Assembly: GCA_030019215.1 (NCBI GenBank)
Contig: JASEEZ010000001.1
Location: forward strand, 103,876 to 167,875
Length of the DNA: 64,000 nucleotides
Direction of reading: 5' to 3'
Origin: Actinomycetota bacterium
Lineage (GTDB): Bacteria > Actinomycetota > Aquicultoria > Subteraquimicrobiales > UBA9087
A program made the translations under genes and the position numbers. Position 1 is the stretch's first letter. The number at the start of each line of letters is the position of its first letter. Shown piece after piece: positions 1-64,000 of the stretch. The notes beneath the pieces are model-generated. The model made no database searches, was not told the origin of the DNA, and saw only the letters and a program-made list of their open reading frames with translations.

Positions 1-440
1 ATACCCGAATCAACACCTCGAGGAAGACTTCCGGAGAGCACTATCATCCCTGATCGAGAAAGTATCCTTTCGAAACGTTTTTCGAAATCCTCCAGCTCTT
101 CCAGGAAAATCTTGGGGCCTTTCTCGTTGATTTGAGCTAGGAGTCTATTATTCCTATTCAAAACGATGTAATTGGTTCTGGTTTCACCCTCTATGTGAAC
201 AAGATCGGTAGTAATCTCGGTCTTCCAAAGCTCCTCCTGGATAAACCTACCACTCATCCCACCGATAAGCCCCATTGCCACGACATCGGTCCCCAGAGCC
301 TGTATCGCATAAGCGGTGTTGATGCCCCCACCTCCGGGAATGGTAGCAGCCACTTCTATTCGGTTAAGCCTCTCTATTTTCCGCCCCAGAAGGACAAGCA
401 TCTTATCGACAGCAGGATTTAAGGTTACAGTTGCTATCAT
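1..440 (-). CDS. PfkB-family sugar kinase, 1-phosphofructokinase-like (3' part beyond window)
   Basis: The minus strand reads in frame from an ATG at 440 to the window edge, about 146 codons. The N-terminus MIATVTLNPAVDKMLVL followed by PGGGGINTAYAIQALG matches the 1-phosphofructokinase / tagatose-6-phosphate kinase branch of the PfkB family, which phosphorylates sugar phosphates with ATP. An AAGGAG ribosome site lies about 8 bases upstream of the ATG. The ATP-binding C-terminal half is outside the window, so substrate and completeness cannot be judged. Next to it upstream is the broken antiporter gene on the same strand. Confidence 0.8.
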   Translation of the reverse strand, partial: MIATVTLNPAVDKMLVLLGRKIERLNRIEVAATIPGGGGINTAYAIQALGTDVVAMGLIGGMSGRFIQEELWKTEITTDLVHIEGETRTNYIVLNRNNRLLAQINEKGPKIFLEELEDFEKRFERILSRSGMIVLSGSLPRGVDSG

Positions 441-546
441 CTGATACACTCCTTCGCTCGCCAAACTAAAGTGTGTTTGCAGTGTTCATTATTCTTCTTC
501 TGGACAAAATAATCCTTGCCCGATATCGGGAAATTTTAAGAGCGAA

Positions 547-1730
547 CTACGCAGAAGCCTCTCCAGAAGCAACGAGAGCAAATCTGGTACCCATCGGTCC
601 TATCAACTCGCAGACCGTCACCGCCGCTATCTCTACAGCAATTATGGGTGCGGCAATCTCTGGAAATCTTGATTGAACGAGTAAGACCAAACCAATGGTC
701 ACACCGGCTTTAGAGAACATTGCAAATCCCAGATACTTTCGCACCACCTCTGGGGCACGGGACATGTGAGCACCCATAAATGCTCCTCCCACCTTCCCTA
801 TTCCCCTCGCTACAATGTAGATCACGGCCACAAACCAATTAGCTACTAAAATATCCAAGTGCAAACTTGCTCCGGCCAAAGCAAAGAATATTACAAAAAT
901 GGGTAACTCTATATCCTCCAAAACAGCAAATATATGAGGATCTTCGTGCAAGTTGACGACCACGAGTCCCATGACCATGGTAACCAATAGGGCTGAAAGT
1001 TCCAACTGCTGCGAAAGCGCGCTTCCCAAAAGTGCCATTCCAATTAGGACAACCACAATTTGATGCCTATCCATAATGAATTTGAATACCCCCACCAAAA
1101 CAAGGCCCAATAAGGCCCCGGCGAATATCGAACCCCCAACTTCAGCAAAAGGTGCAATCAATGTTTCTGGCAATGTTTTTGGTCCCAACTTCTCAACTCC
1201 CGAGAGCATGCCCTCTACAACCACCGCTACCAGGGAAATAGCAGGATGCAAGCAGCATCATCCAGTCCCACTACCGCCAGGAGCGTGTTGGTCAAGGGCC
1301 CTCTGGCTTTGTATTCCCGAATTACGGCGACCGGGGAGGCTGGGGCCGTGGCCGAGGCCATTGCCCCAAGCAACAAGCAAATTGGGAGCGGGATTCCGAG
1401 AATAAACCTGGTGACAAAAAACACCACCACAAAAGCCCCGAAAACCTGAACGATGGTGATGACCAAAACACTTTTTCCAAGCTCTCTCAGTCCCTTAAAG
1501 TGCAACTCACCGCCGATGACAAGCGCAATTAGCCCCAGCCCCAATACTTTTACGAACTCCAGGCTTTCATTTAGGTGAGTTGTTATTATGTTTGTTACGG
1601 AAGGACCCAAGAGGATCCCCACAATGATATAGCCAGTAACCGCGGGGATCTTGAACTTTCTGGATATCCTTCCACCAATGAAACCGGCCAGTAACAGTAT
1701 GCCGAGTCCGGTAACCAGATCTGGAGGCAT
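547..1730 (-). pseudogene. CPA2-type Na+(K+)/H+ antiporter, split by one frameshift
   Basis: Two overlapping minus-strand frames (1730-1227 and 1251-547) together encode one KefB/NapA-like cation:proton antiporter of about 395 residues, the normal size of the membrane domain. The first part has the N-terminal helices and stops just after GLDDAACIL; the second continues with AISLVAVVVEG and the remaining helices. In this family the Asp-Asp pair lies in the ion path. Restoring one base near 1235-1245 would join them. This is either a recent inactivating deletion or a sequence error. No C-terminal regulatory TrkA domain is present. The start ATG at 1730 is the first Met of the hydrophobic helix region. 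Confidence 0.75.
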
Positions 1731-1807
1731 TTATAAACTTCCACCACCTCAAAGAGCGTCTTTTCGCTTCTCTGAAAAGGAAACTCAAAACCGCGATTAA
1801 TAAATTC

Positions 1808-2078
1808 GGACTGTTAACAAGTTTGGTTTACACCCCACCGTTGGTGACGTGAGGACCATGTGTCGAGAAGACCGTGTCGGAGCCCCGCCAGAAAAAGTCC
1901 CATAAAACCAGAAGTCCGCGGCGGGGCGAGACCCGAGCGGCCACGAAGGACTCGTTTCACTCGCCAACGGGGTAAACGGCCGTAACCGCGCTTGCCCCGT
2001 AGACGCGACAGCGTTCTTCGGGGTGTTTTCGGAGCACTTCACCCCGACCATAGTGTCAACTCATCTTGTCGATAATCC
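1808..2078. mobile_element. MITE-like element, copy A (271 bp)
   Basis: The ends form an imperfect terminal inverted repeat of about 26 bases with 18 matches: the left end reads GGACTGTTAACAAG then GTTTACAC, and the inverted right end reads GGATTATCGACAAG then GTTGACAC. A second copy with the same ends and internal blocks lies at 17435-17671. The best conserved internal blocks are 1811-1891 and about 1919-1941. It carries no convincing gene. No target duplication could be recognised. The likely explanation is a non-autonomous DNA element; the parent transposase is not in the window. Confidence 0.65.
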
Positions 2079-2125
2079 AATATTTCTTATTCGATAACCA
2101 GCGACATTTTCCTTGATTTATCCTT

Positions 2126-3610
2126 TTAATCGGCTCCCTTTCTCTCCCCAAAACAGTAAAAATGTCCGTTCCTGGCGCCCACAAATATCTTGCCTTTCCA
2201 GACCACGGGAGTAGACTCGATAACGGCCCCGCCTGGAATTCTTGCCTCCCACACTTCTTTCGGTTCCACCCGTGGGTTTTTCACATCGTAGGCCCGAACG
2301 TACCCCCCAGCATCGCAGGTGATTAAAACATCGTCCACGACCGCGGGCGAGCTCCAAAAATGCGGGGGAAACTCCTTCTTCCAGAGGACCTCCCCTGTCT
2401 TCGCATCAACTGCCAGCAGATCGCCTGGATTAGTGGGCACGAAAAGGACACCCCTATGCAAAGCGGGCGTGGCCCAAACGCCTCCTTTAGCCTTGCCCCT
2501 CGCCGGCACACTGATTGACCAGACGACTGGGTTCTCGGACTTTTCGGGATCGAGTTTAACCACCTGGCCCAACTCCAGCGCCCGCGAGAGACCTCTTTCA
2601 AGTTCGGCGCAGACGTAAAGCTTGCCCTCATCATCAATGACCACTGAGGCATCAACATCGTCCCCCATCCAGAATTCGAATCTGACCGGAAATTCCCCCC
2701 ACCCTTCCTTCAGGCCACCGATGTCGATCCCGTAGACCATGCCCCCGCCATTGGCAAAATAAACCGTATCGCCGAAAAGAGCAGGGGAGTTCTCGATGCT
2801 CACGTTGCGATCTCTAATCTTTCGAAAGAGGTCACGGTCAAAAGCGGGAAAGTCGAGGAGAATCTCCGGCTCGACCCCGACCTTGCCTTCAACGTCGTAT
2901 CCGCGGTTGAGCTTGATGATGAAAAAGTGGCTGTTCTCTCCCCCCTCGAAGAGATGGTCGTCGAGAATCAGTGGACAGCAGTCCCAGTCGTCATTCCAGA
3001 CCCTGTTTTTGACGGAATAGGCAGAGAGCTTCCAGAGCAAGGTGGGAGAATCGTGATCAAGGGCCACGATGCGGAAGTGGTTGTCGCGGGAGCCAAAATA
3101 GATCAGTGGATAGCCGTCGGGGTCAAAGGCCACCGAGCCCTTTATGATGTCACCGGTCTGAAAGGGCTTTAAAATGTCCTTTCCGGTTTCAGCATTCACA
3201 AAATGGACCGCTCCATCAAAAGCCCCAAAAATAACCCACGTCTTATCTTCCCACTCCACAATCACCGGCTGACCCGTCCAACCCGTGCCCGCCCAACGTT
3301 TCGTCTCGGTTTTCAACGAGGAAAGGGAGCTCATCGGTTCGCCTACTGGATAGCTCCAAAGGATCTCCGGACTTCGCGGGACGGGGCCTTGACCGTAAAA
3401 GGTGTTGGTCGAATTACCTCGGAACCTCAAAACACCCCTTACCGCCGGCGTTGTTTCTTCCCTCTCTTCTTTTTTGGCTGGAAAGGATTGGTCCCCCGCC
3501 GACGGCGGGGTCGTCTCCTCAATGACCTCGGGTTGAGAAGGTGGCTCCCGAGATGGTTTTTTGCTTTGAAAAGTAAAGGCAAGGAGAGAGAAGAGCAACG
3601 AAGACGACAA
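2126..3610 (-). CDS. PQQ-type beta-propeller repeat protein, likely membrane-anchored
   Basis: A 494-residue frame with a Pro/Glu-rich linker (about residues 15-55) and then repeated blades such as GKIFVGARNGHFYCFG and GVLFVPTNPGDLLAVDAKTGEVLW, typical of PQQ-like/YncE-type propellers that form extracytoplasmic scaffolds. The listed frame can start only at TTG 3610, which has no ribosome site. A GTG at 3644 has a good AAAGGAG site and reads VKNLKWICLGIFVVFVALL, an ideal membrane anchor, but it is in another frame; one base in the repeat-rich stretch 3581-3600 would join them. The true gene is therefore probably 2126-3644 with a frameshift. The GTG lies inside an 8-bp hairpin. Function unknown beyond the fold. 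Confidence 0.7.
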   Translation of the reverse strand: MSSSLLFSLLAFTFQSKKPSREPPSQPEVIEETTPPSAGDQSFPAKKEEREETTPAVRGVLRFRGNSTNTFYGQGPVPRSPEILWSYPVGEPMSSLSSLKTETKRWAGTGWTGQPVIVEWEDKTWVIFGAFDGAVHFVNAETGKDILKPFQTGDIIKGSVAFDPDGYPLIYFGSRDNHFRIVALDHDSPTLLWKLSAYSVKNRVWNDDWDCCPLILDDHLFEGGENSHFFIIKLNRGYDVEGKVGVEPEILLDFPAFDRDLFRKIRDRNVSIENSPALFGDTVYFANGGGMVYGIDIGGLKEGWGEFPVRFEFWMGDDVDASVVIDDEGKLYVCAELERGLSRALELGQVVKLDPEKSENPVVWSISVPARGKAKGGVWATPALHRGVLFVPTNPGDLLAVDAKTGEVLWKKEFPPHFWSSPAVVDDVLITCDAGGYVRAYDVKNPRVEPKEVWEARIPGGAVIESTPVVWKGKIFVGARNGHFYCFGERKGAD

Positions 3611-3680
3611 AGATACCCAGGCAAATCCACTTGAGGTTTTTCACCTCAAGTTCTCCTTTCTGCCGATTGTCGGTATCCGC

Positions 3681-4352
3681 TCAACATCTGGCTGCTCTAG
3701 TTTTCACGTGCCTGACAAACCAATCTGCCGCAAGTCTTGCAACTTCTTCGAGCGCTCCTGGTTCTTCAAAGAGATGGGTAGCCCCCGGAACAATTACAAG
3801 CTCCTTTTCCGTATGGAGTTCCTCATAGGCCCGCTGGTTGAGCTCGATTACAGGCTCATCAAAACCCCCGACGATAAGAAGAGTCGGAGCCTTTACCTTT
3901 GGAAGATAAGGCATTGCTAAATCCGGGCGCCCGCCACGAGAAACAATGGCAAAGACTGAGGTGTCCATTGCCGCGGCTTGTAAAGCAGCCGCGGCTCCCG
4001 TACTCGCCCCAAAATAGCCAATTCGCAAACTTTCACTTTGAGGTTGATTTTTTAGCCAGCCGGTGGCCAAGATGAGCCGATTTGTAAGAAGATCGATATC
4101 GAAACGGGTTGAATAAACCAAATCTTCCTCTTCGGTGAGGAGGTCAAAAAGGAGGGTTCCAATGCCGGTCTCTCGCAAAACGCTGGCCACAAAGTTGTTT
4201 CTCGGGCTAAATCGGTCGCTACCGCTCCCGTGGGCAAAGAGCACAACGCCTTTTGCTCTCTCGGGCAAACTCAACATACCCTCAAGAAATTCAGAATCGA
4301 TGGGGATTTTCACTAATTGTTCCCGGCTACCGGGAGCTCTTTTCTCTGCCAT
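3681..4352 (-). CDS. Alpha/beta hydrolase, dienelactone-hydrolase family
   Basis: A 223-residue alpha/beta hydrolase with a complete triad visible: nucleophile Ser117 in GASTGAAAA, Asp165 in GGFDEPV and His193 in GATHLFEEP, plus the oxyanion motif FAHGSGSDR near residue 40. This dienelactone-hydrolase-like subfamily is often fused or linked to phosphoribosyltransferases, but here it stands alone. Substrate unknown. No signal peptide, so cytoplasmic. It follows the propeller gene's upstream region on the same strand with about 40 bases between them. Confidence 0.8.
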   Translation of the reverse strand: MAEKRAPGSREQLVKIPIDSEFLEGMLSLPERAKGVVLFAHGSGSDRFSPRNNFVASVLRETGIGTLLFDLLTEEEDLVYSTRFDIDLLTNRLILATGWLKNQPQSESLRIGYFGASTGAAAALQAAAMDTSVFAIVSRGGRPDLAMPYLPKVKAPTLLIVGGFDEPVIELNQRAYEELHTEKELVIVPGATHLFEEPGALEEVARLAADWFVRHVKTRAARC

Positions 4353-4738
4353 AATATGCCCCTTTGAATATTTCCTTAATTAAAGAATAGGTCACTGCAA
4401 AGCAGAGTTCAAGGACCTTTAAATCTGCTAAAAACCAGATAATTTACCATTTTTATATCTTTTTTGCTCCAAGCTAATTTTGCTCCCACAGAGCTTGTTT
4501 GAGAAGAGGTGGATCAAAGAAAAAGCAAAAAGAAGAATTTGGGGATGATTTGGCCGATGAGCCAGGGGACAAATTTGCAATTATGCCTGCCCGCCACTGC
4601 GAGGCACAAGCAGGCGGGACTTATCTTTTGCAAGCTTACAGGCCTGTGCAGTGTCGGGCACCATTTTCAGGGAATAAATGCTAAAATTTTGCTGAGAAAA
4701 ATACCAACAGGCAGACAAGATGTTCGGGAAGGCTAAAA
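4353..4738. other. Intergenic spacer, no gene seen
   Basis: The spacer between divergent genes is AT-rich in 4380-4480. Near 4583-4618 there is a GC-rich inverted repeat with CCCGCC and GGCGGG arms, one of the dispersed palindromes of this window. The short frames here show no family features. Promoters for the flanking divergent genes must lie here but no clear hexamer pair stood out. Confidence 0.4.
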
Positions 4739-5134
4739 ATGATTTACTCGGTGCCGGCAGCAATAGTTGCTATTTTCCATGGTTTAGTTGTAGTGGTTCT
4801 TTTTGTCGGAGTCTTTTTCGCCTTGCTTAATAAACTAAAAAGGTGGCCAGTTCTGGAAAAAACTTATTTATCCTTCGCCGTTTTAATGATTGTCTCTTAT
4901 GTTTTTACCGGCGGTTGTTACCTGACGAATATCGAACAGTGGCTGTGGAGAAAAGCTCACTCGCCCTTTGCCTATTCTGGCGGCTGTATTTCTCACTACC
5001 TCGGCTTGGTCAGAATTAAAGTAGATGACGACAGTGTTTACTGGGTGTTAGTTTCCAGTCTGATTCTCGGTTTAGGTTCTTATATCCTTCGGTATTGTCT
5101 GATGAGATTAAGGAGCAGTAAGCAGCGGGACTAA
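4739..5134 (+). CDS. DUF2784-like small membrane protein
   Basis: A 131-residue protein with four predicted membrane segments (about residues 8-30, 42-62, and two toward the C-terminus). The signature GCYLTNIEQWL followed by YSGGCISHYL resembles the conserved core of the DUF2784 family (Cys-x-Leu-Thr, Glu-x-x-Leu, Gly-Gly-x-x-x-His-Tyr-Leu). Biochemical role unknown. The ATG is preceded by GGGAAGG at a usual distance. It is one of only a few plus-strand genes in the window and has no operon partner. Confidence 0.6.
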   Translation: MIYSVPAAIVAIFHGLVVVVLFVGVFFALLNKLKRWPVLEKTYLSFAVLMIVSYVFTGGCYLTNIEQWLWRKAHSPFAYSGGCISHYLGLVRIKVDDDSVYWVLVSSLILGLGSYILRYCLMRLRSSKQRD

Positions 5135-5618
5135 GGCCAGAGCATTTTGATCTCTTCTTTGGGTGAGGCTGTAGAGTTTGTAGAGGATTTGGTCGATGAG
5201 CCAGCTGGTTTGTCAAATCGTTCAAACCCGACCCCCTAACTCTACATACCGTAAGCCACGAAAAGGCTGGATAAAAACCACGTGACTTGTATAAACCATT
5301 GGATACAGTATGGAACCGAAGGTTTTCTGGTCCGCAAGTGCGGAAGGGGCGGCAGCAACAAAGCCAGGCCTTGATCCAGATGGGTGACTGGTGCAGTACG
5401 TCGCTGACACCGAGACTCTAAAGAAATAACGGGAGCGGTAAATGTCTTGTCAACATATATTGGGTAAGACTTGCAGGTGATAGAGAGTCGCTTATCGCTA
5501 TGGGATATTTTTTGCTCTTGACAGGAGCCTTTTAATGGGCGACCCCTTCAGGTTCGGGTTCAGGTTAAACATAAACGCATCATATAACAGTACCAGTTAA
5601 GTGGGAATCACCTTAAAC
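5135..5618. other. Intergenic region, 480 bp, no gene recognised
   Basis: No frame on either strand has family features. The stretch has several short inverted segments and unusual composition near 5220-5430 and 5440-5560, but no known riboswitch, tRNA or rRNA signature was recognised. It ends at the terminator hairpin at 5619. Confidence 0.35.
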
Positions 5619-5652
5619 AAAAAAGACTGCAGCTTGTGCAGTCTTTTTTGTT
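5619..5652 (-). terminator. Strong intrinsic terminator, works on both strands
   Basis: A-run, stem AAAAAGACTGCA / TGCAGTCTTTTT with a short loop, then a T-run on either strand. It lies directly downstream of the RRM protein gene (minus strand stop at 5669) and would end that transcript. Confidence 0.85.
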
Positions 5653-5668
5653 TTGAACGCGAAGATAT

Positions 5669-5977
5669 CTAATATCTTCGCGGGCGGTAGCCGCCTTCCC
5701 TGTAGCCACGAGCTCCAGCCGGCCGTTCCTCGCGGGGCCTGGCTACACTGACATTAAGTTTGCGTCCTTCAAGCTCAGTATCATTCAGTTTCTCGATAGC
5801 TGCTTTGGCAGCCTCGTCGCTTTGCATCTCGATAAAACCGAAACCTTTGCTTCTACCGGTATGGCGGTCGGTGATCAGCGTCACTGATTCAACTGGCCCG
5901 ACTTCAGAAAAGAGCTCACGCAGCTGCTCCTCGGTCGTATTGTATGATAGATTCCCGACATATAGCTTAGTTGCCAT
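5669..5977 (-). CDS. RRM-domain RNA-binding protein
   Basis: A 102-residue protein made of one RNA-recognition motif and a short Arg/Gly/Tyr-rich tail (ARGYREGGYRPRRY). RNP2 is LYVGNL (residues 5-10) and RNP1 is KGFGFIEM (44-51), both with the aromatic RNA-contacting residues. This is the common bacterial/cyanobacterial cold-induced RRM type that binds single-stranded RNA. The start is the ATG at 5977 because AAAGGAGGAA lies 7-9 bases upstream; an upstream in-frame start at 6019 would put that site inside the coding region. Monocistronic, ended by the hairpin at 5619-5652. Confidence 0.9.
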   Translation of the reverse strand: MATKLYVGNLSYNTTEEQLRELFSEVGPVESVTLITDRHTGRSKGFGFIEMQSDEAAKAAIEKLNDTELEGRKLNVSVARPREERPAGARGYREGGYRPRRY

Positions 5978-6132
5978 TCGAATTTCCTCCTTTCTCATAA
6001 ATGAATTAATGCAGCCCAATGTAGAAGGCCTGAAGACACTCGACGGAACTAAGACGCGGAACCTAGAGGATCAGCTTACGGCCAAATCATTAGCTCTGCA
6101 CGAAAACCTACGATGTTATTATATCAGAGTTT

Positions 6133-6282
6133 GACCCCCAAGAGCAACTAGTTGCTCTTGGGTCTTGTCTTGGGTCTTGGGGGTCATGTCTTGGGGGTCA
6201 AGTCTTGAATTGTCTTGGGGGTCATCTTGGGGGTCATGAATCTCTTCTCTTGTCTTCTCTTGGGGGTCAAGTCTTGAATTAT
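6133..6282. repeat. REP-like palindrome and tandem TCTTGGGGGTCA repeats next to the RAYT gene
   Basis: A near-perfect palindrome with arms CAAGAGCAACTAG / CTAGTTGCTCTTG (overlapping at its centre) at 6133-6164 is followed by at least six degenerate copies of TCTTGGGGGTCA up to 6282, two of them in the longer form GGGGGTCAAGTCTTGAATT. These lie immediately beyond the stop of the RAYT transposase gene and are its likely substrate repeats. Confidence 0.7.
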
Positions 6283-7195
6283 CACTTTTCTGCGCTCGCT
6301 CCTCTATCGCTTTATCACTTTGCTAATAGTAGTATAGTGTAGGCCTAGAAAGTCAGCAATTTCTTTCAAGGTGTAACCGTATTTCAGAGCAGCTTCGCGG
6401 ATAATCTGGTTTCTCTGTTGTTTACCGCTTAACTCTTTCGACCCGAATAGCTTCCCTAGAGACGGTCTGGCAAGATATCTTTGGTTACGGGGAATCTCCT
6501 TTATGTTTTCTTTTCCCCAAAGCCTTTCTTTAAGCTCACCCATGAAGGCCTCGCTTCCCAAAAAGATCTGGCCTTTTACGCTGTCCCATGGGTTCTCCTC
6601 TTCAGAGGATAAAACAAATTCACGATATCTCTTCTGAGCAGTACTTTTCTCCTTTGCGAATTGGGCTAAGATCCAATCAACACTGAGATACTTGGCTGGT
6701 TTCCTAAAACCAGCCGTCTCCAAATAGCTACTCCATTCATAATCTTCGGGACTCTCGACAAGTCTTGCCCGAACTGGATTAAGAACAATGTATCGAGAAA
6801 GAGATAGGAGATGGCTTTCTTTTTCCACCAAAATAGCTTTGTATCTTCCCTGAAAGACGTGGCCAACCCGATGGTTAACCTTGTTGAAGCGCTGGGTGTA
6901 GAGCCCGTTGAGGTGTCTCATCCCCTTAGAGAGGTTTCCTTCGGGGGTTTCAATTATGAGGTGATAGTGGTTGCCCATCAGACAGTAGGCGTGGCAAAGA
7001 AAGTTAAAACATCCAACAGTTAAAGAAAGAATGGTAAGGAAAAGCCGGCGATCCTCGCTGGAGAGAAAAATATCTTCTCTCGCGTTTCCTCGTGAGGTTA
7101 TGTGATAGACGGCTCCAGGATACTCAAGGCGTAGTGGTCTAGCCATTTGAAATAGAGCTTAACAAAGAAAATCTTATATTTCAAGACCTGACCCC
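6263..7195 (-). mobile_element. RAYT (Y1 transposase) unit with matching inverted ends
   Basis: The left boundary reads GGGGTCAAGTCTTGAATTAT (6263-6282) and the right boundary, read inverted, GGGGTCAGGTCTTGAAATAT (7176-7195): 18 of 20 positions agree. The transposase gene fills the interval. Such single-copy RAYT units with gggtca..gtcttgaa ends are usually domesticated rather than freely moving. Confidence 0.65.
6304..7146 (-). CDS. REP-associated tyrosine transposase (RAYT, Y1/HUH family)
   Basis: A 280-residue single-strand DNA transposase of the IS200-like Y1 superfamily. The metal-binding HUH motif is GNHYHLII (His60, His62) and the catalytic Tyr is 119 in RYIVLNPVRA. The C-terminal 45 residues (ALKYGYTLKEIADFLGLHYTTISKVIKR) form a DnaA-like helix-turn-helix, usual for this RAYT subgroup. 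These enzymes act on REP-type hairpins, and such repeats lie directly at its 3' side (6133-6282). Full length, all catalytic residues kept. The start ATG at 7146 opens the conserved MARPLRLEYPGAVYH block. Confidence 0.9.
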   Translation of the reverse strand: MARPLRLEYPGAVYHITSRGNAREDIFLSSEDRRLFLTILSLTVGCFNFLCHAYCLMGNHYHLIIETPEGNLSKGMRHLNGLYTQRFNKVNHRVGHVFQGRYKAILVEKESHLLSLSRYIVLNPVRARLVESPEDYEWSSYLETAGFRKPAKYLSVDWILAQFAKEKSTAQKRYREFVLSSEEENPWDSVKGQIFLGSEAFMGELKERLWGKENIKEIPRNQRYLARPSLGKLFGSKELSGKQQRNQIIREAALKYGYTLKEIADFLGLHYTTISKVIKR

Positions 7196-7211
7196 TACCA
7201 ACCAACTGCAA

Positions 7212-7248
7212 ATACAAATAAACCCCGCCATTGGCGGGGTTTATTTGT
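7212..7248 (-). terminator. Hairpin after tRNA-Arg
   Basis: ACAAATAAACCCCGCC pairs with the inverted GGCGGGGTTTATTTGT, a 16-bp stem right after the tRNA 3' end. The core CCCCGCC..GGCGGGG is one of the recurring palindromes of this window. The T-run is weak, so it may act in 3' processing or termination. Confidence 0.65.
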
Positions 7249-7250
7249 AG

Positions 7251-7323
7251 TGCGCTTGACAGGATTCGAACCTGCGACCTTGAGGTCCGGAGCCCCACGC
7301 TCTATCCCCTGAGCTACAAGCGC
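7251..7323 (-). tRNA. tRNA-Arg (anticodon CCG)
   Basis: A full cloverleaf can be drawn: acceptor GCGCTTG / CAAGCGC, D arm GCTC..GAGC, anticodon stem TGGGG / CCTCA with one G-T pair, loop CTCCGGA giving anticodon CCG, and T arm GCAGG TTCGAAT CCTGT. It reads Arg codon CGG. CCA is not encoded. A hairpin follows at 7212-7248. Confidence 0.93.
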
Positions 7324-7329
7324 AAACCC

Positions 7330-8004
7330 TTAGCGCTTCCCCCTCTTTCCTTTGGGGGCAAGCGATACCTTTATCGTTTTGACCCATCGCGAAAAGGTGG
7401 GGGTCAACTCCACCACAGGTTGTTCTTTAACCATCAGTACCGGCACGTCCTTCAACTGAGAAAACAAGACATCTTTTACATTTGCCTTCAGCAAGTTGGC
7501 CATCTTCTTGGGCGCATAAAATTCCAGCCCGATGGCTATACAGACAAGCTCTCTCTCCTCCTCTTTCACCTCTTTTGCCTCTTCCGCTTCCTTTTCTTCT
7601 TTTATCTCTTCGACTTCCTTCTCCTCTTCTATCTCTTCAACCTCTTCGACTTCCTCAACTTCTTTTACCTCTTCCTCCGCCTTCATCTCGGCAATTTTCT
7701 CCCGCTCTCTCACACGTTCCTTCTCCACCTCGACTATGCCCAAATACCTTTGGATGTTCAAAATAGAACCCTCGGTTGCTCGAAAATGTCGCACGTCTTT
7801 AAGGGAAAAGCTCCCCTCCTTGGATTTGGGAAGAGATTTATCTCCCTCCTTGGTATATTCAAACATTATCGTGCTCTCTCCAAAATCTTCATCCACGGCA
7901 AATTCTTTAACGGTTCCAAAGTAACTTCGACCGCTCTTGAGATACAAATCTCCCCGATCACACTCTTTAAAAAATTCCCTGAACTTCTTTTCATACCATT
8001 TCAT
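7330..8004 (-). CDS. Hypothetical protein with Glu/Lys/Val charged repeat
   Basis: A protein of about 224 residues without a recognised family. Residues 1-90 are a small mixed domain (KSGRSYFGTVKEFAVDEDFGESTIMFEYT), followed by about 60 residues of low-complexity EVKEVEEVEEVEE-type repeats predicted to form a charged coiled coil or tether, then a C-terminal segment of about 75 residues ending in a basic tail (APKGKRGKR). The ATG at 8004 has GGAG 6 bases upstream; a TTG at 8016 is possible but overlaps that site. No signal peptide. It follows the acylphosphatase gene closely on the same strand and may be co-transcribed. Confidence 0.6.
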   Translation of the reverse strand: MKWYEKKFREFFKECDRGDLYLKSGRSYFGTVKEFAVDEDFGESTIMFEYTKEGDKSLPKSKEGSFSLKDVRHFRATEGSILNIQRYLGIVEVEKERVREREKIAEMKAEEEVKEVEEVEEVEEIEEEKEVEEIKEEKEAEEAKEVKEEERELVCIAIGLEFYAPKKMANLLKANVKDVLFSQLKDVPVLMVKEQPVVELTPTFSRWVKTIKVSLAPKGKRGKR

Positions 8005-8027
8005 GGCCGTCTCCAATGAAGTTCCAA

Positions 8028-8312
8028 CTAATAATATCTGATATGGAAGGAGTCGAACTCGCCTTTATCGTAGGGCTCCCACTGGACTTTCACATCGGTA
8101 ACGTAGGCTCCCGGCGGACCCAGACGACACCAATCGATCATCCGATGGACATCCTTCTCTTCCCCCTCCAAAACGGCTTCAACCTGCCCATCGGGGCAGT
8201 TTCTCACCCAACCGGTGATGCCTAGGCTTTCAGCCTGACGACGAGTGTATGAACGGAAATAAACTCCCTGAACTCTGCCCTCCACCCGGACATGAGCTCG
8301 GACCCTGCTCAA
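8028..8312 (-). CDS. acyP: Acylphosphatase
   Basis: A protein of about 95 residues of the acylphosphatase fold that hydrolyses carboxyl-phosphate bonds. The family signature [16 protein letters not shown] holds the phosphate-binding Arg, and [17 protein letters not shown] holds the catalytic Asn. A TTG at 8312 has GGAGG at ideal spacing; an in-frame TTG at 8327 is also possible. Small, cytoplasmic. It lies just upstream of the charged-repeat protein, 23 bases away. Confidence 0.88.
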
Positions 8313-8452
8313 TCGTTCAACCTCCAAGATCCCTCAGCTATAAGCTTACTAGAAAAACTTCGAATATCAAATTCTTCGGAAGATCGCTCATTTCCTCTTT
8401 CCAAGAATGATTTGGCAGAGGATGAGGCCGAAAATTCTTGACGCAGGGAAGA

Positions 8453-8986
8453 TCAAGAAACCCGTTTCAAAAAGGGCTCGATGTACTGTCTTTGAATAGG
8501 GTCGGCGGATTGTCCGAGCAAGACGAGGACGATATAGCGGGGCTCGAAGGGGGTAGCTCGGGGATACATCTTAGCCTCGTAGGGAAGTCTATCTCCCTTC
8601 TTGTAATTGCAAAGGGAACAGGCGGTGGTAACATTGTCCCAACTATCCATGCCACCTTTGGAAATCGGCTTGACGTGTTCCCGGCTTAAATGCTCTCCCT
8701 TCCTGAACTCGCTCTTGTGACGACCACAATACTGGCAGGTATAGTGATCGCGGGCAAAGAGTATGGAGTTGGTCACCACCCCACGCAATCTGCGGGGGAT
8801 CTCTATGTACTTGACGAGCCTTATAACTAGCGGATAGGGAAACTCGCATTTCTCCGAGCGAATGCGCCTCTCCACATGCTCCTCGATAACTTCAGCCTTC
8901 TCCTTTAAAACTAGAACGACGGCGCGCCTAACGGAGACAAAAGCTAGAGGCTCCGCGCTAGCATTAAGGATCAATGTCTTTCCCAT
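8453..8986 (-). CDS. HNH endonuclease-domain protein
   Basis: A 177-residue protein. Residues 70-130 hold an HNH zinc-supported nuclease core: CQYCG, then LSREHVKPISKGG (the first H of the HNH motif), DSWDNVTTACSLCN with the second Cys pair. The N-terminal half (LILNASAEPLAFVSVRRAVVLVLKEKAEV) matches a widespread HNH protein family common in Actinobacteria and Cyanobacteria whose cellular role is unclear; it is not tied to an intein or intron here. Start ATG at 8986. Single gene, opposite to the next gene to the right. Confidence 0.85.
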   Translation of the reverse strand: MGKTLILNASAEPLAFVSVRRAVVLVLKEKAEVIEEHVERRIRSEKCEFPYPLVIRLVKYIEIPRRLRGVVTNSILFARDHYTCQYCGRHKSEFRKGEHLSREHVKPISKGGMDSWDNVTTACSLCNYKKGDRLPYEAKMYPRATPFEPRYIVLVLLGQSADPIQRQYIEPFLKRVS

Positions 8987-9075
8987 TTCTTCCTCGCTAG
9001 ACTAGCTTGCTTACTTCTCCTATAATATGCCTAAAGAAAGTTGTCAAGTCCAATTTATGACTGCAAGGGGGGAAG

Positions 9076-9738
9076 ATGGTCGCCTCAGCAAAGAAAAAGA
9101 GGGACAAGCAAGATTATGAAGTGCTTGAGCTCTTCGGCATCAGACTAAAGGTCAAAAATCCTCAGCTCGCCGATCTTTTAACTATGGAGGCCAAAGAAGC
9201 ACTCACATCCGACATCTCTGTTCTATCACAGAAGCTTCACGCGCCCGGTGAGGCCGTGGAGGAAATCATCGAAGAGGAGATACCGCTCATCTCGGAAATA
9301 GAATCTTACGACGACTACAGGCAAGCGATAAACACCGTAGGAGAGAAACTGGGATTCGATGTTGGGCTGGGAGGACTGTGGAAATCGCCCACGAACGTTT
9401 ATATCTTGATCAGAGCCATAAAAGAGGATCTTGAATTCGAGGAAGCAAAAAAATACGTCCGCGAGCTGGAAGGACAACAAAAAAAGCTAACCAACGAAAA
9501 TGTTGGCCTCTTCGTCGTGGGTAGCAATTTGGGCTGCGATATGTTTAAGGCAGCTATCCGGGGTCTAAACCTCTACAATAAAATGAGGGTCATCTCCTAC
9601 GAGAACCTCAATCAGATCCTACGGTTTAAGGAGAGTGGCTACCTGGGGCACAAGGAAGTGGCAACCCTAATGGTCCCTCTGGACAATGTGGATGTCGGAG
9701 AACTGATAAACGTGATAAAAGCCGTGGTCTCCTCTTAA
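9076..9738 (+). CDS. Hypothetical protein, 220 aa
   Basis: Not recognised. Soluble, no signal peptide or membrane segment. The N-terminus is basic (AKKKRDKQDYEVLELFG), the middle is rich in Glu and helix-forming, and the C-terminal third (VGLFVVGSNLGCDMFKAAIRGLN ... MVPLDNVDVGELINVIK) alternates strand and helix like an alpha/beta domain. GGGGGG-type ribosome site (aaggggggaag) directly precedes the ATG. It is alone on the plus strand between two minus-strand genes, and converges closely on the DJ-1/PfpI gene with 6 bases between stops. Confidence 0.6.
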   Translation: MVASAKKKRDKQDYEVLELFGIRLKVKNPQLADLLTMEAKEALTSDISVLSQKLHAPGEAVEEIIEEEIPLISEIESYDDYRQAINTVGEKLGFDVGLGGLWKSPTNVYILIRAIKEDLEFEEAKKYVRELEGQQKKLTNENVGLFVVGSNLGCDMFKAAIRGLNLYNKMRVISYENLNQILRFKESGYLGHKEVATLMVPLDNVDVGELINVIKAVVSS

Positions 9739-9744
9739 TTTCCT

Positions 9745-10272
9745 TCAATAACTGGCGAGTGTCTGTGCGATCATCTCGCCAAACCGTTCGGCGGCTTCCG
9801 GACCATTAGCGGTGATAATATTCTCATCCTTCTCGACACTATTACCAGTATAGTAAGCGCCACACGAGCCCACTTTCCCCGCCTCCGAGGGCCAGACGGT
9901 TACCCTTTTGCCAGCCAAAGCCCCCGCATTGGCCAGCGTTACCGGAGCAACACAGATCGCCCCCAAAATCTTGTTCTTCTCCATCGCCTGTTGAACAATT
10001 GAATGAGCGGTGGGATCGCCCCAAAACTCGGAAGCTCCCGATCCTCCAATGAAGATGACCGCATCAAAATCGTCCGGGGTCACTTCCTGCAGAAGGACAT
10101 CTGGTTTTACCTTGAGACCAAACATTCCCGTGGCGGTTGAAGTCACCGACGAAGCCACGGTTACAGAAGCTCCCTTCCCCGTCAAAATGCTTCGAGGTTT
10201 CTGGTACTCCTCATCCCGAAAATTCCTGCTGGCTATCACGATCAATACCCGCTTGTCAGATAAATCCACCAT
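9745..10272 (-). CDS. DJ-1/PfpI family protein
   Basis: A 175-residue class I glutamine-amidotransferase-like fold. The nucleophile elbow is GAICVAPVTLA with the reactive Cys, and FIGGSGASEFWGD supplies the conserved Gly-rich loop with an acidic partner. Members act as proteases, glyoxalases or deglycases; the exact activity cannot be read from sequence. The start ATG at 10272 has GGGGTGA upstream. Convergent with the hypothetical gene ending at 9738. Confidence 0.85.
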   Translation of the reverse strand: MVDLSDKRVLIVIASRNFRDEEYQKPRSILTGKGASVTVASSVTSTATGMFGLKVKPDVLLQEVTPDDFDAVIFIGGSGASEFWGDPTAHSIVQQAMEKNKILGAICVAPVTLANAGALAGKRVTVWPSEAGKVGSCGAYYTGNSVEKDENIITANGPEAAERFGEMIAQTLASY

Positions 10273-10852
10273 TGTAACTCACCCCTTCTTATCTTAACTC
10301 CATCCCTTCCATGATTCAACTTTAAAAAAATCGCTATTTGTAAATTATTTCCTTGATTTCACTGAGAAAGAGGGGTTAAATTAAAGTTGTCCCGAGAAGG
10401 AAGGAGAAACTTCGAAAGAAGGCACTTCAACCTACTCGGGACATTTCTTTCTTTGGTTCTTCTCCATTTTTAGCGGGTAAACTTTTAATCTTGTTCTTTT
10501 CTCAAAAGAGCTACGCATTAAAGGGTTCGAGGGGTCGAGGATTCAAGGATTCGAGTGTTGTATTTTTTAACCCTTCGAATCCCTCAGGGTTACCTTGAGT
10601 TTATCGAAAGGTAAGATTTTCACTTGACCCCTTGATCCCTGGAATCCCGTATAGGGACGTTGTCCCCACGGGACTTTACGTCCCTGAATCCTAAAGTTCT
10701 CTTCGCGCCTTACTACACCGATGGTAGGGTGATTTCTACCCACTATTTTTGGAGAAGAGCTTTATTTTTATAGCTTTGGGTTCAACCAAATAGCTCAAAA
10801 TGCCGATAAGATTAATGGAAGGAAATCCGAGAGTTTTGGCGAAGTAAAAAGT
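10273..10852. other. Intergenic region with several inverted repeats, no gene
   Basis: About 580 bases without a credible frame. At 10389-10436 two arms GTCCCGAG and CTCGGGAC enclose a 30-base loop and are followed by a T-rich stretch. At 10515-10620 direct and inverted copies of GGATTCGAG/TTCGAA-type words occur, and 10650-10685 has arms around GGGAC. This resembles the repetitive spacer DNA found elsewhere in the window rather than genes. Confidence 0.4.
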
Positions 10853-10930
10853 GACCCGAGAATTTGAGCCGACTCCGCCGAGAAGATCTCGGAAAAGTTA
10901 CCGCAGGCCATTAATCTCGGGTCTTTTTTT
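10853..10930 (+). terminator. Long terminator-like hairpin, possible 3' end of a small RNA
   Basis: Arms GACCCGAGA and TCTCGGGTC enclose a nested hairpin (CCGAGAAGATCTCGG) and are followed by seven T residues, giving a structured RNA that ends like a Rho-independent terminator on the plus strand. No plus-strand gene precedes it, so a short non-coding RNA starting within 10390-10850 is possible. No Rfam-type signature was recognised. Confidence 0.45.
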
Positions 10931-10978
10931 GCCGGCAGTAAATAGCCGCCAGCTATCTGCCATCAGCCATCAGCTAAA

Positions 10979-11055
10979 TGGTGGCGCATGCGGGAGTCGA
11001 ACCCGCGATCTCCGCCTTGAGAGGGCGGTGTCCTAGGCCACTAGACGAATGCGCC
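10979..11055 (-). tRNA. tRNA-Glu (anticodon CTC)
   Basis: Cloverleaf: acceptor GGCGCAT / ATGCGCC, anticodon stem CCGCC / GGCGG with loop CTCTCAA giving CTC, T arm GCGGG TTCGACT CCCGC. CCA is encoded (10979-10981). It reads Glu codon GAG. In many actinobacteria tRNA(Gln) and tRNA(Glu) follow gltX directly; here a nuclease gene lies between the two tRNAs. Confidence 0.93.
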
Positions 11056-11083
11056 ACAAAATTTTTGGAACAAAAATTTTGAG
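11054..11083. repeat. Hairpin inverted repeat, left flank of ERCC4 nuclease gene
   Basis: CCACAAAATTTTTGG then AACAAAAATTTTG. It is itself a hairpin and is nearly the same as the inverted sequence at 11768-11799. It begins within the tRNA(Glu) 5' end and lies 4 bases from the nuclease stop codon. Confidence 0.7.
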
Positions 11084-11087
11084 TTCT

Positions 11088-11741
11088 CTACTTTTTATTT
11101 TCGCCTGAAAGTATCCTTCTTATGGATTCTGCCTTCTTTCTGCCAACTCCTTCAACGCATTGTAAATCGTCCTCGGAGGCATAGACTACCTTCTCAATGC
11201 CGCCAAAATGCGATAGTAAAACTCTAGCGAGTTGAGGTCCTATTCCGGGAAAGGCCTCTAGAATGTGTACCTGCTGTTCAAGCGTATTCTTTGCCTTTTT
11301 CTTGGCGTGTAAGGAAACGTAATGCTTTAGACCCGATTGCTCTTGTTTTGCAATTACACGCAGAAAACCTGCAGTATCTGTTGAATCTTTGGTAAAAAGT
11401 ACGGGAATTCCGCGGACAACTGCAATGAGAGCAAGTGCGCCTCTAATAGCATCAGGGTGTATCTTTCTTCTACCGTATAGCAAATATCCTTCAATAATAA
11501 ATAAAGGTTTTTCGTAGCTCTCTTTGAGATCGACAATCTGTTTAAATAATCGCTTTTTTATTATAGAGCTCAAAAAATCATCTGCAGTCTTTCTCTCTAC
11601 AGCGACTCTATCACTCAATATATAATCCCCAACCTCAAGTTCTTGAACAACCAGGGAAACTCTGCCATTTCTTAAGAGATCAGGGATTCCTGACCGCTCT
11701 TCTCCATAATCTGCGTAGATAACAAGCTCTGACTGGTCCAA
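11088..11741 (-). CDS. XPF/ERCC4-type structure-specific nuclease with helix-hairpin-helix
   Basis: A 217-residue protein resembling the archaeal short XPF or the Hef nuclease half. The ERCC4 nuclease motif is present: acidic Asp11, Gly38-Asp39, and Glu49-Arg50-Lys51 with Asp54 in VAVERKTADDFLSSI. The C-terminal 65 residues hold tandem helix-hairpin-helix elements (FPGIGPQLARVLLSHFGG and VEGVGRKKAESIRRIL). The eukaryotic/archaeal enzymes cut branched DNA as dimers; such stand-alone forms are unusual in bacteria. Base composition is more AT-rich than in gltX. The gene separates tRNA(Gln) from tRNA(Glu) and is bracketed by matching inverted repeats, which suggests insertion as a unit. Start taken at ATG 11741. 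Confidence 0.87.
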   Translation of the reverse strand: MDQSELVIYADYGEERSGIPDLLRNGRVSLVVQELEVGDYILSDRVAVERKTADDFLSSIIKKRLFKQIVDLKESYEKPLFIIEGYLLYGRRKIHPDAIRGALALIAVVRGIPVLFTKDSTDTAGFLRVIAKQEQSGLKHYVSLHAKKKAKNTLEQQVHILEAFPGIGPQLARVLLSHFGGIEKVVYASEDDLQCVEGVGRKKAESIRRILSGENKK

Positions 11742-11767
11742 ATAATTCCCTCACAAACTCTAATAAA

Positions 11768-11799
11768 GTCAAAATTTTTCCTTCGGAAAAATTTTGTGG
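11768..11799. repeat. Hairpin inverted repeat, right flank of ERCC4 nuclease gene
   Basis: Read on the minus strand it starts at the CCA of tRNA(Gln): CCACAAAATTTTTCCG then AAGGAAAAATTTTGAC. It matches the left repeat at 11054-11083 in inverted orientation. It could equally serve as the tRNA terminator. Confidence 0.7.
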
Positions 11800-11870
11800 C
11801 TGGGGAGGAAGGATTCGAACCCTCGCGCCAGGATCCAGAGTCCTGTGTCCTACCACTAGACGACTCCCCA
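11797..11870 (-). tRNA. tRNA-Gln (anticodon CTG)
   Basis: Acceptor TGGGGAG / CTCCCCA, discriminator G, encoded CCA (11797-11799). Anticodon stem CAGGA / TCCTG with loop CTCTGGA gives CTG for codon CAG. The weak U1-A72 pair is typical of tRNA(Gln). It lies 76 bases downstream of gltX. Confidence 0.93.
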
Positions 11871-11946
11871 CTTAAACCTTGGTCAATCCCCGTCCTCAAA
11901 GATGATAACACACAAAAAATCCTGTGGACAAGGATAACGTCTGACT

Positions 11947-13419
11947 CTAACCGATCTTGTCCGAAATCAAATTTCGGGCCTTCTTCAGCCTCTGCAGGGT
12001 CTGCTCTCTTCCCAGCAATTCAATGGATTCAAACAGGGGTGGACTAACCGTCTTGCCGGTCACAGCGACTCGAACTGGCTGAAGAGCTTTGGCCGGTTTG
12101 AGGGAAAGTTCCTCGCACATCCCCCGCAAGGCCCTCTCTATCCCGTCCTTCCGAAACCCGGGCAAGCTTGCCAATTTCTCCTCGGCCAGAGCCAAAACCC
12201 TTAGCGCCTCGTCGCTCTTCAGAACCCTTTCAACCGCCTGTGGGTCCAGTTTCACTTCCCCAAAGAGAAAATCAGTAAGAGTCACTACGTCCCCCAAGAC
12301 CTTCATTCTATCTCGGATTGACACAACCACTCTCTCCAACCATGACAGCTCCTCCGCATCGGGAAAATCCTTGATCAAACCCGCCTCTCGCAGGAAGGGA
12401 ACTATCCTTAGCGTCAACTCCTTGAGAGGAATCTGGCGGATGTAGTGGCCATTCATCCATTCTAACTTCGCCGGGTCCCAGATGGCCGGGCTCCGCGAAA
12501 CATTGCCAAGGGAAAACTTTTCTATCAGTTCCTCGCCCGTGAACAGGGTCGTCTTCTCATCGTAGGACCACCCCAAGAGAGCGAGATAATTGAGGATTGC
12601 CTCGGGCAGGTAGCCATTCCTGCGATACTCCTCGACAGAGGTGGCACCGTGACGCTTACTCAAAGGCTTTCTATCCGGCCCCAGAATCATCGGGAGATGG
12701 GCAAAGTCCGGGATGGGAAAACCGAGAGCCTGATAGAGAAGGATCTGTTTCGGGGTGTTTGGCAGATGATCCTCTCCTCTGATAACGTGTGATATCCTCA
12801 TCGCATTGTCGTCAACGACCACGGCAAAGTTATAGGTGGGAAAGCCATCGGCGCGGAGTAGGATGAAATCATCAATCAATCTATTCTCGAACCTCGTCTC
12901 GCCCTTAATGAGGTCGTTTGCAACCGTTGTCCCCTCTCGAGGGCAGGCAAATCGAATTGCCGGTCTGCGCCCCTCCTTCTCAAACTCGTCTCTTTCCCGC
13001 GCGGTCAGTTCACGACAACGACCGTCGTATCCGGGGGTGCGACCCTCCTTCAAAGCAACCCGCCGTCTCGATTTCAACTCATCAGGAGTACAGTAACAAC
13101 AATAGGTCTTCTTTTGAGCGAGCAAGCGCTGAGCGGTCTCTTCGTAAAGAGAAAGTCGCTCCGTCTGGCGATAGGGCCCAAAATCCCCTCCCGTCTCAGG
13201 GCCCTCGTCCCACTCCAAGCCCAACCAGTGCATGGAAGAGACGATAGCCTGAATTGCCTCCTCCGTTGAACGGCTGCGATCAGTGTCCTCTATCCTGAGG
13301 ATGAACGCTCCTCCCTTTTGCCTGGCAAAAAGCCAGTTGTAAAGTGCAGTCCTGGCTCCTCCAATATGCAGAAAACCAGTGGGACTGGGAGCAAAACGCA
13401 CCCGCACTCTTTCAGCCAT
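11947..13419 (-). CDS. gltX: Glutamyl-tRNA synthetase
   Basis: A 490-residue class I synthetase that charges tRNA(Glu) (and possibly tRNA(Gln), which would then be amidated). The HIGH motif reads HIGG at residues 18-21 and the KMSKS equivalent is LSKRHG in DRKPLSKRHGATSVEEY. Length and domain order are normal for bacterial GltX. It is followed on the same strand by tRNA(Gln). Whether the enzyme is discriminating cannot be told here. Confidence 0.96.
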   Translation of the reverse strand: MAERVRVRFAPSPTGFLHIGGARTALYNWLFARQKGGAFILRIEDTDRSRSTEEAIQAIVSSMHWLGLEWDEGPETGGDFGPYRQTERLSLYEETAQRLLAQKKTYCCYCTPDELKSRRRVALKEGRTPGYDGRCRELTARERDEFEKEGRRPAIRFACPREGTTVANDLIKGETRFENRLIDDFILLRADGFPTYNFAVVVDDNAMRISHVIRGEDHLPNTPKQILLYQALGFPIPDFAHLPMILGPDRKPLSKRHGATSVEEYRRNGYLPEAILNYLALLGWSYDEKTTLFTGEELIEKFSLGNVSRSPAIWDPAKLEWMNGHYIRQIPLKELTLRIVPFLREAGLIKDFPDAEELSWLERVVVSIRDRMKVLGDVVTLTDFLFGEVKLDPQAVERVLKSDEALRVLALAEEKLASLPGFRKDGIERALRGMCEELSLKPAKALQPVRVAVTGKTVSPPLFESIELLGREQTLQRLKKARNLISDKIG

Positions 13420-13487
13420 AAAACTCCCCCAAAATAAAAATGCCCAACCGGGACTTGATGAACCATTGGGTTAGTAGGAGGAAACCT

Positions 13488-13829
13488 TTAAATATCCAGT
13501 TCCCTACCGTAGTCGTCGGCCAACCGGCTGATATCATCCTCAATGGAATAACCATAGGCAATTTCCAAAACCCTGCCCTTCTTACCGGTTGAGATTATGC
13601 GATGAACCTGACCAGCGGGGATGAGAAATTCCTCGCCCCGCTTGGCATCGTGAATTTCATCCCCTATTTGGACCCTCACTCCATTATCGAGAACAACCCA
13701 GGTGTCGGTCCTCAGATTGTGCCAGTGCAAGCTGGTCTCCTGATTGGGCTCGATGGTAATAAGCTTCACCGTACACACCTTGTTGAGGGCATATACCTTG
13801 TAATGCCCCCAAGGTTTGTCCATCCTCAT
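13488..13829 (-). CDS. Single-domain cupin, mannose-6-phosphate isomerase type II-like
   Basis: A 113-residue cupin related to the C-terminal domain of bifunctional mannose-1-P guanylyltransferase/isomerases. The N-terminus MDKPWGHYKVYAL and motif TSLHWHNLRTDTWVVL give the metal-binding His pair; the second cupin motif is FLIPAGQVHRI. It could isomerise or bind sugar phosphates, but single-domain relatives are mostly uncharacterised. Spacer of about 70 bases to gltX. Confidence 0.75.
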   Translation of the reverse strand: MRMDKPWGHYKVYALNKVCTVKLITIEPNQETSLHWHNLRTDTWVVLDNGVRVQIGDEIHDAKRGEEFLIPAGQVHRIISTGKKGRVLEIAYGYSIEDDISRLADDYGRELDI

Positions 13830-13932
13830 TCACTCAACACCCGAGTCTACCTCACAAATAGGGTCTCTAAACCATTTATATAACGCCATGGTTCTTTTGT
13901 AAAGTCTCAGGGAATAATTCGGACAGCCCTCT

Positions 13933-14397
13933 TTAACTCATGGTCTTCAAGAGATTCACCATCTCCATAGAGGACATGGCCGCCTGCCATCCCTTATTGC
14001 CAGATTTGGTGCCTGCCCGCTCCACCGCTTGTTCGATGGTGTCGGCGGTGATGATGCCAAAGGCAGTGGGCACGCCGGTATCCAGATTTATCTTGGCGAC
14101 TCCCTTGGCAGCCTCGCTACAGATGTACTCAAAGTGGGGTGTTCCTCCCCTCAATATCACCCCGAGGCAGATGAGGCCATCATATTTCTTGGACTCGGCC
14201 ATCTTCTTCGCCACCAGGGGCATTTCAAAGGAACCTGGAACCCAGGCGACATTGATGTTCTCCTCGGAAGCTTCGTGACGCCTGAGGGCATCCAGCGCTC
14301 CCTCCAAAAGTCTGGTGCTCAAGAACTCGTTGAATCGACTGACGACGATTCCAAACTTGAATCCCTTGGCGGTTAACTTTCCCTCATAAATCTTCAT
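13933..14397 (-). CDS. ribH: 6,7-dimethyl-8-ribityllumazine synthase
   Basis: A 154-residue lumazine synthase that joins the ribityl pyrimidine with 3,4-dihydroxybutanone 4-phosphate. The signature [14 protein letters not shown] and [21 protein letters not shown] (with the catalytic His) are present. It is the last gene of the riboflavin operon, 18 bases after ribBA, and would be under the FMN riboswitch upstream of ribD. Confidence 0.96.
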
Positions 14398-14415
14398 TCC
14401 ATCTCCTTTCGGCGA

Positions 14416-15636
14416 TTATGACTCCTCCCATTCCAGCAAATGGGCAAGTTTTTCCCTTTTCGCCCGCAAGTAATCGATATTTTGAGAAGTCGGCTTGACC
14501 TCCAATGGAACTCTCTCTACAACCTTCAAGCCATAGCCCTCCAATCCAACAATTTTTGCCGGATTATTGGTCATCAGACGCATCGATGACAGACCCAAGT
14601 CAACCAAAATCTGGGCTCCAATGCCGTAATCTCTGAGGTCGGCTGGGAAACCCAGTTCCTCATTGGCCTCTACCGTATCCCTCCCTTCCTCCTGTAATTC
14701 GTAGGCTCTAAGCTTATTCAGAAAACCGATACCCCTTCCTTCCTGACCCAAGATGTAGAGGAAAACCCCCTTTCCCTCCTCGGCAATTCTTTTCAAGGCC
14801 TCCTCAAGTTGCGTTCCACAGTCACACCGGAGGGAGTGAAAGACGTCCCCCGTCAAACATTCGGAGTGGACTCTGACCAGAACATTCCTCTTTCCCTTGA
14901 CTTCCCCCTTGATTAGAACGAGGTGATGCCTGCCATCCAAGATGCTTTCATATCCAACGGCCTTGAACTCTCCATAGGGAGTGGGGAGATCGACCTCGGC
15001 GACTCGTCTGACCAGCTTTTCAGTGCGCCGACGATAGCGAATCAGATCGGCCACGGTCATCATCTTGAGACCAAATCTCTTGGCCACCTTCTTCAGTTCA
15101 GGAACACGAGCCATCGTTCCATCTTCGTTCATGATTTCGCAGATAACACCCGCCTGGAAGAGACCGGCCTGCTTGGCCAGATCGATGGCGGCCTCCGTAT
15201 GTCCGGCCCGTTCCAAAACTCCCCCTTTCTTCGCCCTCAGGGGAAAAACGTGTCCGGGCATGGAAATGTCCTCGGGTTTGGTCTGGGAATCCACCACCGC
15301 TAAAATGGTGGCCGCTCGATCGTGAGCAGAAATCCCCGTGGTTATCTTGTGCTTGGCTCCAATGGAAACCGCGAAGGCCGTCTCATGCTCGGAGGTATTG
15401 GTGGAAACCATGACCGGTATTCTGAGCTCATCCAACCTCTCGGGGGAGCAGGGCATGCAAATGAGCCCCCTTCCATACTTGGACATGAAATTGATTGCTT
15501 CAGGGGTTACTTTCTCCGCAGCCATCACGAAGTCGCCCTCGTTTTCTCTGTCCTCATTGTCGACGACGATGACCATCCTCCCACATCTTATCTCTTCTAT
15601 TGCTTCCTCGATGGAGCTAAAAGGCACTACAACCAC
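14416..15636 (-). CDS. ribBA: Bifunctional DHBP synthase / GTP cyclohydrolase II
   Basis: A 406-residue fusion. Residues 1-205 are 3,4-dihydroxy-2-butanone 4-phosphate synthase ([16 protein letters not shown] acidic site, and [21 protein letters not shown]). Residues 206-406 are GTP cyclohydrolase II with Zn ligands in [15 protein letters not shown] and the GQEGRGIGF loop. Together they supply both precursors of lumazine. Three bases separate it from ribE, so the genes are probably translationally coupled. Confidence 0.96.
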
Positions 15637-15639
15637 CTC

Positions 15640-16281
15640 TTAAATGAAGCCGTGTTCTCGGAGTTTGCTTAAAGTCAAATTTGAGCTTACACCGCTCGCA
15701 GTCAAAATTTTTTCGACGTACTTGCCTATGATATCCACCTCTATATTGACCCTCGCTCCTTTATCCTTAAACCCCAGGGTTGTTACCTTCGCCGTATGGG
15801 GGATTATAAAGACCGTAAAAGCCAAGCTCAGAACATCAACAATGGTCAAACTTATTCCATCCACAGCCACGGACCCTTGGGGAACTAGATAGCGAGCAAT
15901 GTTGGGGGACATCTCTATCCTTAAAAGAATTGCGTTCCCCTTCCTGGCCCTACTCGAAATCCTCCCTACACCATCTGTATGTGCGGTGACCAGGTGTCCT
16001 CCAAGCCGATCAGAAAATCTCAACGCCCTTTCAAGATTAACCATGTCCCCGGCCTTCAGTTCGCCCAAGTTTGTCCTATCCAAAGTCTCGGGCATAACAT
16101 CCGCCTTGAAACAGCTACCCCGCCTGTCAACAACGGTTAAACAAACTCCATTGACGGCTATGGAGTCACCAACCTCTAGCGCTTCGGTCACCTTTGGGGC
16201 CAAAACCTGGAGCTCGCAAGCCCCCCCACTCCTTTTCAGGGCTTGAACTCCCCCAAGCTCTTCAATGATGCCCGTGAACAT
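15640..16281 (-). CDS. ribE: Riboflavin synthase, alpha subunit
   Basis: A 213-residue protein with two similar lumazine-binding barrels, beginning with the invariant MFTGIIEELG. It dismutates two lumazines to riboflavin. The ATG at 16281 is chosen because GAGGAGGG precedes it and MFTGIIEE is the family N-terminus; an in-frame TTG one codon earlier is less likely. Second gene of the rib operon. Confidence 0.95.
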   Translation of the reverse strand: MFTGIIEELGGVQALKRSGGACELQVLAPKVTEALEVGDSIAVNGVCLTVVDRRGSCFKADVMPETLDRTNLGELKAGDMVNLERALRFSDRLGGHLVTAHTDGVGRISSRARKGNAILLRIEMSPNIARYLVPQGSVAVDGISLTIVDVLSLAFTVFIIPHTAKVTTLGFKDKGARVNIEVDIIGKYVEKILTASGVSSNLTLSKLREHGFI

Positions 16282-16291
16282 CAAACCCTCC

Positions 16292-17398
16292 TCAACGATT
16301 TCCTATTGTCTCTGATCTTTTCGTCGGGTAGGCTTCGATCATCAAATCAGCGCCCACCCTTTCCACGCTGGCTATTTCAAAATCAGGATTTGAGGTGCAG
16401 TGATTCCATTCCATAAAATCCAGCGCTCCTTCTCCGATCAAAACCTTTGGAGCTATAAAAAATAGGAACTTGTCAACCAAACCCGCCTCGAGCATGGATG
16501 TGTTCAAGCACGCTCCACCCTCAAGAATCACGCTGCTTATCCTTCTCCTGCCCAGCTCGTCCATGAGCTCGAACAGATCAACCCCCGACACGTCGGGGGA
16601 ACCTAAAATGAGCACCTCTACACCCGCCGCTCGCAGAACCTCTGCGGTGTTTTCGGGAACTTCCCTGGTCGTTGCCAGGATCGTGGGCACCTGTCGCGCT
16701 GTCTTCACCACATTCGCTCCCAGGGGTATAGAAGCCCCGGTGCTCACAATGAGCCGAATGGGATTCTTCCCCTCCACCATCCTCACGGTAAGCTCCGGGT
16801 CATCCGCCAGAACAGTCCCGGATCCGACCATTACAGCATCAAACTGGCTCCTCAAACTATGAACCCTCGCTTGTGCCTCCTGGCCAGTTATAATCGTTCT
16901 TCGCCCCCTCTTCTCGGCTATCTTCCCATTCAAACTCATGGCGACCTTCATGAGCACAAATGGCCTTCCGGTGAGAACATACTTAATATAGACCTCATTT
17001 TGCTTCCTCACCTCACCCTCCAAAACCCCGCTCGCAACCTCTACTCCCGCTTTCTCAAGCTCCTCGATTCCCCTTCCGGAAACTTTCGGGTTGGGATCGA
17101 CCATTCCAATGATCGCCTCGGAGATGCCAGCCTCTATCAAGGCTTTTGTGCAGGGAGGTGTTCTTCCTTGAATGCAGCAGGGTTCAAGAGTTACATAAAG
17201 GTTAGCACCCCGCACATCTCCCGCATCCATCAAAGCATTGATCTCGGCATGGGGACCTCCTACCTTTTCGTGATAGCCCTCGCCGATGATTTCCCCATCC
17301 CTGACCAGCACAGCGCCGACAAGAGGATTGGGGTTGGTCTTTCCCCGACCACCCTCAGCCAATTCAATTGCCCTGCGCATAAATTTCTCGCAAATCAT
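16292..17398 (-). CDS. ribD: Bifunctional diaminohydroxyphosphoribosylaminopyrimidine deaminase / reductase
   Basis: A protein of 368 residues: zinc-dependent deaminase (GGPHAEINAL and VTLEPCCIQGRTPPC) then the NADPH-dependent reductase domain (MKVAMSLNGKIA, VILEGG). First gene of the rib operon. The ATG at 17398 opens the conserved MICEKFMRRAIELAEGG block; a TTG at 17416 is possible. Within the reductase, an 18-base perfect palindrome (16582-16599) encodes SPDVSG and is also found, with 26 bases identical, in the FMN riboswitch. A MITE-like element lies 36 bases upstream of the start. Confidence 0.95.
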   Translation of the reverse strand: MICEKFMRRAIELAEGGRGKTNPNPLVGAVLVRDGEIIGEGYHEKVGGPHAEINALMDAGDVRGANLYVTLEPCCIQGRTPPCTKALIEAGISEAIIGMVDPNPKVSGRGIEELEKAGVEVASGVLEGEVRKQNEVYIKYVLTGRPFVLMKVAMSLNGKIAEKRGRRTIITGQEAQARVHSLRSQFDAVMVGSGTVLADDPELTVRMVEGKNPIRLIVSTGASIPLGANVVKTARQVPTILATTREVPENTAEVLRAAGVEVLILGSPDVSGVDLFELMDELGRRRISSVILEGGACLNTSMLEAGLVDKFLFFIAPKVLIGEGALDFMEWNHCTSNPDFEIASVERVGADLMIEAYPTKRSETIGNR

Positions 17399-17434
17399 GA
17401 CCCCAACCTCGCCCAATAGTTCAACGCCCCAAGT

Positions 17435-17671
17435 GGACTGTTAGCAAGTTTGGTTTACACCCCACCGTTGGCGAAGTGAGGACCAAGTGTCGAGAAGACC
17501 GTGTCAGAGCCCCGCCAATAAAACCCTTGAACCATCAAAGGATTCAGCGCGGGGCGAGACCCGAGCGGCGGCTAAGGGATAAGTCTTGATTAAACTATAA
17601 ATGAGGCCGACCGCGTGTCTTCGAGACATTTGAGTCCAAACTATGTGTCAACTTATTTTTGTTAATAATCC
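17435..17671. mobile_element. MITE-like element, copy B (237 bp)
   Basis: Same ends and internal blocks as copy A (1808-2078). Left end GGACTGTTAGCAAG then GTTTACAC; inverted right end GGATTATTAACAA then AAGTTGACAC, a 27-base version with one extra base. The right end lies 3 bases from the T-run of the riboswitch terminator, and the left end 36 bases before ribD. It must therefore be transcribed in the rib leader whenever the terminator is read through. Confidence 0.65.
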
Positions 17672-17673
17672 AC

Positions 17674-17719
17674 CAAAAAAAACAAAGGAAAAAGCTAAGG
17701 GAGGAAGTCCTTAGCTTTT
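17674..17719 (-). terminator. Riboswitch-controlled intrinsic terminator of the rib operon
   Basis: Stem AAAGCTAAGGA / TCCCTTAGCTTT followed by TTCCTTTGTTTTTTTT on the minus strand, 11 bases after the FMN aptamer. This is the expected off-state platform of a transcription-terminating riboswitch. Confidence 0.85.
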
Positions 17720-17730
17720 CGCCGGTTAAC

Positions 17731-17881
17731 TTTCTCCCATCCAGACTATACTGTCGGCTCTGGAACTTTCCCAGATCAACCCCCGACACGTCGGGGGCTC
17801 GCGGACTTTTCCTCGACTAATTCGGGATTCACCGCCGGTCAGGAATTCCCCCGATATATCGGGGGTCACCTTGCCCCGAAA
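17731..17881 (-). promoter_or_regulatory. FMN riboswitch (RFN element)
   Basis: Minus strand reads GGGGCAAGGTGA ... AATTCCTGACCGGCGGTG, AAAGTCCGCGAG, TTGATCTGG, TTCCAGAGCCGACAGTATAG and TCTGGATGGGAGAAAG, the conserved RFN blocks in order. It senses FMN and controls the rib operon through the terminator at 17674-17719. Odd point: an 18-base palindrome (17848-17865) splits the normally uninterrupted GGTGAAATTCC segment, and a second palindrome (17780-17797) fills the variable arm. Confidence 0.95.
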
Positions 17882-17951
17882 GTTTCTCTATGCTTTTATG
17901 TTGTTTTATTTTAGCAAAATCCCCCAGGCTAAGCAACCATACCAAAAGCAG

Positions 17952-18650
17952 TCAACGGGAAATTGCTCTTCTCAAACCCCTGATCGCCTCCGCTATATCA
18001 AAATGATTAAAGACGGCGGAGCCAGCAACCAGTATATCTGCTCCCGCCTTCACTACATCCAGAGCATTCTCGGGGCAAATCCCGCCATCGACCTCGATCT
18101 CGACTGAAAGGTTTCGCTCTTTGATCATATCCCTCAAAAGACAGATTTTCTTCAATGACTGCGGAATGAACTCCTGTCCTCCAAAACCGGGGTTGACGGT
18201 CATCACAAGGGCAAAATCTATCTCGTCCAAGACGTTGGCCAGATTCGTCAAAGCGGTGGCTGGATTCAGGGCCACTCCCACCTTAACCCCGTCGTAGGAC
18301 TTAATCCTCTGAATGACCCGATGAAGATGCGTGCAGGCTTCGAGATGGACCGAAAGAAGATTTGCCCCGGCCCCGATGAAATCCTCGATGTAAAATTCGG
18401 GATTCGCGATCATCAAATGTACATCAAGGGGGAGCTTCGTACATCGCTTGACCGCAGAAACGACTAAGGGACCTACGGTAATATTGGGCACAAAGTGGCC
18501 ATCCATCACATCGACATGGATATAGTCCGCCCCGGCCTTCTCGGCCTTCTTTACCTGTTCGCACAGGGCTGTAAAATCGGCGGAAAGAATCGACGGAGCG
18601 ATCTTTGTCCCTCTTCGCCCCGCCGATGGCGGGGTAAATTTACGTTCCAC
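17952..18650 (-). CDS. rpe: Ribulose-phosphate 3-epimerase
   Basis: TIM-barrel epimerase of the pentose phosphate pathway interconverting ribulose-5-P and xylulose-5-P. Metal and active-site motifs are HVDVMDGHFVPNITVG, VHLM, VNPGFGGQ and EVDGGI. The family normally begins a few residues before IAPSILSADF. The frame stays open up to 18800, but the extra N-terminal stretch is encoded by stacked palindromes. GTG 18650 with AAGGGG upstream is a reasonable start and still adds TPPSAGRRG encoded by a CCCCGCC..GGCGGGG palindrome. Confidence 0.92.
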   Translation of the reverse strand: MERKFTPPSAGRRGTKIAPSILSADFTALCEQVKKAEKAGADYIHVDVMDGHFVPNITVGPLVVSAVKRCTKLPLDVHLMIANPEFYIEDFIGAGANLLSVHLEACTHLHRVIQRIKSYDGVKVGVALNPATALTNLANVLDEIDFALVMTVNPGFGGQEFIPQSLKKICLLRDMIKERNLSVEIEVDGGICPENALDVVKAGADILVAGSAVFNHFDIAEAIRGLRRAISR

Positions 18651-18889
18651 GGGAATCCCCTTAAACTCCTTTCGAAATTGCAGAGGTGGAGCCCCACGGA
18701 CTGATGTCCGTGGCACCTCCACATGCTTCGTCAGGGCGGAACCCTTCCGAAGCGTACCCGCCTTCGCCGAGGCTACGGCGGGGTACCCTTTTCGCTTCAT
18801 CCCCGCACTTACGTACGGGGCTTTCGCGAAGGAGGGTAAAAGAATTTTAGCATCAAGTCTCAGTTCAATTCAAGGAAAACAGGCGAAAC
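18651..18889. repeat. Cluster of palindromic units between rsmB and rpe
   Basis: At least three inverted repeats in tandem: CCACGGACTGATGTCCGTGG (18696-18715), a GTACCCGCC..GGCGGGGTACC unit (about 18745-18786) and CCCCGCAC..GTACGGGG (about 18800-18820). They are in open frame with rpe, giving a spurious or real N-terminal extension. Confidence 0.6.
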
Positions 18890-20455
18890 TCAACTTCGGA
18901 GAAGTCGAGCTATAAACATTCCATCGGTTCCATGTTTGTGGGGAAGAAGTTGAAACCCACCGTCAAAATTTGAATCCTGTGGCATATCCGGGACATCATC
19001 CAAGGAAAACTCTGGGTGCCCCTTCAAAAAACCCTTCACAACCTCGGTAGTTTCCTTCCTAGAGATGGTGCAAACAGAATAGACCAAAACCCCACCGGGC
19101 TTGACAAACCCTGCGGCGGACTCCAGTAGTCTCACTTGCAAACGAGAAAGTTCCTTGATCTGACCGAGGTTTTTTCGCCACCTGGAGTCAGGGCGTTTGG
19201 CCAGAACTCCCAAACCCGAACAGGGGGCATCCACCAAGATCCTGTCCACCGGCTCTTTGATTACCCCTCCCAAGAGGGTACCATCGGCCTCAACTGTAGC
19301 TACAATCTCCACCCCCAGCTGCTTGCAGGTTCTCCTGAGCAACCTCAAACGCTGAGCATGAATATCCACGGCGATGATCAAACCCTGGTTCCCCATCAAT
19401 TGGGCAAGGTGGGTGGTCTTTCCCCCGGGAGCAGCACACACATCCAGAATCGTCTCACCGGCCTGAGGAGCTACAACTCGGCTCACCAAAATGGAGCTCT
19501 CACCTTGAACCGTAAACAAGCCCTGCTTGAACTCGGGAAGATTCAAAACCGATCTTCCTTCTCTGATGATGAGAGCCTCGGGGATCAGTTCGCTTCGAAC
19601 AACCTTTAACTTTCTTTTCTCGAGAAGGGGGATTAGCTTTTCGGGGGATGTTTTTAGGGTGTTCACCCGCACTGAAAGCTTTGGGCGAAGATTATTTGCC
19701 TGACACAACTTCTCGGTCTCCTTCAAGCCTAACTCCTTCACCCACATCTTCACCATCCATCTGGGGTGCGAATACTTCAGCGAGATGAAATCGACGGGAT
19801 TCTTATTGAAATCGGGCCAGGGGAGTTCGTCTTTCTTGGTGGCTACCCGTCTCAAAACGGCATTTACGAAATTCGCTATGCGCGGTGGGAAAAACTTCTT
19901 GGCCAGCTTCACCGACTCATTGCAGGCTGCATGAGCGGGGATTCTCTCGGTAAAAATCAATTGGTAGCCACCCATCCTCAGAATGTCCAAAGCCAGCGGG
20001 GAAACAGACTCCAAGCCATGAGGCAAAAATCGACCAATTATCCAATCCAGAGTGCCCTCCGACCTCAGCGTCCCATAGACAATCTCCGTTGCCAAAGCTC
20101 GGTCGCGAGCAGAAAGACTGCTCTCACTGAGCATATGAGGCAGAAGGATGTTGGCATAGCCCTCCGTTTGATGAACCCTGTGAATTGCCTCCAGAGCCAA
20201 CTCCCTGGCCGTCCTTTTGGGCTGACTTGTCCCATCCCGCCATTGGCGGGGCCCAGTCCTTGCTTGTTCGCGGCCGGCTGGTTGCCTTTTCGCTTTTTGT
20301 CCTTTGTCGCTCGCCGTCCGCCGTCCGCCGACCGTCCTTCGTCTATCCGCCTTCATTTCCCGTCCTTCGCCCCGCTCGCTAGCTTTCATCCTCCACCGGA
20401 TACCGAGTACATCAACTTCCCAGTTGAACTTTTGCGTTCTTAGAAAAAACCTCAC
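18890..20455 (-). CDS. rsmB: 16S rRNA (cytosine-5) methyltransferase RsmB
   Basis: NusB-like RNA-binding domain (from TARELALEAIHRVHQ) followed by the SAM-dependent m5C methyltransferase. SAM site LDVCAAPGGKTTHLA; catalytic Cys pair in DAPCSGLG and YSVCTISRKE. It methylates C967 of 16S rRNA in E. coli. The frame opens at GTG 20455, but about 75 N-terminal residues are low-complexity (RRRTVGGRRTASDKGQKAK) and include a CCCGCC..GGCGGG palindrome; ATGs at 20389 or 20356 are alternatives. Fifth gene of the priA-def-nitroreductase-fmt-rsmB-rpe run. Confidence 0.92.
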   Translation of the reverse strand: MRFFLRTQKFNWEVDVLGIRWRMKASERGEGREMKADRRRTVGGRRTASDKGQKAKRQPAGREQARTGPRQWRDGTSQPKRTARELALEAIHRVHQTEGYANILLPHMLSESSLSARDRALATEIVYGTLRSEGTLDWIIGRFLPHGLESVSPLALDILRMGGYQLIFTERIPAHAACNESVKLAKKFFPPRIANFVNAVLRRVATKKDELPWPDFNKNPVDFISLKYSHPRWMVKMWVKELGLKETEKLCQANNLRPKLSVRVNTLKTSPEKLIPLLEKRKLKVVRSELIPEALIIREGRSVLNLPEFKQGLFTVQGESSILVSRVVAPQAGETILDVCAAPGGKTTHLAQLMGNQGLIIAVDIHAQRLRLLRRTCKQLGVEIVATVEADGTLLGGVIKEPVDRILVDAPCSGLGVLAKRPDSRWRKNLGQIKELSRLQVRLLESAAGFVKPGGVLVYSVCTISRKETTEVVKGFLKGHPEFSLDDVPDMPQDSNFDGGFQLLPHKHGTDGMFIARLLRS

Positions 20456-20462
20456 TCATTCT
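20426..20462. repeat. Dispersed short repeat, copy upstream of rsmB
   Basis: GAACTTTTGCGTTCTTAGA followed by an A-rich stretch and CCTCACTCATT. The same words in the same order lie at 22706-22742 upstream of def. In both copies a GGTGGAGGA sequence follows toward the downstream gene. Confidence 0.6.
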
Positions 20463-20558
20463 GGCCGTACTGCACCTGCCCCGTGTCCCGACTTGTCGGG
20501 ATTTTCGGGGTGTTTTCGGAGGTCTGGCCTTTGCCAAAATCAATTGTTTGCCCATAGT

Positions 20559-21512
20559 TTAAAAGCGCAAAAGTTTACTTCCCAGCTTTTCTCCCGCTTT
20601 AACTTCGTGTCCCCGACAAAACTCCGTCGCCGTCATCGCCTGCCTGCCCTCAAGTTGAACCCGGCTCACCAGAAGCTCTCCTTGACCACAGGCAACTACA
20701 AATCCCCTCCTCGCATCGACCTCGAGGACAATCCCCGGTTTTAGGTCCTCCCGACTCGATACCCCACTCAGAGCCTCCCATATCTTCAACCGCTTCCCCT
20801 TATAAAATGTGTACGCCCCCGGCTGAGGGTTCAATGCCCGAATGAGATTTCGAACGCTCTCCGCGGAAAGAGACCAGTCGATGAAGGCCTCTTCCTTCGC
20901 CACCTTTGGAGCATAAGTAGCGATCTTCTCATCCTGCTCCACCGGAGTTATCGCTTCCCTCGATAGGCCCTCGATGGTCGTCAGAAGGAGTTCTGCTCCC
21001 AACCTCGAAAGCCTCTCGCTTAAATCCCCAGCGGTATCATCGGGGCCAACAGGAACGGCGGATTGCAAGAGGATATCCCCCATATCCAGGCCCTCGTCCA
21101 TAAAAATCGTCGTAACACCGGTTATTTCACAGCCATCCATTATCGCTCTCTGGATAGGAGCCGCGCCACGATACTTGGGGAGAAGAGAGGCATGAACATT
21201 CACACAGCCGTATCTGGGCAAACGCAAAAGCCAACCGGGAATTATTTGCCCGTAAGCGACGACGACCACCAGATCCGGCCTCAGCTCATCAATCTTCCGC
21301 TTAAAGCTCTCATCGTTCAAAGTCGACGGTTGCAGGACGGGTAGGTGATTTTCCGATGCCAATTCCTTGACGGGAGAAGGAGAAAGATGAAGGTGTCTTC
21401 CCTTGGGGCGATCCGGCTGGGTGACCACCGCTACTATCTCGTGTTCGCTCTCGAGAAGACCCCGAAGGCTCGGCACCGCAAATTCCGGTGTACCCATGAA
21501 GACTATCCTCAA
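20559..21512 (-). CDS. fmt: Methionyl-tRNA formyltransferase
   Basis: About 317 residues. N-terminal formyltransferase domain RIVFMGTPEFAVPSL, formyl-tetrahydrofolate site VNVHASLLPKYRGAAPIQRAI, and a C-terminal OB domain. It formylates initiator Met-tRNA; its partner def lies two genes upstream. Start TTG 21512 has GGAGGG 8-9 bases upstream, while the GTG at 21521 is too close to that site. The region overlaps the stop of the nitroreductase gene, so coupling is likely. Confidence 0.94.
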   Translation of the reverse strand: MRIVFMGTPEFAVPSLRGLLESEHEIVAVVTQPDRPKGRHLHLSPSPVKELASENHLPVLQPSTLNDESFKRKIDELRPDLVVVVAYGQIIPGWLLRLPRYGCVNVHASLLPKYRGAAPIQRAIMDGCEITGVTTIFMDEGLDMGDILLQSAVPVGPDDTAGDLSERLSRLGAELLLTTIEGLSREAITPVEQDEKIATYAPKVAKEEAFIDWSLSAESVRNLIRALNPQPGAYTFYKGKRLKIWEALSGVSSREDLKPGIVLEVDARRGFVVACGQGELLVSRVQLEGRQAMTATEFCRGHEVKAGEKLGSKLLRF

Positions 21513-21517
21513 GCAAA

Positions 21518-22162
21518 TCACCCTCCGCGAGGAGATCCCTTCAGCTTCTCCAGAATCCTCCCGATCGGCCTCAAGAGAATTCCAGTCACCTTGCCCATGA
21601 CCGAAAGAGGACCAGCCTTCATAGATCGAGAAACCAAACCGGATGCCTTGCCCGGGGTAAAGGAATTAAGGCTAGTGACCTCCTCCAGATCCAGACGCGG
21701 TGGGGGCTTGGGGATCTCGGCGGGATAGCCCAAAGTAACCAGCCCCACCACGGCAAAATGATCGGGTATGTTTAGGATCTCCTTGACTCGCTCTTCATCG
21801 TATATTCCAATCCAACAACTCCCCAGACCGAGAGCATGAGCCGCGATCATCAAGTTCTCCCCCGCTAAAGAACAATCAATCTTATACCAGTCCGATTTTC
21901 TCGTATCCCCGCAGATGACGATGAGAACGGGGACTTCCGAAACGTGATGGGACTTGAGAAAATAAAATCTAGCCCCTCTCCCTATCTCCTCCTTCAAACG
22001 AGGATCGGTGACCACCACAAATCTCCAGGGCTGCAGATTTCCCCCAGTGGGAGCCCAACGAGCCACATCGAGAATTTGTAAAATGGTCTCCCTTGAAACA
22101 GCCTTCTCTTTGTATCTTCGGACGCTTCGGCGAGACTTTATTAGATGTAGCAGGTCAGTCAT
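21518..22162 (-). CDS. Nitroreductase family protein
   Basis: About 214 residues of the FMN-dependent nitroreductase fold: LIKSRRSVRRYKEKAVS (FMN phosphate-binding Arg run), ARWAPTGGNLQPWRFVVV, and LGLGSCWIGIYDEERVKEIL. It reduces an unknown substrate using NAD(P)H. The ATG at 22162 overlaps the def stop by 8 bases (ATGACTGA), implying coupling; a further-upstream start at 22207 would overlap def more. Its place between def and fmt is unusual, since those two are normally adjacent. Confidence 0.88.
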   Translation of the reverse strand: MTDLLHLIKSRRSVRRYKEKAVSRETILQILDVARWAPTGGNLQPWRFVVVTDPRLKEEIGRGARFYFLKSHHVSEVPVLIVICGDTRKSDWYKIDCSLAGENLMIAAHALGLGSCWIGIYDEERVKEILNIPDHFAVVGLVTLGYPAEIPKPPPRLDLEEVTSLNSFTPGKASGLVSRSMKAGPLSVMGKVTGILLRPIGRILEKLKGSPRGG

Positions 22163-22685
22163 GAGATCCCCGGCGGAGAATTTCCTGTTGAGGAACGGTT
22201 TGGGCAAATCCGCTCATTTGCTGCAGAGTCTTTCTGCGTTCAGCCTTGCTCATCCGATCAAGGATGAGGATGCCATCAAGATGATCCACTTCATGCTGGA
22301 TGACCCTGGCCAATAATCCCTCCGCCCTAAACTCCACCTTTTTCCCCTCCGGTGTGAGTGCTCTCACTTTTATCTTCTCTGAACGCTTTATGGGCACTTT
22401 GATGTCGGGGACGCTCAAACACCCTTCTTCCTCTTCTTCCGTCTTCTTGCTTCGCCAGACTATCTCCGGATTGATGTAGGAGACGAGGCCCTCACCTAGA
22501 TCAAATATAAATACTCGTTTGAGAACACCAACCTGAGGGGCAGCCAATCCTATGCCCTGTGCATCGTACATGATCTCGGCCAAGTTCTTGATCAGATCCC
22601 TGATTCCATGATCCACTTCCCTTACCGGAAGCGACTTCTCATTTAACGCCGGATCGCCAAATCTCCTTATAGATAAAACAGCCAT
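22155..22685 (-). CDS. def: Peptide deformylase
   Basis: A 176-residue metalloprotease that removes the N-formyl group from new proteins. All three motifs are intact: GIGLAAPQVG, EGCLSVPDI (metal Cys) and QHEVDHLDGIL (two metal His, catalytic Glu). The ATG at 22685 has GGTGGAGG upstream; the longer frame to 22697 lacks a site. It is followed by the nitroreductase and fmt. Confidence 0.95.
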   Translation of the reverse strand: MAVLSIRRFGDPALNEKSLPVREVDHGIRDLIKNLAEIMYDAQGIGLAAPQVGVLKRVFIFDLGEGLVSYINPEIVWRSKKTEEEEEGCLSVPDIKVPIKRSEKIKVRALTPEGKKVEFRAEGLLARVIQHEVDHLDGILILDRMSKAERRKTLQQMSGFAQTVPQQEILRRGSHD

Positions 22686-22705
22686 GTCTTCCTCCACCTA
22701 AAAGT

Positions 22706-22742
22706 GAACTTTTGCGTTCTTAGAGAAGAAAGCCTCATTCAT
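22706..22742. repeat. Dispersed short repeat, copy upstream of def
   Basis: GAACTTTTGCGTTCTTAGA then AAGCCTCATTCAT, matching the copy at 20426-20462. It lies between the priA stop and the def ribosome site. Confidence 0.6.
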
Positions 22743-22777
22743 GCCAAACACTTTAAGATTCAACCCCACCATCCACG

Positions 22778-25288
22778 CTATAGCATCCAGACCGGGTCCA
22801 CATCGATGGAAATATTCACATCCTCCGCACAATCTTCGGGCAACAGCCGCCTAAAATTCTCCCTTAAGAAACCTTTGACCACAGCAGGATCGCCTACCTT
22901 CAAGATTATATGCCATCTGAACTTGTTTTTTATCTTGGGGAGCGGAGCCGGAGCCGGACCAAGCATGCCCACCAGGCCATCGAGTTTAACCGAGGTGAGA
23001 AACTTACCCGCCTCACTCGCCGCCTTCTCCGTCCGAGCTTCATCCCTTCCCGAGATAAGGATGTTGACCAGATGGCAGAAGGGGGGATAGAGCAGCTCCT
23101 CCCTCAAGGGCAGCTCCTGAGAGTAAAAGTGATCATAATCGCCCTGGGTTAGAGCCTGGATAGCATAGCTCTCGGGCAAATAGGTTTGGACAATGACCCT
23201 GCCGGGGCGTTTTCCTCGACCTGCCCTTCCGCTCACCTGCATCAGCAATTGAAAAGTCCTCTCACCAGCTCGAAAATCGGGAAGGTTCAGAGCTGTATCG
23301 GCATTGATGACTCCCACCAAAGTAACCTCGGGAAAATCCAGGCCCTTGGCGATCATCTGGGTGCCCAAAAGCACACTCACCTCTCGGCTCTGGAACTCCA
23401 TCAACCTCCTACGATGCGATTCTCTCCGGGTGGTGGTATCAGCATCCATTCTTATCACAGCAAGTTCCGGGAAGAACCTCTTCAGCTCGTTTTCGACCTT
23501 TTGAGTCCCCACGCCGAAATACCCAATTCTATAACCACCACATCGGGGACAAATTTCGGGAGCCGGTGCCACATAATTGCAGTGATGACACTTCAAAACC
23601 CTTTTGTCGGCATGATAAGTCAAGGAAACGGCACACTTTTTACATTTTAGCACCAAACCACATTCCCTGCATAGGATGAAGCTGGAAAACCCCCGCCTGT
23701 TCAGAAAGAGGATCATCTTCCCCCGTGACCTTATGCACTCTTCCATCGCCTCTCGGAGACGCAAACTGAAGATGCCACGGTTACCGTTCTTCGTCTCATC
23801 GCGCATGTCCACTATCTCGATGTCAGGTAAAGGTCTATCCTCGATTCTCCTTGTCAACCTGGCCAGCTTGAACTGTCCTCTTTCGGCGCAGAACTTACTC
23901 TCCACAGCCGGGGTGGCGCTCCCCAAGATCACACAGGCGCCGCTCAACTGTGCCCTCTTCAATGCAACCTCACGGGCATGATATCTGGGATTCCGATTTT
24001 GCTTGTACGTGGTCTCGTGTTCTTCGTCCACAATGATCAATCCCAGGTTTCGAAGGGGGGCAAAGAGCGCAGAGCGGGCCCCAACCACGACCTTGAAATC
24101 TCCCTCCTTTATCCTTCTCCACTGGTCAAACCTTTCTCCCATTCCAAGACCGCTATGAAGAACTGCCACGATTTCACCGAATCTTGCCCGGAATCGATGA
24201 ACAGTCTGAGGGGTGAGAGCGATCTCGGAAACGAGAACGATGGCCGTTTTCCCCTTCGATAGGGCGTGGGCGATGGCCTGCAGATAAACCTCCGTCTTGC
24301 CGCTTCCGGTAACCCCTTGCAAAAGAAGGGTGGCCGAAATACCCTTGTCCAAAACATCTTTCACCTCACCCACGGCTTTCTCTTGTTCGCCGGTCAAGCT
24401 CGTGGGGAGCCGAACGACCTCAGGATAGTAGAAATCCAGTTCCCGAAAGGTAGAGTATTCAAAAAGCTCAACGAGACTCTTGGTCACCAGAGAACTCAGA
24501 GAAGCACGCGGGGCATCGGCCAAGGAAAGTAGTTCGTGAACGGGCATTTGCTCGCCCTCCAGGAGTATCTCCAGAATTCTCTGTTGCTTGGGGGCCCTTG
24601 TCGTGAGATCGGAAACGACCTCCCTTGCCCTCGCCGGTGAGACCCCCAGCCTTATCCATTGTTCATGTTTGATATCAACCTTGGGCTCACTGACACAATA
24701 CTTTCTGGAGACAAAGCCTTCTCCCTCAAGCTCGCCGATGAGGGAGGATGTCCGCTTTCCGAATGTCTTCCTGAGGGCTCCCGGGGAAGCCTTCCCGCCA
24801 AGCTCGGCCATCTTCCGCAGTACCTCTCGTCGTTGGCGAGCAGAGGCGGGAACCTTCTCGAGTAATTTACCGATGTCACCGTTCAGCAAAATATGTTGAG
24901 ATACCCTCCTTCCCCTCCCGGGAGGAAGAGCAAGTTTAAGAGCCTCACCCAACGTGGAAAGGTAATAATCGGCGACCCAGCGGCAAAGATCGACCATCTC
25001 TCGATCGAAGGCGGGAGTCTCCTCGATGACCTCCCTGATTGGGCTGAGTCGCGGAAATAAACGTTCTGAGGTCAAAGCGATGACGTAACCTACCCTCAAG
25101 CTCGGACCAAAGGGGACCAAAACCGTGGAGCCTATATCAACCTTAGTGGATAGGGCAGAAGGGATGATGTATTCAAAGGGATGATCGACTTCCCGTACGG
25201 GGATATCAATAATAACCTGGGCATAGCGCTGCTCTGGAGTCAATGGGTGCGGTCCTCCATCAAGATATTTCCCGTTGATTATAACCAA
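22778..25288 (-). CDS. priA: Primosomal protein N' (replication restart helicase)
   Basis: An 836-residue superfamily 2 helicase. N-terminal DNA-binding domain (AQVIIDIPVREVDHPFEY), Walker A GVTGSGKTEVY (residues 325-335), Walker B DEEH (421-424), and paired zinc sites CRECGLVLKCKKC and CHHC..CPRCGG. Many actinobacterial PriA proteins are degenerate helicases; this one keeps the ATPase motifs. First candidate start is TTG 25288; TTG 25243 with GGAGG upstream is an alternative. Divergent from the RlpA-like gene. Confidence 0.95.
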   Translation of the reverse strand: MVIINGKYLDGGPHPLTPEQRYAQVIIDIPVREVDHPFEYIIPSALSTKVDIGSTVLVPFGPSLRVGYVIALTSERLFPRLSPIREVIEETPAFDREMVDLCRWVADYYLSTLGEALKLALPPGRGRRVSQHILLNGDIGKLLEKVPASARQRREVLRKMAELGGKASPGALRKTFGKRTSSLIGELEGEGFVSRKYCVSEPKVDIKHEQWIRLGVSPARAREVVSDLTTRAPKQQRILEILLEGEQMPVHELLSLADAPRASLSSLVTKSLVELFEYSTFRELDFYYPEVVRLPTSLTGEQEKAVGEVKDVLDKGISATLLLQGVTGSGKTEVYLQAIAHALSKGKTAIVLVSEIALTPQTVHRFRARFGEIVAVLHSGLGMGERFDQWRRIKEGDFKVVVGARSALFAPLRNLGLIIVDEEHETTYKQNRNPRYHAREVALKRAQLSGACVILGSATPAVESKFCAERGQFKLARLTRRIEDRPLPDIEIVDMRDETKNGNRGIFSLRLREAMEECIRSRGKMILFLNRRGFSSFILCRECGLVLKCKKCAVSLTYHADKRVLKCHHCNYVAPAPEICPRCGGYRIGYFGVGTQKVENELKRFFPELAVIRMDADTTTRRESHRRRLMEFQSREVSVLLGTQMIAKGLDFPEVTLVGVINADTALNLPDFRAGERTFQLLMQVSGRAGRGKRPGRVIVQTYLPESYAIQALTQGDYDHFYSQELPLREELLYPPFCHLVNILISGRDEARTEKAASEAGKFLTSVKLDGLVGMLGPAPAPLPKIKNKFRWHIILKVGDPAVVKGFLRENFRRLLPEDCAEDVNISIDVDPVWML

Positions 25289-25366
25289 TTTCTGACTCCC
25301 CCGATAGACTCCAAGATTTCAACTTCTGATATAATCTTTTCACCAACTAACTATGGAGGGTTGAGA

Positions 25367-26314
25367 TTGGCAATCCTTTCGCCCCCAGACGCACGTTTAC
25401 CCCGTAAGACCTTCGGTCTCTTATGGGGTAAACGGAGTGCATACAAACATTGGGCTGTGTTGATTGGTCTTGTCCTTGTTTTCTCCTGCCTGTCCTTTCC
25501 CACCCACTCTTCCGCCGTCACCCAAAAGGAAGTCGAGAAAGCCAAGACGGAGGCTTCTCGAGTAGACAAGCGCCTCGCCGAAATCATTGAAGAGTACACC
25601 GAGGCAACCGACGAGTTGGCAAAACTTCAAAGAACAATCGAGCAGAATCAAAAACTCCTCAAAGAAGCCGAGATGAAATTGAATCGTGCCGTTCAAAATC
25701 TAAACCGTCGAGTCGTCAATCTGTACAAGGAAAAGCCCACCACCCTGCTCACAACCCTTCTGCACAGCCAAGACCTTCGGGAATTCCTTCTCAAGCTCGA
25801 CTTCCTGATCAGAATCGCTCAGCAAGATGCAAAGTTGGTGAACTCCCTGAAGAACTCCCAGAAGGAAGTGGAAAAGGCAATCACACAAATGGAGAGCGCA
25901 AGGTTGAAACAGGAAGAAGTCGTGGATAGACTTCAGCGCCTCAAAGATCAACTCCAAAAGGAATTAGAGGCAAAGCAAGATAAAGTCGCCCACCTTCAAA
26001 GAGAACTGGAGCGCCAGCGCAAAGCAGAGGAAATGGCCAGAAAACTCACTGCCAGGAGAATTTCCATCCCTCCCCCCTCTGGGAAAACCGAGGAAGGGTG
26101 GGCCAGTTGGTATGGGATTGCGGGATATACCGCAGCTCACCGGACACTTCCCTTCAAGGCGAAAGTTAGGGTAACCAACCTCATTAATGGGAATCAGGTC
26201 GAGGTGACGATAGTGGATAGGGGACCCTTTACGTCTAGTCGAATCATTGACCTCTCCAGAGAGTCCTTCTCACAACTCGCTCCCCTAAGCCGGGGCTATG
26301 CTACGTGCGCCTAG
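25367..26314 (+). CDS. Secreted coiled-coil protein with C-terminal RlpA-like domain
   Basis: About 315 residues. A signal peptide ([17 protein letters not shown]) is followed by long coiled coils ([22 protein letters not shown] and on, to about residue 235), like PcsB/CwlO hinges, and then a 3D/RlpA double-psi barrel ([26 protein letters not shown]). It probably acts in cell-wall remodelling. TTG 25367 has GGAGG 7 bases upstream. Before the signal peptide, a palindrome at 25395-25433 encodes [11 protein letters not shown]. The end is odd: in the +1 frame the sequence continues CYVRLEVL to a TGA at 26325, the usual RlpA ending, so a base is probably missing in the GGGG run near 26292. Confidence 0.85.
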
Positions 26315-27527
26315 AGGTTTTGTGACTCTTACAACCCGCTTCTTTCCTCAAAACATCAGCCTTGTCCATTCGTTCCCAGGTAAAATCCTTGTCGGTTCGG
26401 CCAAAGTGCCCGTAACAAGCGGTTTTCTTGTAAATCGGCCGCCTGAGATCCAAGTCTCTGATGATGGCCGCTGGACGGAGGTCGAAGTGCCCCATGATCA
26501 GTTCCTCTATCCATTTCGGATCTATCTTCGCCGTCCCAAAGGTGTCCACCATGAGAGAAACGGGATGTGCCACCCCAATGGCGTAGGCGATTTGAACCTC
26601 GCACTTATCCGCCAACCCAGCTGCAACCACATTTTTGGCCACGTAACGAGCGGCATAAGCACCTGAGCGATCGACCTTCGTCGGATCCTTGCCCGAGAAG
26701 CAACCTCCTCCGTGACGGGCCATACCACCATATGTGTCGACGATGGTCTTTCGACCGGTTACCCCAGTATCTCCCATCGGTCCACCGACCTCAAATTTTC
26801 CAGTGGGATTAACCAAGACCCTCACATTTTTGTAATCTATCAATTCCTCCGGAATGACCGGTTTTATAACGTGGTCGATCAAATCGGGCTTTATTATTTG
26901 ATCGACCCCTACACCGGGCCGGTGTTGGGCAGAGATAAGAACTGTGCTCACCTTGAGGGGCTTTCCGTCCACATAATCCACTGTGACCTGTGTCTTTCCA
27001 TCAGGCCTCAAGTACGGAAGTATCTTCGCCTTCCTCGCTTCAGCTAAGCGGTGGGCGAGTTTATGAGCCAGCATGATGGGCAAGGGCATGAGCTCAGGGG
27101 TCTCCCGGCAAGCGTAACCAAAGACCATACCTTGATCTCCCGCTCCAAGCTTATCCAGCTCCCCATCTTCTACCTCACCGGTTCTATCCTCCAGAGCATG
27201 GTTGACTCCCACAGCAATGTCAGGTGACTGAGGATCGATGGAGGTAATCACACCACAGGTGTCGCAGTCAAAACCATACTTTGCCCTCGTATAACCGGCT
27301 TCTCGAATCGTCTGCCTGATGATTTGGGGAATCTCCACATAGGTGCTCGTGGTTATCTCACCCGCTACTACAGCCAGACCTGTGGTAACAAGAGCCTCAC
27401 AGGCCACCCTCCCCATGGGATCTTCGGTGTAGATGGCATCCAGGATAGCATCGGATATTTGATCAGCGATTTTATCCGGATGCCCCTCCGTCACCGACTC
27501 CGAGGTAAACTGATAGTGTTTCTTCAA
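26301..27527 (-). CDS. metK: S-adenosylmethionine synthetase
   Basis: A 408-residue enzyme making SAM from Met and ATP. Motifs: [30 protein letters not shown] and [16 protein letters not shown]. Its C-terminus overlaps the convergent RlpA-like gene by 14 bases. Expression is predicted to be switched off by SAM through the riboswitch and terminator at 27564-27825. Confidence 0.97.
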
Positions 27528-27563
27528 TTCGATCTCCTCCTCTTAAATGCTTTCCGATTTAAG

Positions 27564-27598
27564 CAAAAAAAATCCCTCTTCTGACAGGAAAAGAGGGC
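27564..27598 (-). terminator. Terminator of the SAM riboswitch
   Basis: CCCTCTTTTCCTGTCAGAAGAGGG stem-loop on the minus strand followed by eight T residues, between the SAM-I aptamer and metK. Confidence 0.88.
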
Positions 27599-27605
27599 TA
27601 TGTAA

Positions 27606-27825
27606 CCTCTCATCTCCCAGAAATTCTCTGCAGGAATTGGCACCTTGTAAAAACAGTCAATGCCCATCCGCCTAAAGCAGACTGCGAAATCAATCAACCG
27701 CTCGCTCAATGGTCAAAAGTCAATTATTTCCCTTTTGACCAAGCTGGAGGCTGATTAACTCTTGACTGATTTACAGGTTGCCGAGGCTTCATCGGGCCAG
27801 TCCCTCCACCTCTCCAGATAAGAGT
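27606..27825 (-). promoter_or_regulatory. SAM-I riboswitch (S box) upstream of metK
   Basis: Minus strand shows CTTATCTGGAGAGGTGGAGGG, ACTGGCCCGATGAAGCCTCG, GCAACC, then AAGGTGCCAATTCCTGCAG and GGGAGATGAGAG, the S-box blocks in order. The stretch between GCAACC and GGTGCCAATTCC is about 130 bases, much longer than usual, and carries its own hairpin (GGTCAAAAG..CTTTTGACC). Confidence 0.93.
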
Positions 27826-27882
27826 CTTTATGAAATTTTCAAAAACAAACCAAGAGAAGCCTAGCAGACCAAGAAATCTCAG

Positions 27883-29082
27883 TCAACAATTTTTTAAGAT
27901 TTTGGCCAACTCATCGACAATTAACCGGGCGAGCTTCGCCTTCGGCATCAAAGGCAACTCTCTCGACCTGCCCTGGGCATCTATCAAAACGGCTTCGTTT
28001 GAGTCTTCTCCAAAACCCGATCCGGGCTTTGTGATATCGTTGACGACGATGAGATCGAGGTTTTTCCCCTTCAACTTCCCCAGAGCATTTTCAATCAAAT
28101 TTTCCGACTCCGCGGCAAATCCCACCAAGACCTGTCCCTTTTTCCTTTTACCCAGCTCCTCTAGTATATCGGGACTTCGCTCCAGCTTCAGCTCCAGCTT
28201 GGCCTCTCCCTTCTTTATCTTGCTTTGGCTATAGCTCGCCGGCCTGAAATCAGAAGCGGCGGCGGCCATGACTACCGCATCAGCTTGATCAAAGCGCTCC
28301 AACATGACATCATGCATCTCTAAAGCGGTTCCGATGGGAATGAACTCAACCCCCCAGGGTGGACGGAGCTGTGTGGGAGCACTGATTAGGGTAACCTTAG
28401 CCCCCCTCCTCCTCGCCGAATCGGCGATGGCGTAGCCCATCTTTCCCGAGGAGCGGTTGCCCAGGAATCGAACAGGATCCAGGGGCTCCCGAGTGCCCCC
28501 GGCCGTTACAAAGATGGTCTTCCCCTTCAGATCCTCCACCTTCAAGAGCTCGGCTTCGACGATGCTAACGATTTCGCCCACCTCTGCCAATCTGCCAATT
28601 CCTTCCTCACCACAGGCGAGTTCACCCACGGTGGGCTCAATGATAACAAATCCCCCGTCTGCCAAAGTTGAAAGGTTCCTCTGAGTAATGGGGTTCAGGT
28701 ACATCTTTGCATTCATGGCTGGAGCAAAGACGATGGATGCATCCGTGGACAAAAGTGTAGTGGAAAGAATGTCGTCGGCGATGCCATGGGCTACCTTAGC
28801 CAAAATATTTGCGGTTGCGGGGGCAACCAACACCAAATCCGCCTCTCGAGCTAAAGAGATATGATGAATCCTCCCTGCGGGTTCCTCATCAAAAAGAGAG
28901 GTGACCACGGGCTGTCGGGTCAAGATCCGAAAGGTTAGAGGAGTAATGAAGCGAGTTGCCGCCTCGGTCATGACAACTTTGACCACAGCCCCCGCCTCAA
29001 TCAGTCGCCTGGCGATCTCAGCTGCCTTATACGCAGCGATACATCCGGTAACACCCAGAATGATGGTTTTCCCTTTAATCAT
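27883..29082 (-). CDS. coaBC: Phosphopantothenoylcysteine decarboxylase / synthase
   Basis: A 399-residue bifunctional coenzyme A enzyme. CoaC part: ILGVTGCIAAYKAAEIAR flavin site and PAMNAKMY motif. CoaB part: VTAGGTREPLDPVRFLGNRSSGKMG and VMAAAASDFRP. The ATG at 29082 is preferred (AAGGGGAATC upstream); the frame extends to 29190 without family support. Follows rpoZ by 43 bases. Confidence 0.95.
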   Translation of the reverse strand: MIKGKTIILGVTGCIAAYKAAEIARRLIEAGAVVKVVMTEAATRFITPLTFRILTRQPVVTSLFDEEPAGRIHHISLAREADLVLVAPATANILAKVAHGIADDILSTTLLSTDASIVFAPAMNAKMYLNPITQRNLSTLADGGFVIIEPTVGELACGEEGIGRLAEVGEIVSIVEAELLKVEDLKGKTIFVTAGGTREPLDPVRFLGNRSSGKMGYAIADSARRRGAKVTLISAPTQLRPPWGVEFIPIGTALEMHDVMLERFDQADAVVMAAAASDFRPASYSQSKIKKGEAKLELKLERSPDILEELGKRKKGQVLVGFAAESENLIENALGKLKGKNLDLIVVNDITKPGSGFGEDSNEAVLIDAQGRSRELPLMPKAKLARLIVDELAKILKNC

Positions 29083-29125
29083 GATTCCCCTTTTATGCCA
29101 GGTGTGAAAGCTAACAACCCGTGGG

Positions 29126-29368
29126 CTATTTGATTCCCTCCACCACGCGCTTGTAGGTGAGCTTGCCTTCGGCGATCTCCTCCAAGGCAATGGTGAGAGG
29201 CTTTCGGGAAATTGCCTCTACCTGAGGGGGGTTCACAAGAGGCAACTCATGCCTGTGGATGCTACCAAAATAGTCGTTTATCTGCCTGGCCCTTTTTGCC
29301 GCAGCAATGACCAAAGTAAATTTGCTGTCCGTTTTCGTAAGTAGGTCGTCTATTTTAGGATAAAGCAC
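29126..29368 (-). CDS. rpoZ: RNA polymerase omega subunit
   Basis: An 80-residue omega subunit: TDSKFTLVIAAAKRARQIND and ALEEIAEGKLTYKRV are the conserved core. It aids assembly of the beta' subunit. GTG start at 29368. The order gmk-rpoZ-coaBC is conserved in many Gram-positive genomes. Confidence 0.92.
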   Translation of the reverse strand: MLYPKIDDLLTKTDSKFTLVIAAAKRARQINDYFGSIHRHELPLVNPPQVEAISRKPLTIALEEIAEGKLTYKRVVEGIK

Positions 29369-29390
29369 TCGATTTCACCCATCACTTTCT

Positions 29391-29975
29391 CTACATAGTC
29401 GTTGGTTTTTTCTTGGCTCTTTCCTGCTTTACAATATTTACCAACCTCTCCGCTGCTCTTTCAACCTCGTCGTTTATTATAACATAGCCATATTTATCAG
29501 CGAATTTGATCTCGGCTTTAGCATTTTGAATTCGCCTCTCCACTGCCTCCTTCGTCTCCGTTCTACGTTTTTCCAGCCTCGCTTTCAATTCCTTCCAAGA
29601 AGGGGGGCTTATGAATATGAGGGCGGCTTCAGGAACCCTCTCTTTCACCTGTAAAGCACCTTGAACGTCGATCTCCAGCACAACATCGTAGCCACCAGCC
29701 AGGAACTCTTTTACCTCATCGTAAAGGGTGCCATACAGACAATCATGAACCTTCGCCCACTCTAAAAACTTTCCCTCCTCGACACCCTTTAAGAACTCCT
29801 CCTCGGAGAGAAAGTGGTAATCAACGCCGGGGATCTCGTCGGGACGAGGTTTTCGCGTGGTCGCCGAAACGGAAAGATGAAGATAGGGGACTCTGTTCAT
29901 AAGTTTTACAACCAGTGTCCCCTTACCCGCACCTGATGGTCCGGAGACAACAAAAATCCTGCCTTTAAACTGCAT
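29391..29975 (-). CDS. gmk: Guanylate kinase
   Basis: A 194-residue nucleoside monophosphate kinase converting GMP to GDP. P-loop GPSGAGKGTLV, GMP-binding SVSATTRKPRPDE and DYHFLSEEEF are intact. It lies 12 bases after mihF. Confidence 0.96.
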   Translation of the reverse strand: MQFKGRIFVVSGPSGAGKGTLVVKLMNRVPYLHLSVSATTRKPRPDEIPGVDYHFLSEEEFLKGVEEGKFLEWAKVHDCLYGTLYDEVKEFLAGGYDVVLEIDVQGALQVKERVPEAALIFISPPSWKELKARLEKRRTETKEAVERRIQNAKAEIKFADKYGYVIINDEVERAAERLVNIVKQERAKKKPTTM

Positions 29976-29987
29976 AAAAAACTTCCG

Positions 29988-30296
29988 CTACGAAAGCTCC
30001 TTCAGGAGAAGCTCACGCTGCCTGGAACCCAAGCCTTGTACTCGACGTGATGAATCGATACTCAGCTTCTCCATCAATCTTCTAGAGCGAGCCTTGCCGA
30101 TACCCGGAAGGGACTCCAAAAGAGCGCTGACCTTCATTTTTCCAACAATGGGATCAGAAGGCCTACTTAATACAGAAGACAGACTGGTTTGTCCTTTCTT
30201 GACGCTAGCCTTGAGTGCTGCTCTCTGTCGCCGCACCTCCAAGGCCTTCCTCAAAGCAGCTTTCCTTTCAGCATCCGTAAGTCTTGGTAAAGCCAT
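29988..30296 (-). CDS. mihF: Actinobacterial integration host factor
   Basis: A 102-residue basic DNA-binding protein of the mIHF family, known only from Actinobacteria and essential in mycobacteria. Sequence MALPRLTDAERKAALRKA and the helix-hairpin-helix-like VSALLESLPGIGKARSRRLM are characteristic. It shapes the nucleoid and assists phage integration. Adjacent gmk is the usual neighbour. This is the strongest taxonomic marker in the window. It could also influence integron recombination here, but that is speculation. Confidence 0.95.
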   Translation of the reverse strand: MALPRLTDAERKAALRKALEVRRQRAALKASVKKGQTSLSSVLSRPSDPIVGKMKVSALLESLPGIGKARSRRLMEKLSIDSSRRVQGLGSRQRELLLKELS

Positions 30297-30407
30297 TCCA
30301 ACTCCTCCTTTACTTTAATTTAAAGCTCACAGACATTATACATAGACAACAACGCGTTGACAACCAAAAATAATTAACGCTGCAACTACAAACTCTTTCA
30401 ACCCGAT

Positions 30408-30992
30408 TTAGTGTAACACCTCAAGCCTTCTGCTTCCCGGGATTTGTAGTGGGACTCCTTCTTTGCATAATGGGCACTCTCTGGGAGTGTACGATTCTGC
30501 TTTTACTTCTGCGAGAAAATAGAATGGTCCTCGGAAGACCCTTTTTTCACCCCTGCTCACCAGGCTACTTACTCCTATTACATCACCTCCCGCCTCCCTA
30601 ACCAGATCGATGACCTGCCTTACCGACGCACCCGTGGTCACAACGTCCTCGGCCACCACAACTTTTTCTCCTTGGTTTATTCTAAATTCTCGCCTCAAGG
30701 CCATTTTTCCTGCTTCTCTTTCGGTAAAAATTATTCGACAACAAAAAATTTGGGCCAGGGCATATCCCAAGATGATTCCCCCCACCGCCGGGGCAACTAC
30801 GAGATCCACCCGCTTATCCTGATAATGTTCGGCCAAGTTTAAGGCAAACATGTTGGTCAAGTCCGGATACTGAAAAATCACAGCACACTGAAGATAGGTG
30901 TCAGTGTGCCTTCCCGAAGAGAGCTCAAAATGTCCCTTTCTAATCGCTTTGTGCTCTCTTAAGATCGCAATTACTTCTTCCTCGTTTATCAT
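30408..30992 (-). CDS. pyrE: Orotate phosphoribosyltransferase
   Basis: A 194-residue enzyme making OMP from orotate and PRPP. PRPP motif VVVAEDVVTTGASVRQV; ELSSGRHTDTYLQ is the family N-terminal block. The closing GSRRLEVLH and CPLC segment resemble the longer Gram-positive/archaeal-type PyrE. Its start overlaps the pyrF stop by 4 bases. Last gene of the pyr operon. Confidence 0.95.
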   Translation of the reverse strand: MINEEEVIAILREHKAIRKGHFELSSGRHTDTYLQCAVIFQYPDLTNMFALNLAEHYQDKRVDLVVAPAVGGIILGYALAQIFCCRIIFTEREAGKMALRREFRINQGEKVVVAEDVVTTGASVRQVIDLVREAGGDVIGVSSLVSRGEKRVFRGPFYFLAEVKAESYTPRECPLCKEGVPLQIPGSRRLEVLH

Positions 30993-31729
30993 GAAATTGC
31001 CCCCTTTATTTCCTCCAGGATCTTAGAGACCGCCTCGACGGGATCGGCGGATTCGATGACCGGTCTCCCCACCACAACATAGGATGCACCCAATCGCACA
31101 GCCTGGGCGGGGGTGAGAACTCTTCGTTGGTCACAAGAGACAAACCACTCTGGACGCACACCCGGGGTGACCACAAGAAACTCTCCGCCCTCCCCACCAG
31201 TGGAAGGACCAAGGGCCTTCCTGATCGCCGATATCTCTTGAGGAGAAGCTATCACACCGTCCAGTCCAGCATCTTTGGCCAGGGTAGCCAGGTAAACAAC
31301 TTGATCGGTTATTCCCCTCTCGACACCCCACTCCCGAAGTGCCGACTGATCTAGGCTCGTGAGGACCGTCACACCCAACATGAGCGGCGGAGGAACCTTT
31401 CTCTTTAAAGCTTCCGTTCTGGTGGCTTCCGCCGCCTTCTTCATCATCTCAAGGCCACCCATCGTGTGAAGGGTAAACATCTTCACACCCATTCCCACGA
31501 TCTGCCAGCAGGCGCCAACCACCTGATTTGGGATATCGCAGAGCTTGAGATCCAAAAAAACCTCCCCGCCGAGGGATTTGACAACTTGAATTATCTCCTG
31601 TCCACCCGAGAGGAACAACCGCAAACCAATCTTGAAGATTTTGACCTTGTCCTTGAGCCGATGGCAAAGCCGAATCGCCTCCTCGCTCTCGGAAACATCA
31701 AGCGCCACTATCAGCCGGTTCTCTGACAT
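30989..31729 (-). CDS. pyrF: Orotidine 5'-phosphate decarboxylase
   Basis: A 246-residue barrel enzyme converting OMP to UMP. Catalytic array in FLDLKLCDIPNQVVGA (Asp-x-Lys and Asp), and the phosphate loop TPGVRPEW with GRPVIES. Coupled to pyrE by a 4-base overlap and abuts pyrD. Confidence 0.96.
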   Translation of the reverse strand: MSENRLIVALDVSESEEAIRLCHRLKDKVKIFKIGLRLFLSGGQEIIQVVKSLGGEVFLDLKLCDIPNQVVGACWQIVGMGVKMFTLHTMGGLEMMKKAAEATRTEALKRKVPPPLMLGVTVLTSLDQSALREWGVERGITDQVVYLATLAKDAGLDGVIASPQEISAIRKALGPSTGGEGGEFLVVTPGVRPEWFVSCDQRRVLTPAQAVRLGASYVVVGRPVIESADPVEAVSKILEEIKGAIS

Positions 31730-32638
31730 CTACGCTTGCACCCTTCCTACAATCTCCCCGATACTTCTATACCCTTTTCCCCGTAAAAATCCTTCTAATC
31801 CCTCGATGATTTCCAGTGCGGCGGAGGGATTCATGAAGTTGGCCGTTCCCACAGCGATTGCCGTTGCCCCGGCGAGGAGGAATTCAACAGCGTCCCGCGC
31901 CTCAACGATTCCCCCCATCCCGATTATTGGAACCTCCACCGCCTGTGCCACCTGCCACACCATCCTTACTGCAATGGGTCGGATGGCCGGACCGGAGAGA
32001 CCACCCGTGACGGTGGCGAGCCCTGGCTTGAAGCCGTCTGTATCGATGGTCATTCCCACTACGGTATTGATCAGGGAAAGAACATCAGCTCCAGCATCGA
32101 CAGCACTGCGGGCCATCTCGGTGATATCGGTGACATTTGGGCTCAACTTGACGATCAGTGGTACGCCAATAGCCTTTTTGACAGCCGAAACCACCTCCGC
32201 CACCGCCACCGCATCCGTTCCAAAAATCATCCCGCCCCGCTTCACATTGGGACAGGAGACGTTTAACTCCACGCCATCGACTTTGGCTTCACTAAGTCTT
32301 CTCGATACCGCCACATATTCCTCTATGTCGTCTCCGGCAACGTTTACGATCACGGGGATATCAAACCCCCTGAGAAAAGGGAGATCTTCCCGCAAAAAGC
32401 AATCGACTCCCTTGTTCTGCAAGCCGATCGAGTTCAGAATGCCGGATGGCGTCTCACAAATCCTCGGTGGAGAATTTCCCTCCCTCCTCTTCAGTGTGAC
32501 CGCTTTTGTCACCACCGCGCCCAGCTTGCTAAGATCGGTAATTTCGGAATACTCCCTGCCACACGCAAAGGTGCCCGAGGCCACCATCACGGGATTCTTC
32601 ATCCTTATTCCGGCCAAATCAACGCTTAAATCAATCAT
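31730..32638 (-). CDS. pyrD: Dihydroorotate dehydrogenase B, catalytic subunit
   Basis: A 302-residue class 1B enzyme. NVSCPNVKRGGMIFG carries the catalytic Cys of class 1 enzymes, with FMN-binding GMGGIVEARDAVEFLLAGA. It works with PyrK, which passes electrons to NAD. The ATG at 32638 begins the conserved MIDLSVDLAGI; the frame runs on to 32749 but that stretch is out-of-frame overlap with a small ORF. Confidence 0.95.
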   Translation of the reverse strand: MIDLSVDLAGIRMKNPVMVASGTFACGREYSEITDLSKLGAVVTKAVTLKRREGNSPPRICETPSGILNSIGLQNKGVDCFLREDLPFLRGFDIPVIVNVAGDDIEEYVAVSRRLSEAKVDGVELNVSCPNVKRGGMIFGTDAVAVAEVVSAVKKAIGVPLIVKLSPNVTDITEMARSAVDAGADVLSLINTVVGMTIDTDGFKPGLATVTGGLSGPAIRPIAVRMVWQVAQAVEVPIIGMGGIVEARDAVEFLLAGATAIAVGTANFMNPSAALEIIEGLEGFLRGKGYRSIGEIVGRVQA

Positions 32639-32802
32639 CCTTCTTGCTCCCCGCTCTCTTCCTCGATGAGCCTCTTGGCCTCCTCTTTTAACTTGCTCCT
32701 CTTGTATTCGAGTTCGCCATGGATTCTGGTGCGAGGACTGATGAGCCACATCTTTCGGCGCTTCTTCGGTTTTATCCTGATCTTGTGCCGCTCCCGTCTC
32801 AC
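32635..32802 (-). CDS. Small basic/charged ORF between pyrK and pyrD (55 codons)
   Basis: Starts at GTG 32802, 5 bases after the pyrK stop, and ends in an ATGA overlap with the pyrD start, exactly as a translated operon gene would. The protein is basic at the front (VRRERHKIRIKPKKRR) and ends in a charged amphipathic helix (ELEYKRSKLKEEAKRLIEEE). No family recognised and no strong ribosome site, so translation would depend on coupling. It may be a novel small subunit or a chance frame. Confidence 0.45.
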   Translation of the reverse strand: MRRERHKIRIKPKKRRKMWLISPRTRIHGELEYKRSKLKEEAKRLIEEESGEQEG

Positions 32803-32807
32803 GTCAT

Positions 32808-33569
32808 CTACCAGATTATCTCCGAAGCATCAAAGACCGGTCCATCCACGCAGACCCGCCTGTAGCCTTCCCTGGTTCTGCAGACACAGGAAAGACAGGC
32901 CCCGATACCACAAGCCATCTTTCTCTCCAGCGAAACCTGGCAGGGAACCGTCCCAGCGGTCGATTCCGCCACCTTCCTCAGCATCTCCTCCGGACCACAG
33001 GCGAAGATCCGATCGGGATTATACTCCTGAAAAGCCTCGCCAAAGAACTCCGTCAACAATCCCTCGTAACCAAAGCTGCCATCCTCCGTCACTGAAAACA
33101 CCTTCTGTACAACTGTACTCAAATCTTCGAGACAGACGAGCCCCTCTCTCGTCGCCGCCCCGTAAAGAAAATGAGTCTCTTTCCCATCTTCTCTCAACCT
33201 CTCGGCGAGGAAAACGAGTGGAGCAACGCCGATGCCACCCGCCACGAGAAGGGACTTTTCGAAGTTGCCCGTAAACTCAAAACCCCGGCCTATGGGGCCC
33301 ATTATGTCCAGAGCATCCCCCGATTCAAGTTGGGACAAATAAGTGGTGCCTTTGCCCACCACCTGAATGAGAAGATCGAAGGAGCCATTTTGAACCCGAT
33401 GGACGCTAAAGGGCCGACGCAGAATGTAATCCCTGTTCTCACCGCAGAGAACGTGCACAAACTGACCGGGCTCCGCTTCCAAAGCGATCTCGGACGAAGA
33501 GAGTCTTAATCGGTGAACGCCGTGAACAACCTTGGCATTTGACTCGACTCTCGCTTTAACCCTGTGCAT
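32808..33569 (-). CDS. pyrK: Dihydroorotate dehydrogenase B, electron transfer subunit
   Basis: A 253-residue FAD and [2Fe-2S] protein. FAD site RRPFSVHRV, NAD-binding LLVAGGIGVAPLVFLAERL, and the iron-sulfur Cys cluster in ACGIGACLSCVCRTREGYRRVCVDG. It links PyrD to NAD+ and supports an anaerobic type of pyrimidine synthesis. Confidence 0.95.
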   Translation of the reverse strand: MHRVKARVESNAKVVHGVHRLRLSSSEIALEAEPGQFVHVLCGENRDYILRRPFSVHRVQNGSFDLLIQVVGKGTTYLSQLESGDALDIMGPIGRGFEFTGNFEKSLLVAGGIGVAPLVFLAERLREDGKETHFLYGAATREGLVCLEDLSTVVQKVFSVTEDGSFGYEGLLTEFFGEAFQEYNPDRIFACGPEEMLRKVAESTAGTVPCQVSLERKMACGIGACLSCVCRTREGYRRVCVDGPVFDASEIIW

Positions 33570-33584
33570 CTCCCTCCTGGTTCC

Positions 33585-36500
33585 TCAACGCTTTCTTTTC
33601 TTCCTACGATGGTAGTCCTGAAGTGCATGAACCGATAATTCCTTTGACTTCATGGCCTCAATCGCTTTTGCGGCAGCTGTGGCACCGGCGATCGTTGTAA
33701 TCGAGGGAACGCCGCAAACCGAGGCCGCTGTACGGATATAGTACCCATCGGTACGCGGGCCCCTGCCCCACGGTGTATTTACGACCAACTTTATCTCCCC
33801 ATTTTTTATCAAATCAACGGCGTTAGGTCGCCCCTCGCGAACCTTCAAGATCTCCCTTACCTTTACACCGTTGGCGGCCAGCACCCCACCTGTCCCCCTG
33901 GTCGCAACCAATTCAAAACCCATCTCTACAAATTTTTTGGCTATGGGAACGATGGTCGGTTTATCACGGTTGCAGACGCTGATAAAGACCTTGCCCTCGG
34001 TCGGCAATTCTTGCCCGGCTGCCATCTGAGACTTGGCAAAGGAGAAATCGAAGGTCTTATCGATTCCCATTACTTCACCTGTGGATTTCATCTCTGGTCC
34101 CAGCACCGTATCCACCTCCGGGAATCGCCTGAAAGGAAGGACGGCTTCTTTCACAGCTATATGTTTTAGGATTGGAAGCTCCCCATCCCACTTATAGCCC
34201 AAATCCTCAAGCGTCTTGCCCATCATTAACCGCGTTGCTAGTTTCGCCAGTGGAACACCCACGGTCTTGCTTACAAAGGGCACCGTCCGAGACGCTCTGG
34301 GATTGACCTCCAGAACATAGACCACCCCATCCTTCACAGCATATTGAATGTTTATGAGGCCAACCACGCTGAGCGTCTTGGCCAGTCTAACCGTGTACTC
34401 TTTTATCGTTTCAAGTTGCTCTTTTGCTAAGGAGAATGGCGGCATAGCACAGGCACTGTCCCCGGAATGAACACCCGCTTCTTCGATATGCTCCATTATC
34501 CCTCCAATGAGCACATTCTTGCCATCACACAAGGCATCTACATCTACCTCTGTTGCCCCTTCTAAAAACTTATCTATCAAGATCGGTCGATCGAAAGAAG
34601 CTTTTACCGCCGAGGCTATGTACGTCTCCAGCATCTCCTCCGAATAGACGATTTCCATTGCCCGTCCCCCCAGAACATAGGAGGGTCTCACTAGCAAGGG
34701 ATAGCCTATCCTTCTGGCAACGGCCAGCGCCTCTTTGTAAGAAGTGGCGGTTCCATGGGACGGGGTGGGAATCTTCAGTTTCTTGAGAAGCTGGCTAAAC
34801 CTCTTTCTGTCCTCGGCCAGATCGATGCTGTCTGGGGATGTCCCCAATATTTTTACGCCCGCTTCCTCAAGAGGAACGGCGAGCTTTAGGGGGGTCTGCC
34901 CGCCCAGCTGGATAATCACTCCTTCCGGTTCCTCTGCTTCAATCACGCTCATGACGTCCTCAAAAGTTAGGGGTTCAAAATAGAGTTTGTCCGCCGTATC
35001 ATAGTCGGTGCTAACCGTCTCAGGATTGCAGTTGATCATTATCGTCTCATAGCCATCTTCCTTCAAGGCGAAAACCGCGTGGACGCAGCAATAATCAAAC
35101 TCAATTCCCTGGCCAATCCGATTGGGACCGCCCCCCAAAATCACCACCCGTTTTTTGGTCGACGGTTTCACCTCGGTTTCATTTTCATAGGTCGAATAGC
35201 GATACGCTGTGTAGACCTCCATTTCGCCACCGCAGGTATCCACAGCTTTGTAAGCGGGCTCAATCTTCTCCTTCTTCCTTTTCTCCCTAACCGCCTTCTC
35301 GCTAGATTTAGTAAGGTAAGCTATCTGGACATCAGAGAAACCAAATCTCTTCGCCTCCCGGAGCAAGTCCAAGGGCAAGTTGGAAAGGCGATGTCCTGTT
35401 ATCTTTCCTTCCATCAAAACTATTTCGCGGATCTGATTCAAAAACCACCAGTCTATCTTCGTGAGATCGTAGACCTCATCCACGGACATCCCCTTAAGAA
35501 ATGCATATCTTATGTAAAACACCCGGTCGACATTGGGGATAGCCAGTTTTTTGTAAAGCTCCTCATCGGTCAATTCATCCCTACCATCTGCCCCTACCCC
35601 ATACCTGTCTATCTCCAGAGACCTGATGGATTTCTGCAAAGCCTCCTTAAAGGTTCGCCCGAGGGACATCACCTCCCCCACCGACTTCATCCTTGTGGTG
35701 AGAGTAGCATTAGCCTCGGGAAACTTCTCAAAAGCCCAACGCGGCGTCTTGACCACGACGTAGTCAATAGCGGGCTCAAAGGCTGACGTTTTCCTGGTCA
35801 TGTCGTTCATTACCTCATCAAGGGTATAGCCAACGGCTAGCTTCGTTGCCATTTTGGCTATCGGGTAACCCGTTGCCTTTGAGGCGAGAGCTGAGCTTCG
35901 GGAAACCCGAGGGTTCATCTCGATCACCACCATGCGTCCCGTCTCTGGGTGCACCGCAAACTGTATGTTGGACCCGCCAACGACATCGATTTCCCTCATG
36001 ATATCGATGGAGGCATCCCGGGTGATTTCCCATTCCTTTGCCGTTATTGTCTGCGCTGGAGCCACCGCGATGCTGTCACCAGTGTGAACACCCATGGGGT
36101 CGAAATTCTCAATGGAGCAGACGGTGATGATATTGTCCCTGCAATCCCGCATCATTTCGGTTTCAATCTCTTTCCAACCAATGACCGATTCCTCGACGAG
36201 AACCTCAGAGATCGGGCTGAGTGCCAGACCATAGGCGACCATATCAATGAATTCCTCTTTGTAATAGGCGATACCGCTTCCCGTCCCTCCGAGCGTGAAA
36301 CTGGGGCGAATCACAAGAGGGAAACCAAGCTCCTCAATCTGAGCAAGCGCCTCGTCCAAGCTGTAAGCAAAGCTACTGCGTGGTAAGTCCAGCCCAATTT
36401 TTTCCATGGCTTTCTTAAACAAGCTTCTGTCCTCGGCTTTTTTGATGGTCTCAAAGCTCACCCCGATCAACTCGACTTTGTATTTATCCAAGACGCCAGC

Positions 36501-36812
36501 TTCTGCCAGGGCAGCGGCAGTATTCAGGCCAGTTTGACCCCCCAGGTGAGGAAGGAGTGCATCCGGTCTTTCTTTTTTGATAACCTCCTCTAAGATCAGG
36601 GGCGTGATGGGCTCAACGTAAGTTCTGTCGGCAAACTCCGGATCGGTCATTATCGTCGCGGGATTGCTGTTAACAAGCACTATTTCATAACCATCCTCCT
36701 TCAAAGCCTTGCACGCCTGTGTGCCGGAGTAATCAAACTCGCAAGCTTGACCAATGATGATCGGCCCAGAGCCAACTATCAAAATCTTTTTCAGGTCGGT
36801 TCTCTTTGGCAT
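33585..36812 (-). CDS. carB: Carbamoyl-phosphate synthase, large subunit
   Basis: A 1075-residue, full-length synthetase with two ATP-grasp halves: [20 protein letters not shown] and [10 protein letters not shown] in the first, [20 protein letters not shown] in the second, and a C-terminal MGS-type regulatory domain ([15 protein letters not shown]). It makes carbamoyl phosphate from ammonia, bicarbonate and two ATP. Normally ammonia comes by tunnel from CarA; here CarA appears inactive as a glutaminase, so free ammonia is the likely source. Confidence 0.97.
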
Positions 36813-36853
36813 ATATCCCCTCTTCCTCCTAAAACTATTTTCGTATGCGAAAT

Positions 36854-37984
36854 CTAAGCATGCTTTTCCATAAGCTCAACGAATCCATCAAACGCAGTTT
36901 TTCCTCCCGGAACGCTCGGTCTCACCTTGGGGTAAAACTGCACCGAAAGAGCTGGCGTGTCCAAAAATCTCAAACCCTCGATCGTCCCATCGTGCAAATT
37001 CAGATGTGTGACTTCAACGCGCCCAGATTTAGATTCGATCGTCTCTGCAGTTTTACTCTTCACCTTCGGCGATGATTCGGCCTCCACTACAAACCCGTGG
37101 CTCTGCGTCGTTATCTCAATCTGATCCGTTTCGAGATTTCTCACCGGACAGGAGCCGAAGTGCCCAACACGCATCTTCCCTGTCTTGAGATCAGCTGCCA
37201 AAGCGAGCAAAAGATGGCCCAGGCCAATTCCAAAGACGGGCCTGTTGCCCAGCAAATTCTCAACTGTCTCGACTGCGTAGTTTAATGAAGTCGGATCGCC
37301 CGGCCCGCTAGAGAGAACAATTCCATCCGGCCTAAGTGAAAGTATCTCCTTCGCTGAAGTGCTCGCCGGCATCACCATAACTTTGCAACCAATTGATTCC
37401 AGACACCTCAGAATGCCCCGCGTGATGCCAAAGTCCAGGGCAACAACGTTAAAGCGCATCACCTTCTTCGTCTCCCACCAGATATAAGGTTTTTCCACCG
37501 TCACATCTTTGACCAGGTCTCTTCCCACAAGTCCAGCTGATTTTTTAGTCTTCTTCATCAGATTTTTGTGGTTGAGGTCCGTTGAGGATAAGACCGCTTT
37601 CATTGATCCCTTGTCTCGAATGTGTCTTGTCAAAGCGCGCGTGTCGATATCCTCTACACCCACTATGCCAAAATTTATCAAGAATTCCTCAAGTGATCCT
37701 TCAGCACGCCAATTACTGTACAACCGGGAATACTCTCGAACCACTAGTCCCTCCAAGAATGCCCCCCTCGATTCATAATCCTCGGAGTTTACCCCACAGT
37801 TTCCGATGTGAGGATAGGACATTGCCAATATGAGCCCCGCGTAAGACGGATTGGTTAAAATCTCCTGATAGCCAAGCATGCTCGTGTTAAAAACCACCTC
37901 ACCGGCAGCCTCACCCAAAGCGCCAAAGGCAGTGCCTTCAAATATGGCTCCATCCTCTAAAACCAGGACCGCTTTCTTCTTCAT
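36854..37984 (-). CDS. carA: Carbamoyl-phosphate synthase small subunit, glutaminase triad lost
   Basis: 376 residues with both domains: the CarA N-terminal domain ([31 protein letters not shown]) and a class I glutamine amidotransferase domain (VLSSGPGDP). The catalytic residues are replaced: the nucleophile motif reads [10 protein letters not shown] with Gly254 for Cys and Leu258 for Gln, and the His-Pro-Glu motif reads QFYPKVRP with Tyr351 for His and Lys353 for Glu. The changes are separate in-frame substitutions in an otherwise intact frame. The protein can probably still bind and activate CarB but not hydrolyse glutamine. Stop overlaps nothing; pyrC is coupled upstream by 4 bases. Confidence 0.95.
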
Positions 37985-39285
37985 GCAACCCTCCCATCCC
38001 TCAAAACCAACTTCCCATCGACTAAAACGTATTTTGCCATCCCGATCAACTCCCAGCCGCTAAGGGGAGAGTTCCTGCTCTTGGACTCGAACGAGCTTAC
38101 ATCAACCTTAACTTTAACTTTAGGGTCAAATACCGTAACATTTGCTGGGCTTCCGACAGATAAGGATCCTGCCTCGAGGCCCAAAATCCTTGCGGGGTTG
38201 CAACTCAACTTCTCAATGAGCTGGGTATAGCTCAACTCGCCGCTCTCTACCAGCTCCGTTAGCATCAGAGGCAGGGTGGTCTCCAATCCAACGATGCCGA
38301 ATGGTGCATAGTCAAACTCTCGCTCCTTCTCATGAAGGGCATGGGGAGCATGATCACTGGCGATGGCGTCTATCGTCCCCTCCTTTAGGCCTTCCCTTAG
38401 GGCCAGAACATCGACTTCCGTTCTGAGCGGTGGATTCACCTTGTAATTGGTATCGTAGGATTCCAGAAGAGCCTCGGTGAGCACCAGGTGATGAGGGGTT
38501 GCCTCACAAGTCACCCTCACCCCCCTTTCCTTGGCCTGCCTGATTAACCTCACCGAACCCGCTGTGCTCACGTGAGTGATGTGAACTCTCGCCTCGATCA
38601 TCTCGGCTAAGATCATGTCTCTAGCGATCATGATCTCTTCTGCGGCCACCGGGACACCTTTCAATCCCAGCAAGGTGGAGTAAAAACCTTCATTCATCTG
38701 TCCCCGCCCCGAGAGATTCATATCCTCTGCGTGAACGATGATCAAGGCATCGAGCATCACAGAATATTCCAAAGCCCTCCTCATTACCTCAGCGTTCATC
38801 ACCGAATTTCCGTCGTCCGAGAAGGCGACCGCACCAACTCTTATCAGCTCTCCCATCTCCGAGAGCTCTTCCCCCTTCAATCCCTTTGTGATGGCACCGA
38901 CAGGGAGAACGTGGGCAACCCCCTCATTCTGTGCCCTTTCAAGGATGAGCTCAATCACCGAAGCGTTATCGACAACGGGATCGGTGTTGGGCATGCAAGC
39001 CACCGCGGTAAAGCCACCCTTCACCGCCGCCCTGGTACCGCTGGCGATGGTCTCCTCATCCTCCCTCCCGGGTTCCCTCAGATGCACGTGCATATCGATC
39101 AGACCCGGACAGACGATTAAGCCGGAGGCGTCGATCACGTCCGCAGACTTCACCGAGATATCCTTTTTTACCATCTTGACCTTTCCGTCCTCGACCAGGA
39201 CATCCAGAACAGCATCGGTCTTGTTCGCTGGATTAATGACCCGCCCGCCTCTGATCAAAACATCAGGCACCCTCCCCACCCCCAA
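37981..39285 (-). CDS. pyrC: Dihydroorotase
   Basis: A 434-residue class I dihydroorotase. Zinc ligands in DMHVHLREPG, and IVHAEDM, ITHVSTAG and ASDHAPH supply the rest of the site. It closes carbamoyl aspartate to dihydroorotate. Its start overlaps the pyrB end by 23 bases and its stop overlaps carA by 4. Confidence 0.96.
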   Translation of the reverse strand: MGVGRVPDVLIRGGRVINPANKTDAVLDVLVEDGKVKMVKKDISVKSADVIDASGLIVCPGLIDMHVHLREPGREDEETIASGTRAAVKGGFTAVACMPNTDPVVDNASVIELILERAQNEGVAHVLPVGAITKGLKGEELSEMGELIRVGAVAFSDDGNSVMNAEVMRRALEYSVMLDALIIVHAEDMNLSGRGQMNEGFYSTLLGLKGVPVAAEEIMIARDMILAEMIEARVHITHVSTAGSVRLIRQAKERGVRVTCEATPHHLVLTEALLESYDTNYKVNPPLRTEVDVLALREGLKEGTIDAIASDHAPHALHEKEREFDYAPFGIVGLETTLPLMLTELVESGELSYTQLIEKLSCNPARILGLEAGSLSVGSPANVTVFDPKVKVKVDVSSFESKSRNSPLSGWELIGMAKYVLVDGKLVLRDGRVA

Positions 39286-40192
39286 TCAGGAGATATAGAA
39301 TGGCCATTCTAACGGCTACCCCGTTGGCCACTTGATCGGTAACTACAGACTGAGGTAGGTCAGCCACCTCCGCGGTTATCTCTATTCCCCGATTCATGGG
39401 ACCCGGGTGCATGATTAAAGCATTTTTCTTGAGTCTGCCCGCCCGCTCCTCATTCAGACCAAATAAGGCAGCGTACTCCCTCAGTGATGGAAAGAGGGTC
39501 TCAGTCTGGCGCTCCAGTTGAATTCGCAGAGCATAGACCACGTCAGCCTGGCCCAAAACGGTGTCCAGATCATAGCTCACCTCACAGCCCATCTCCCCTA
39601 TCCCCATGGGAATGAGAGTAGGTGGCCCCACGACCGTCACCCTCGCCCCCAGCTTAGTCAGAGCCAGGATGTTCGAGCGAGCAACCCGACTGTGGGCAAT
39701 ATCCCCAATGACGACAACTTGCAAACCCTCAATCTTTCCTAATCGCTCTTTGATCGTGAACAGGTCCAAAAGCGCCTGGGTGGGGTGCTCATGAGCTCCA
39801 TCGCCCGCGTTAATCACCCCGCACTCAATCAACTTAGCGAGAAAATGGGGAGCGCCAGCGGCGGAATGCCTCATCACCACCAGGTCGGCATTCATTGCCT
39901 CGATGGTCTTGGCGGTATCTTTCAGACACTCCCCTTTGGCCACTGCACTGGCCCTAGCCGAGATATTTACCACATCAGCGCTCAGGCGTTTCCCTGCCAG
40001 TTCGAAAGACACCCTGGTTCTGGTGCTAGGCTCCAAGAAGAGACTGACAATGGTTCGACCGCGGAGAGTCGGGACCTTCTTTACCGCCCGGGTGGATATC
40101 TCCCTAAATGACTCCGCCGTATCCAAGATGAGTTCGATCTCCTCCCCATCCAACTCCCTGATGCCCAATAAATCCTTGCTTTTAAGCTGCAT
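39263..40192 (-). CDS. pyrB: Aspartate carbamoyltransferase, catalytic chain
   Basis: About 309 residues. Carbamoyl phosphate site SLFLEPSTRTRVSFE, and HPTQALLDLFTI and MHPGPMNRG are conserved. ATG 40192 has GGAGG upstream; an open extension to 40231 is encoded by a palindrome next to the pyrR stop. No pyrI regulatory chain gene is present. Confidence 0.96.
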   Translation of the reverse strand: MQLKSKDLLGIRELDGEEIELILDTAESFREISTRAVKKVPTLRGRTIVSLFLEPSTRTRVSFELAGKRLSADVVNISARASAVAKGECLKDTAKTIEAMNADLVVMRHSAAGAPHFLAKLIECGVINAGDGAHEHPTQALLDLFTIKERLGKIEGLQVVVIGDIAHSRVARSNILALTKLGARVTVVGPPTLIPMGIGEMGCEVSYDLDTVLGQADVVYALRIQLERQTETLFPSLREYAALFGLNEERAGRLKKNALIMHPGPMNRGIEITAEVADLPQSVVTDQVANGVAVRMAILYLLIGGGEGA

Positions 40193-40217
40193 CCTGCCTC
40201 CAGTTTCCATAAAAATA

Positions 40218-40237
40218 CCCCCGATGGACATCGGGGG
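40218..40237. repeat. CCCCCGA..TCGGGGG palindrome between pyrR and pyrB
   Basis: CCCCCGATGGACATCGGGGG, a perfect 8-bp stem with 4-base loop starting one base after the pyrR stop codon. It belongs to the same palindrome family as copies in ribD, the FMN riboswitch and 58808-58825. Confidence 0.75.
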
Positions 40238-40238
40238 C

Positions 40239-40784
40239 TCAAGTCACTTCCTCTCCAAGGATAACGGCATCGATGCCGTCTTCTTCCTCAAGGTTCACCC
40301 TCACTTCCTCTCGCTGAGAGGTGGGGATGTTCTTCCCCACAAAATCGGCCCGAACGGGAAGCTCTCGATGCCCCCGGTCAATCATCACCGCCAACTGAAT
40401 CGTGGTCGGTCTGCCGAGGTCAAATATCGCATCCATGGCCGCCCGGACACTCCTCCCCGTGTACAGGACGTCATCCACCAGAATGATGTCTTTGCCCGTA
40501 ACATCGAAAGTGATCTCCGTGACGGAGGCCTTCGGCTGAGGACGGGTGCCTATATCATCTCGGTAAAAGGTTATATCCAGTGCACCCAAAGGCGGGGTTA
40601 TCCCCTCTATCTCTCCAATCTTTCGAGCCAACCTACTGGCGAGATGCACTCCGCGACTCCTGATGCCAACCAGGGCCAAATTTTCAGCGCCTCCGCTTCT
40701 CTCCACAATCTCATGGGCAATCCTGGTCAAAGCCCTCTGAATGGCACCCCTATCCATGATGGTGGTCTTTTCCTTGAAAGCCAT
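40239..40784 (-). CDS. pyrR: PyrR: pyrimidine operon attenuation regulator / uracil phosphoribosyltransferase
   Basis: About 181 residues with PRPP motif [20 protein letters not shown] and the N-terminal [18 protein letters not shown]. With UMP bound it attaches to the leader RNA and causes termination. The leader here has the matching binding hairpin (40862-40886). ATG 40784 has GGGGAG 8 bases upstream. First gene of the pyr operon. Confidence 0.96.
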
Positions 40785-40803
40785 CTCAAACACTCCCCAT
40801 GCA

Positions 40804-40890
40804 TAAAAAAACGCCTCCTACGAGACGGCAAGAGGCATTTTGGTTTCGCATATTCTTTTCACTCTCCTTGCTAGCCTCACAGGACTAGAC
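40804..40890 (-). promoter_or_regulatory. PyrR-binding loop and attenuator of the pyr operon
   Basis: Minus strand AGTCCTGTGAGGCTAGCAAGG (40866-40886) matches the PyrR anti-antiterminator consensus (AGTCCAGAGAGGCTnGCAAGG). It is followed by a GCCTC..GAGGC stem (40813-40836) and seven T residues before pyrR. UMP-bound PyrR should favour termination. Confidence 0.92.
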
Positions 40891-40902
40891 TTAAAGGTTT
40901 TT

Positions 40903-41556
40903 TTAAGGATAGCAGAGAAACACCGAGACGTCAACAAAAACAAGAACCTCACCAAAAAGGGCACCTTCCGGATTCCCGTCACGCTTTATCGCAGAACCTG
41001 AACTGATTGCTGCGGGGTCGATTGGCTGGCGTATCCGCTTGAGCCAGCTATCTAAGTCCAGTCCGGTTTCGTTGGACGCCGCTACAAGAATATGGGCGGC
41101 CGCTTTCGCATCTTCTAAAGCATCGTGATGCGTAAATTCGTGCCCAAGCATTCTGCAAACATCATATAGGCCATATCCTTTCCATGCGCACTCTGTCCAA
41201 GTACGCCGGGCTACTCGCGCCGAATCGAGCCATATGCATTCTGGCGCAGTGATCTCGTAGCGCTGGGCTGCCTGGAGGATCGCCACCCGATCAAAGTGCG
41301 TGTGGCAGACAACTACTGTGTCTACAAGATAAGAACGAAGCGTATCGGCCAATTCCGGGAACGTTGGGGCACCCTTCACCGTAGACTCGTCGATCCCATG
41401 GATTGATACGTTTATATCATCGAAGTAGTCTTCTGGATCGATATAGCTTTTCCACTCGTCCGCAAGCAGGCCATTCTCGTACTTCGCAAGCCCGATCTGG
41501 CAAATCGATGCCATATCAGCATTTGCTGTCTCAACGTCGATGGCAACGAAATTCAT
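40903..41556 (-). pseudogene. DEDDh 3'-5' exonuclease, truncated at its C-terminal BRCT domain (last integron cassette)
   Basis: 217 residues. The epsilon-like exonuclease domain is complete: FVAIDVETANADMAS (Asp-x-Glu), THFDRVAILQAA and HDALEDAKAAAHIL. Relatives carry a BRCT domain starting RDGNPEGALFGEVLVFTG; here the match ends after GEVLVF and the frame reads 11 more codons through the pyr promoter to a stop. The break is at about 40938, four bases from the -35 box. So the gene lost its tail and presumably its attC. Exonuclease activity may remain, but the BRCT function is gone. Confidence 0.75.
40906..40934 (-). promoter_or_regulatory. Sigma-70-type promoter of the pyr operon
   Basis: Minus strand TTGACG (40929-40934), 17 bases, TATCCT (40906-40911). 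The transcript would begin a few bases before the PyrR-binding loop. Confidence 0.75.
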
Positions 41557-41580
41557 GGTTTGACCTTACTCCCGATTACT

Positions 41581-41824
41581 CTAAAAGTCAGAGGTAATTT
41601 CCAAGGTGGCAATGGTTTCCGATGCCGGACCCCTCTTGAACTTTAGATACGGAGTCCCATCGTCAAGACAAAGCCGTTCTGCCTCAGTCGTGCTAACAGC
41701 CAGGATATCGAACAGAATAAAGCCCCGACCTTCAACCAAAAGCTTCTCGTCTTCGCTGTAGCACAAGCACGTCCAGTTCCGGATCAAGTTTGCTGAGCCG
41801 TTCCTGAAGCTCTCGAACCTTCAT
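41581..41824 (-). pseudogene. Small cassette protein, frameshifted
   Basis: ATG 41824 with a strong GGGGAGGAGGACAA site reads MKVRELQERLSKLDPELDVL and then breaks into another frame that continues CYSEDEKLLVEGRGFILFDI to the stop at 41581. The joined 80-residue product resembles a widespread small hypothetical protein of the form MKVxELxxxLxxLDPdLeVLCYxEDE. One extra G near 41764 causes the shift. Function unknown. First gene of the distal cassette, followed by the truncated exonuclease. Confidence 0.6.
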
Positions 41825-41861
41825 TTGTCCTCCTCCCCTCATAGTGGGGTCGCTTCATACC

Positions 41862-41935
41862 GCCTAACGACCAAGCTCACCTGCCGCTATGGAGCGCAGC
41901 GGAATAGCGGTCGGCTGGAGCTCCTTGTTAGGAGG
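41862..41935 (-). other. attC site 1
   Basis: On the minus strand: TCCTAAC (R'') then AAGGAGCTCCAGCCGACCG, a central stem, CGGCAGGTGAGCTTGGTC and GTTAGGC (R'). R'' matches the TTAGGAGGC start of the 41940-42347 cassette. Confidence 0.9.
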
Positions 41936-41939
41936 CTTT

Positions 41940-42347
41940 CTATCCAATTTCGAATTGAACTGACTTGAATGCCTCTTCAAAGTAACGCTTCGGTCGATCT
42001 CTGCTGATAATGTACTCGACCAAGTCGAACAGGAACAAGATAAGGAAGAAGCCCGTGAAAAAACCCAGGATGAACCAAACCCACGGCCAGCCCCCTAGGG
42101 ATGAATCACCGTCGACCCGATAGGTCAGTTGATTCCCTTCTATCTTGATCTTGGCCTCAGCCTTGGTTATCGCTCGTTCCCAAATGGACTTGAGATTGCC
42201 CTTTACAGTGATGCCTGTAGGCGTGATCGTGATATTCTCGTCCTTGTAGTACTTGGCAAGACTGGTCTTGAGCAATTGGGCTATTGTGTCAACCGTTACG
42301 CCATCCTTCTTGATCTCGCATTTTCCGTACACTTCGAAGTTTGCCAT
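41940..42347 (-). CDS. Cassette hypothetical protein with C-terminal membrane helix
   Basis: A 135-residue protein. Residues 1-85 look soluble, with strand-rich pattern (FEVYGKCEIKKDGVTVDTIAQLLK ... ITITPTGITVKG); residues 87-110 form one membrane segment (WPWVWFILGFFTGFFLILFLF), followed by a charged tail. AGGAGG lies upstream of the ATG. Its cassette starts at G-TTAGGAGGC near 42360 and ends in attC site 1. No family recognised. Confidence 0.65.
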   Translation of the reverse strand: MANFEVYGKCEIKKDGVTVDTIAQLLKTSLAKYYKDENITITPTGITVKGNLKSIWERAITKAEAKIKIEGNQLTYRVDGDSSLGGWPWVWFILGFFTGFFLILFLFDLVEYIISRDRPKRYFEEAFKSVQFEIG

Positions 42348-42396
42348 TTCTCTTGCCTCCTAACAATAATTAGGTACGCATCATGGATGATTCACG

Positions 42397-43269
42397 CTAC
42401 GACTCGGGCTCTGGCGCCACACGCCACGAGGCAAGGCTGGCCCGTGCTTCCTCTTTGGTCTTGAGCCAGCCGTACTCGTGGATCGCCGGTGACCGCCTGA
42501 ATGTCTGAAGCATCTTCAGATTAAAGCCGAAGCGAAGGAAGAGTCTCCACTTCTTCCAACGGGTCAGGCGCTTGCCGCCCCCGCTCTTGAACGAGACCAC
42601 CCGAAACGCATCGTCATAGGCGAAGACTGCGCATGCGAGGTACAGCACCGGGATGAACATCGCTGACATCACGAATGGCAAGCCAAACGCGAAGAGTGCT
42701 TGGGTGTTCAGTAGTTGTTCGTAGTTCCTGACGGCTTGCCACACCACATAGCCGATCAACGCGAAGCCAACGAATGCCTGAACCCCGCTGAGCAGTCGGT
42801 GGGCTGGCTCAGCTCCCTCTTGGCGCTCTGTGACCGCGACAAGCATCACGAGAATGGTGATTCCGGGAACCACAAGGAGGAATTCGATCCAGAAGTTGAA
42901 CGGGAAGAGGTCGGACAGGAAGGCAAACAGGACCATGACCTCGAGATTCACTAGAACAGTCTTGAGGAAGAACCGCAGGTCATACGTTACGCCTTGGGTA
43001 GCCGCGCGGGACACCGAGCCGACGGCGCCGACCGCGAAGAAAGTCAGCGTGTCGTAGAGCATCGTCGAATCCCAGTATCCAATCCGCCAGAGCCACCAAA
43101 CCACGGCGACGTTGTAGGCGATGATGACTGTGAAGAGAGCTAGAAGCTTCGGCGAAAGAAGCGTCTTCAGTAATGACCCGATAGACGAACGAACGCCGTC
43201 CATGGTCAGTGCCCACACGATGAATATCGCGAGCCAAAGCACGATTGCGAGCTGGCGTGAGGTCAGCAC
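42397..43269 (-). CDS. Cassette multi-pass membrane protein, unknown function
   Basis: 290 residues with about seven membrane helices in the first 230 residues and a soluble basic C-terminus (KRLTRWKKWRLFLRFGFN ... AIHEYGWLKTKEEARASLASW). GTG start at 43269. No family recognised. GC content is higher than in the neighbouring cassettes, fitting separate origins. It begins after attC site 2, but no proper attC follows it: only TACCTAAT..GTTAGGA remains at 42350-42376, so its own site seems deleted. Confidence 0.65.
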   Translation of the reverse strand: MLTSRQLAIVLWLAIFIVWALTMDGVRSSIGSLLKTLLSPKLLALFTVIIAYNVAVVWWLWRIGYWDSTMLYDTLTFFAVGAVGSVSRAATQGVTYDLRFFLKTVLVNLEVMVLFAFLSDLFPFNFWIEFLLVVPGITILVMLVAVTERQEGAEPAHRLLSGVQAFVGFALIGYVVWQAVRNYEQLLNTQALFAFGLPFVMSAMFIPVLYLACAVFAYDDAFRVVSFKSGGGKRLTRWKKWRLFLRFGFNLKMLQTFRRSPAIHEYGWLKTKEEARASLASWRVAPEPES

Positions 43270-43351
43270 TACAGAACCCCCGTGCCGAATGATCGCTACC
43301 GCAACAGGATAGCGAGGTGCACTGACATCTCGCGGCCGGCACCAATGCTGT

Positions 43352-43411
43352 GCCTAACGGGCTGCTCAGCCGCAGCGTTTAAGCTGTCGGCTGGACTAGC
43401 GGGTTATGTGC
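43352..43411 (-). other. attC site 2
   Basis: Minus strand: ACATAAC, CCGCTAGTCCAGCCGACAG, central part, GCTGCGGCTGAGCAGCCC, GTTAGGC. About 60 bases. R'' fits the TTATGC start of its cassette with one mismatch. Confidence 0.88.
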
Positions 43412-43423
43412 TAAAAGATGGAA

Positions 43424-44179
43424 CTAATCAAGAATGACGAATTTCTTCAACAATCCTTGTTGTTCAACATCAGCTTGAATATCGTATCGAATAGCAGCAA
43501 TAAAAAATTTCGCTTTTCTTTGCCGACGGGAAATTACGTTCTTTCCCCATTTCGAGACCAATTTACTGCAGCCTAGAGTACCCATTGGGCCAATACCAGA
43601 AAGAACCAATACAGTTTTTTTAGCATCCCACGGCGATTCATGGCAAACTACTACACCTTCATTTCCAGAAGCAAATTGTTGCTCGTTCAAAACGAAAGCA
43701 TTATATCCTTCTCCCCAACGAAAATGGTCGTTTATGATTGGTTCCAACCGCCCGAAAATTTGACCCGAAATCATGTTAGAGGAGGGGCTTCCAAAGCAGA
43801 TAAGGTTATTCTCGAAGCTGAAATTGGGATCAGAATCATATGAAACAGTAAAAGTTTTTCGTAGGCTTCCCAAGGTATGCCCGAGCTCAACTTGCCCAAT
43901 CGCATCCCATGTTCCTGTTACCGGATAGCCACTGTGTATAAGTACTGCTGATCCATCAGACCTTGGTTTTAATAAAGGAGCTGCTCTTAGGACGCCACCA
44001 GGAGTTGGGACTTCTGTGCCTTCCTGAAGCGCATATAGATTGCTCGAAACTAAAGTAATTGGGCCTTTAAGTCTAGCGAGAGGATCCCGTTTTCTGAAAA
44101 GATTTACATGACTGGCTGCTGTGATCAATATAGGAGTAACATCAAATTCGATTTCTATATCATGATACCTTACAATCAT
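43424..44179 (-). CDS. Cassette protein of unknown function, partner of the AbiTii-like gene
   Basis: A 251-residue soluble protein, not assigned. A strand-rich first half is followed by ENNLICFGSPSSNMISGQIFGRL, a loop-helix that looks like a nucleotide- or phosphate-binding turn, and later VVVCHESPWDAKKTVLVLSGIGPMGTLG. It is the second gene of a two-gene cassette with the 44211-45131 gene, 31 bases apart and without attC between them. The pairing suggests they act together. Confidence 0.6.
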   Translation of the reverse strand: MIVRYHDIEIEFDVTPILITAASHVNLFRKRDPLARLKGPITLVSSNLYALQEGTEVPTPGGVLRAAPLLKPRSDGSAVLIHSGYPVTGTWDAIGQVELGHTLGSLRKTFTVSYDSDPNFSFENNLICFGSPSSNMISGQIFGRLEPIINDHFRWGEGYNAFVLNEQQFASGNEGVVVCHESPWDAKKTVLVLSGIGPMGTLGCSKLVSKWGKNVISRRQRKAKFFIAAIRYDIQADVEQQGLLKKFVILD

Positions 44180-44210
44180 AATTTCCTCTCCCAGTTATGC
44201 GTTTCTCGAT

Positions 44211-45131
44211 TTATTTAAGGCCATAGTATTTCAATGCAGCTTCACTCAATACCTTTGTGGCTACAGTTACACCCATTTTCCACGTGCCTTGAGCGGCCTT
44301 CTTTAAATTTAATGCAATCCAATTTTTTGCTTTCTCGCCAAATGGCTCCTCGTTGCTTATCGGTTTTTCCTTTTCCATTATTTCGGCAATTTCAGTTGCA
44401 TCGGCTTTGGGCATGCCAGACTTTGCAAGATATTCTATTAGTGATTTGGTGTCTCCCTCGCCGACTGAAACGCTAATGGTAGACCCGTGCCCACCCGCGA
44501 CTGCGGTGGTTACGTTTCCATAAATAATCTGTTGGGAAATTTGTTGCACTCTATCTGAGTTTGTCTCTTGGGTTTTTTGGGCTCCGAAGGTCACGTGGGC
44601 TGCTGCGGGGATGGATTTCTCTAACTCAAGAGTAAGCTCAAGAATTCTGCTTCTTACCGCTTGTTGAATTTCAGACAGCGCAGTACGAGAAATTGAACCG
44701 CTAATATCATTACAGGCATAACCTTCATAGATCTTCCCTTGAAGCAACAGAATAAGGTTCGATGCATCTATTCCGAGGCTTCCTCCTTCCGCGCTGCTTT
44801 TTACAAGTTCATCAACGGCTGCGATGCTTTCTCTGATTTCATAGCGAGTCCAACTCTTACCAGCAAACTTTTCGATCAAATACGGCGGAATTGGAGCGTT
44901 CTTAATTCCTGAACCAAAAGGACCAGAAAACGTCCCTTTGTAGCTGACGCCGATTACGCGATAGGAAGGCACTTCTGCGTCTTTTGGGTACCCTTCTGAT
45001 TCATGTTTCACCCATTCTTCGAGCACATTGCTTCCGAGTCTTGCCGCAAGGAGACGAAGTTTCAAAAGAACGGAGCCGAGGTCGCACCCTTCTTGTACAA
45101 CAGACTCTTGAATTTGATGCAGTAAAGACAC
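44211..45131 (-). CDS. AbiTii-domain protein (abortive infection-like)
   Basis: 306 residues. Residues 1-185 match the AbiTii pattern: LLHQIQESVVQEGCDLGSVLLKLRLLAARLGS, then WVKHESEGYPKDAEVPSYRVIGVSYKG. AbiTii is the N-terminal domain of predicted phage-exclusion toxins. The remainder has a Gly-rich turn (TTAVAGGHGSTISVSVGEGD) and a C-terminal helical region (WIALNLKKAAQGTWKMGVTVATKVL) that could associate with membrane. GTG start at 45131 with TTGGAGA upstream. First gene of a two-gene cassette. Confidence 0.7.
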   Translation of the reverse strand: MSLLHQIQESVVQEGCDLGSVLLKLRLLAARLGSNVLEEWVKHESEGYPKDAEVPSYRVIGVSYKGTFSGPFGSGIKNAPIPPYLIEKFAGKSWTRYEIRESIAAVDELVKSSAEGGSLGIDASNLILLLQGKIYEGYACNDISGSISRTALSEIQQAVRSRILELTLELEKSIPAAAHVTFGAQKTQETNSDRVQQISQQIIYGNVTTAVAGGHGSTISVSVGEGDTKSLIEYLAKSGMPKADATEIAEIMEKEKPISNEEPFGEKAKNWIALNLKKAAQGTWKMGVTVATKVLSEAALKYYGLK

Positions 45132-45169
45132 GTCGGATTCTCCAAAGCAACGGCTCTATCTTCTGTTAC

Positions 45170-45228
45170 GCATAACTCGGCGCTTGAGCGGCGCGGGAAC
45201 CGAGCCCGTCTCCAAGCGCCTGTTAGGC
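45170..45228 (-). other. attC site 3
   Basis: Minus strand: GCCTAAC, AGGCGCTTGGAGACGGG, central part, CGGCGCTTGAGCGC-like complement, GTTATGC. 59 bases. It ends the DUF5677-like cassette. Confidence 0.92.
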
Positions 45229-45231
45229 TTG

Positions 45232-46095
45232 TTAATCTCTTAATAGCTCGGTGAATCTCTTATCGTAGAATCCTTTTGCTTCTTCCCAGTAACTTCCTAC
45301 TATAGTCCATATGTATTTTAGGTCTTGCTTAATCCCAAGGTTAGAAACCGCTTCAATTTCGGAAATAATGATAAGCAAATATAAAATAGACTTATACACA
45401 GCATCCGACTCAAATTTGCCAGGGTGCCAATGATTCTCTGGAAAACTGCTGAAAACAGTGGCTGACATTCCGCCCCATTGGAAGTGACTCAGCGCTGATT
45501 CCCAGCCATAGTGCCAGTCATAGAGTTCTTTGAGGAACAAGTGTCTGCTATCTGAGAAGATTCTATCTCTGAGCATTGTGGATGGAATAGGCCAATATGG
45601 AATATTTTCTCTGGGTGAATTGCGTTCACCATCAGATAGCTCATAGTTCTTCGCCGCAAATTCAAGCAGTTTTGCTTTATCGGCGAGATATCCATTCCAG
45701 TTTGGATCATTTCCATATTCTTGGACTTCTTTAGTGTATTCCTCCCACATCATCCTATATCCAGCTAGTGCATATGCCTTTGGGTATTTTCCAGGGTCTT
45801 CCGAAAAGGCCTCAATAACAAAAATCGAATCTAATAGAGAGCGGTTCAATATATGCGCTTGAGCAGGATACTTTGGGTCCTCGGCAACGAGTTTGCGAAT
45901 GGCTTTATAGGTTTGATAACAGCCTGCAACGATCTTTTGGGCTAAAAAATCAAATTCGGAAAATTGTGCCCCACCCTTTCTCTCAAGAGTATCAATTGTT
46001 CTTTGCACCAGTTTTTCTAATGGCTCATTGACCACCTTGAAATCCAAAGGCTCTGGGTCGGTCGCCCAAGAGGGTTTTGTTATCCTATCGACCAT
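45232..46095 (-). CDS. Cassette protein, DUF5677-like
   Basis: A 287-residue all-helical protein. Features such as FLAQKIVAGCYQTYKAIRKL, AHILNRSLLDSIFVIEAF and the conserved histidine-rich patch LSHFQWGGMSATVFSSFPENHWHPG resemble DUF5677-type proteins, which are frequent in mobile and defence contexts. Biochemical role unknown. ATG with GGAAGG upstream. The stop codon lies 3 bases before attC site 3. Confidence 0.6.
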   Translation of the reverse strand: MVDRITKPSWATDPEPLDFKVVNEPLEKLVQRTIDTLERKGGAQFSEFDFLAQKIVAGCYQTYKAIRKLVAEDPKYPAQAHILNRSLLDSIFVIEAFSEDPGKYPKAYALAGYRMMWEEYTKEVQEYGNDPNWNGYLADKAKLLEFAAKNYELSDGERNSPRENIPYWPIPSTMLRDRIFSDSRHLFLKELYDWHYGWESALSHFQWGGMSATVFSSFPENHWHPGKFESDAVYKSILYLLIIISEIEAVSNLGIKQDLKYIWTIVGSYWEEAKGFYDKRFTELLRD

Positions 46096-46111
46096 TTCAA
46101 ATATCCTTCCG

Positions 46112-46171
46112 GCCTAACGGCATGCGTAACCGGCGGAGCGAAGCGGAGTCCGGTTGACGCAAATGTTGGAC
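46112..46171 (-). other. attC site 4
   Basis: Minus strand: GTCCAAC, ATTTGCGTCAACCGGACTCC, GCTTCGCTCCGCCGGTTACG, CATGCC, GTTAGGC. 60 bases, matching the TTGGAC start of its cassette. Confidence 0.92.
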
Positions 46172-46198
46172 ACATCACTGCTTGTGCGATCCATCGGC

Positions 46199-47008
46199 TC
46201 AGAACACCGTCTTTGTAATCTTCATAACCCCATCCACCAAATCATTAACCTGCTCCGCCTTGGGTTCTGATTTCTTACTGTGATCGCATAGATTTCTGAT
46301 GTCCGCTAAATGCTGTACAAAGCGCCATTGCGGAATATCGATGACGTTAGCTTCCTTCAATTTGTCGTTAAGATCGGCTATGCCCGGCGCTTTCTTTGTC
46401 ACCTTCAACCCATGGTTTTCACAGACCTGCGTGAGGTGACGCTCTAGTACAACGCCTGCCAATGCGCCCGCTCCTCGCATGAATTTGTGCTTTGCTAATT
46501 CCTTTGCCGCATCGAGTTCCGAGTCAAAGAGATCCGCTTGGACCAGCTGACGTATGTCAAAGAGAGAGCTCTCAAATCGCGCTTTGACTGACTTCAGAAT
46601 GGCCAATTGTTGTCTGAAATGTGGGATTGCGGCGTCAGGTCCAGCGACCTTCTCTTTTTCCCAACCGCGGGTTATGCTTAAACCTTGGAGGTAGTCCTCT
46701 ATTCTATAGTTCTCGTACGTAATGTCTTTCCGTGGTTTAGGCTTCTCGTAAAGGCGGACAAAGTCAGAAAGACGGTCTGGCAACAACTGTTTGACTAATG
46801 CTTTCGCCTCCGAGTACCAGGACTGGTATTCCCCTGGAAATGATGGCAGAACTTTAATTATGTCGGCAGCCTCGGCCCCGAATTGCTTTTTAATGCTACT
46901 GTCCATCTCGTCAGGAAAGCACTCCCTTTGCATTGCCATATGCAGCATGGAGCCCTTTTCAATCAGAGAATCAAGTTCCTTCTTATATCGATCTATGTTT
47001 GGTAGCAT
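46199..47008 (-). CDS. Cassette protein with C-terminal HEPN-like RNase domain
   Basis: 269 residues, helical. The C-terminal half (from about 165: AAKELAKHKFMRGAGALAGVVLERHLTQ ... DIRNLCDHSKKSEP) fits the HEPN fold, with the R-x4-H RNase motif as Arg238-Asn-Leu-Cys-Asp-His243. HEPN proteins act as toxins or phage-defence nucleases. The N-terminal half is unassigned. Single gene between attC sites 4 and 5. Confidence 0.68.
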   Translation of the reverse strand: MLPNIDRYKKELDSLIEKGSMLHMAMQRECFPDEMDSSIKKQFGAEAADIIKVLPSFPGEYQSWYSEAKALVKQLLPDRLSDFVRLYEKPKPRKDITYENYRIEDYLQGLSITRGWEKEKVAGPDAAIPHFRQQLAILKSVKARFESSLFDIRQLVQADLFDSELDAAKELAKHKFMRGAGALAGVVLERHLTQVCENHGLKVTKKAPGIADLNDKLKEANVIDIPQWRFVQHLADIRNLCDHSKKSEPKAEQVNDLVDGVMKITKTVF

Positions 47009-47052
47009 TCCATCCTCTTAATATGTCCAGTTAATATGTCCAGAAATTTGAG

Positions 47053-47136
47053 GTCCAACGAAAAGGGTGAGGCGGCGGGCACTCACTCTAAAATGAGGCA
47101 GGGCTATTCACGCTCGCCTCGACCCACTTGTTAGAC
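47053..47136 (-). other. attC site 5
   Basis: Minus strand: GTCTAAC, AAGTGGGTCGAGGCGAGCG, a longer central region with a GTGAATAG / CTCATTTTAGAGTGAG part, CCGCCTCACCCTTTTC, GTTGGAC. 84 bases. The stop codon of the GIY-YIG gene (47131-47133) lies inside R''. Confidence 0.9.
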
Positions 47137-47682
47137 CGGTTTTCTTGTTTTCCTGGTTTCGGGCGAGATTCCTGGTTTCAGGGTCACGCGTGGTAACGCC
47201 TCACTACCAACCCTTTGAATGTGAACGACAAATTGACGAGATGATGTTCCTTCGCAGGAGGTATTACCCGGAAGGTTGCTTTTGTTTTCCTTCAACAACC
47301 AGGCGATGAGGTCATTCTCGATCCGCTCAATATCACGTTCCCATATTCGATCGAGGACTTTCCGAAGGTCCATCACCCACACCTGGATCCTGGCGTTGAT
47401 CGCTCGAACCAAGCCGCGAAATGGGCCAGTGCTCCAATGCTCCCCGAGTCTTATGCTGATGTCGTTGGCCCATTTGTCTTGTTCCCCCGGTTTGATTCCG
47501 CCGGCCTTTCCAAGGTAAAGGGGTAAGCCATTTTCTTCGAGTACAAATGCATAAAGGCCAGCGGCGCCAATGGCCCTGCTGAAAGTCAATTTCTCATCAA
47601 GGAAACCCAAAAATTCCCAACTAGGTTGAACCTCGCGATCAAGTATCACACCGTGCAATGGGTTGAGTCTTTCACTGGACAT
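47131..47682 (-). CDS. Cassette GIY-YIG-like nuclease domain protein
   Basis: 183 residues. The GIY-YIG core is seen as GLYAFVLEENGLPLYLGKAG with Arg in ISIRLGEHW and Glu in ERIENDLIAWLL, the expected order of catalytic residues. Family members cut DNA in repair, homing and restriction. ATG 47682. It forms one cassette with attC site 5. Confidence 0.7.
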   Translation of the reverse strand: MSSERLNPLHGVILDREVQPSWEFLGFLDEKLTFSRAIGAAGLYAFVLEENGLPLYLGKAGGIKPGEQDKWANDISIRLGEHWSTGPFRGLVRAINARIQVWVMDLRKVLDRIWERDIERIENDLIAWLLKENKSNLPGNTSCEGTSSRQFVVHIQRVGSEALPRVTLKPGISPETRKTRKPV

Positions 47683-47698
47683 TGTTCGTTTCTCTTTG

Positions 47699-47766
47699 GT
47701 CTAACGCTGGAACTCACCCGACCAAAAAGCGCCAGCTTTTTGGTCGGGTGCAGTGATTGGTTAGAC
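47699..47766 (-). other. attC site 6
   Basis: Minus strand: GTCTAAC, CAATCACTGCACCCGACC, AAAAAGCTGGCGCTTTTT, GGTCGGGTGAGTTCCAGC, GTTAGAC. 68 bases. Confidence 0.92.
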
Positions 47767-47796
47767 TGTGTGAGAGCCAAAAGCGATTAATGCTGA

Positions 47797-48039
47797 TTAC
47801 TCTGTGCCGAACTCGCGATTCCAAATTTCTTCCATATGTTTCCATTGGTCCTTAGGTATGACTTGCGGCTTGCCGAAGAAGCCGCCCGAGAATGGCCCGA
47901 TGGATAAGCCAGCTCCACATTTCTTGCATTTACGAATGGCTTTCCCTTGAAACTGACCCCGGACTTCGAAAGCTCCGCTGTCACCTATTAGCGCTTCGCC
48001 CATATTTCCGCAGGAAGGGCACACAATCTGTTTTGACAT
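47797..48039 (-). CDS. Cassette zinc-ribbon protein, 80 aa
   Basis: Two Cys pairs, CPSCGNMG at the N-terminus and CKKCGAGL at residues 38-45, form a zinc ribbon. The rest (KPQVIPKDQWKHMEEIWNREF) is a short helix. Function unknown; similar small ribbons are common cassette cargo. It is the second gene in its cassette after the 65-residue membrane protein. Confidence 0.65.
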   Translation of the reverse strand: MSKQIVCPSCGNMGEALIGDSGAFEVRGQFQGKAIRKCKKCGAGLSIGPFSGGFFGKPQVIPKDQWKHMEEIWNREFGTE

Positions 48040-48065
48040 GCATATTCCTCCTCTTTACACGGGTG

Positions 48066-48263
48066 TCAAAAAATAAGCAAAAGAATTCCTATCGCGAGAA
48101 TAACCCATGAAGCTATGTTCAAGAACGAGACCCACGATGGCACCAAACCTGTTCCTGCTGTGTGCTCGAGTAGTTGAGAAGGTAAGCCGCTCCTGTTAAA
48201 CTTTTGTCTGGTTAGGATCGCCGACAGAATGATACCAACGACGCCAATAACAATTAAAACCAT
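48066..48263 (-). CDS. Cassette small membrane protein, 65 aa
   Basis: Two membrane segments (VLIVIGVVGIILSAIL and ASWVILAIGILLLIF) separated by about 30 polar residues. ATG with TGGAGGTGA upstream. No family. Shares a cassette with the zinc-ribbon gene. Confidence 0.6.
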   Translation of the reverse strand: MVLIVIGVVGIILSAILTRQKFNRSGLPSQLLEHTAGTGLVPSWVSFLNIASWVILAIGILLLIF

Positions 48264-48278
48264 ATTTCACCTCCATCA

Positions 48279-48338
48279 GTCTAACGCCCAGCATCAGCGG
48301 CGGCGCGAAGCGCCGTCCGCTGCAACCGGTTGTTAGCT
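48279..48338 (-). other. attC site 7
   Basis: Minus strand: AGCTAAC, AACCGGTTGCAGCGGACGG, CGCTTCGCGCCGCCGCTGAT, GCTGGGC, GTTAGAC. 60 bases. R'' plus flank (GGCCAGCTAAC) pairs with TTATCTGGCC at the presumed attI junction. Confidence 0.92.
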
Positions 48339-48349
48339 GGCCGCATCAA

Positions 48350-48595
48350 TCAGTCTACTGGTTCCATTCTTCCCACTATTGTGGATAGCCAATACCCAAC
48401 CATCGAAACAAGGAAGAGCCACCAAAGGCCGGCAAACCACGGGTAGAGTAGGAATGTAAATGGGAAGAACACGACCTTGAGAATTGCCATGACCAAATCA
48501 CCGGCCCGATACGACGCAAGAGCCCCATGACCGACGATTACGATCAGCCCGACCCAGAAGACCAATCGCCCGAGAAGTCCTATGAGAATTCGCAT
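48350..48595 (-). CDS. First cassette: small membrane protein, 81 aa
   Basis: Two or three membrane helices (LIGLLGRLVFWVGLIVIVGHG, AILKVVFFPFTFLLYPWFAGLWWLFLVSM). ATG with GGAGG upstream. As the most recently added cassette it lies directly behind the putative cassette promoter. No family recognised. Confidence 0.62.
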   Translation of the reverse strand: MRILIGLLGRLVFWVGLIVIVGHGALASYRAGDLVMAILKVVFFPFTFLLYPWFAGLWWLFLVSMVGYWLSTIVGRMEPVD

Positions 48596-48634
48596 TCACC
48601 CTCCTGTTCCAGGCAGCTGCATCTATTACCGGCC

Positions 48635-48675
48635 AGATAACAATAATTATACAGCCTGTATAATACCACAAACAA
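48635..48675 (-). promoter_or_regulatory. Putative attI crossover and cassette promoter
   Basis: GTTATCT (48635-48641) is the only place where the first cassette can begin, because TTATCTGGCC matches the GGCCAGCTAAC of attC site 7. Just upstream on the minus strand is TTGTTT, 18 bases, TATAAT, a reasonable promoter for the cassettes. The perfect palindrome ATTATACAG-CC-TGTATAAT-like (48646-48664) covers the -10 box. Confidence 0.6.
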
Positions 48676-48777
48676 AGGCTGCTTCCTTCTGCATAAGAAA
48701 TCGAACAATCCTTGATGCCCGCCATCAATAGCTGCTTTTACCAGCGCTTGCATCATTCTGACCACGCGGCCCTTTCC

Positions 48778-48800
48778 GGCTTATGCAGGCTGCATAAGCC
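48778..48800. repeat. Palindrome between intI stop and attI
   Basis: GGCTTATGCA GGC TGCATAAGCC, 10-bp arms. It shares the core TATRCAG with the palindrome at 48646-48664. It may be an intI terminator, an integrase-binding site or an operator. Confidence 0.55.
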
Positions 48801-48804
48801 TGGC

Positions 48805-49836
48805 TCAAAGCCCGTCGATCGGGCTTTGAACACCCTGGCCACCCTTGCTCAATACATGCGTGTAAACCATAGTCGTGCTAACGTCCTTGTGTCCCATAAG
48901 TTCTTGGATGGTTCGAATGTCGTAGCCAACTTCAAGCAGGTGTGTCGCAAATGAATGCCGGAAGGTGTGACACCCAACGTGCTTGACGACATTGGTCTTG
49001 TTAACTGCCTCCTTGACAGCTCGCTGGAGAATGGTTTCATGAGTATGATGACGACCTTCTTCAGCAGTCTTTCTGTTCTTCCACCGCTTCTCCTGCGGAA
49101 ATACCCACTGCCAGCACCAGTCGGCGGGCGCGTTGGGATACTTGCGATCCAGAGCCATCGGCATCTGAACCCGCCCCCAACCGGCGTCCAGATCCTTCTT
49201 GTGAATTGCTTTGACTTTCCGCAAGTGGTCATTGAGCGGCGACCTCAGTGACTCGGGGAGCATTGTGATTCGATCCTTGGCACCCTTCCCGTCACGAACC
49301 GTGATTTCATTGCGGGAGAAATCAATATCCTGAACTCGCAGGCGTAAACACTCCATGAGCCGCAGACCTGCACCATACATGAGCGAGGCCATGAGCCATT
49401 TGTCTCCGTTTAGCTGGCTGAGAACAGACTTCACCTCGTCTCGCGTCATTACCACGGGTAGACGTTTGGGCTTGCGGGCGCGGATCACGTTGCCAAGATC
49501 GCCGATGTCGCGACCGATCGCATGGCGATAGAGGAACAATAGCGCACTAAGGGCTTGATTCTGGGTTGAAGCACTGACCTTCTCCTTGACTGCCAGATGT
49601 GTCAAGAAAGCGTTGATTTCGGGTTCAGCCATCTCTTCTGGATGGCGCAGATTGTGGAAATGAATAAACCGCTTGACCCAAGAGCAATAGGTTTGTTCAG
49701 TCCGTCGACTGTAATGGCGGGAACGTAGAGCTTCGCGAAGGCGATCTAAGAGTTTTGGCCGCCTGCCAGCTGTTACCGGCTGTCGCTCATCTGCTACCGA
49801 AGAAATGGGTATAAGTCTTGCCCCTTTTGGTTGCAT
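48805..49836 (-). CDS. intI: Integron integrase (tyrosine recombinase)
   Basis: 343 residues. Catalytic residues by the numbering from the longer frame: Arg168 (YGAGLRLMECLRLRV), His299-x-x-Arg302 (CHTFRHSFATHLL), His325 (LMGHKDVSTTMVYTHV) and Tyr334. The segment of about 35 residues between the boxes, AGWGRVQMPMALDRKYPNAP and DWCWQWVFPQ, is the IntI-specific extra helix region. The protein ends in the usual QSPIDGL. ATG 49836 has GGGGGAAG 8 bases upstream; a longer frame to 49863 lacks this. The gene is in the same orientation as its cassettes, with its 3' end toward attI. It lies 132 bases after the menaquinone operon's last gene. Confidence 0.93.
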   Translation of the reverse strand: MQPKGARLIPISSVADERQPVTAGRRPKLLDRLREALRSRHYSRRTEQTYCSWVKRFIHFHNLRHPEEMAEPEINAFLTHLAVKEKVSASTQNQALSALLFLYRHAIGRDIGDLGNVIRARKPKRLPVVMTRDEVKSVLSQLNGDKWLMASLMYGAGLRLMECLRLRVQDIDFSRNEITVRDGKGAKDRITMLPESLRSPLNDHLRKVKAIHKKDLDAGWGRVQMPMALDRKYPNAPADWCWQWVFPQEKRWKNRKTAEEGRHHTHETILQRAVKEAVNKTNVVKHVGCHTFRHSFATHLLEVGYDIRTIQELMGHKDVSTTMVYTHVLSKGGQGVQSPIDGL

Positions 49837-49968
49837 GATTCTTCCCCCTGCAGAGCAGTTCAAGCCTTTTCACCGTCGCCAATAAGAGCTCTTTTTGGCA
49901 ATTGCACTTCTGTTCTGGTTCAAAAAATACCACAAGAGCACGCCTTTGTCGAGTTAACAAATTGTTAA

Positions 49969-51234
49969 TTAAGACTCTCCCACGATCATCCTTCCGTTGA
50001 TCATAACCATCTTGACCTCCTCGGAAGATGCTTTTGAGTATAATTCCCTGGATAAGTTTTGCCCATCTGAAGAAATCGAGGGGAGCTTCACGGCTATGAT
50101 ATCGGCTTTCTTCCCTTTCTCCAAACTCCCAATCAAATTATCAAATTTTAGAATCTTGGCTCCCTCTAAAGTCAGAATTCGCAAGCCCAGGTCAAAATCG
50201 AAAGAGTTCCCCTCGTTTTTCTGAATAGGCTTCAGGCTCTTCCGCACCTCCGAAAACAAGTCAAAACCGGGATTGCTTGCAAGGCTATCCGTGCCAACGC
50301 CGAAAGGTATCTCCCATCTTAAAAACTCATCCACCGGTGCCTGGCCCACACGCAGCATCTGATTGCTGGTTGGGCAGGTAACGATGGTCGCTTTCGCCTT
50401 CTTTAAAAGCTTCAAGTCCTCATCGCTTAAGTGAACACAATGAGCAGCTAAGGTGCGCTCGCTTAAGAGACCCAAATCCTCGAGATATTCGACGACAGAA
50501 TGGAATTTATCTAGGTTCTTCGCAAACGGGAGACCAAATCTCTTCGATAAAACCCTGAAGGGGCCGGAGCCACACCTTACAAGTTCATTTTCGTAAGCCG
50601 TTTCCGCCAGGTGGATGGTCACCGGGTACTCATTTTGATCCACAAGCCCCCTCACAGCCCTCAAAGCCTCCTCAGAAAGAGTGTAGATTGAATGAGGAGA
50701 GACGCCCATTCGCGTTAGACCTCCACCCGTCAAAGATGAGAGTTCCCTAAGTTTATCTTCAAAGCGCTCAAATTCTTGAGAAACATCCGAAGAGCCCACA
50801 CCCACCAACTCCAAGTAACTTATGCCACGCAAGCCAGTCTCCCTTAGGGCAACCGCTCCAGCACCAGTTCTGGTGATGTCGGCCACACACGTGATCCCTG
50901 CCTGCAACATCTTTCTCGCGCCGAAACGAGCCGATTCAACCCAGTCATCGTCGGAGAAACTGTCACTTCTTTTAATGAGTCTTTGAAGCCAGGGAAGGAA
51001 AGCAGTGGGCCTACAGATATCGCTAAAGAAAGAGTACTCCAGGTGACTATGGAGATTGACAAGCCCTGGTAAAAGAGCACAATCCTTCAAGTGAAGATGC
51101 TCTTCTTTTGGAAATCCTTTGAGGAGTCTTTCAGTGGAATCAATTTCAACTATTTGATCATCTTGAACGAGTATCCCCGCTTCGTAAATGGGGGGAGAAG
51201 TAACGGGCAAAACCACAGAAGCTGAGAGTATCAT
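49969..51234 (-). CDS. mqnX: Amidohydrolase, probable aminodeoxyfutalosine deaminase
   Basis: 421 residues, zinc amidohydrolase of the SAH/guanine deaminase-like group: LHSHLEYSFF (metal His pair), HLAETAYE, AAHCVHLSDED and GTDSLASNP. In the futalosine route this enzyme deaminates 6-amino-6-deoxyfutalosine. Its placement at the end of the menaquinone operon supports this. Gap of 11 bases from the phosphorylase gene. Confidence 0.85.
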   Translation of the reverse strand: MILSASVVLPVTSPPIYEAGILVQDDQIVEIDSTERLLKGFPKEEHLHLKDCALLPGLVNLHSHLEYSFFSDICRPTAFLPWLQRLIKRSDSFSDDDWVESARFGARKMLQAGITCVADITRTGAGAVALRETGLRGISYLELVGVGSSDVSQEFERFEDKLRELSSLTGGGLTRMGVSPHSIYTLSEEALRAVRGLVDQNEYPVTIHLAETAYENELVRCGSGPFRVLSKRFGLPFAKNLDKFHSVVEYLEDLGLLSERTLAAHCVHLSDEDLKLLKKAKATIVTCPTSNQMLRVGQAPVDEFLRWEIPFGVGTDSLASNPGFDLFSEVRKSLKPIQKNEGNSFDFDLGLRILTLEGAKILKFDNLIGSLEKGKKADIIAVKLPSISSDGQNLSRELYSKASSEEVKMVMINGRMIVGES

Positions 51235-51245
51235 CGAACAACCCC

Positions 51246-52079
51246 TTACTTATCTCTTAGTAAAGTATCCTTCCGTAGTTCTTGACAGCGACAGGATCCC
51301 TTGAGCTCAATTTGACTCAAAGCGGAGAGCAACAAATCTCCGATATCCTTAGCCTCGCTTACGAAAATATCCTTGAACTCCGCATGCTCCCAGTCCTTAA
51401 CAATCCCTTCAGCGTAGTTGACCACCTGATATATCCCGGCATAACAAGCACCAATCTCTCTAGCCAAGTACACCTCGGGACAGAGGCTCTGACCAACGAT
51501 ATCCGCTCCCCACTCCCTCATTGCACAAACCTCTACCCGGCTCTCAAAGTGGTAACCATCGGTGACCACGTAAACTCCTCCATCAACCACATTCTTCTGA
51601 GGAAAAAGATTCCTTGCCACATTAAAAAGTAGTTGTGAAAGATCCGGACAGATGGGCTCGCGCATTATCAGAAGATAGTCAGCGGATAAGGAAACATCTT
51701 TTCTCATGCTCTGGTCGATGTAGTCGTGGGGGATGATCAAATCACGCGGACGTAACTCCTCACGAATGCTGCCCACTCCACCCTCAGCAATAATTTTTTT
51801 AACTCCGGCTTGCTGAAGAACCCAGAATAGTTGGCGCGAAGCATCAGCACGACTTACACCCTTTCGCCAGCCGTGCATCTTTACCGCAAGCACAGGCTCC
51901 TTTTCCACCTCGATCAACTTAAATCTAGGGCTAGGGCCAAAGGGGGTCTGAAAGACCAGCTCCTTTTCCAAAACTGACGCTTCTCTCCAACCCAAGTCCT
52001 CGGGGAAGTCAATGGAAAAAGTGCTTGAGCCTCCGATAAACGCCTTTTCTGCTTTTGGGATGTGGCTTCTAATTCGCAT
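51246..52079 (-). CDS. MTA phosphorylase-like nucleoside phosphorylase
   Basis: 277 residues of the PNP/MTAP family: AFIGGSSTFSIDFPEDLG, IIAEGGVGSIREELRPRDLIIPHDYIDQ and VGQSLCPEVYLAREIG. The typical MTAP Gly-Gly phosphate loop reads GGSS. Within the menaquinone operon it may split futalosine/aminodeoxyfutalosine, or recycle the methylthioadenosine and 5'-deoxyadenosine made by radical SAM enzymes. No mqnB is seen. Overlaps the mqnC stop by 11 bases. Confidence 0.8.
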   Translation of the reverse strand: MRIRSHIPKAEKAFIGGSSTFSIDFPEDLGWREASVLEKELVFQTPFGPSPRFKLIEVEKEPVLAVKMHGWRKGVSRADASRQLFWVLQQAGVKKIIAEGGVGSIREELRPRDLIIPHDYIDQSMRKDVSLSADYLLIMREPICPDLSQLLFNVARNLFPQKNVVDGGVYVVTDGYHFESRVEVCAMREWGADIVGQSLCPEVYLAREIGACYAGIYQVVNYAEGIVKDWEHAEFKDIFVSEAKDIGDLLLSALSQIELKGSCRCQELRKDTLLRDK

Positions 52080-53145
52080 AACAGTACACCCTCAAAACGT
52101 TAAACTCGGTATCTCGCTGAGCTGGAATCTTGCCAGCATTTTTTATAAGATGCACCATCTCCTCAATGGACATCTTGTGGGAGACCCCAGCTGCCCTCAC
52201 CACATTTTCTTCTATCATTATGCTCCCCAAGTCGTTTGCCCCAAAAGAAAGAGAAATCTGGCCCACCTCTTTTCCTTGAGTCACCCAAGAACCCTGAATA
52301 TTAGGGAAGTTATCAAGATACAAACGGCTGAGGGCCAACGTCCTAAGATATTCAAAGGAGGAGATCGGCTCACCGCCCAGGGCGGTGTTTCCGGGTTGGA
52401 ACGTCCAGGGAATAAAAGAGATAAAACCGCCTGTTTTATCTTGGAGCTTTCTCACCCTCTCTAGGTGTTCGACTCTATCTTCAGCCGATTCAACCGAACC
52501 CATCATCATCGTCGCCGTGGTTGTAAAGCCGAGGTTGTGCGCTTCTTCCATTACTTTAAGCCAAAGAGCCGATGAAATCTTCCTGGGGCTTATCTTTTGT
52601 CTCACCTCATCGACCAAGATTTCGGCTCCTCCCCCGGGAAGAGAGTCCAATCCCGCTTCCTTTAGTTCCTCCAAGACCTCGGAAATTGTCATTCCCGACG
52701 ATTCTGCTATATGGACAATCTCTGGAGGAGAAAAGCTATGGATCCTTATATCAAATTTCCTCTTTATCTTTTTCAGCATCTCTACATAGTAGTCTATTTT
52801 CAAATCCGGGTTAACCCCGCCCTGAAGCATCACCTGAGTTCCGGAGAGCTCGATGGCCTCAGCGACTTTATCCTCGATCTCCTGCTGACTCAAAACATAG
52901 GCCTCGGGGTCGTCAGCCGCCCGATAAAATGCACAAAATCGACACTCGTTTCGGCAAATGTTCGTATAGTTGATGTTGCGGTCAATTAAAAAAGTGGCCA
53001 CACTATCTGGGTGTTTTTGACGACACACAAGATCAGCTGCCCTTCCAAGCTCAAGAAAGTCGGCTTCCTTTAGAAGAAAAATAGCTTCATCAAAGTTAAG
53101 CCTTCCCCCTTCTACCGTCTTCTCTAAAATATCGCCTACTCTCAT
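52069..53145 (-). CDS. mqnC: Dehypoxanthine futalosine cyclase
   Basis: 358-residue radical SAM enzyme. Cluster motif CRNECRFCAFYR; typical MqnC/CofG-like blocks VMLQGGVNPDLKIDYY and SLPGGGAEILVDEVR. It forms cyclic dehypoxanthine futalosine in menaquinone synthesis. Starts in a 4-base overlap with mqnA. Confidence 0.94.
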   Translation of the reverse strand: MRVGDILEKTVEGGRLNFDEAIFLLKEADFLELGRAADLVCRQKHPDSVATFLIDRNINYTNICRNECRFCAFYRAADDPEAYVLSQQEIEDKVAEAIELSGTQVMLQGGVNPDLKIDYYVEMLKKIKRKFDIRIHSFSPPEIVHIAESSGMTISEVLEELKEAGLDSLPGGGAEILVDEVRQKISPRKISSALWLKVMEEAHNLGFTTTATMMMGSVESAEDRVEHLERVRKLQDKTGGFISFIPWTFQPGNTALGGEPISSFEYLRTLALSRLYLDNFPNIQGSWVTQGKEVGQISLSFGANDLGSIMIEENVVRAAGVSHKMSIEEMVHLIKNAGKIPAQRDTEFNVLRVYCYAN

Positions 53146-53996
53146 ACTGGTACCTCCGCCCGAATTTTCGCAAACTCGAGTTCAGGAGCCTCTTTTAGCT
53201 CTCTCAACTCCTCGGCCATCTTATAAAAAAGAGCCAAGCCTTCCTGGTAAACCGGACCGAAATCAAACCTTAGAGTCTTAAAATAATCCCTGAGGAAAGG
53301 GGAGCTAAAGGGCTCCCACCTCGCTGCGTGCTCTGCAATTTCATTAAGATGCTCTCGAGAGTAAATCATCGACTTTCTAAAAAGATCGAACACATGCCTA
53401 CTCAAGTCGGAGCACTGCTCAGCAAACGACCTATTAACAGCCCAGACAGCAAAAACCATTCCTTTCCCCGTTAGCTTCTTCCACTCTTCCCCCAGATCGT
53501 AGAGGAAAAGACCGCCCTTTTCCAAAACAGACTTGAAATGGCACCTCAAAGCCTCATCCCCAATAAGCAGAGCGGCCTCCGCCTCAAAGAGCATCTTGCT
53601 CAAATCCGGTGGGCAGGAAAAATACTCTGGCTTCACCGAATATTTCCGCTCAAGAATTATCTTTAAAAGAACCTGGGAGGTCGCGGAAGTGTTGGTCAAA
53701 GCAATTTTTTTTCCCGAAAGCTCCTCAACGGGGCGCTTGCTCACAAGAAGAATGCTTTTCGCCTCGCCATCTGAACTCACAGTAAATTCAGGAAAGAGCA
53801 ATAAAGACCGGTGATTGCGAGCGTACTCGATGGAAGAAATCGGCGATATATCAAGCTCTCCCGCTATTAAAAGCCGATTCAACTCAGTTGGGGTTCCCTT
53901 TACGAGCTCAATATCGAGCAGGACATGGTTTTTGACTAAACCGTAATAAAGAGGCAGACAGTTTAAAAACTGGATATGTCCGACCCGCGGCCTCAA
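53142..53996 (-). CDS. mqnA: Chorismate dehydratase
   Basis: 284 residues. MRPRVGHIQFLNCLPLYYGL and LDISPISSIEYARN are typical of MqnA, a periplasmic-binding-protein-like fold without signal peptide, which dehydrates chorismate to 3-enolpyruvyl benzoate. 4-base overlaps on both sides with mqnE and mqnC. Confidence 0.93.
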   Translation of the reverse strand: MRPRVGHIQFLNCLPLYYGLVKNHVLLDIELVKGTPTELNRLLIAGELDISPISSIEYARNHRSLLLFPEFTVSSDGEAKSILLVSKRPVEELSGKKIALTNTSATSQVLLKIILERKYSVKPEYFSCPPDLSKMLFEAEAALLIGDEALRCHFKSVLEKGGLFLYDLGEEWKKLTGKGMVFAVWAVNRSFAEQCSDLSRHVFDLFRKSMIYSREHLNEIAEHAARWEPFSSPFLRDYFKTLRFDFGPVYQEGLALFYKMAEELRELKEAPELEFAKIRAEVPV

Positions 53997-55102
53997 TCCA
54001 TCACACCTTCTTCCCCATTCTCATAGATCCTTATGATGTTGTAGAGAGTGTCCCTTTCGACTGGTATCCTTCCAGTCTCACGGATTAAGCCAACGAGTTC
54101 GTTCTTGGCTATTGCTTGATCGGTCTCTGCACCAGCGGCATGGGTTATCTTCTCCTCAACCACTGTCCCGTCCAGATCATCAACACCAAAATGAAGGGAA
54201 AGCTGGGCCACCTTCAAGCCCAGCATGATCCAAAAGGCTTTGATGTGGGGGAAATTATCAAGGACAATCCTCGAAACGGCGAGCATCCTGAGGTTTTCTA
54301 AGGCAGTTACCATTCTCATTTCCTCGAACTCTGTGTTTCTGGGATGAAAAGGAAGGGGGACGAAAGACTGAAAACCCCCCGTCTCATCCTGAAGCTCCCG
54401 TAATCTAAAAAGATGGTCGATTCGCTCCTCAACTGTCTCGATGTGCCCATATAACATGGTGGCATTAGACTTAAGCCCGGTGGAGTGCGCCGTTCTCATC
54501 ACCTCAAGCCACTCATCGGCGGTGCATTTCTTCGGGCAAACTGCCTCCCTCACCCGAGTATCTAAAATTTCAGCTCCACCCCCCGGAAGGGAACCTAGAC
54601 CAACCTCCTTTAACCTCAAGAGAACTTCTTTCACCGGAAGTCCTGAAATTTCTGAAAAATAAGCTATCTCAACCGCCGTAAAGGCCTGTATGTGCACCTC
54701 AGGCATAGCCTCTTTTAACCTCTTTATAACCTCAAGATAGTAGTCAAAGGGTAGGTCTGGGTGAAGCCCGCTAACGATGTGAAGTTCGGTGATCCCGAGA
54801 TCTCTGGCCGACTCGGCTGATTTAAGAACTTCCTCAATGCTCATGGTGTAAGAGCCCGGGTCGCCCTTGTCCTTGCTAAAAGCGCAAAATCTGCATCTTG
54901 ATATGCAAACGTTGGTCAGGTTTATGTGGCGGTTGACATTAAAATAAGCGTAGTTGCCGGATTTTCTCTCCTTGACTTCTCGGGCAAGTTTTCCGAGAAA
55001 AAAGATGTCGTCCAGCTCAAAAAAAGAGAGGGCCTCCTCTTTTAAAAGCCTTTTCCCGCTCCTTACTTTTTCTTTAAGCTCACCAAGGTCGCTCCCCTTC
55101 AT
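53993..55102 (-). CDS. mqnE: Aminofutalosine synthase
   Basis: 369-residue radical SAM enzyme. Cluster motif CISRCRFCAFSK; LHIVSGLHPDLPFDYYLEVI and SLPGGGAEILDTRVR. It joins the MqnA product with SAM to aminodeoxyfutalosine. Related to but distinct from MqnC next to it. Confidence 0.94.
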   Translation of the reverse strand: MKGSDLGELKEKVRSGKRLLKEEALSFFELDDIFFLGKLAREVKERKSGNYAYFNVNRHINLTNVCISRCRFCAFSKDKGDPGSYTMSIEEVLKSAESARDLGITELHIVSGLHPDLPFDYYLEVIKRLKEAMPEVHIQAFTAVEIAYFSEISGLPVKEVLLRLKEVGLGSLPGGGAEILDTRVREAVCPKKCTADEWLEVMRTAHSTGLKSNATMLYGHIETVEERIDHLFRLRELQDETGGFQSFVPLPFHPRNTEFEEMRMVTALENLRMLAVSRIVLDNFPHIKAFWIMLGLKVAQLSLHFGVDDLDGTVVEEKITHAAGAETDQAIAKNELVGLIRETGRIPVERDTLYNIIRIYENGEEGVMD

Positions 55103-55118
55103 AAAATCTTCCCTTCCC

Positions 55119-55688
55119 TTAAGTTTGCCATCCTTTAAAAAGGTGGTGCTCTACCCCGAGGAGATCGAAAACCTTCCCCACAATGAAATTAACCAGACCC
55201 TCAATATCTTTCGGACTGTGATAAAAAGCTGGCATGGCCGGTAAGATATCGGCCCCGGCACGGGCAAGCTTCGCCATATTTTCCAGGTGAATCAAGTTGA
55301 GAGGAGTCTCTCGGGGAACCAGGACCAGCTGTCTCTTCTCCTTTAAGGCTACATCGGCTGCTCTCTCGAGCAAGTTTGACGAGATGCCATTGGCGAGAGC
55401 TCCCAGAGTCCCCATACTACAAGGAATAATGATCACCGCCCGCGGAGCCCTAGAGCCGCTTAAGAAGGCGGCGGAGTAATCATCGCTCTTCCAAATCCTC
55501 AACCGCGCTCCTCCTTTTCCAAAGTCCTTCTTAAGATCGAAACCGGGAAGCTCCTCAGCCATGACTCTCTCTCCAGCAGGCGTTATAGCAAGGTCAACCC
55601 CGTAACCACTCTTAAGGAGTTTCTCGACCAGCCTTACTCCATAGATGCTTCCGCTCGCCCCGGTGATTCCCACCACAAAATCAGACAA
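55119..55688 (-). CDS. ubiX: Flavin prenyltransferase, UbiX family
   Basis: 189 residues. GITGASGSIYGVRL at the N-terminus and PCSMGTLGALANGISSNLLERAADV are diagnostic. It makes prenyl-FMN for the UbiD decarboxylase encoded two genes upstream; in the futalosine pathway this type is also called MqnM. Confidence 0.94.
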   Translation of the reverse strand: MSDFVVGITGASGSIYGVRLVEKLLKSGYGVDLAITPAGERVMAEELPGFDLKKDFGKGGARLRIWKSDDYSAAFLSGSRAPRAVIIIPCSMGTLGALANGISSNLLERAADVALKEKRQLVLVPRETPLNLIHLENMAKLARAGADILPAMPAFYHSPKDIEGLVNFIVGKVFDLLGVEHHLFKGWQT

Positions 55689-56574
55689 CCTGAATCCCCC
55701 TACTAAAAACTATCTCCAGAGCCACAAAGAGAAATAGGACAAGGCTTATAACTCCGTTCATGGTAAAGAAGGCGAGGTTAAGTCGGGATAAGTCGTCCGG
55801 CTTAACCAGACTGTTCTCGTAAGCAAGTAGAGCCGCCGCAACAAAAACCCCCGTGAAGTAAAAAAAGCCAAGATTAAAGCTTATTCCCAGAAAGATAAGA
55901 ATTAAAACCGAAAGGGCGTGAAGCACCTTAGCAAGGAGGAGAGCCTTTCCGATGCCAAACTGAGCGGGGATTGAAAACAGGCCCTCACGACGGTCGATCT
56001 CAACATCCTGAGTGGCATAGATGACATCAAAGCCCGCCGTCCATAAGACAACGGTCGCACCGATGACAAGGGGTCTCCAGTCAAGGGAATTCGCAATCGC
56101 TGCCCAGGCTCCAATCGGGGCCAAGCCCAAACAAGCTCCCAGAATAAAATGGGAAAGCCAGGTGAACCTCTTGGTGTAAGGATAAACCACAAAGGGAGCG
56201 ACGAAAAAGGGCCAAAGATAGCGGCAGATGGGAGCCAAATTATAGACGGCGATCAAAAACAAGGCCAGGCTCGCCACGGCAAAAATGGAAACGTCAAAAA
56301 CGGATAAAAGACCTTTCGGGAGAGCCCGTTCGGCAGTTCTGGGATTTCTCCGATCGATTTCCTTATCGATTAGGCGATTCAAGGACATGGCAAAACTTCT
56401 CGCCCCGACCATAGCCAGAGTTATCCAAAAAAGTACCGCCAAAACTGGGGGTTTCATTTGGGAAAGAAACGCTCCAAAATAGGCAAAGGGCAGAGCAAAA
56501 ACACTGTGCTCAAACTTTATCATCTCAAGATATATCGCTACCCTAGTCCAAACCGTATTCCGCCCAGCGTTCAT
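55681..56574 (-). CDS. ubiA: UbiA-family prenyltransferase of menaquinone synthesis
   Basis: About 297 residues, membrane protein with eight to nine helices. The two Asp-rich motifs are NRLIDKEIDRRNPRT and YATQDVEIDRREGLFS. It attaches the polyprenyl chain to the naphthalene/futalosine-derived acid (MqnP type). The start is uncertain: ATG 56574 overlaps ubiD by 32 bases; TTG 56580 is also possible. Confidence 0.92.
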   Translation of the reverse strand: MNAGRNTVWTRVAIYLEMIKFEHSVFALPFAYFGAFLSQMKPPVLAVLFWITLAMVGARSFAMSLNRLIDKEIDRRNPRTAERALPKGLLSVFDVSIFAVASLALFLIAVYNLAPICRYLWPFFVAPFVVYPYTKRFTWLSHFILGACLGLAPIGAWAAIANSLDWRPLVIGATVVLWTAGFDVIYATQDVEIDRREGLFSIPAQFGIGKALLLAKVLHALSVLILIFLGISFNLGFFYFTGVFVAAALLAYENSLVKPDDLSRLNLAFFTMNGVISLVLFLFVALEIVFSRGIQVV

Positions 56575-57985
56575 CGACAAGCTTTCTTACCTCCTCGTCC
56601 ATAGAGATTTCATCCGGCCATTCCCGGTTGTGTCCTTCCTCGGGCCACTTCTTGGTTGCATCAATTCCCATCTTTGCCCCGTAGCAAGGGGTGTTCGAGG
56701 AATGATCCAGCACGTCGAGCGGTCCTTCGGAAAGTAGGCAATCCCGCTTGGGGTCGACGTTGTTAAAAACCCGCCAAGTGACTTCAGAGTAGTCGTGGAC
56801 GTTCACGTGTTCATCCACCACCACTATGAACTTGCTGAACATCATCTGTCCCAGACTCCACAGGGCATTCATCACCTTGAAGGCGTGCTTGGGAAACTCC
56901 TTCCTTACGGAAACGACAACGCAGTTGTGAAAGACTCCCTCCAGGGGAAGGTCGATGTCTTTCACTTCCGGGAGCACCGCTTTGATCAGGGGAAGAAATA
57001 TGCGCTCGGTGGCCTTGCCCATGTAGCAATCCTCCATAGGTGGTTTTCCCACCACCGTCGCCGGGTAGATGGGGTTTTTCCTCATGGTGATGGCCTTCAC
57101 GTGGAAAATTGGGTATTCATCAGCCAGAGAGTAGTAGCCGGTGTGATCACCAAAGGGGCCCTCGAGCCTCTCATCCCCGTGGAGAACGTATCCCTCGAAA
57201 ATCATCTCGGCGTTGGCTGGCACATGCAGATCCACCGTCTTTGCCCTGACCACCTCAATCGGCTCCCCTCTCAAAAAACCGGAGAAGATGAACTCATCCA
57301 GGCCGTGCGGCAGGGGAGCCGTGGCTGAGTATATGGTAGCCGGATCGCTCCCTAAGGCGACGGCCACTTCGAAAGGCTTGTTCGGGTCGCTCCTTCTGAA
57401 ATTTTGAGCTCCATCGTGGTGTATTTGCCAGTGCATCCCCGTTGCTTGCCGGTCGAATAGCTGCATCCTGTACATACCGGTGTTCTGGTGACCGGTCTCG
57501 GGGTCTTTGGTCATCACAAGAGGCAGAGTAATGAATCTTCCCGCGTCCTGAGGCCAGCACTTGAGGACGGGCAATTGCGAGAGGTCGGCTTCTTCTCCTT
57601 CAAGCACAATTTCCTGGCAGGGTGCATTTTTCACAATTTTCGGCTTTATCCTTGAAATCGAGGCCAGTTTGAGCAGGCTTTTCAATCCCTCGCTGAGGGT
57701 TTTAGGAAGTCGAGGAATGGCCTCGGAAACGATGTTCTCCAACTCCCCGAAGGATTCTCTTCCCAGGGCCCAGGCCATCCTGTTGTAAGAGCCGAAAAGG
57801 TTGCTCACAACGGGTATCTCTGAGCCCTTTACTCTCTCAAAAAGGAGAGCCGGACCGCCCGATTTGACAACGCGGTCCACTATCTCGGTTATCTCAAGTT
57901 CGGGGTTGACCTCCGTCTTTACCCGTTTGAGTTCACCTTTTTTCTCCAAGAAATCTATGAAACCCCTCAAATCTTTAAAGGCCAC
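56543..57985 (-). CDS. ubiD: UbiD-family decarboxylase (menaquinone type)
   Basis: 480 residues. FKDLRGFIDFLEKKGELKRV opening, and the catalytic Glu-Arg-Glu region around GDHTGYYSLADEYP. A prenyl-FMN-dependent decarboxylase that removes the carboxyl group late in futalosine-route menaquinone synthesis (MqnL type). Overlaps the TetR gene by 11 bases. Confidence 0.93.
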   Translation of the reverse strand: MAFKDLRGFIDFLEKKGELKRVKTEVNPELEITEIVDRVVKSGGPALLFERVKGSEIPVVSNLFGSYNRMAWALGRESFGELENIVSEAIPRLPKTLSEGLKSLLKLASISRIKPKIVKNAPCQEIVLEGEEADLSQLPVLKCWPQDAGRFITLPLVMTKDPETGHQNTGMYRMQLFDRQATGMHWQIHHDGAQNFRRSDPNKPFEVAVALGSDPATIYSATAPLPHGLDEFIFSGFLRGEPIEVVRAKTVDLHVPANAEMIFEGYVLHGDERLEGPFGDHTGYYSLADEYPIFHVKAITMRKNPIYPATVVGKPPMEDCYMGKATERIFLPLIKAVLPEVKDIDLPLEGVFHNCVVVSVRKEFPKHAFKVMNALWSLGQMMFSKFIVVVDEHVNVHDYSEVTWRVFNNVDPKRDCLLSEGPLDVLDHSSNTPCYGAKMGIDATKKWPEEGHNREWPDEISMDEEVRKLVDERWAEYGLD

Positions 57986-58574
57986 TTTGAATCTCCTCCA
58001 TCAAACCGGATTTCAGGATTCTTTTCAGGGTCTCCTTGGCCGCCTTGAGAGAGAAGCTCTCGGCTCCCTCCAGGAAAGCTCCGTGGATTATCCCTTGGGC
58101 AGCCCCGAAGATGACCATCCTGGTTGCTTTGGGATCTAAATCTCTCTTGTATATTCTCAGGGATTGTCCCTCCCGAATTATCCCTTCGATGAGGTCGAGG
58201 AAGCTGAGTAAGGATTGAACCTTCTTTTCATAAAAGAGGCTGCCGGGTTTGATTTCTATCAGGAAGACCTCGATCAGATGAGGATTTTTCTCGAAGAGAC
58301 CCATCACTTCATCAAAGATCGCCTCCAGCTTATCGTTCGGGTGTTCAAGATTTGATATCCTCGTCTCGGCTCTCTCGGTGAGCTTCCGCCAGGTCTCCTC
58401 AAAGAGGGAGATGATGAGATCCTCTTTGTTTTCGAAATAGTTGTAAATGGTACCCTCGGCCACGCCGGCCAACTTGGCTATTTTAGAGGTGGTCGCTCCA
58501 TGAAAGCCCTTGTTCGCGATGACTCGAAGGGCGGCTTCCATTATCGTCCTTCGTTTGTCGTTTAAGTTCCCCAA
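57975..58574 (-). CDS. TetR/AcrR-family transcriptional regulator
   Basis: 199 residues. N-terminal helix-turn-helix: KRRTIMEAALRVIANKGFHGATTSKIAKLAGVAEGTIYNYFENKEDL, resembling the FadR/acyl-CoA-responsive TetR group; C-terminal ligand domain is divergent. TTG start at 58574 with AAGGAGGTG 5-6 bases upstream. It is the first gene of the menaquinone operon, and its promoter carries a matching palindromic operator, so it probably represses itself and the operon. Confidence 0.9.
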   Translation of the reverse strand: MGNLNDKRRTIMEAALRVIANKGFHGATTSKIAKLAGVAEGTIYNYFENKEDLIISLFEETWRKLTERAETRISNLEHPNDKLEAIFDEVMGLFEKNPHLIEVFLIEIKPGSLFYEKKVQSLLSFLDLIEGIIREGQSLRIYKRDLDPKATRMVIFGAAQGIIHGAFLEGAESFSLKAAKETLKRILKSGLMEEIQSGL

Positions 58575-58588
58575 GAAAGCACCTCCTT

Positions 58589-58636
58589 GAGTGAGTGCTC
58601 ACTCACTTTATAATCCTCTGCCTCCCTCTTGTCAAC
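58589..58636 (-). promoter_or_regulatory. Promoter with TetR-type operator for the menaquinone operon
   Basis: Minus strand TTGACA (58631-58636), 17 bases, TATAAA (58608-58613), followed at the start-site region by the palindrome TGAGTGAG-TG-CTCACTCA-like sequence (58589-58606, 8-bp arms). This form is typical of TetR/FadR-like operators. Bound repressor would block the start point. Confidence 0.85.
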
Positions 58637-58638
58637 CC

Positions 58639-58921
58639 CTTGCGCCAGTTTACAACATCGTGGATACTTAAGTTTCAGTTTTATTCTATTTTTAAAGTCT
58701 GGCTCAGGCCAAAGTTCCTCAAATTGACAGCGAACACTAGTTCGGATATACTATTTTTGGCTTCTCGGCCTTCGTAGCTACTTCGGCGAAGGAGGCTGGG
58801 TCATGAACCCCCGACATGTCGGGGGGGCGAGATATCGTGCCAATCAACCCCGTTAGAGATTTATCTCTAACGGGGTATACCGAATAACTGAAAGGGCAAA
58901 TACTGGAAAGAAGGGTAAAAA
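58639..58921. repeat. Intergenic region with two perfect palindromes
   Basis: CCCCCGACATGTCGGGGG at 58808-58825 and a second hairpin with arms CCCCGTTAGAGAT / ATCTCTAACGGGG at 58848-58875. The first belongs to the family seen in ribD and the FMN riboswitch. No gene seen. Confidence 0.6.
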
Positions 58922-60058
58922 ATGAAATTGAGCTTCTCCTCCATCTCAAGCTATCAGAACTGTCCACTGTCCTATAAATTTGCCTACTTGGACAAGCTGC
59001 CCAGAAAGCGGTCTCCCCAGCTAAGTTTCGGGAGCAGCATTCACGCTGCTCTGGCTCACTTGTATAATGTCTCCCTCCCCAAGCCCCCACCCCTCGAAGA
59101 TGTGCTGAACCACCTGGAGAAAGTCTGGGAAAGAGACGGATACCAAGACGAGACCGAGGAAAAGCTATACTTAGAGGACGCCAAACGAATCCTCACCAAT
59201 TTTTACCACACCAACGTCGGGGATTTTCGGGTCCCCGTTGCCCTTGAGCAAAAATTCAAAGTCAAGATGGATGGATATACTCTAGCCGGGATTATCGACA
59301 GAATGGATAAACTTCCCGGCGAAGGGTATGAAATCATCGACTACAAGACGAGCCGGCGTCTCCCACCCAAATCCAGAGTGGACGAGGACTTGCAACTCTC
59401 CATCTATCACCTGGCTGCCCAAGAGGTTTGGGGAATTGAGCCCGAGAAGTTGACCCTTTATTTCATCATCCCCAACCAAAAGATGAGCACCAGCAGGACC
59501 AAAAAGGACATCGAAAGGATAAAGGTATTAATTCAGGAAACGATAGAGGACATACAATCCCAAAAATTCGAAGCCCGAGAAAATCCCCTCTGTCCTTGGT
59601 GTGATTTTCAGGCCCACTGTCCCCTCTATAAGCACAAATTCTTAAAGGAAGCACCGCCTGAGGAAAAAGAAACAACCGACACCCAGATAGAAGAAGTGGT
59701 CAACGAGTATGTGGGGCTAAAGAGTCAATCCAGGCAAATCAACGAGCGCCTCGACGAACTGCAGGTAATAATTCACGACTACTGCGAGAGTCATGGCCTT
59801 TCCCGGCTCTACTCCGACAAGGGAATAATCTCCCGCAGCCAGCGGGTAATCGCCAGCTACAACATGGAAAAGCTGAGGGATATTTTGGAGCCCCTCGGTC
59901 TCTGGGAGAAAACCCTGAAGGTGGACGCAAAATCCTTAAAGGAAATTCTGGAAAGCGATGTCTTGGAGGAAGAGGTCAAGCGGATGATAGAGACGACCAA
60001 AGAGGTGGAAGAGATAACCTACGCACTCTACGTGAGAGAAATTCAAAAGGAACCTTGA
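58922..60058 (+). CDS. RecB-like PD-(D/E)XK nuclease with iron-sulfur cysteines
   Basis: 378 residues of the PDDEXK_1 / AddB C-terminal type. LSFSSISSYQNCPLSYKFAYL holds the first Cys (14), LSFGSSIHAALAHL the motif I His (41), GIIDRMDKLPGEGYEIIDYKTSRR the catalytic Asp..Asp-x-Lys, and CPWCDFQAHCPLYKH three further Cys, which together would hold a 4Fe-4S cluster as in AddB and Cas4. The last 150 residues are coiled and lack a helicase. Stand-alone forms are common; role in DNA repair is likely. The stop overlaps the convergent lipid kinase gene by 16 bases. Confidence 0.87.
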   Translation: MKLSFSSISSYQNCPLSYKFAYLDKLPRKRSPQLSFGSSIHAALAHLYNVSLPKPPPLEDVLNHLEKVWERDGYQDETEEKLYLEDAKRILTNFYHTNVGDFRVPVALEQKFKVKMDGYTLAGIIDRMDKLPGEGYEIIDYKTSRRLPPKSRVDEDLQLSIYHLAAQEVWGIEPEKLTLYFIIPNQKMSTSRTKKDIERIKVLIQETIEDIQSQKFEARENPLCPWCDFQAHCPLYKHKFLKEAPPEEKETTDTQIEEVVNEYVGLKSQSRQINERLDELQVIIHDYCESHGLSRLYSDKGIISRSQRVIASYNMEKLRDILEPLGLWEKTLKVDAKSLKEILESDVLEEEVKRMIETTKEVEEITYALYVREIQKEP

Positions 60059-60960
60059 CGGCTATCTCGCCGTAGGCGGAGTCGGGGTACGATGACGGAC
60101 AGTGCTCTGGGAACGACGCTAAATCTCATCGGAGTTTGACCAATGAGCTCCCCATCGGCCTGAACCAACACAGGATGAAGAGATTCGATGGAAACAGCTT
60201 TGGTGCGGAAATACTGAACATCCGAGTAGTCCAGATGTCTTCGTAGCAAAACCCCCGTCAGGTAGCGAACAAAACTCGCCATATCCCCCCTCTTGAAAAT
60301 ACAGACATCCAGCCAGCCATCGTCGATGCTGGCCTGGGTTGCGACGCTGAAGTAGCGCCCCGCATAGCATCTGGCATTGCCGACGACCGCGAAGTATCCC
60401 TCGATGGCTTTCCCGCCATCCAAAACTATCCTCATTAAGGTCGGTTTATAGGTTAAAAGAGTTTTGATCCCCGTCAAAACATAAGCCAGATCCTTGAGCA
60501 TTTTCTTGACCTCGGGCTTGACCTCCTTAACAACCTGAGCATCGAATCCAATTCCTGCCATTAAAACGAAATAGCGGCCATCCGCTTTTCCTAGATCGAT
60601 CTCTCTGATTTTATCCCCGATGACTACCCGGCAAGCCTCAACTGGATCGGTGGGCAGTCCCATCTCCGCGGCAAAGACCTCGCCCGTCCCCGCTGAAATG
60701 ACACCCAGAACAGCTTTCGAGCCGGCAAGCCCATTTATCGCCTCCGAAATTGTCCCATCGCCCCCCAGAACGATCACCCTCTCACATCCCTCAGCTAAAG
60801 CTCTCTTTGTCAAGAGGGTAGCCTCTCCGGGCTTCTCTGTTCTAAAGACCTTAAGATCGAGGCCACCTGTTCGAAGAAGCTCCTCAACTTCGGAGAGGAT
60901 CCTTCCCGCTCTCCCCTGCCCTGCCGTCGGATTCACAATAAGGACAGCTCTCGCACTCAC
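60043..60960 (-). CDS. Diacylglycerol kinase-family lipid kinase
   Basis: 305 residues of the DagK/YegS/BmrU fold. VNPTAGQGRAGRIL and LGGDGTISEAINGL form the nucleotide site; GTGEVFAAEMGLP is a slight variant of the usual GTxNDFAR motif (Gly-Glu-Val for Gly-Asn-Asp), which could change substrate choice. Soluble, acts at the membrane on lipids. Convergent with the RecB-like gene. Confidence 0.88.
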   Translation of the reverse strand: MSARAVLIVNPTAGQGRAGRILSEVEELLRTGGLDLKVFRTEKPGEATLLTKRALAEGCERVIVLGGDGTISEAINGLAGSKAVLGVISAGTGEVFAAEMGLPTDPVEACRVVIGDKIREIDLGKADGRYFVLMAGIGFDAQVVKEVKPEVKKMLKDLAYVLTGIKTLLTYKPTLMRIVLDGGKAIEGYFAVVGNARCYAGRYFSVATQASIDDGWLDVCIFKRGDMASFVRYLTGVLLRRHLDYSDVQYFRTKAVSIESLHPVLVQADGELIGQTPMRFSVVPRALSVIVPRLRLRRDSRQGSF

Positions 60961-61383
60961 TATCCGTTCCTCACCACTCGCTTCGAGTTTTGTTATTCGA
61001 AATTCGTTATTGGTTGGCAGTTCACGGTTGACAGTTGACAGATTCCATCAGCTTAGAGCATAGAGCTTGGAGCTTAGAGTATATCTCGTTATTAATAATT
61101 CGTTATTCGAAATTAACTAATTTCGAGTTCCGAATTTCTGGTTCCTTGCCCTTCGTCCTTCGTCCCTCGTCCTCCGACCACTGAACCCTGGTCCCTGGTT
61201 CCTCGTTCTCAATCCTGTCGGAAGTCGGATGTCGGATGGCAGATGGCTGATGGCTTATAGCTGATGGCAGGTTGCAGATAGTTTGAGCCATTAGCTATCG
61301 AGCGAACGGAGTGAGTGGGCCATATGCTATCGAGTAAGCGGAGCGAACGAGCTATATGCTATCGAGGCCGTGAGGCCGTGCTG
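60961..61383. repeat. Repetitive intergenic region
   Basis: Over 400 bases of short repeated words: TTCGTTATTCGAAAT (about 60993-61115), CCTGGTTCCT-type words (61185-61210), GGATGTCGGATGGCAGATGGCTGATGG (61225-61270), and three imperfect 35-base repeats ending GCTATCGAG (61290-61370). No gene. Similar words recur at 63120-63220. Confidence 0.6.
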
Positions 61384-62337
61384 TCAAGCTGGCGGCTGAT
61401 TCATTTCCCCCCTCAGCCCCTCGAGCACTCTCTCGAGATCCTCGGGTAGCTTGTCCTCGAAACCCATCTCCTCCCCAGTGTGCGGATGGATAAATTGAAG
61501 GCGAAAGGCATGTAGAAATTGGCGTTTTAGACCGAGTTCCCTGTCGGCTCTCCTGCGACCATATTGGGGATCCCCAACCACAGGGTGCTTAATGAAAGAC
61601 ATATGGACTCGAATCTGATGAGTTCTGCCGGTCTCCAAGTCGACCTTGAGAAGAGCGTAACCCTTGAACCTCTCCCTCACCCAAAAGTGGGTTATGGCCT
61701 TCTTGCCCGCCCTGGAGATCACCGTCATCTTCTTTCTAAAAACCGGGCTTCTTCCGATGGATGCTTCAATCGTCCCAAAATCCACATCAAAATCTCCATG
61801 AACCAGGACCAGATAGCTCCGTTTGACCCCCCTCCTCTTCAACTGTCTCGCGAGATTCAGATGGGCCTCATCGTTCTTGGCCACCACAAGAAGACCGGAT
61901 GTGTTCTTGTCCAGCCGGTGAACGATTCCCCGCCTCACGCCACCGATCTGAGAGAGCCGTTGCGTGTGGGCAAGAAGAGCGTTCACCAGAGTCCCCGTGG
62001 CATGTCCATGAGCGGGGTGAACCACCATCCCCACCGGTTTGGAGAGAACGATCACATCATCATCCTCGTAGAGGATATCAAGGGGAATATCTTCGGGGAC
62101 CAGGCTGGTTTCCTCGGGAGGAGGAATTTTGAAGGAAACGATCTCCCCTTTCTTCAGATGATAGTTCTTGCCAACCACGCGGCCGTCAACGCAAACCAAA
62201 TCACGGGAAATGAGGTGCTGAGCGAAGGATCTGGAAGGTATATCGGACCTTTTACTCAAAAACGAATCCAGACGTTCACCGGCATCCTCGGCCCCGATGG
62301 TCAACCTGTGAACCCTCCCATACTTCTTCTTGACCAT
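61384..62337 (-). CDS. rluD: RluA-family pseudouridine synthase
   Basis: 317 residues: N-terminal S4 RNA-binding domain (ERLDSFLSKRSDIPSRSFAQHLI) and catalytic domain with HRLDKNTSGLLVVAKND, where the Asp is the nucleophile. RluD-type enzymes modify 23S rRNA helix 69. It follows lgt by 7 bases, a common pair in Gram-positive bacteria. Confidence 0.92.
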   Translation of the reverse strand: MVKKKYGRVHRLTIGAEDAGERLDSFLSKRSDIPSRSFAQHLISRDLVCVDGRVVGKNYHLKKGEIVSFKIPPPEETSLVPEDIPLDILYEDDDVIVLSKPVGMVVHPAHGHATGTLVNALLAHTQRLSQIGGVRRGIVHRLDKNTSGLLVVAKNDEAHLNLARQLKRRGVKRSYLVLVHGDFDVDFGTIEASIGRSPVFRKKMTVISRAGKKAITHFWVRERFKGYALLKVDLETGRTHQIRVHMSFIKHPVVGDPQYGRRRADRELGLKRQFLHAFRLQFIHPHTGEEMGFEDKLPEDLERVLEGLRGEMNQPPA

Positions 62338-62344
62338 CTCTCCA

Positions 62345-63106
62345 TCACCTCTTGGATTCGTTGGCCCCGACGGTAGACGATCTTGCCATGATCATAATGG
62401 CGATCGCGGCCACCAAGAACACACCAACGCTTATTATCTGGAAGATCGTCAAACCTCCAAGCATAATGGGGCTCTCGCGAAAGAACTCTATCACGAAGCG
62501 AGCCACCGAGTATAAAGTCAGATAGAACCAGAAAAGCAGACCGGGCCAATTAAGTCTTTCCCTCAAGACCCAAAGGATTCCGAAGATGAACACCCCGTAA
62601 AGGAAGCTGTAGAGCTGTGTTGGGTGGCGAGGCAGAACATCGACGTCTGGAAAGACAACTGCCCAGGGTAAATTGCTCGGGCGACCATGGCAGCAGCCAT
62701 TCAAAAAACAGCCAATCCTGGCGATCGCATAGCCCAGGGCAAGGGAGAGCGTTATCATGTCGGCTGTGTCCCAGATCGGAAGCCCCCTTTTCAGAACGAG
62801 GATCACAACCGCTAGTGCGCCTCCAGCAAGCCCTCCGTAATAAACCAAGCCTCCTTCCCAGATGGCAAAGATGGAGAGAGGCATCACGGCAAAAGATTCC
62901 CAATGACCGATCACGTAGAAGAGACGAGCCCCAACGATTCCCCCAATCGCTACCCAGATAACCAGATCATAAATGATATCGGGGTCGAAACCCTTGCGCT
63001 TTGCCTCGCGACGGGCCAATAGAGCACCGATCAAAAAGGCAACAGCGAGCATAAAACCATAGGAGTACACCACTAGTGGACCCAAACGCAATAAAATCGG
63101 ATACAC
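62345..63106 (-). CDS. lgt: Prolipoprotein diacylglyceryl transferase
   Basis: 253 residues, seven membrane helices. Family motifs VGARLFYVIGHWE, GGLVYYGGLAGG and the Lgt signature ARIGCFLNGCCHGRPSN. It attaches diacylglycerol to the lipobox Cys of lipoproteins. GTG start at 63106 with GGGGAGG close upstream. Confidence 0.93.
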   Translation of the reverse strand: MYPILLRLGPLVVYSYGFMLAVAFLIGALLARREAKRKGFDPDIIYDLVIWVAIGGIVGARLFYVIGHWESFAVMPLSIFAIWEGGLVYYGGLAGGALAVVILVLKRGLPIWDTADMITLSLALGYAIARIGCFLNGCCHGRPSNLPWAVVFPDVDVLPRHPTQLYSFLYGVFIFGILWVLRERLNWPGLLFWFYLTLYSVARFVIEFFRESPIMLGGLTIFQIISVGVFLVAAIAIMIMARSSTVGANESKR

Positions 63107-63232
63107 TCAACCTCCCCATCGTGCTGTCGGATGACGGATGTCAGGAATAAAGAATGTAGAATGAAAAATGTTATTAGGAATTCGTTATTCACTACTTCGT
63201 TATTCGTTATTGGTTCTGGCTTTCCGAGTCCA
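63107..63232. repeat. Short repetitive spacer between lgt and the intron
   Basis: Repeats of GAATTCGTTATTC and TTCGTTATT words like those at 60993-61115. No gene. Confidence 0.5.
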
Positions 63233-63235
63233 GAG

Positions 63236-64000
63236 TAGGAGATGGAATTGCTTCCATCGTCCCCTGCCTCAAACCGTGCGTGCGGATTTCCCGCACACGG
63301 CTTCCCTATACCGTTGCCCCTTTGCAGGGAGCAAGTTCAGTTGGTTAGGGTAAAAAGTCTCATTCAAGGTAGCCAATCCCAAGGCCTCAAATTTCCAGTG
63401 CGGCATTTTAAGATGGGTTCTCAAACCCCATCTTTTCACCTTGTATGCCCTCAGCCTATTTTCTATCCAGCAGTCCAGTTCCCAAAATATCCTCTTAGAA
63501 TTGCCATATCTAAAGTAATTGCGCCATCCCCTTATTATGGGATTGAATTCCTTGATAATCTCTGACATCGATTTGGGCTGATTTCTACGGGTAAGTCTTC
63601 TTACCTTGTCCTTGAAGGTCTTTATGGCTCGCTTGCGGGGAACTTTATAGTCAGAATAACCAGAGCCAAAAAGATAGCCTAAGAATTCAAAGGTTTGCCT
63701 TTTATGAACTATCCTTGTCTTTTCTGTGTTAAGTTTAAGATTCAGCTTTCCTTCAAGGATTTCTCTTGTCTGGCTCAATGCCCTCTCTGCCTCTTTTCTG
63801 CTTCGACACATTATGAGGATGTCATCGGCATAGCGGACGGTCTTATAACCCGCCTGAGTCATCGCCTCATCGTAAGGATGAAGATAGATATTGGCCAGTA
63901 AGGGTGAGATAACCCCACCCTGAGGTGTGCCTGTAGTTTGATATTCTATCTTCATCTCCTCCATTACCCCGGACTCAAGGAATGAGCGTATCAGTCTTAG
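63236..64000 (-). mobile_element. Group II intron, 3' part
   Basis: On the minus strand, domain V is visible at 63271-63303 (AGCCGTGTGCGGGAAATCC then GCACGCACGGTTT), followed by a domain VI-like hairpin (GATGGAAGCAATTCCATC) and an end near CCTAC at about 63236. The maturase gene runs off the window edge, so the 5' part is not seen. Confidence 0.8.
63269..64000 (-). CDS. ltrA: Group II intron reverse transcriptase / maturase, C-terminal part
   Basis: Open to the window edge, 243 codons seen. Reverse transcriptase box TTGTPQGGVISPLLANIYL and the active site VRYADDILIM (Tyr-Ala-Asp-Asp), then the group II maturase X domain (RGWRNYFRYGNSKRIFWELDCWI) and end REAVCGKSARTV. The last codons are encoded by intron domain V, a known arrangement in some lineages. 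No HNH domain is present in the visible part. Confidence 0.92.
   Translation of the reverse strand, partial: LRLIRSFLESGVMEEMKIEYQTTGTPQGGVISPLLANIYLHPYDEAMTQAGYKTVRYADDILIMCRSRKEAERALSQTREILEGKLNLKLNTEKTRIVHKRQTFEFLGYLFGSGYSDYKVPRKRAIKTFKDKVRRLTRRNQPKSMSEIIKEFNPIIRGWRNYFRYGNSKRIFWELDCWIENRLRAYKVKRWGLRTHLKMPHWKFEALGLATLNETFYPNQLNLLPAKGQRYREAVCGKSARTV

Follow-up and report, generated by a model that had tools for sequence, protein, structure and literature searches.

In the solved structure of the FMN riboswitch aptamer both L2 and L5 are T-loops, and L2 contacts another loop (PMC3764141). Barrick and Breaker (2007; PMC2258182) describe that a base-paired helix sometimes interrupts the T-loops of this riboswitch. 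Dispersed palindromes have been described in other systems: the Rickettsia palindromic elements, 105-146 bp in length, are scattered over intergenic as well as intragenic positions and have been reported in tmRNA and RNase P RNA (PMC2229807), and the short palindromic repeats or repetitive hairpin-forming elements of organelles fall into several classes, mostly intergenic, with copies in rRNA genes (PMC2670323; PMC2800124).

The FMN riboswitch considered here shares with the helix-interrupted representatives of RF00050 (PMC2258182) the aptamer, the operon, the point of insertion and the hairpin-forming nature of the insert, but differs from them in that the inserted stem likely comes from a dispersed palindrome family, and in that L5 is without its usual T-loop. 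As with the Rickettsia elements, a dispersed palindrome is found inside genes including RNA genes (here ribD, RNase P RNA, raiA and T-boxes); however, the units are only 16-20 nt long with highly variable centers or loops, they seem to replace existing stems, and the in-frame coding insertion known from Rickettsia is not seen at the ribD copy, where one residue is added. We do not class them as Rickettsia palindromic elements because they are much shorter and similar only in behavior. The organelle repeats (PMC2670323; PMC2800124) are likewise short, hairpin-forming and of several classes, whereas the repeats described here reside in a bacterial chromosome and are enriched in the variable stems of regulatory RNAs. 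Our main reading, to which we assign a probability of roughly 0.7, is that of a working FMN riboswitch whose near-neutral L2 hairpin was taken from a genome-wide pool of palindromes subject to exchange. What deserves further attention is not the riboswitch, an ordinary one, but the proposed exchange of hairpins between RNAs.

The riboswitch lies on the minus strand of the window, by which we mean the whole 64-kb stretch of DNA analyzed, as a full-length match to RF00050 (17887..17725; model positions 1-138, 92.8 bits, E-value 2.4e-21, cmscan with a gathering cut-off of 66.2), and it is the only RF00050 match in the genome. Upstream is a gene for ribulose-phosphate 3-epimerase, and downstream on the same strand Pfam domains identify ribD (16292..17416, start codon uncertain; RibD_C and a cytidine deaminase domain), ribE for riboflavin synthase (15640..16284; Lum_binding in two stretches), ribBA (14416..15636; DHBP_synthase and GTP_cyclohydro2) and ribH for lumazine synthase (13933..14397; DMRL_synthase). 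The aptamer is followed by an intrinsic terminator with a 12-pair stem and a T-rich tail (17689..17720, minus strand). The 3′ side of P1, GGGAGAAAG (17730..17738, minus strand), is the likely antiterminator strand, and can pair with ACUUCCUCCC (17699..17708, minus strand), which spans the terminator loop and the start of its 3′ arm; the predicted energy of this duplex is -14.1 kcal/mol, and that of the leader cut before the remainder of the terminator 3′ arm is -19.1 kcal/mol. Prediction thus provides both the terminator (17720-17689) and a competing antiterminator pairing expected of an expression platform. The riboswitch would then be a working, transcription-terminating control of the ribD-E-BA-H operon: FMN would hold P1 closed and leave GGGAGAAAG unavailable to the terminator, transcription would stop and the operon would be off, while without FMN the antiterminator would form. 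We infer both the binding of FMN by the aptamer and this direction of switching, and it is very likely that this is a normal FMN riboswitch whose L2 insertion is of a known kind.

The first-pass annotation of this DNA had described a palindrome splitting the GGTGA|AATTCC segment and a second one in the variable arm, and had proposed an alignment with RF00050 as a check. Both palindromes are real. The first, CCCCCGATATATCGGGGG, is an exact 18-nt palindrome at 17848..17865 (minus strand), located in loop L2, where it separates UGA from AAUUCC in the P2 T-loop according to the sequence, the cmscan alignment and the fold of the leader; in the full-length RF00050 alignment it stands between GGUGA and AAUUCC. 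The 5′ half of the P2 T-loop, GGUGA (17866..17870), and the 3′ half with its stem, AAUUCC (17842..17847), are intact, both on the minus strand, and none of the conserved L2 bases has been lost to the hairpin. The second, CCCCCGACACGTCGGGGG at 17780..17797 (minus strand), belongs to what we call class 2 and is placed in P4 by sequence, cmscan and fold, with CCCCCGACGUGUCGGGGG occupying the P4 arm. Each of them is a hairpin in the minimum-energy structure predicted for the leader, and again in the centroid structure (z-score -3.5). The annotation was silent on the minus-strand orientation of the element and on further copies starting at 16582 (inside ribD), 40218 and 58808, and it missed that the hairpin is a member of a dispersed palindrome family and that the departure from the T-loop consensus is in L5, not L2.

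Within the window the pattern CCCCCGAN{0,12}TCGGGGG is matched five times, against 0.01 expected from shuffles. Pattern searches place class 2 palindromes at 40218..40237 and 58808..58825, and palindromes of a class 1 at 3494..3510 (CCCCGCCGACGGCGGGG), at 7223..7239 within a longer inverted repeat and at 18618..18634 within the upstream epimerase ORF. Over the 1.63-Mb genome class 2 (CCCCGAN(1-14)TCGGGG) has 56 copies and its reversed control 2, and class 1 (CCCCGCC-N(1-8)-GGCGGGG) has 76 copies with none in the control; the outer CCCCG/CGGGG pairs are common to both. Genomes of the same order hold 13-28 class 2 copies, and a 0.8-Mb genome of the same genus has 41 copies of class 1 (control 0). 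In 1.2 Mb of the genome under study, about 106 of the 247 GC-rich hairpins belong to one of the two classes, and only 15 of the 52 class 2 copies there fall in predicted coding sequence, which by the same rough criterion makes up 85% of the total. Longer repeats between tRNA genes at three loci of this genome also contain palindromes, CCCCGATTTCATCGGGG and GGGGGAAATCCTTCCCCC.

Structured RNAs are a frequent location of class 2. At least 13 of the 56 copies lie in variable stems of recognized RNAs: three in the raiA RNA (contig C1, 51634-51811), five in T-box leaders, two each in the FMN riboswitch and in RNase P RNA, and one at the tip of a c-di-GMP-I aptamer. All five T-box copies form stem III, the hairpin that immediately precedes the T-box sequence, and involve five of the seven T-box leaders in this genome, two of them below the Rfam gathering cut-off with E-values of 4e-20 and 3e-19. 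The RNase P RNA copies are located in P3 and P12 by the cmscan alignment, the P3 copy being the weakest of the 13 on account of its longer imperfect center in a helix that is GC-rich by consensus. Rfam RNAs cover about 0.7% of 140 kb picked regardless of palindromes and 1.2% of the window, so that fewer than one class 2 copy would be expected in them by chance. Given the copy numbers and this enrichment in RNAs, it is likely that the riboswitch hairpins derive from the dispersed family. A limited search of part of the literature returned no paper that describes such scattered palindromes in the stems of riboswitches or T-boxes.

The L2 and P4 hairpins could instead have evolved in place, their likeness to palindromes elsewhere reflecting no more than a genomic style of GC-rich hairpins such as terminators. 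L2 hairpins of unrelated sequence are indeed common, and some of the palindrome copies are terminators; however, terminator-like copies amount to only 9 of 52 in class 2 (1.2 Mb), the arms are shared far beyond what composition would give (56 copies of class 2 and 76 of class 1, where the reversed patterns give 2 and 0), and one and the same arm recurs in both FMN riboswitch stems, in three raiA stems and in five T-box stems. We regard an origin in place as unlikely. We favor the derivation from a pool of short palindromes, GC-rich and specific to this lineage (CCCCGA..TCGGGG and CCCCGCC..GGCGGGG), which would have supplied the sequence of the L2 hairpin, with whole hairpins being exchanged wherever a stem is tolerated, be it in variable RNA arms, terminators or intergenic repeats.

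Comparison of sister species bears on how such hairpins might move. The raiA RNA of the same-genus genome is nearly identical in its core to the one studied here, with arms CCCCGCCATCGGCGGG in two stems where our genome has CCCCCGACGAGTCGGGGG, and with CCCCGCC..GGCGGGG arms in the first variable stem, replacing CCCCCCGATGGACATCGGGGGG. Among four T-box stems compared, two are class 2 in our genome and class 1 in the relative, the bases being almost identical up to the hairpin and the DNA identity 88-91% over the loci of these two cleanly changed T-boxes; in a third the relative has a class 1 outer stem nested around a further palindrome, and the fourth has simply diverged. Class changes are also seen between repeats of our genome: the repeat TATCGAGTGA-hairpin-GAACGRGCTA encloses class 1 in three copies (one of them mismatched) and class 2 in three, these copies being found at L303 (3822 and 9472), L310 (3188), L320 (17388), L332 (17155) and L347 (16942). 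As a separate observation, a third short palindrome, similar to GCCTGTCTGCCGACAGGCAGGC, occupies different places in the same T-box leader of the two sister species.

The best reading of these patterns, which at the level of sequence comparison we place near even odds, would be that the hairpins move by exchange between copies. Its fuller form, for which we consider the chances for and against to be balanced, is that a lineage-specific set of GC-rich hairpin cassettes, 16-20 nt long, has spread in the chromosome and that its members have repeatedly been swapped, one hairpin for another, into peripheral stems of RNAs both essential and regulatory (the riboswitches for FMN and c-di-GMP, T-boxes, raiA RNA and RNase P RNA) through one-step conversion between repeats rather than through stepwise compensatory mutation. 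The sharing of the outer CCCCG/CGGGG pairs suggests, without proving it, a swap of the inner part by recombination between copies or by template switching, and the DNA process we favor is one of template switching or conversion between copies through these shared outer arms. The odds are not set higher because the FMN riboswitch is absent from the only same-genus genome, which is incomplete at 0.8 Mb, leaving a class change at L2 itself unseen, because no clean empty L2 site was found among relatives of the same order, and because the ribD copy is not an insertion. Exchange is directly testable, as orthologous RNAs of sister species differ by whole hairpins. If the pattern holds, it offers a concrete way for structured RNAs to gain and replace peripheral helices in a single step, and a caution against taking such paired changes for ordinary covariation.

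The copy inside ribD (16582..16599, minus strand) repeats the same 18 nt as the P4 copy together with 8 nt of shared flank, CAGATCAA. Transposition into ribD with an 18-nt footprint was considered and rejected, RibD being just one residue longer there than in relatives. The shared flank suggests a recombination tract between ribD and P4, but it can also be a coincidence, because GATCTG is present in the riboswitch of order relatives as well and the residues VDL are conserved in RibD.

That the hairpins represent a selected common site, either protein-binding or RNA-stabilizing and placed on many RNAs for their joint regulation, would fit the enrichment in structured RNAs, yet the loops are highly variable, the class changes between sister species and coding as well as intergenic DNA holds many copies, which makes this proposal very improbable.

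With respect to the response to FMN, the GGTGA|AATTCC segment had been taken as normally continuous by the first-pass annotation, and this does not hold: many natural RFN elements carry a hairpin at the same position. A scan of genome contigs with GGTGA-N(10-40)-AATTCC-NN-ACCGGCGGT gave at least 120 matches. Among the 120 listed, an L2 insertion was counted only if GGTGA was directly preceded by P1/J1-2 sequence; 39 were excluded for lacking it, many of them being chance occurrences of an upstream GGTGA. There remain at least 81 bona fide insertions at exactly the same point among the matches listed, and 80 of these 81 inserts fold into a hairpin whose closing pair is no more than 2 nt from either end (23% for shuffles). 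Judging from the record titles, the listed matches come from Bacillota, Chloroflexota, Spirochaetes, Verrucomicrobia, Lentisphaerae, Bacteroidota and others. Closer to our genome, 9 of 44 riboswitches from this genome and its relatives have at least 13 nt inserted in L2; the eight relatives concerned have inserts unrelated in sequence to CCCCCGATATATCGGGGG, and all three relatives from the same order have a longer, equally unrelated L2 stem of 61-62 nt, with an extra insert at the equivalent point of L5 as well. Interruption of the T-loop by a helix is, moreover, the published observation for this riboswitch (PMC2258182).

With hairpins so frequent at this point, the one described here does not lead us to expect an altered response to FMN. 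It would emerge from the P2 T-loop where insertions are known to occur (UGA|AA), with the flanking conserved bases kept, and because these are in place on both sides it would be a peripheral helix that should be near neutral for FMN binding. Between the two outcomes considered in the first-pass annotation, the tolerance of the hairpin by the aptamer probably stands, and nothing indicates an altered response. A disturbance of the L2-L6 contact that changes the affinity for FMN, as the loop-loop engagement of L2 in the solved aptamer (PMC3764141) might lead one to propose, is hardly to be expected when RFN elements at the head of operons frequently have insertions at this exact point, both across phyla and in relatives, and when the conserved bases are retained. 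Normal folding and function of the aptamer, despite the L2 hairpin, is the most likely case. For riboswitch annotation this hairpin matters little, being one more instance of a known, tolerated insertion.

The more unusual T-loop of this aptamer is L5. While L2 is kept and interrupted by a hairpin at a known point, P5/L5 (17759..17777, minus strand; GAUCUGGGAAAGUUCCAGA) is without the UGAAA-type T-loop that comparison with other loci reveals in most of those that could be read; a minority of the loci deviate as well. The missing L5 T-loop might weaken the aptamer, independently of L2. In relatives of the same order the L5 T-loop is interrupted by a short stem.

Three further RNA elements were recorded in the window, all on the minus strand. 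A SAM riboswitch (27607-27824; RF00162, 80.2 bits) contains about 119 unmodeled nucleotides in one arm where the consensus has 4, a very long peripheral insertion. A PyrR binding site (40804-40901) scores 55.4 bits, barely above the cut-off, and a group II intron match (63228-63305; RF00029, 48.8 bits) lies near the end of the window.
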